Of a DNA stretch of 11,353 nt, positions 1 to 11,353 are shown piece after piece. Below the pieces are notes generated by a model. That model worked only from the letters and a program-made list of their open reading frames with translations, was not told the origin of the DNA and did not search any database. Origin of the DNA: Deltaproteobacteria bacterium RIFOXYA12_FULL_61_11 (GTDB taxonomy: Bacteria; Bdellovibrionota_F; JAHFAK01; YA12-FULL-61-11); NCBI GenBank assembly GCA_001799195.1, contig MGSU01000038.1:1-11353 (forward strand), given 5' to 3'. How positions within the stretch are numbered: the stretch's first letter is position 1; every line of letters starts with the position of its first letter. Position numbers and translations under genes: made by a program.

Positions 1-333
1 TACAGCAGTATTGGGGCCACCCTGTTACTCTTCATAGTATCTTGATCTTCTTCAGGAACTGAAGCTGTTCCTTTGCAGGGATTCGTGATGCCGATTCGAC
101 CCTTCGAAGTCCGACCTGGAATATGACCTGGAATATTGGAAGAACAGGGCCATTGCCGAAGACACCCAGCGCCTCTGGCGGATCGAGCCCCAGGAGGTCC
201 CCCTGTGCCCGCCTGAGGGGCAACGTCCTTCTTGCCCCCCTGTTCGCAATGTCATTGCATTGACGCTCCGGCCGAGGTATGGTTCTCGTCCGTCACTGAA
301 ACGTTGCGATGGAGCCTCTACCGCGGAGTGCGC
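1..333. other. Leader region with no convincing intact gene
   Basis: I see no intact gene here. Three local structures stand out. CTTCAG-GAA-CTGAAG at 50-64 is a 6-bp hairpin. A perfect 12-bp tandem duplication lies at 113-136. An imperfect 14-bp dyad (GTCA-TTGCAT-TGAC, 12 of 14 positions symmetric) lies at 251-264. A + strand frame open from 89 reads like protein around 113-199 (DLEYDLEYWKNRAIAEDTQR), but it follows a stop at 86-88, has no ATG, and runs out of frame into the next gene, so it may be a gene remnant. TTGACG at 260-265 resembles a -35 box, but I found no good -10 box at 16-18 bp. The promoter of the downstream regulator must lie here or further upstream. Confidence 0.5.
113..136. 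repeat. Perfect 12-bp tandem duplication
   Basis: The unit GACCTGGAATAT occurs twice head to tail (113-124 and 125-136) with no mismatch. Because 12 is a multiple of three, it adds four codons (Asp-Leu-Glu-Tyr) in the + strand frame and keeps that frame open. It could be a recent slippage duplication or a pair of protein-binding half-sites. The sequence does not decide between these. Confidence 0.85.
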
Positions 334-1692
334 ATGGAAAAAGTCAGAGTGCTGCTCTACGACGACGACGAGATCTATAAGAGCAGGCTGCTCAACTACC
401 TCAAGTCGGCAGGTTGCGCTACCGAGATCGTCGAAGACGGCGTCTCGCTGTGTGCAGCGGCCCAACGCGAAAAGACCGACCTCGTGGTACTCAGCGAGCA
501 CATGGCCCAACGCAATGCCCTGTCGGTCTTGCAGATCCTCGCAGAACTCATGCCGACAGTGCCGGTCTTCCTGCTCCACGAGAGCGACGGACAACACTTG
601 CAGCAACATAGTGCAGCCCACAGCGGGATCCGCCTCCTGCGCAAGCCCTTCCAACTCCAACCCTACGAAGCCGAATTCGCCGCCCTCCTCGCCGCCGCCA
701 GGACCCCGACGAACAAAACGCCACCGGCCCTGTCCGACGAGATCAAGGGCGATCATTCCTCGATCCAACAGCTCTTCCGGCTCATCGAACGCGTCGCCGG
801 TTCGGACAGTACCGTCCTGGTGCTGGGCGACAGCGGCACGGGCAAAGAACTCGTCGCCAGGGCCATCCACCGGCGCAGTCAACGCCGGGACCAACGCATG
901 GTCGCCGTGAACTGCGGGGCCATTCCCGAGAACCTGCTCGAGAGCGAGCTGTTCGGCCATGTCAAGGGAGCCTTCACCGGCGCGCTCTATGCCCGGGAGG
1001 GCCGCTTCCTGCAGGCCGACAAGGGAACCCTCTTCCTGGACGAGATCGCCGAAATGAGCCTGCCGATGCAGGTCAAATTGTTGCGGGTCCTCCAGGAGCG
1101 CTGTTTCGAACCGGTCGGTGGCTCGACCACGGTCTCGGTGGACGTCCGGGTCATCGCCGCGACCAACCGCGACCTGGAACAGATGGTCGCCGAGGGCCGC
1201 TTCCGCAAAGACCTCTTCTACCGGCTCAATGTCGTGCCCCTTTCCCTGCCCCGCCTCGCCGAGCGCCGCAGCGATATCCCCTGCCTCGCCGAGCACTTCC
1301 TGCAACGCTTCTCCTCCAAGAATCACCTGCCGATACCGGGGTTCAGCAAAGCAGCGATCGAGGTCCTCATCGCGTACCCCTGGCCGGGCAACGTGCGCGA
1401 ACTGGAGAACCTGGTCGAGCGGGTCACCGTGTTCAAGGGAGAGGGCCTCATCGAACTCGAAGACCTGCCCGATTCCATCCGCTTCCCCGGGATCAAAGCC
1501 GGCAGTGGAGGCACTCTCGAACTGACGAAAGAGGGCCTCGACCTCAACGCCACCCTCGAACGCCTGGAGAACGACCTCATCCTGCAAGCTCTGGCCATGA
1601 CCGGTGGAAACAAGCAACAGGCCGCCAATTTGCTCGGACTCAACCGGACCACCCTGGTCGAGAAACTCAAGAAGAAGAAGCTCCAGTTCTGA
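334..1692 (+). CDS. NtrC-family sigma54-dependent activator with degenerate receiver domain
   Basis: This 452-residue protein has the three-domain plan of NtrC-type enhancer-binding proteins. A receiver-like domain (about 4-120) keeps the acidic pocket (Asp11, Asp12) and the lysine (Lys104 in RKPF), but the phospho-acceptor position is Ser54 and the usual switch Thr/Ser at 82 is His. The AAA+ domain (about 135-370) looks fully active: Walker A GDSGTGKE 165-172, sigma54-contacting GAFTGA 212-217, Walker B GTLFLDE 231-237, ATNRD 276-280, FRKDLFYRL 290-298 and WPGNVRE 350-356. A Fis-type helix-turn-helix occupies about 413-447. It should remodel sigma54 RNA polymerase, perhaps constitutively or by a signal other than phosphorylation. 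ATG 334 is chosen because the receiver begins at once and GGAG sits at 325-328. An upstream extension to 232 is open but lacks domain content. No histidine kinase gene is adjacent; the motor cluster 189 bp downstream is the obvious candidate target. Confidence 0.93.
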   Translation: MEKVRVLLYDDDEIYKSRLLNYLKSAGCATEIVEDGVSLCAAAQREKTDLVVLSEHMAQRNALSVLQILAELMPTVPVFLLHESDGQHLQQHSAAHSGIRLLRKPFQLQPYEAEFAALLAAARTPTNKTPPALSDEIKGDHSSIQQLFRLIERVAGSDSTVLVLGDSGTGKELVARAIHRRSQRRDQRMVAVNCGAIPENLLESELFGHVKGAFTGALYAREGRFLQADKGTLFLDEIAEMSLPMQVKLLRVLQERCFEPVGGSTTVSVDVRVIAATNRDLEQMVAEGRFRKDLFYRLNVVPLSLPRLAERRSDIPCLAEHFLQRFSSKNHLPIPGFSKAAIEVLIAYPWPGNVRELENLVERVTVFKGEGLIELEDLPDSIRFPGIKAGSGGTLELTKEGLDLNATLERLENDLILQALAMTGGNKQQAANLLGLNRTTLVEKLKKKKLQF

Positions 1693-1716
1693 GGATCAAC
1701 GCATAGTCTTCCGATG

Positions 1717-1726
1717 CAACATGTTG
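1717..1726. promoter_or_regulatory. Perfect palindrome, possible activator site
   Basis: CAACATGTTG is a perfect 10-bp palindrome in the spacer behind the activator gene. It is centred about 120 bp upstream of the start site implied by the candidate sigma54 promoter, within the usual range for enhancer-binding-protein sites. Assignment to the neighbouring activator is inference. Confidence 0.3.
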
Positions 1727-1741
1727 AAATCTCAATTCGTC

Positions 1742-1760
1742 TTTTCCAGTGGCAGGAAAA
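1742..1760. promoter_or_regulatory. Inverted repeat TTTTCC-N7-GGAAAA, possible activator site
   Basis: Two perfect 6-bp arms, TTTTCC (1742-1747) and GGAAAA (1755-1760), flank a 7-base spacer, giving a 19-bp dyad typical in size for a helix-turn-helix dimer site. It lies about 90 bp upstream of the inferred sigma54 start site. As RNA it would be a weak hairpin with no U tract, so it is a poor terminator candidate. Confidence 0.35.
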
Positions 1761-1815
1761 TCTAGCTCTTCATGCGCGAATAGGCTTGCAATTACTTCGG
1801 GTTTTCTCCAGAATT

Positions 1816-1831
1816 GGGCCCTGGATTAGCT
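1816..1831 (+). promoter_or_regulatory. Candidate sigma54 (-24/-12) promoter for the motor cluster
   Basis: The stretch GGGCCCTGGATTAGCT can be aligned with the sigma54 consensus TGGCACG-N4-TTGCW. It has the required GG (1817-1818) and GC (1829-1830) exactly 12 bases apart, plus further matches at C1819, C1821, T1827 and T1831; the first T, the A and G of the -24 box and the second T of the -12 box mismatch. Transcription would start near 1842, leaving a leader of about 40 bases before the ATG at 1882. The upstream sigma54 activator gene makes this reading more likely. No convincing sigma70 pair was seen in the same spacer. Confidence 0.4.
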
Positions 1832-1832
1832 T

Positions 1833-1849
1833 ATAGTTATTTCAACTAT
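1833..1849. promoter_or_regulatory. Inverted repeat at the inferred transcription start
   Basis: ATAGTT (1833-1838) and AACTAT (1844-1849) are perfect 6-bp arms around a 5-base spacer. The dyad covers the start site predicted from the candidate sigma54 promoter, so it could be a repressor operator or a weak 5' mRNA hairpin. It is AT-rich and a chance origin is possible. Confidence 0.25.
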
Positions 1850-1881
1850 TTATCAGTTCAGGTCAGAGGGAGGTCGTGCAA

Positions 1882-2568
1882 ATGGGCATTTTGAGGGTCA
1901 TGGAATCCGGTGGCGGATTTATGTGGTGGATTCTGCTCGCATTGCTCTTCGGTGTGGCCATCGCGCTCGAACGCCTCTTCATGGTCATGATTCGCTACAA
2001 CGTCAACGGTAACGACCTGATGATCAAGGTCCGCAAGAGCATCCTCGGCAACAAGCTCAATCGCGCCGTGGCCATCTGTGACGGGAAACCCCACGCGGCC
2101 CTGTCCATGGTCTTCAAGGCCGGTCTCCTGGCGATCGAGAAACCGGTCGCAGACATCGAGAAGGCGGTCGAGGATGCCTCGCTCGAGGCGATCCAAAAGA
2201 TCCAGACCCGCACGTCCTATCTCGGCACCATTGCCAACGTCGCCACCCTGCTCGGGCTGCTCGGGACCATTTTCGGTCTGATCGACTCCTTCGAATCGGT
2301 CGGCGCGGCCTCGGCCGAAGAGCGGCAAACCCTCCTCGCCGCCGGTATCTCCGTGGCCATGTATACCACCGCCTTCGGTCTGCTCGTGGCCATCCCCCTG
2401 CTCCTCATGTTCTCCATCATCAGCGGCAAGACCACGGCGATCATCGACGAGATCGACCTCTACGGCAGCAAGGTCCTGGACCTGATCAAAACGGCGAAAG
2501 AAGGGAAACTGCCGATCGAGGGTGGTGCGACCCCTGAAAAAGCGGGCGGCGAATTCGACGACATGTGA
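1882..2568 (+). CDS. MotA/TolQ/ExbB-family proton-channel motor subunit (AglR-like)
   Basis: This 228-residue inner-membrane protein has the family's three transmembrane segments: about 14-38 (WWILLALLFGVAIALERLF), 114-136 and 155-180. The two hallmark stretches are clear: LLGLLGTIFGL (123-133, with Thr129 in the channel) and AAGISVAMYTTAFGLLVAIP (153-172, with Thr162 and Thr163). Family members form a pentamer around a TolR/ExbD-type dimer and convert proton flow into movement of envelope partners. Start: ATG 1882 has GAGGGAGG (1866-1873) eight bases upstream; the in-frame GTG at 1876 is too close to that site. It is the first gene of the cluster, with two ExbD-like genes directly after it, the same order as the Myxococcus aglRQS motor. 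The family assignment is firm; equating it with AglR rather than TolQ or ExbB rests on context. Confidence 0.93.
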   Translation: MGILRVMESGGGFMWWILLALLFGVAIALERLFMVMIRYNVNGNDLMIKVRKSILGNKLNRAVAICDGKPHAALSMVFKAGLLAIEKPVADIEKAVEDASLEAIQKIQTRTSYLGTIANVATLLGLLGTIFGLIDSFESVGAASAEERQTLLAAGISVAMYTTAFGLLVAIPLLLMFSIISGKTTAIIDEIDLYGSKVLDLIKTAKEGKLPIEGGATPEKAGGEFDDM

Positions 2569-2588
2569 CCGCAGTGGGGGAGTAAATC

Positions 2589-3113
2589 ATGGGCAAGGCT
2601 TCGGACAGGTCACGGACCAACAAGGATCCAGCGCTGACCATGTTCCCGATGATGAACCTGATGGTGATCCTCGTTCCCTTTCTCTTGACCTCGGCGGCGT
2701 TCTACCACATGGCCATCGTCAACACGACGGTCCTCACCGACAACCCCGAGACCGGGAAGATCCAGGACACCCAAATCATCCCCCTCGACCTGTATCTCTA
2801 CCTCAAGGCCGAAGGTCTCACACTCGAGTCCTCGCGTCCCATGTACGAGGGCAAGAGCCGCGTCGATTTCCCCATGTTGCCACCGGGTAACACCTACGAT
2901 TTCCCAGGGCTACGCGACATCCTCATCAAGGTGAAGACCGAGAACGAGCTCGTCACCACCATGTTCATCTTGGCCGACCCCGGGGTGACCTACGACAATG
3001 TCATCAAGGCCATCGATCACTGTCGCGACGACGGTAAACCGGTCCCTAGTCCCGAGGGTCCGCCCATGCCGCGCGAGCTGTTTCCCAAGGTCACCATCAT
3101 GCGTGCGCAATAG
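2589..3113 (+). CDS. ExbD/TolR-family protein with Asn in place of the channel Asp
   Basis: A 174-residue bitopic inner-membrane protein has a short basic cytoplasmic N-terminus, one transmembrane helix (about 18-42) and a periplasmic domain. In ExbD and TolR the helix starts with a conserved aspartate that carries the proton. Here the aligned motif is PMMNLMVILVPFLL, with Asn23 (codon AAC, 2655-2657) where Asp is expected, and Pro30 inside the helix. The C-terminal part (about 104-172, LRDILIKVKTENELVTTMFILADPGVTYDNVIKAIDHCRDDG) fits the ExbD fold. It probably pairs with the next gene product in a mixed dimer inside the TolQ-like ring. Alone it should not conduct protons. GGGGGAG at 2576-2582 is its ribosome site, and 20 bases separate it from the previous gene. 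Confidence 0.88.
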   Translation: MGKASDRSRTNKDPALTMFPMMNLMVILVPFLLTSAAFYHMAIVNTTVLTDNPETGKIQDTQIIPLDLYLYLKAEGLTLESSRPMYEGKSRVDFPMLPPGNTYDFPGLRDILIKVKTENELVTTMFILADPGVTYDNVIKAIDHCRDDGKPVPSPEGPPMPRELFPKVTIMRAQ

Positions 3114-3124
3114 GCAGGTAGGTC

Positions 3125-3688
3125 ATGAGAAAGACGATCAGCAGCAAGCGGGGGTCGAGAAGGAATCGCATCCAGGATATCGATCTGAACATCACCTCCA
3201 TGATGGACATCTTCACCATCCTCCTCGTCTTCCTGCTCAAGAGCTATTCCGTAACCGAGGCCGTGCTCATCGCCCCCAAAGACGTGGCCCTGCCGACCTC
3301 GACCTCCCAGATCGACCCCAAGGTCTCCATTGACATCCAGATCTCGAAGACCAGCGTGGTCTTTGACGGCAAACCCGTCGTGGCGGTCATCGACGGCAAG
3401 ATCGACCGCTCGTACTACGACGAGAACAACCTCATCGCGCCGTTGCTCAAGGTCATCCAAGACAAGCTCAAGTCCTTCGAATACATTGCCCAACTCCGGC
3501 AGGACAATGCCCCTCAAGTCGAAGATACCGGCGAAGAGGGAGAGGAGGAGGACGAAACCGCCGAGAAATCAATTCTTGTCATGGCGCACAAAGAGTTGGA
3601 CTTCAAAGTGGTCGAGGACGTGCTCTACACCGCGGCCGGAGCCGGCGTCGGCAAGTTCCGGTTCGCCGTCCAGAAGCTCGGAGAGTAG
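3125..3688 (+). CDS. ExbD/TolR-family protein with intact channel Asp and acidic insertion
   Basis: This 187-residue protein has a basic N-terminus (1-18), one transmembrane helix (about 23-45, NITSMMDIFTILLVFLL) and a periplasmic ExbD-like domain. Asp28 occupies the conserved proton-binding position, so this is probably the active stator partner of the TolQ-like protein, complementing the Asn paralogue encoded just upstream. Canonical TolR/ExbD proteins are about 140 residues. The extra length comes largely from a segment rich in Glu and Asp (about 132-147, TGEEGEEEDETAE) inserted before the final alpha-beta unit (154-185), which may be a flexible loop or a cation- or partner-binding patch. 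The gene starts 11 bases after the previous stop and has AGG at 3116-3118. In aglRQS terms it occupies the third position (AglS), but I would not transfer the name. Confidence 0.9.
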   Translation: MRKTISSKRGSRRNRIQDIDLNITSMMDIFTILLVFLLKSYSVTEAVLIAPKDVALPTSTSQIDPKVSIDIQISKTSVVFDGKPVVAVIDGKIDRSYYDENNLIAPLLKVIQDKLKSFEYIAQLRQDNAPQVEDTGEEGEEEDETAEKSILVMAHKELDFKVVEDVLYTAAGAGVGKFRFAVQKLGE

Positions 3689-3706
3689 CCACAGGGGGCA
3701 GGGACG

Positions 3707-4414
3707 ATGAAAGTACTAGCACCAACGCTTGCGCTCTTCGTGTGCGCGGCGCTCTTGCTCGCCACCCCGGGATGGGGTCAGGATTTCGACGAGTACGAGG
3801 ATGAACTGATCCTGCCCACCGACGAAGAAGCGGTGAACGTGGTCCAGAAGAAGCGGTATCTCAAGCGCGGCAAGGTCGAGATCACCCCCAAGGGAGGCAT
3901 TGTCGTCAACGACAACTTCCTCAAGGTCAACCCGGTGGGCCTGACCTTCGACATCTTCTTCTCCGAGTACTGGGCGCTCGAACTCGAGGGCCTCTATGTC
4001 ATCACCAGCAAGACCTCCTTCACCGAGTACCTCGAGCAGGACTTCGACATCGTGCCCGAGTACAACAGCCAGACCTGGCAGGGCATCGGCTCCCTGCAGT
4101 GGTGTCCCCTCTACGGCAAGATGAGTTTCCTGGCCGGGACCATCATTCCCTACGACATGTTCTTCACCCTCGGCGGAGGTATGGTCGGGACCGATTCCGG
4201 CGCCTACCCCCTCGGCTCCTTCGGTTTCGGTCAACGTTTTTTCCTCTTCCCGCTCCTCGTGCTGCGTTTCGACCTGAAGTTCAATTACATCAAAGAGAAA
4301 ATCCAGGTGCTCGATCCGACCACCGGCAACGCGATCGAAGGCGAGCTGCGCCCCAACGACAAGTTCGACTTCGGGGTGTTCGGCGGCCTCAGCCTGTTCC
4401 TGCCGACCTTCTGA
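3707..4414 (+). CDS. Small outer-membrane beta-barrel protein (myxobacterial OMP type)
   Basis: A 235-residue exported protein. Residues 1-24 form a signal peptide (hydrophobic LALFVCAALLLATPGWG, likely cut before Gln25), followed by an acidic linker (26-42). From about 47 the chain alternates polar and hydrophobic residues in short strands (KVEITPKGGIVVND; WALELEGLYVI; FFTLGGGMVG; LLVLRFDLKFNYI; FDFGVFGGLSLFLPTF), and it ends in phenylalanine, the usual BAM assembly signal. The stretch VVQKKRYLKRGKVEIT...VNDNF resembles what I recall of a short barrel family common in myxobacteria that includes GltA/GltB-like proteins; a profile search would be needed to confirm this. It probably provides the outer-membrane contact of the machine. 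GGGGGCAGGG precedes the ATG, and the gap to the ExbD gene is 18 bases. Confidence 0.8.
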   Translation: MKVLAPTLALFVCAALLLATPGWGQDFDEYEDELILPTDEEAVNVVQKKRYLKRGKVEITPKGGIVVNDNFLKVNPVGLTFDIFFSEYWALELEGLYVITSKTSFTEYLEQDFDIVPEYNSQTWQGIGSLQWCPLYGKMSFLAGTIIPYDMFFTLGGGMVGTDSGAYPLGSFGFGQRFFLFPLLVLRFDLKFNYIKEKIQVLDPTTGNAIEGELRPNDKFDFGVFGGLSLFLPTF

Positions 4415-4424
4415 GGGGGACCCC

Positions 4425-5993
4425 ATGACCCGCATCCTTCTCGTCCTCCTGCTGGGCTTCGCGGTTGCCGTCACCTCGGTCGAAGCCGCCAAGAAGAAAC
4501 GCGATCGCCGCGAAGAAGGCGAGGACGAAGCCCCTTCCTCGGAGCTCGACATCTCCCGCGAGATCGACCTGGTCATCGAAGAGTACTACCAGAGCGAAGA
4601 AGACTACCATTCGGCCTCCCACAAGCTCCTCTTCCTGGCCAAGAACGCGAAAAAAAAAAGGGATAGTGCCAAGGCCTATTACTATGTGGGGCGCTCCCTC
4701 TTGAAACTCGGGTTGGTCTACTCGGCCATTCCGTTTTTGATCAAGGCAATCTCCTCGGATAACCGGCACTATACTCCTCTCGCGCTCAAGGGACTGTTCC
4801 GCATTTCAGAATATCTCAAAGAAGACAAGTTCTTACACTCGGCCATGGAGGAACTCGACTACGATTACCTCCCCACCGAGAGCCGCGCGGAGGTCAACTA
4901 CTACCTCGGAAAATCCTACTTCGGCGATGAACTCTACGAGAAGGCGATGCGCAAGTTCCAGAAGGTCATCGCCGGCAGCCACTTCTTCAGCGCCTCGCTC
5001 TATTTCCGCGGTCTGATCTATTACAAGGACGGGAACCTCCAGAAGGCCGCGGAGTTCTTCAAGGAGATCCTGGACCTCGAAGGTGCCGAAGGTACCCTCG
5101 TCTATGACTTGGCGGCCCTGGCCCTCGGGAGACTCTATTACGAACTCCAAGCCTTCAGCCGCGCCATCACCGCGTACCGGCTGGTCACCAAGTGGAGTTC
5201 AGTCTGGCACGAGGCCCTGTTCGAGAGCAGTTGGGCCTATTTCATGGCCGGAAACCCCCAGAAGGCCCTGGGTAATCTGCATTCGGTCCACTCTCCTTTC
5301 TTCGACCGCTATTTCAATCCCGAGAGCTATCTGCTGAAAGCGATCATCTTCTACTCCTTCTGCTGGTACGGTGATGCCGACAAATCGGTGACGGATTTCC
5401 TGCAGCGCTACACCACCCTGTCCGCCTACATCTCCAAGCTGCAAGAGGTCTATGAACAGGCCGACCCGCAACAGGTTTTCCTCAGCCTCTCGAAGAAGGC
5501 TCAGAGCGGGGACCAGAAAGACGAATACTACAAGATGATCTTCAACTTCATCCTCACCGAGAAGACCTTCTCGAAGACCGTCCACCAGATCGACGTGCTC
5601 GAACGGGAACTCCAAGCCGACACCACGGCCCCCGATTTCTGGCAGCGGGAATTCTTCCCGCCGATCAAACAACAATTGATGAAGCGGCGCGAGGCCAAGG
5701 AGAAAGCCGCCGGCTTCTTCGTGCGCGACTTTTTAAAGAAAGACGCCATGGACCTCAAGAACCAGATCAACCAGGCGCAGATCATCCAACTCGAGATCAA
5801 GAGTTCGGAGATGACCCGGCTTGAGGAGAAGCTCCGGCAGCTCGGCCAGAAGACCGTGGAGAAGAAGGTCAAGGAGAAGGACATCCTGATCGATGTCGGG
5901 TTCGAGTTCTGGCCCTTCACCGGTGAATATTGGAAGGACGAGGTCGGTTACTACATCTATAACATCGTCAACATCTGCGCGAAGCAACAATGA
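4425..5993 (+). CDS. Periplasmic TPR protein with conserved C-terminal aromatic motif (GltC-like in context)
   Basis: A 522-residue exported protein: signal peptide 1-21 (TRILLVLLLGFAVAVTSVEA), a charged linker (22-40), then helical repeats of TPR type from about 44 to 345, for example YYLGKSYFGDELYEKAMRKFQKVI and SLYFRGLIYYKDGNLQKAAEFFKEIL. A long charged coiled-coil-like segment (about 410-485) leads to a C-terminal motif FEFWPFTGEYWKDEVGYY (493-510). TPR arrays usually act as binding scaffolds; placement after the barrel gene matches the GltA-GltB-GltC arrangement in Myxococcus, though homology was not tested. GAGGGGGA at 4413-4420 supports the start. Odd feature: codons 76-79 contain ten consecutive adenines (4650-4659) in a GC-rich gene; gain or loss of one A truncates the protein at 80 or 92 residues. 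Confidence 0.85.
   Translation: MTRILLVLLLGFAVAVTSVEAAKKKRDRREEGEDEAPSSELDISREIDLVIEEYYQSEEDYHSASHKLLFLAKNAKKKRDSAKAYYYVGRSLLKLGLVYSAIPFLIKAISSDNRHYTPLALKGLFRISEYLKEDKFLHSAMEELDYDYLPTESRAEVNYYLGKSYFGDELYEKAMRKFQKVIAGSHFFSASLYFRGLIYYKDGNLQKAAEFFKEILDLEGAEGTLVYDLAALALGRLYYELQAFSRAITAYRLVTKWSSVWHEALFESSWAYFMAGNPQKALGNLHSVHSPFFDRYFNPESYLLKAIIFYSFCWYGDADKSVTDFLQRYTTLSAYISKLQEVYEQADPQQVFLSLSKKAQSGDQKDEYYKMIFNFILTEKTFSKTVHQIDVLERELQADTTAPDFWQREFFPPIKQQLMKRREAKEKAAGFFVRDFLKKDAMDLKNQINQAQIIQLEIKSSEMTRLEEKLRQLGQKTVEKKVKEKDILIDVGFEFWPFTGEYWKDEVGYYIYNIVNICAKQQ
4650..4659 (+). repeat. Ten-adenine homopolymer inside the TPR gene
   Basis: The run of ten A followed by GGG encodes Lys-Lys-Lys-Arg (76-79). 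Gain of one A brings TAG in frame after five codons; loss of one A gives a stop (TGA) 17 codons after the start of the tract. It could support replication slippage or transcriptional slippage. The gene is in frame with exactly ten A in this sequence. Confidence 0.9.
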
Positions 5994-6027
5994 CAGCCCC
6001 GCAGTGGTCCCGGCCCCACGACCCCGA

Positions 6028-6051
6028 CCACGGCCTCGCAACCTGCCGTGG
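6028..6051 (+). other. Hairpin in the 79-bp gap between the two TPR genes
   Basis: CCACGGC (6028-6034) and GCCGTGG (6045-6051) are perfect 7-bp arms around a 10-base loop. No U-rich tail follows, so it is unlikely to be an intrinsic terminator. It lies 21 bases upstream of the next ATG and 7 bases from its GAGGA site, so it could be an mRNA processing, stability or translation-control element that sets different levels of the two proteins. Confidence 0.35.
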
Positions 6052-6072
6052 CCACCTCGAGGATTGCAGTCC

Positions 6073-9033
6073 ATGGGAGTACTGAGTACGATGCACGCTC
6101 TGAGCCTCACCCTCTTCGCCCTTTTCGTGGTCCTCGCAACTTTCTCGCAAAGCCCCGCCGTTGCCGAGGACAAGAGCCTCGACGAAATCTACCGGCAGGG
6201 CCAGGACCTGACCGAGAGCAAACGCGAGGAATTGATCAAGCTGACCGAGGACATCCTGCGCAATGCCGAGAACCGCGACTCCCCCGACCTGTGGCTCCGC
6301 TTGGCCGAATACTACTGGGAAAAGGGAAGGGCCAGGTTCATCAAAGAGAACGAGGCGATCGACCAGGGAAAAATGAAACCCGGGAAGAAGGCCTTCGAGG
6401 AGTCGGAGAAGTACAAGAACAAAGCGGTGAAGATCTATCAACAGATCGCCAAGCAGCACCCCGACTATCCCGATCGGGACAAGGTCCTCTTGCTGCTCGG
6501 CCTCGCCCTGTACGAGATGGGGCACCAGGACCTCGCCATCAACCAACTCAAAGAGGTTTCCCAGACCACGAAGAAGGTCCCCTATAAGATCCATGCCAAC
6601 CTCTCCCTCGGGGAACACTACTTCCAGGAAGGGAAACCCGAGATCGCCGTGCCCTATTACGAGTTCCTGCTGCGCTACAAGGACTCGAAGTTCTACAAGC
6701 TGGCCCTGTACAAGCTGGCCTGGTGCTACTACAACATGAAGGACTACAAGCAGGCCTTCCGTTACTTCAAGTCGATCATCAACATCGAGAGCAACACGAC
6801 CTTCCAGCAGACCCTCGAGGCCTTCGAGATCAAAGACGAAGCGGCCAAGGGCATCGTCCTCGTCTTCGCCGACATGGTCGAGGGGCCTGAGGCCAAGACC
6901 GCCAAGACCCTGCTCTATAGCATCTCTCCCAAGAACTACGGGTTGATGCTCTATCGGCTCATCAACCTTTTCTTCGACCAGGGCAAGAATCAAGAAGCCA
7001 TATGGGTTGCCCAGGACTATTTGGCCATCGACCCGTACCAGAACTTCAACCCCTTGGTGCAGAAGATCGTCTACGAAGCCTATTACAAGCTGGACCAGTT
7101 CAACGAGTCGATCCTGGCCAAGAAGATTTTCCAGGAGAAATACAACCCCGAAGCCCCGTGGTTCAAACATACCTCTCGGAAACAAGAAGAGCGCGAGAAG
7201 GTCATGGAGCTCATGGATGTCGTACTCAAATCCCTGATTACGCACTACCAGACCGTGGCCATGAAGCTCAAGAAGCAGGATCTCATCGCCGAGACCAAAC
7301 ACTGGTATGACCTCTATTTCGCCTATTTCCCCAACTCCAAGGCCAAGTTCTCCCTGCAATTGAAATACGCCGAATTCCTCTACGAACTCGGCGAGTACAT
7401 GGCCGCCTTCGATTACTACATGGCCCTGATGGCAAGCTCGTTCGAGAGGACCATGAAGCTCAAGATCGCCAACGACGCCATCCTCTCCCTCGAGAACCTC
7501 AAGAAGCAACTGACGGAGAAGAAACAACCCCATCCGCCGGAGCTCAACGAGAAGCTGCTCTTCGGTTACCAGGAATACCTCAAGCTGAAGCCCGGGAAGA
7601 AGGAAACCATCACGACGACCCTCGCCGTGGCCAAGATCTTCCACGAACTCAAGAAGGAAGACGCGGCGGAAAAAATCTGCCTACAGCTCATCGAGGAGCA
7701 CACCAATACCCAGGAAGCGCTCTTCGCGGCCCAACTCATCTTGAAGATCCACTCCGACCGCAAGGACACGAAGAAGCTCAACGACTACGCCAAGCAATTC
7801 CTGGCCAAGCGCGAGTTGCACCACGATGGCTTCAAGAAGGATCTCGAGATCATCTACGAGCGGACTTCTTTCCAGCTCATCGAGAAGCTGATCGACGAGC
7901 AACAATACGCCCAGGCCGCGGAAGCCTACATGGCCTTCATCGGGGAATTCCCGACCTCGCAATTCCTGGACAAGGCTTACAATAACGCGGGCATCAACTT
8001 CGAGAAGGCGGGAATGACCGCCAAGGCCGTACCGTGCTACATGGCCATCATCACCAAGCTGCCCTCCTCCTCGAACTTCGATTCCAGCGTCAAGAACGTC
8101 ATCCGGCTGCATACGGCCACGGGCAACTTCGACGCCCTCGCCGACTTCATGGTCTATTTTTCCCTGAAATACCCCAAGCGCGAGGAGTCCCCCGGCTACC
8201 TCTTCCAGGCCGCTGTGTTCTACGAGAAGCTCGGCAACACCAACAAAGCGGTCGAGCTGTATACGACGTTCGCGCAACGCTATCCCCAGCATCCCAAGGC
8301 CGCCCATCTCACCTTCAAGATCGCCGAGGTCTGGCGCGAGGCCGGAAAATCGGCCAACGCGAAGAAAACCTATCAGAAGTACCTGGACGAGGGAGCGCGC
8401 ACCGAGGACAACACCCTGCTCTGCTGGTATCACCTCGGCAAGCTCGGAACCCCTGCTGAAAAAGAAACCTCCTTCCGCAAGGGAGCGAACTACTTCGATG
8501 GGGTGAAGAAGAAGGGCGCGCTCAAGGAAGGCTTGCAGGCCGCGGCCGAGATGAAGATGTTCCTCCTCGATAAGGATTACGACGAATTCCTGAAGATCGA
8601 ACTCAAACTCCCGGAATCCAATTTCCCCAAACAGATCAAGAGGAAAGGAGAACTTAAAGAACAATTGGAGGAAGCCTTCCTCCAACTCATCGAGTTGGGC
8701 GTCAACGATGTCGGTATCGAGGCCCTGGTCAAGATCGCCATGCTCCGGGTCGACTTGCAGGACATGCTGCTGAACGACCCGACCCTGATGAAGATCGATC
8801 CGGAGGAGCGCGAGGCGGTCAAGGCCGAGCTCCGCGCTCAGACCCAGCCGCTCATCGATGAAGCGGTCAGCTTCCTGCAAAAGGGCGTGGACATCGCCTT
8901 CAATTTCAACATCTACAACGATTGGACGAACAAGGCTCAAGACCTCTTGGGCAAGCTCACCGGCCAGCTCCGCTTCAAACCGGTCTTCCGCATGAGCGGT
9001 ACCAATCTCGACTTCGTCACCGAGGTGAACTGA
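6073..9033 (+). CDS. Very large periplasmic TPR-repeat scaffold protein (GltD/AgmU-like in context)
   Basis: This 986-residue protein begins with a signal peptide (1-31, hydrophobic core LSLTLFALFVVLATF, likely cut at AVA|ED) and is then almost wholly helical repeat. Clear TPR units include about 173-240 (HANLSLGEHYFQEGKPEIAV; LAWCYYNMKDYKQAFRYFKSI) and about 629-775 (AYNNAGINFEKAGMTAKAVPCY; LFQAAVFYEKLGNTNKAVEL; IAEVWREAGKSANAKKTY). The C-terminus carries NIYNDWTNKAQDLLGKL (946-962). Its job is probably to bridge the motor and outer-membrane parts across the periplasm; the size and domain type match AgmU/GltD, but orthology is inferred only from context. The frame is open from 5893, inside the previous gene, but ATG 6073 gives a proper signal peptide and has GAGGA at 6059-6063. 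ATG 6091 is a weaker alternative. Lys and Glu are abundant. Confidence 0.85.
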   Translation: MGVLSTMHALSLTLFALFVVLATFSQSPAVAEDKSLDEIYRQGQDLTESKREELIKLTEDILRNAENRDSPDLWLRLAEYYWEKGRARFIKENEAIDQGKMKPGKKAFEESEKYKNKAVKIYQQIAKQHPDYPDRDKVLLLLGLALYEMGHQDLAINQLKEVSQTTKKVPYKIHANLSLGEHYFQEGKPEIAVPYYEFLLRYKDSKFYKLALYKLAWCYYNMKDYKQAFRYFKSIINIESNTTFQQTLEAFEIKDEAAKGIVLVFADMVEGPEAKTAKTLLYSISPKNYGLMLYRLINLFFDQGKNQEAIWVAQDYLAIDPYQNFNPLVQKIVYEAYYKLDQFNESILAKKIFQEKYNPEAPWFKHTSRKQEEREKVMELMDVVLKSLITHYQTVAMKLKKQDLIAETKHWYDLYFAYFPNSKAKFSLQLKYAEFLYELGEYMAAFDYYMALMASSFERTMKLKIANDAILSLENLKKQLTEKKQPHPPELNEKLLFGYQEYLKLKPGKKETITTTLAVAKIFHELKKEDAAEKICLQLIEEHTNTQEALFAAQLILKIHSDRKDTKKLNDYAKQFLAKRELHHDGFKKDLEIIYERTSFQLIEKLIDEQQYAQAAEAYMAFIGEFPTSQFLDKAYNNAGINFEKAGMTAKAVPCYMAIITKLPSSSNFDSSVKNVIRLHTATGNFDALADFMVYFSLKYPKREESPGYLFQAAVFYEKLGNTNKAVELYTTFAQRYPQHPKAAHLTFKIAEVWREAGKSANAKKTYQKYLDEGARTEDNTLLCWYHLGKLGTPAEKETSFRKGANYFDGVKKKGALKEGLQAAAEMKMFLLDKDYDEFLKIELKLPESNFPKQIKRKGELKEQLEEAFLQLIELGVNDVGIEALVKIAMLRVDLQDMLLNDPTLMKIDPEEREAVKAELRAQTQPLIDEAVSFLQKGVDIAFNFNIYNDWTNKAQDLLGKLTGQLRFKPVFRMSGTNLDFVTEVN

Positions 9034-10223
9034 TGAGACCCCTGCTGCTCCTCAGCGCCCTGCTGTTCCTGGTTTCCTGCGGCGGGGCCACGAAGCACCA
9101 ACCGGAACTCGGCCCTTACGAGCGCGGCCTCAAACTGGTAGAGAAGAGCCAGCTCAACGACAAGGACTATGCCGAAGCCATGACCTGCTTCGAGGAATGC
9201 CTCGGCACCAACCCCAAAGACACCCGCGCGCTCAACGGAATTGCCAGGTTGCACCTCAAACAGGGCAAGTACGACCGGGCCAGGGACACCTTCGAGCGTG
9301 TCCTGGCGATTGATCCCGAGGACGGTTTTGCCAACAGCGGCGTGGCCCGCATCCTGATCAAGCAAGAGCGTTACAGCGAAGCCCGCGATTACATCGGAAA
9401 GAAGCTCGAGGGCGAGCGCGACCCGAAAAAGATTGCGCCCTTGCGCTTGGTCTTGGGCACCATCTTGCTCATCGAACAGGAGTACGACGAGGCCCTCTCC
9501 CATCTCCAGAAAGTCCTCGAGATCGATATCAACGCCGAGTACTACAAAGAAGCCCTGCTCAAGATCGCGGTCATCCACATCAAGAAGGGCGACAAAGACA
9601 AGGCAAGGCTGATCCTGCTCAACTACACCAGCAATAAAGGCGACGACCCGCGCATCGACCTCATCCTGGGCACCCTCTTCGTGCAAGAAGACAAGATCTC
9701 GGAGGCCATTTCCCTGTTCAAGAAGGCGCTCGAAACCGACAACTCCTTGGTCGAGGCCTATCTCAACCTCTCCTCGATCTACCTGCGTTACTCCAATTAC
9801 CCGGCCGCCCTCGAACTGTGCAACCAGGGCTTGCAGTATGCTCCGGCCAACGAGGATCTGCTCTGTTGCAAGGCGATTGCCACCATCCACACCGGCAACA
9901 CCGACGAAGGACTCGAGGACCTGCGCAAGCTCAACCTGCGCGGCACCAGGCCCGAGATCTCCTACGAGCTCGGCGTGGCCTACTGGAAGACGGGCCGCCT
10001 CCCCGAGGCGCTCTCCTCCTTCAACGCCTATAAGATCGAGGCCCCGAAGCCGGACAAGGTCGTTGACGAGTACATTGCCATGATCGAGCGTGCCATCCAG
10101 GAGATCGAGGAAGAACGCCGTCAGGCCGCCGAGGCTCAACGCCGCTCTCAAGAAGGCGGCGCCAAGCAGGGCGAGGCGCCCCCCCCTCAGGATGCCCCTC
10201 CGCCCGAGGACGAGGCTCCCTGA
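9033..10223 (+). CDS. TPR-repeat lipoprotein, probably outer membrane (GltE-like in context)
   Basis: A 396-residue protein with a lipoprotein signal (MRPLLLLSALLFLVSC, lipobox LVSC with Cys16). Gly17 follows the lipidated Cys rather than Asp, which favours outer-membrane sorting by the usual Lol rule. Residues about 44-335 form a regular array of eight or nine TPR units (for example ALNGIARLHLKQGKYDRARDTFERVLAIDP and AYLNLSSIYLRYSNYPAALELCNQGL). The tail is charged helix (350-372) followed by a Pro-rich end (381-396), which may cross or contact peptidoglycan. It is translationally coupled to the large TPR gene (TGATG, one-base overlap; GAGGTGA at 9022-9028). A TPR lipoprotein next to a large TPR protein recalls GltD-GltE of Myxococcus. 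A run of eight C (10179-10186) sits in the Pro-rich tail. Confidence 0.88.
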   Translation: MRPLLLLSALLFLVSCGGATKHQPELGPYERGLKLVEKSQLNDKDYAEAMTCFEECLGTNPKDTRALNGIARLHLKQGKYDRARDTFERVLAIDPEDGFANSGVARILIKQERYSEARDYIGKKLEGERDPKKIAPLRLVLGTILLIEQEYDEALSHLQKVLEIDINAEYYKEALLKIAVIHIKKGDKDKARLILLNYTSNKGDDPRIDLILGTLFVQEDKISEAISLFKKALETDNSLVEAYLNLSSIYLRYSNYPAALELCNQGLQYAPANEDLLCCKAIATIHTGNTDEGLEDLRKLNLRGTRPEISYELGVAYWKTGRLPEALSSFNAYKIEAPKPDKVVDEYIAMIERAIQEIEEERRQAAEAQRRSQEGGAKQGEAPPPQDAPPPEDEAP

Positions 10224-10242
10224 GCCCCGACGAACCCACGCC

Positions 10243-11172
10243 ATGCCCCGGAGCTTCGTCGTCATCAACCCGGCCTCAGGGGCCGGCAAAACCGCCAAAC
10301 GCTGGCCGAGCTTGCTGAAGAGCTTCGAACACGCCACCGGCCGAACCTTTGAGCACGGCCTGACCAGCGGTCCGGGGGATGCCCGCCGACTGGTCGAGAA
10401 AGCGCTCACCGCCGGCTACGACGAAATCCTCGCCTTGGGCGGCGACGGTACCCATCATGAAGCGGTGAGCGGTTTCTTCGACGACGATTTGCGCCCTTTG
10501 GCCCCCGACGCGACGTTCGTCCCCCTGGCTTCAGGGACCGGTTCGGATTACGTCCGGACCCTGCGCGCGCTCGGTTGGTACGGCGATCCCCTCGCCGTCC
10601 TCACCAGCCCCAATCGACGCTCCGTCTCCCTGGGCACTTACCGTTGCATGGCCCCCGAAGGGGAGGAGGTGCGCGGCATTTTTCTCAACATCCTCGATGT
10701 CGGTCTCGGCGCCAGCGTGGTCAAGGTGGTCAACGCCTCCTCGAAGTCGAGCGGCGGCTTCCTGACCTTCTTCCTCGGCTGCCTGCGCGTCCTGTTCGGC
10801 TACCGTCCTGCGACCGTGCAGCTCACCTGCGATGGAGAAGCCCACACGCTCGAGCAGGTCCGGGTCGTCGCCGTGGCCCTCGGCCGTTACTTTGGCGGCG
10901 GCATGCACATCGCCCCCTCTGCTTCGCCCGAGGGAGAGCGCTTCTCGACTGTCATCCTCGCCGGCCGCAACGGCTGGTCCTTGTTCAACCACGCACCGGA
11001 CATCTACCTCGGCACCCACCTCAGGTCGAAGATCTCACGCCAGCTCGAGGGAACGCGCCTCCTCCTCACCTCTGCCGAAACCGTAGAACTCGAGGTCGAC
11101 GGCGAACCCGTCGGCCGCTTACCGCTCGAGGTCGAACTCCGACCTCGTGCCCTCTGGTTGAAAACGCTATGA
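10243..11172 (+). CDS. Diacylglycerol/lipid kinase family protein (DagK/YegS/sphingosine-kinase fold)
   Basis: A 309-residue protein, the normal length for this family. It probably phosphorylates a lipid alcohol such as diacylglycerol with ATP at the inner face of the membrane. Visible motifs are [11 protein letters not shown] (6-16), nucleotide-binding [15 protein letters not shown] (63-77), [14 protein letters not shown] (94-107), [12 protein letters not shown] (149-160), [14 protein letters not shown] (218-231) and the C-terminal [10 protein letters not shown] (285-294). Two usual active-site positions differ: Ser101 replaces the common Asn of GT-ND, and Glu230 stands where Asp of the DDG motif is expected. 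ATG 10243 places the first motif at its usual distance; I see no clear ribosome site, so coupling to the TPR gene 19 bases upstream is possible. It overlaps era by four bases. It may simply be a housekeeping gene unrelated to the machine. Confidence 0.9.
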
Positions 11173-11353
11173 CTACCTTCCGCTCAGGTTTCGTCGGCAT
11201 CATTGGGATCCCCAACGTCGGCAAGTCGACCCTCCTCAACGCCCTGGTCGGCGAGAAGGTCTCGATCGTCTCGCCCAAACCCCAGACCACCCGCAACCGG
11301 ATCCTCGGCATCCTTAATGCCCCCGACCACCAAGTCGTGTTCCTGGACACGCC
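11169..11353 (+). CDS. era: GTPase Era, 5' part only
   Basis: Only the first 61 codons lie in the window. They read as the start of Era, the essential GTPase that binds 16S rRNA and assists 30S subunit maturation. G1 is GIPNVGKST (13-21), the G2 region is [14 protein letters not shown] (35-48), matching the Era-specific QTTR element, and G3 begins with FLDT (58-61) at the window edge. The start ATG overlaps the kinase stop (ATGA), so the two are probably co-translated. Truncation is due to the window, not a defect. Confidence 0.93.

Follow-up and report, generated by a model that had tools for sequence, protein, structure and literature searches.

The window, i.e. the whole stretch of 11,353 nucleotides analyzed, hosts seven closely spaced genes on the same strand (Table 1), as reported in the initial annotation. 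Intergenic gaps vary from -1 to 79 bp, which is operon spacing. The first three genes encode AglR-, AglQ- and AglS-like proteins in R-Q-S order (PF01618, then PF02472 twice), confirming the aglRQS order read at first from the sequence, and the AglR protein falls in the Agl-type clade, whose operons feature ExbD genes in tandem. The barrel encoded by the fourth gene belongs to a family of myxobacterial outer-membrane proteins (TIGR04565), and its AF2 model, with 8 predicted strands, resembles OmpW (Foldseek 2f1v, prob 1.00, TMt 0.65). The GltC match spans residues 57-519 of the protein and 129-620 of profile NF033756; its score is close to that of a Myxococcaceae paralogue (210.6 bits), both being below the equivalog cut-off of 450. 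GltC is single copy, one strong match being found in the genome. GltD and GltE were assigned from position and weak scores, GltD scoring 59-232 bits against the GltD proteins of relatives, GltE 53.9 bits against NF033758 gliding_GltE, under the cut-off of 225.

Table 1. Position of the genes and codons discussed in the text; coordinates refer to the window, except for the last line
Feature	Coordinates	Strand	Family match or remark
Sigma-54-type response regulator, upstream	334..1692	+	PF00158 E 6.9e-73, receiver domain
Cluster of seven same-strand genes	1882-10223	+	motor, barrel, GltC-, GltD- and GltE-like TPR proteins
AglR/TolQ-like ring subunit, 228 aa	1882..2568	+	PF01618 E 3.3e-24; profile alignment to TolQ of PDB 8odt
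AglR codon ACC, Thr129	2266..2268	+	ExbB T148 position, proton path; invariant in A1
AglR codon GTG, Val158	2353..2355	+	TolQ E173/ExbB E176 position
AglR codon ACC, Thr163	2368..2370	+	ExbB T181 position, proton path; invariant in A1
AglQ-position TolR/ExbD-like subunit, 174 aa	2589..3113	+	PF02472 E 1e-6; proton-binding Asp absent
AglQ codon AAC, Asn23	2655..2657	+	site of the proton-binding Asp (TolR D23, M. xanthus AglQ D28)
AglQ codon CCC, Pro30	2676..2678	+	signature Pro, seven residues past the Asp site
AglS-position TolR/ExbD-like subunit, 187 aa	3125..3688	+	PF02472 E 1.3e-12
AglS codon GAC, Asp28	3206..3208	+	sole rotor proton site left
Outer-membrane 8-stranded barrel, GltA/GltB/NfsA-type position, 235 aa	3707..4414	+	TIGR04565 81.7 bits, cut-off 60
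GltC-like periplasmic TPR protein, 522 aa	4425..5993	+	NF033756 gliding_GltC E 6.5e-62, 210.1 bits
GltD-like large periplasmic TPR protein, 986 aa	6073..9033	+	signal peptide; TPR domains; position after GltC
GltE-like TPR lipoprotein, 396 aa	9033..10223	+	lipobox LVSC; position after GltD in relatives
GltG-like protein, contig C14 of the same genome (G000)	7580-8986	-	NF033760 E 1.5e-57; SS-tail domain 105 bits, cut-off 40; N-terminal FHA part absent

The Agl-Glt gene set of the genome

The cluster is an Agl-Glt/Nfs-type machine, of the "core complex" type described by Luciano in 2011 (PMC3169522). This type is made up by aglR, Q and S plus gltC, D, E and G, its function in most hosts is unknown, and it is regarded as the ancestor-like set from which the gliding (Agl-Glt) and the spore-coat (Nfs) machines of Myxococcus were built (PMC3169522). 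The window shares with the core complex the motor gene order, the GltC part, the putative GltD and GltE parts, and their clustering. The identification, proposed earlier from the letters only, is borne out by the GltC match, by the barrel family, and by relatives with the same clustered parts: at loci retrieved by the AglR search, GltC-GltD-GltE, AglR-AglQ-AglS, GltG and a small gene similar to GltF are encoded contiguously.

Family scans of the nine main proteins detected no TolA/TonB, TolB, Pal or GltG-like genes within the window, all of which had been listed as missing from the cluster. For GltG this holds inside the window, but not genome-wide. Unlike in the core complex, a GltG-like gene resides on another contig, C14, adjoining a GltF/CglF-like gene (NF033764 E 6.7e-10). 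The gene set is thus split between two loci and not minimal, and the notion of a minimal machine without GltG was dropped. Nor is the cluster specially compact or minimal, as had been thought, clustering being the ordinary arrangement both in the core complex and in 33/33 comparable loci. At the C14 locus (7580-11253) two same-strand ORFs without family match precede the GltF/CglF-like and GltG-like genes, and this locus is possibly the missing half of the window operon.

A second AglR-AglQ-AglS cassette of the same genome (contig C324, 3948-9584) is followed by an FHA-bearing GltG-like protein, is divergent from the flagellar hook genes flgD/flgE, and has no adjoining GltC/D/E genes. Its AglQ features Thr at the Asp site and the same Pro as the window AglQ. 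In genome G001, which belongs to the phylum of the window, an AglQ/AglS motor with Asp in both subunits (L120/L073, contig C154) and a barrel-GltC-GltD-CglF-GltG cluster (L056, contig C148) are found on distinct contigs. The Nfs spore-coat machine of M. xanthus (nfsA-H) similarly features a set of the barrel-GltC-GltD-GltE-GltF-GltG type in one cluster (cf. L060; PMC3858216), but borrows AglRQS from another locus, while the window cluster encodes its own motor.

An AglQ without the proton-binding aspartate

The axle helix of the known 5:2 motors MotAB, ExbBD and TolQR carries one proton-accepting Asp, regarded as essential. The window motor shares with these the ring and axle fold, the ring Thr residues and, in AglS, the axle Asp. 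In AglQ the acid is replaced by Asn. The initial annotation, accurate on the type of machine and wrong or overstated on minimality and on GltG, had overlooked this change. The M. xanthus gliding motor AglRQS (MXAN_6860-6862) has homologous subunits in the same TolQ-TolR-TolR order, but differs in three respects: Asp is found in both AglQ (D28) and AglS, the rings of its clade have Glu at the TolQ E173 position where the window ring has Val158, and glt neighbours are missing, the window motor residing inside a Glt cluster.

AglR-anchored operons were retrieved from 377 genomes of one phylum (Myxococcota-titled loci included), five of another, and 386 domain-wide, and 133 distinct AglR-Q-S operons with two ExbD genes were obtained. 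The AglQ acid is missing in 94/133 operons, a ratio not to be read as prevalence, the collection profile being rich in non-Asp motors; Asn is found in 78, Ser in 10, Ala in 3, Gly in 2, Thr in one, and Asp is retained in 39. The Asp of AglS is found in 133/133. This one-sidedness, the loss always hitting AglQ and never AglS, is independent of the profile bias. Pro at +7 from the Asp site marks all non-Asp AglQ proteins (94/94) and none of those with Asp (0/39). In L210 (G159, 6916-8977) three consecutive ExbD genes follow AglR, the residues at their Asp sites being N, D and N.

The ring changes along with the axle. The position of TolQ E173/ExbB E176 was placed by profile alignment to TolQ of PDB 8odt; Glu occupies it in 33 of the 39 Asp-type operons and in 0/94 non-Asp operons, which feature a hydrophobic residue or Thr. 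Both ring threonines, corresponding to ExbB T148 and T181, for which a role in the proton path is described in PMC6778125, are kept, and a proton path is therefore still expected. In four isolated Asp-type operons within the non-Asp group the ring Glu has not been regained, which weakens a strict AglQ-AglR coupling. The coupled changes are phylogenetically clustered and reduce to few independent events, and could reflect history instead of contact.

The TM segment is among the best conserved parts of AglQ, residues P20, M22, N23, P30 and L32 being invariant in A2. In the AF2 model (pLDDT 80) a single TM helix (18-42) is followed by a periplasmic domain, and the closest structure is E. coli TolR (5by4; Z 10.0, rmsd 2.5 over 83 residues). 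Foldseek E-values were weak; the second comparison ranks TolR first, the other ExbD/TolR rows being modestly above unrelated folds. As judged from the model, non-Asp AglQ remains a proper TolR-type protein. A PDB sequence search with AglS alone returned nothing useful.

The Asp-less AglQ is what is new here, conserved across a large family and many lineages, the system itself being known. No report of it was found in the literature searched, most subscription journals lying outside that search, and a word search of PMC3169522 found no mention of the loss.

Distribution and history of non-Asp motors

At loci with enough flank, Glt-type genes lie on the same strand as the motor in 33/33 non-Asp cases versus 2/19 Asp-type ones (Fisher p 8e-12, kinship ignored). 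GltD/E was found at 30 of the 33 non-Asp loci, GltG at 32, and the cluster is hence conserved as a unit. There is one clear exception: L219 (G113), located inside the non-Asp clade, has Asp, no Pro and a non-Glu ring, and keeps its Glt neighbours. This locus makes a useful natural revertant.

The tree of AglR+AglQ+AglS, the segment bearing the trait being removed, calls for five changes, each imposed by branches with good support; were the loss irreversible, 18 losses would be required on the same tree. A clade of Asp-type motors similar to MXAN_3003-5 is nested inside the non-Asp group. Its placement carries some doubt, because this clade has Glu and lacks Pro, like the outgroup. A single clean clade of non-Asp motors was rejected by the AU test (p 0.0017, isolated Asp rows left out) and by bootstrap. 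A single early loss of Asp followed by a few regains, including one in G001, a relative from the class of the window, is the simplest reading. Trees of AglQ only, or AglS only, do not resolve the branching order, these alignments being too short.

The MXAN_3003-3005-like motor (M2) falls in the same AglR-Q-S clade as the window motor, but differs from it in having Asp in both TolR-like subunits and no adjoining glt genes. The L118-type motor was identified as the M. xanthus gliding motor by protein lengths and D28 position, compared with Table 1 of PMC3169522 (AglR 245, AglQ 162, AglS 194 aa). It is Asp-type, falls in the basal Asp-type clade, and has no adjoining glt genes. The alternative of the L119-type as the gliding motor, with a regained Asp, was dropped, the L118-type fitting by both lengths and D28. 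In several large genomes (L214-L216, L220-L222, L224, L236, L237) gliding-type and MXAN_3003-5-type Asp motors are adjoining and divergent.

Models for the motor

According to PMC9389320, it is not known if AglQ pairs with AglS or each of the two with itself. A homodimer of the window-type AglQ could not carry protons at the Asp site, which leaves a heterodimeric axle with one site, or an AglQ placed outside the axle. AglQ in the pore beside AglS fits best, because its TM segment is conserved and the acid of the ring lumen is lost along with the AglQ Asp. The axle of this Agl-Glt/Nfs-type trans-envelope machine is most likely an AglQ-AglS heterodimer, with one proton site in place of two; the probability of this reading is put at about 0.6. 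Five AglR copies would form an inner-membrane ring around a two-helix axle, made up by one Asp-less AglQ (Asn23/Pro30) and one Asp-bearing AglS (Asp28), the whole being an AglR5-AglQ-AglS rotary motor. Rotary models have two Asp residues alternating, with 36 degrees per proton (PMC12215075); the window motor, if it rotates, may use fewer protons, or take larger steps, per turn. Driven by protons, the axle would move the assembly of GltC, GltD, GltE and barrel, spanning periplasm and outer membrane, via GltG and peptidoglycan contacts. GltG would transmit the movement to this assembly; contact between GltG and AglR is indicated by two-hybrid data (PMC3169522). At the cell surface, the machine would most likely move or position a complex or polymer, a task similar to that of Nfs. 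Gliding would seem less likely, no GltJ having been found in the 87%-complete genome, where the search for the GltG/GltJ C-terminal domain gave two matches over cut-off, both GltG-like.

The main rival to the heterodimer, itself unlikely, is an axle formed by two AglS copies, with two Asp as in ExbBD, the Asp-less AglQ acting outside the ring as an accessory peptidoglycan-binding or assembly factor. The Asp found in AglS throughout the 133 operons agrees with this, as does the TolR-like periplasmic domain kept by AglQ, which could act without a ring; conservation of the AglQ TM segment does not, nor does the loss of the ring-lumen Glu accompanying the Asp-to-Asn/Pro change. In M. xanthus, moreover, the D28N exchange in AglQ removes proton conductance, and both Agl-Glt and Agl-Nfs are paralysed, which places AglQ within that channel (PMC3858216). 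The same paralysing mutant resembles the neutral residue found naturally at the Asp site, and lends something to the view of AglQ as a brake or regulator built into the motor: axles containing both AglQ and AglS would run slowly or not at all, those of AglS only would run, and the dose of AglQ would set activity. Several neutral residues are tolerated, as expected if the loss of the acid alone matters; yet the AglQ and AglS genes always adjoin each other and keep one order in the operon, which points to a fixed stoichiometry, and a brake is improbable.

Readings unrelated to Agl-Glt, such as a Tol-Pal or Ton-like system or an accidental grouping of TPR genes, are strongly disfavoured. Motor subunits do match TolQ and TolR profiles, if weakly, but the GltC match (E 6.5e-62), the barrel family above cut-off, the gene order, which many genomes share and which includes AglR-Q-S and GltG, and the GltG-like protein in the same genome all speak against it.

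The axles of ExbBD, TolQR and MotAB are homodimers with two Asp, unlike the one proposed for the window. If true, an obligate one-site heterodimer would contradict the assumption of two alternating Asp shared by current rotary models. There is an even chance that the 5:2 family includes a large natural class of motors whose axle is obligately heterodimeric and has a single proton site, and whose ring is devoid of lumenal Glu. Such motors would produce torque without two-Asp alternation, and this state would be fixed specifically where the motor is part of a Glt-type cluster. The removal of Asp by evolution from one defined partner, never from the other, is a natural experiment on two-Asp models and on the AglQ-AglS pairing. 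Asp-less AglQ motors are useful for testing how rotary motors work, both outcomes, heterodimer or AglQ outside the axle, being testable.

As to the flanks of the cluster, the upstream sigma-54-type response regulator is a possible candidate regulator. In the last part of the window (10243-11353) a YegS-type lipid kinase starts 19 bp after GltE, which is operon spacing; the GTPase Era comes next, Der further on, and read-through from the cluster into the housekeeping genes downstream of the kinase may occur.
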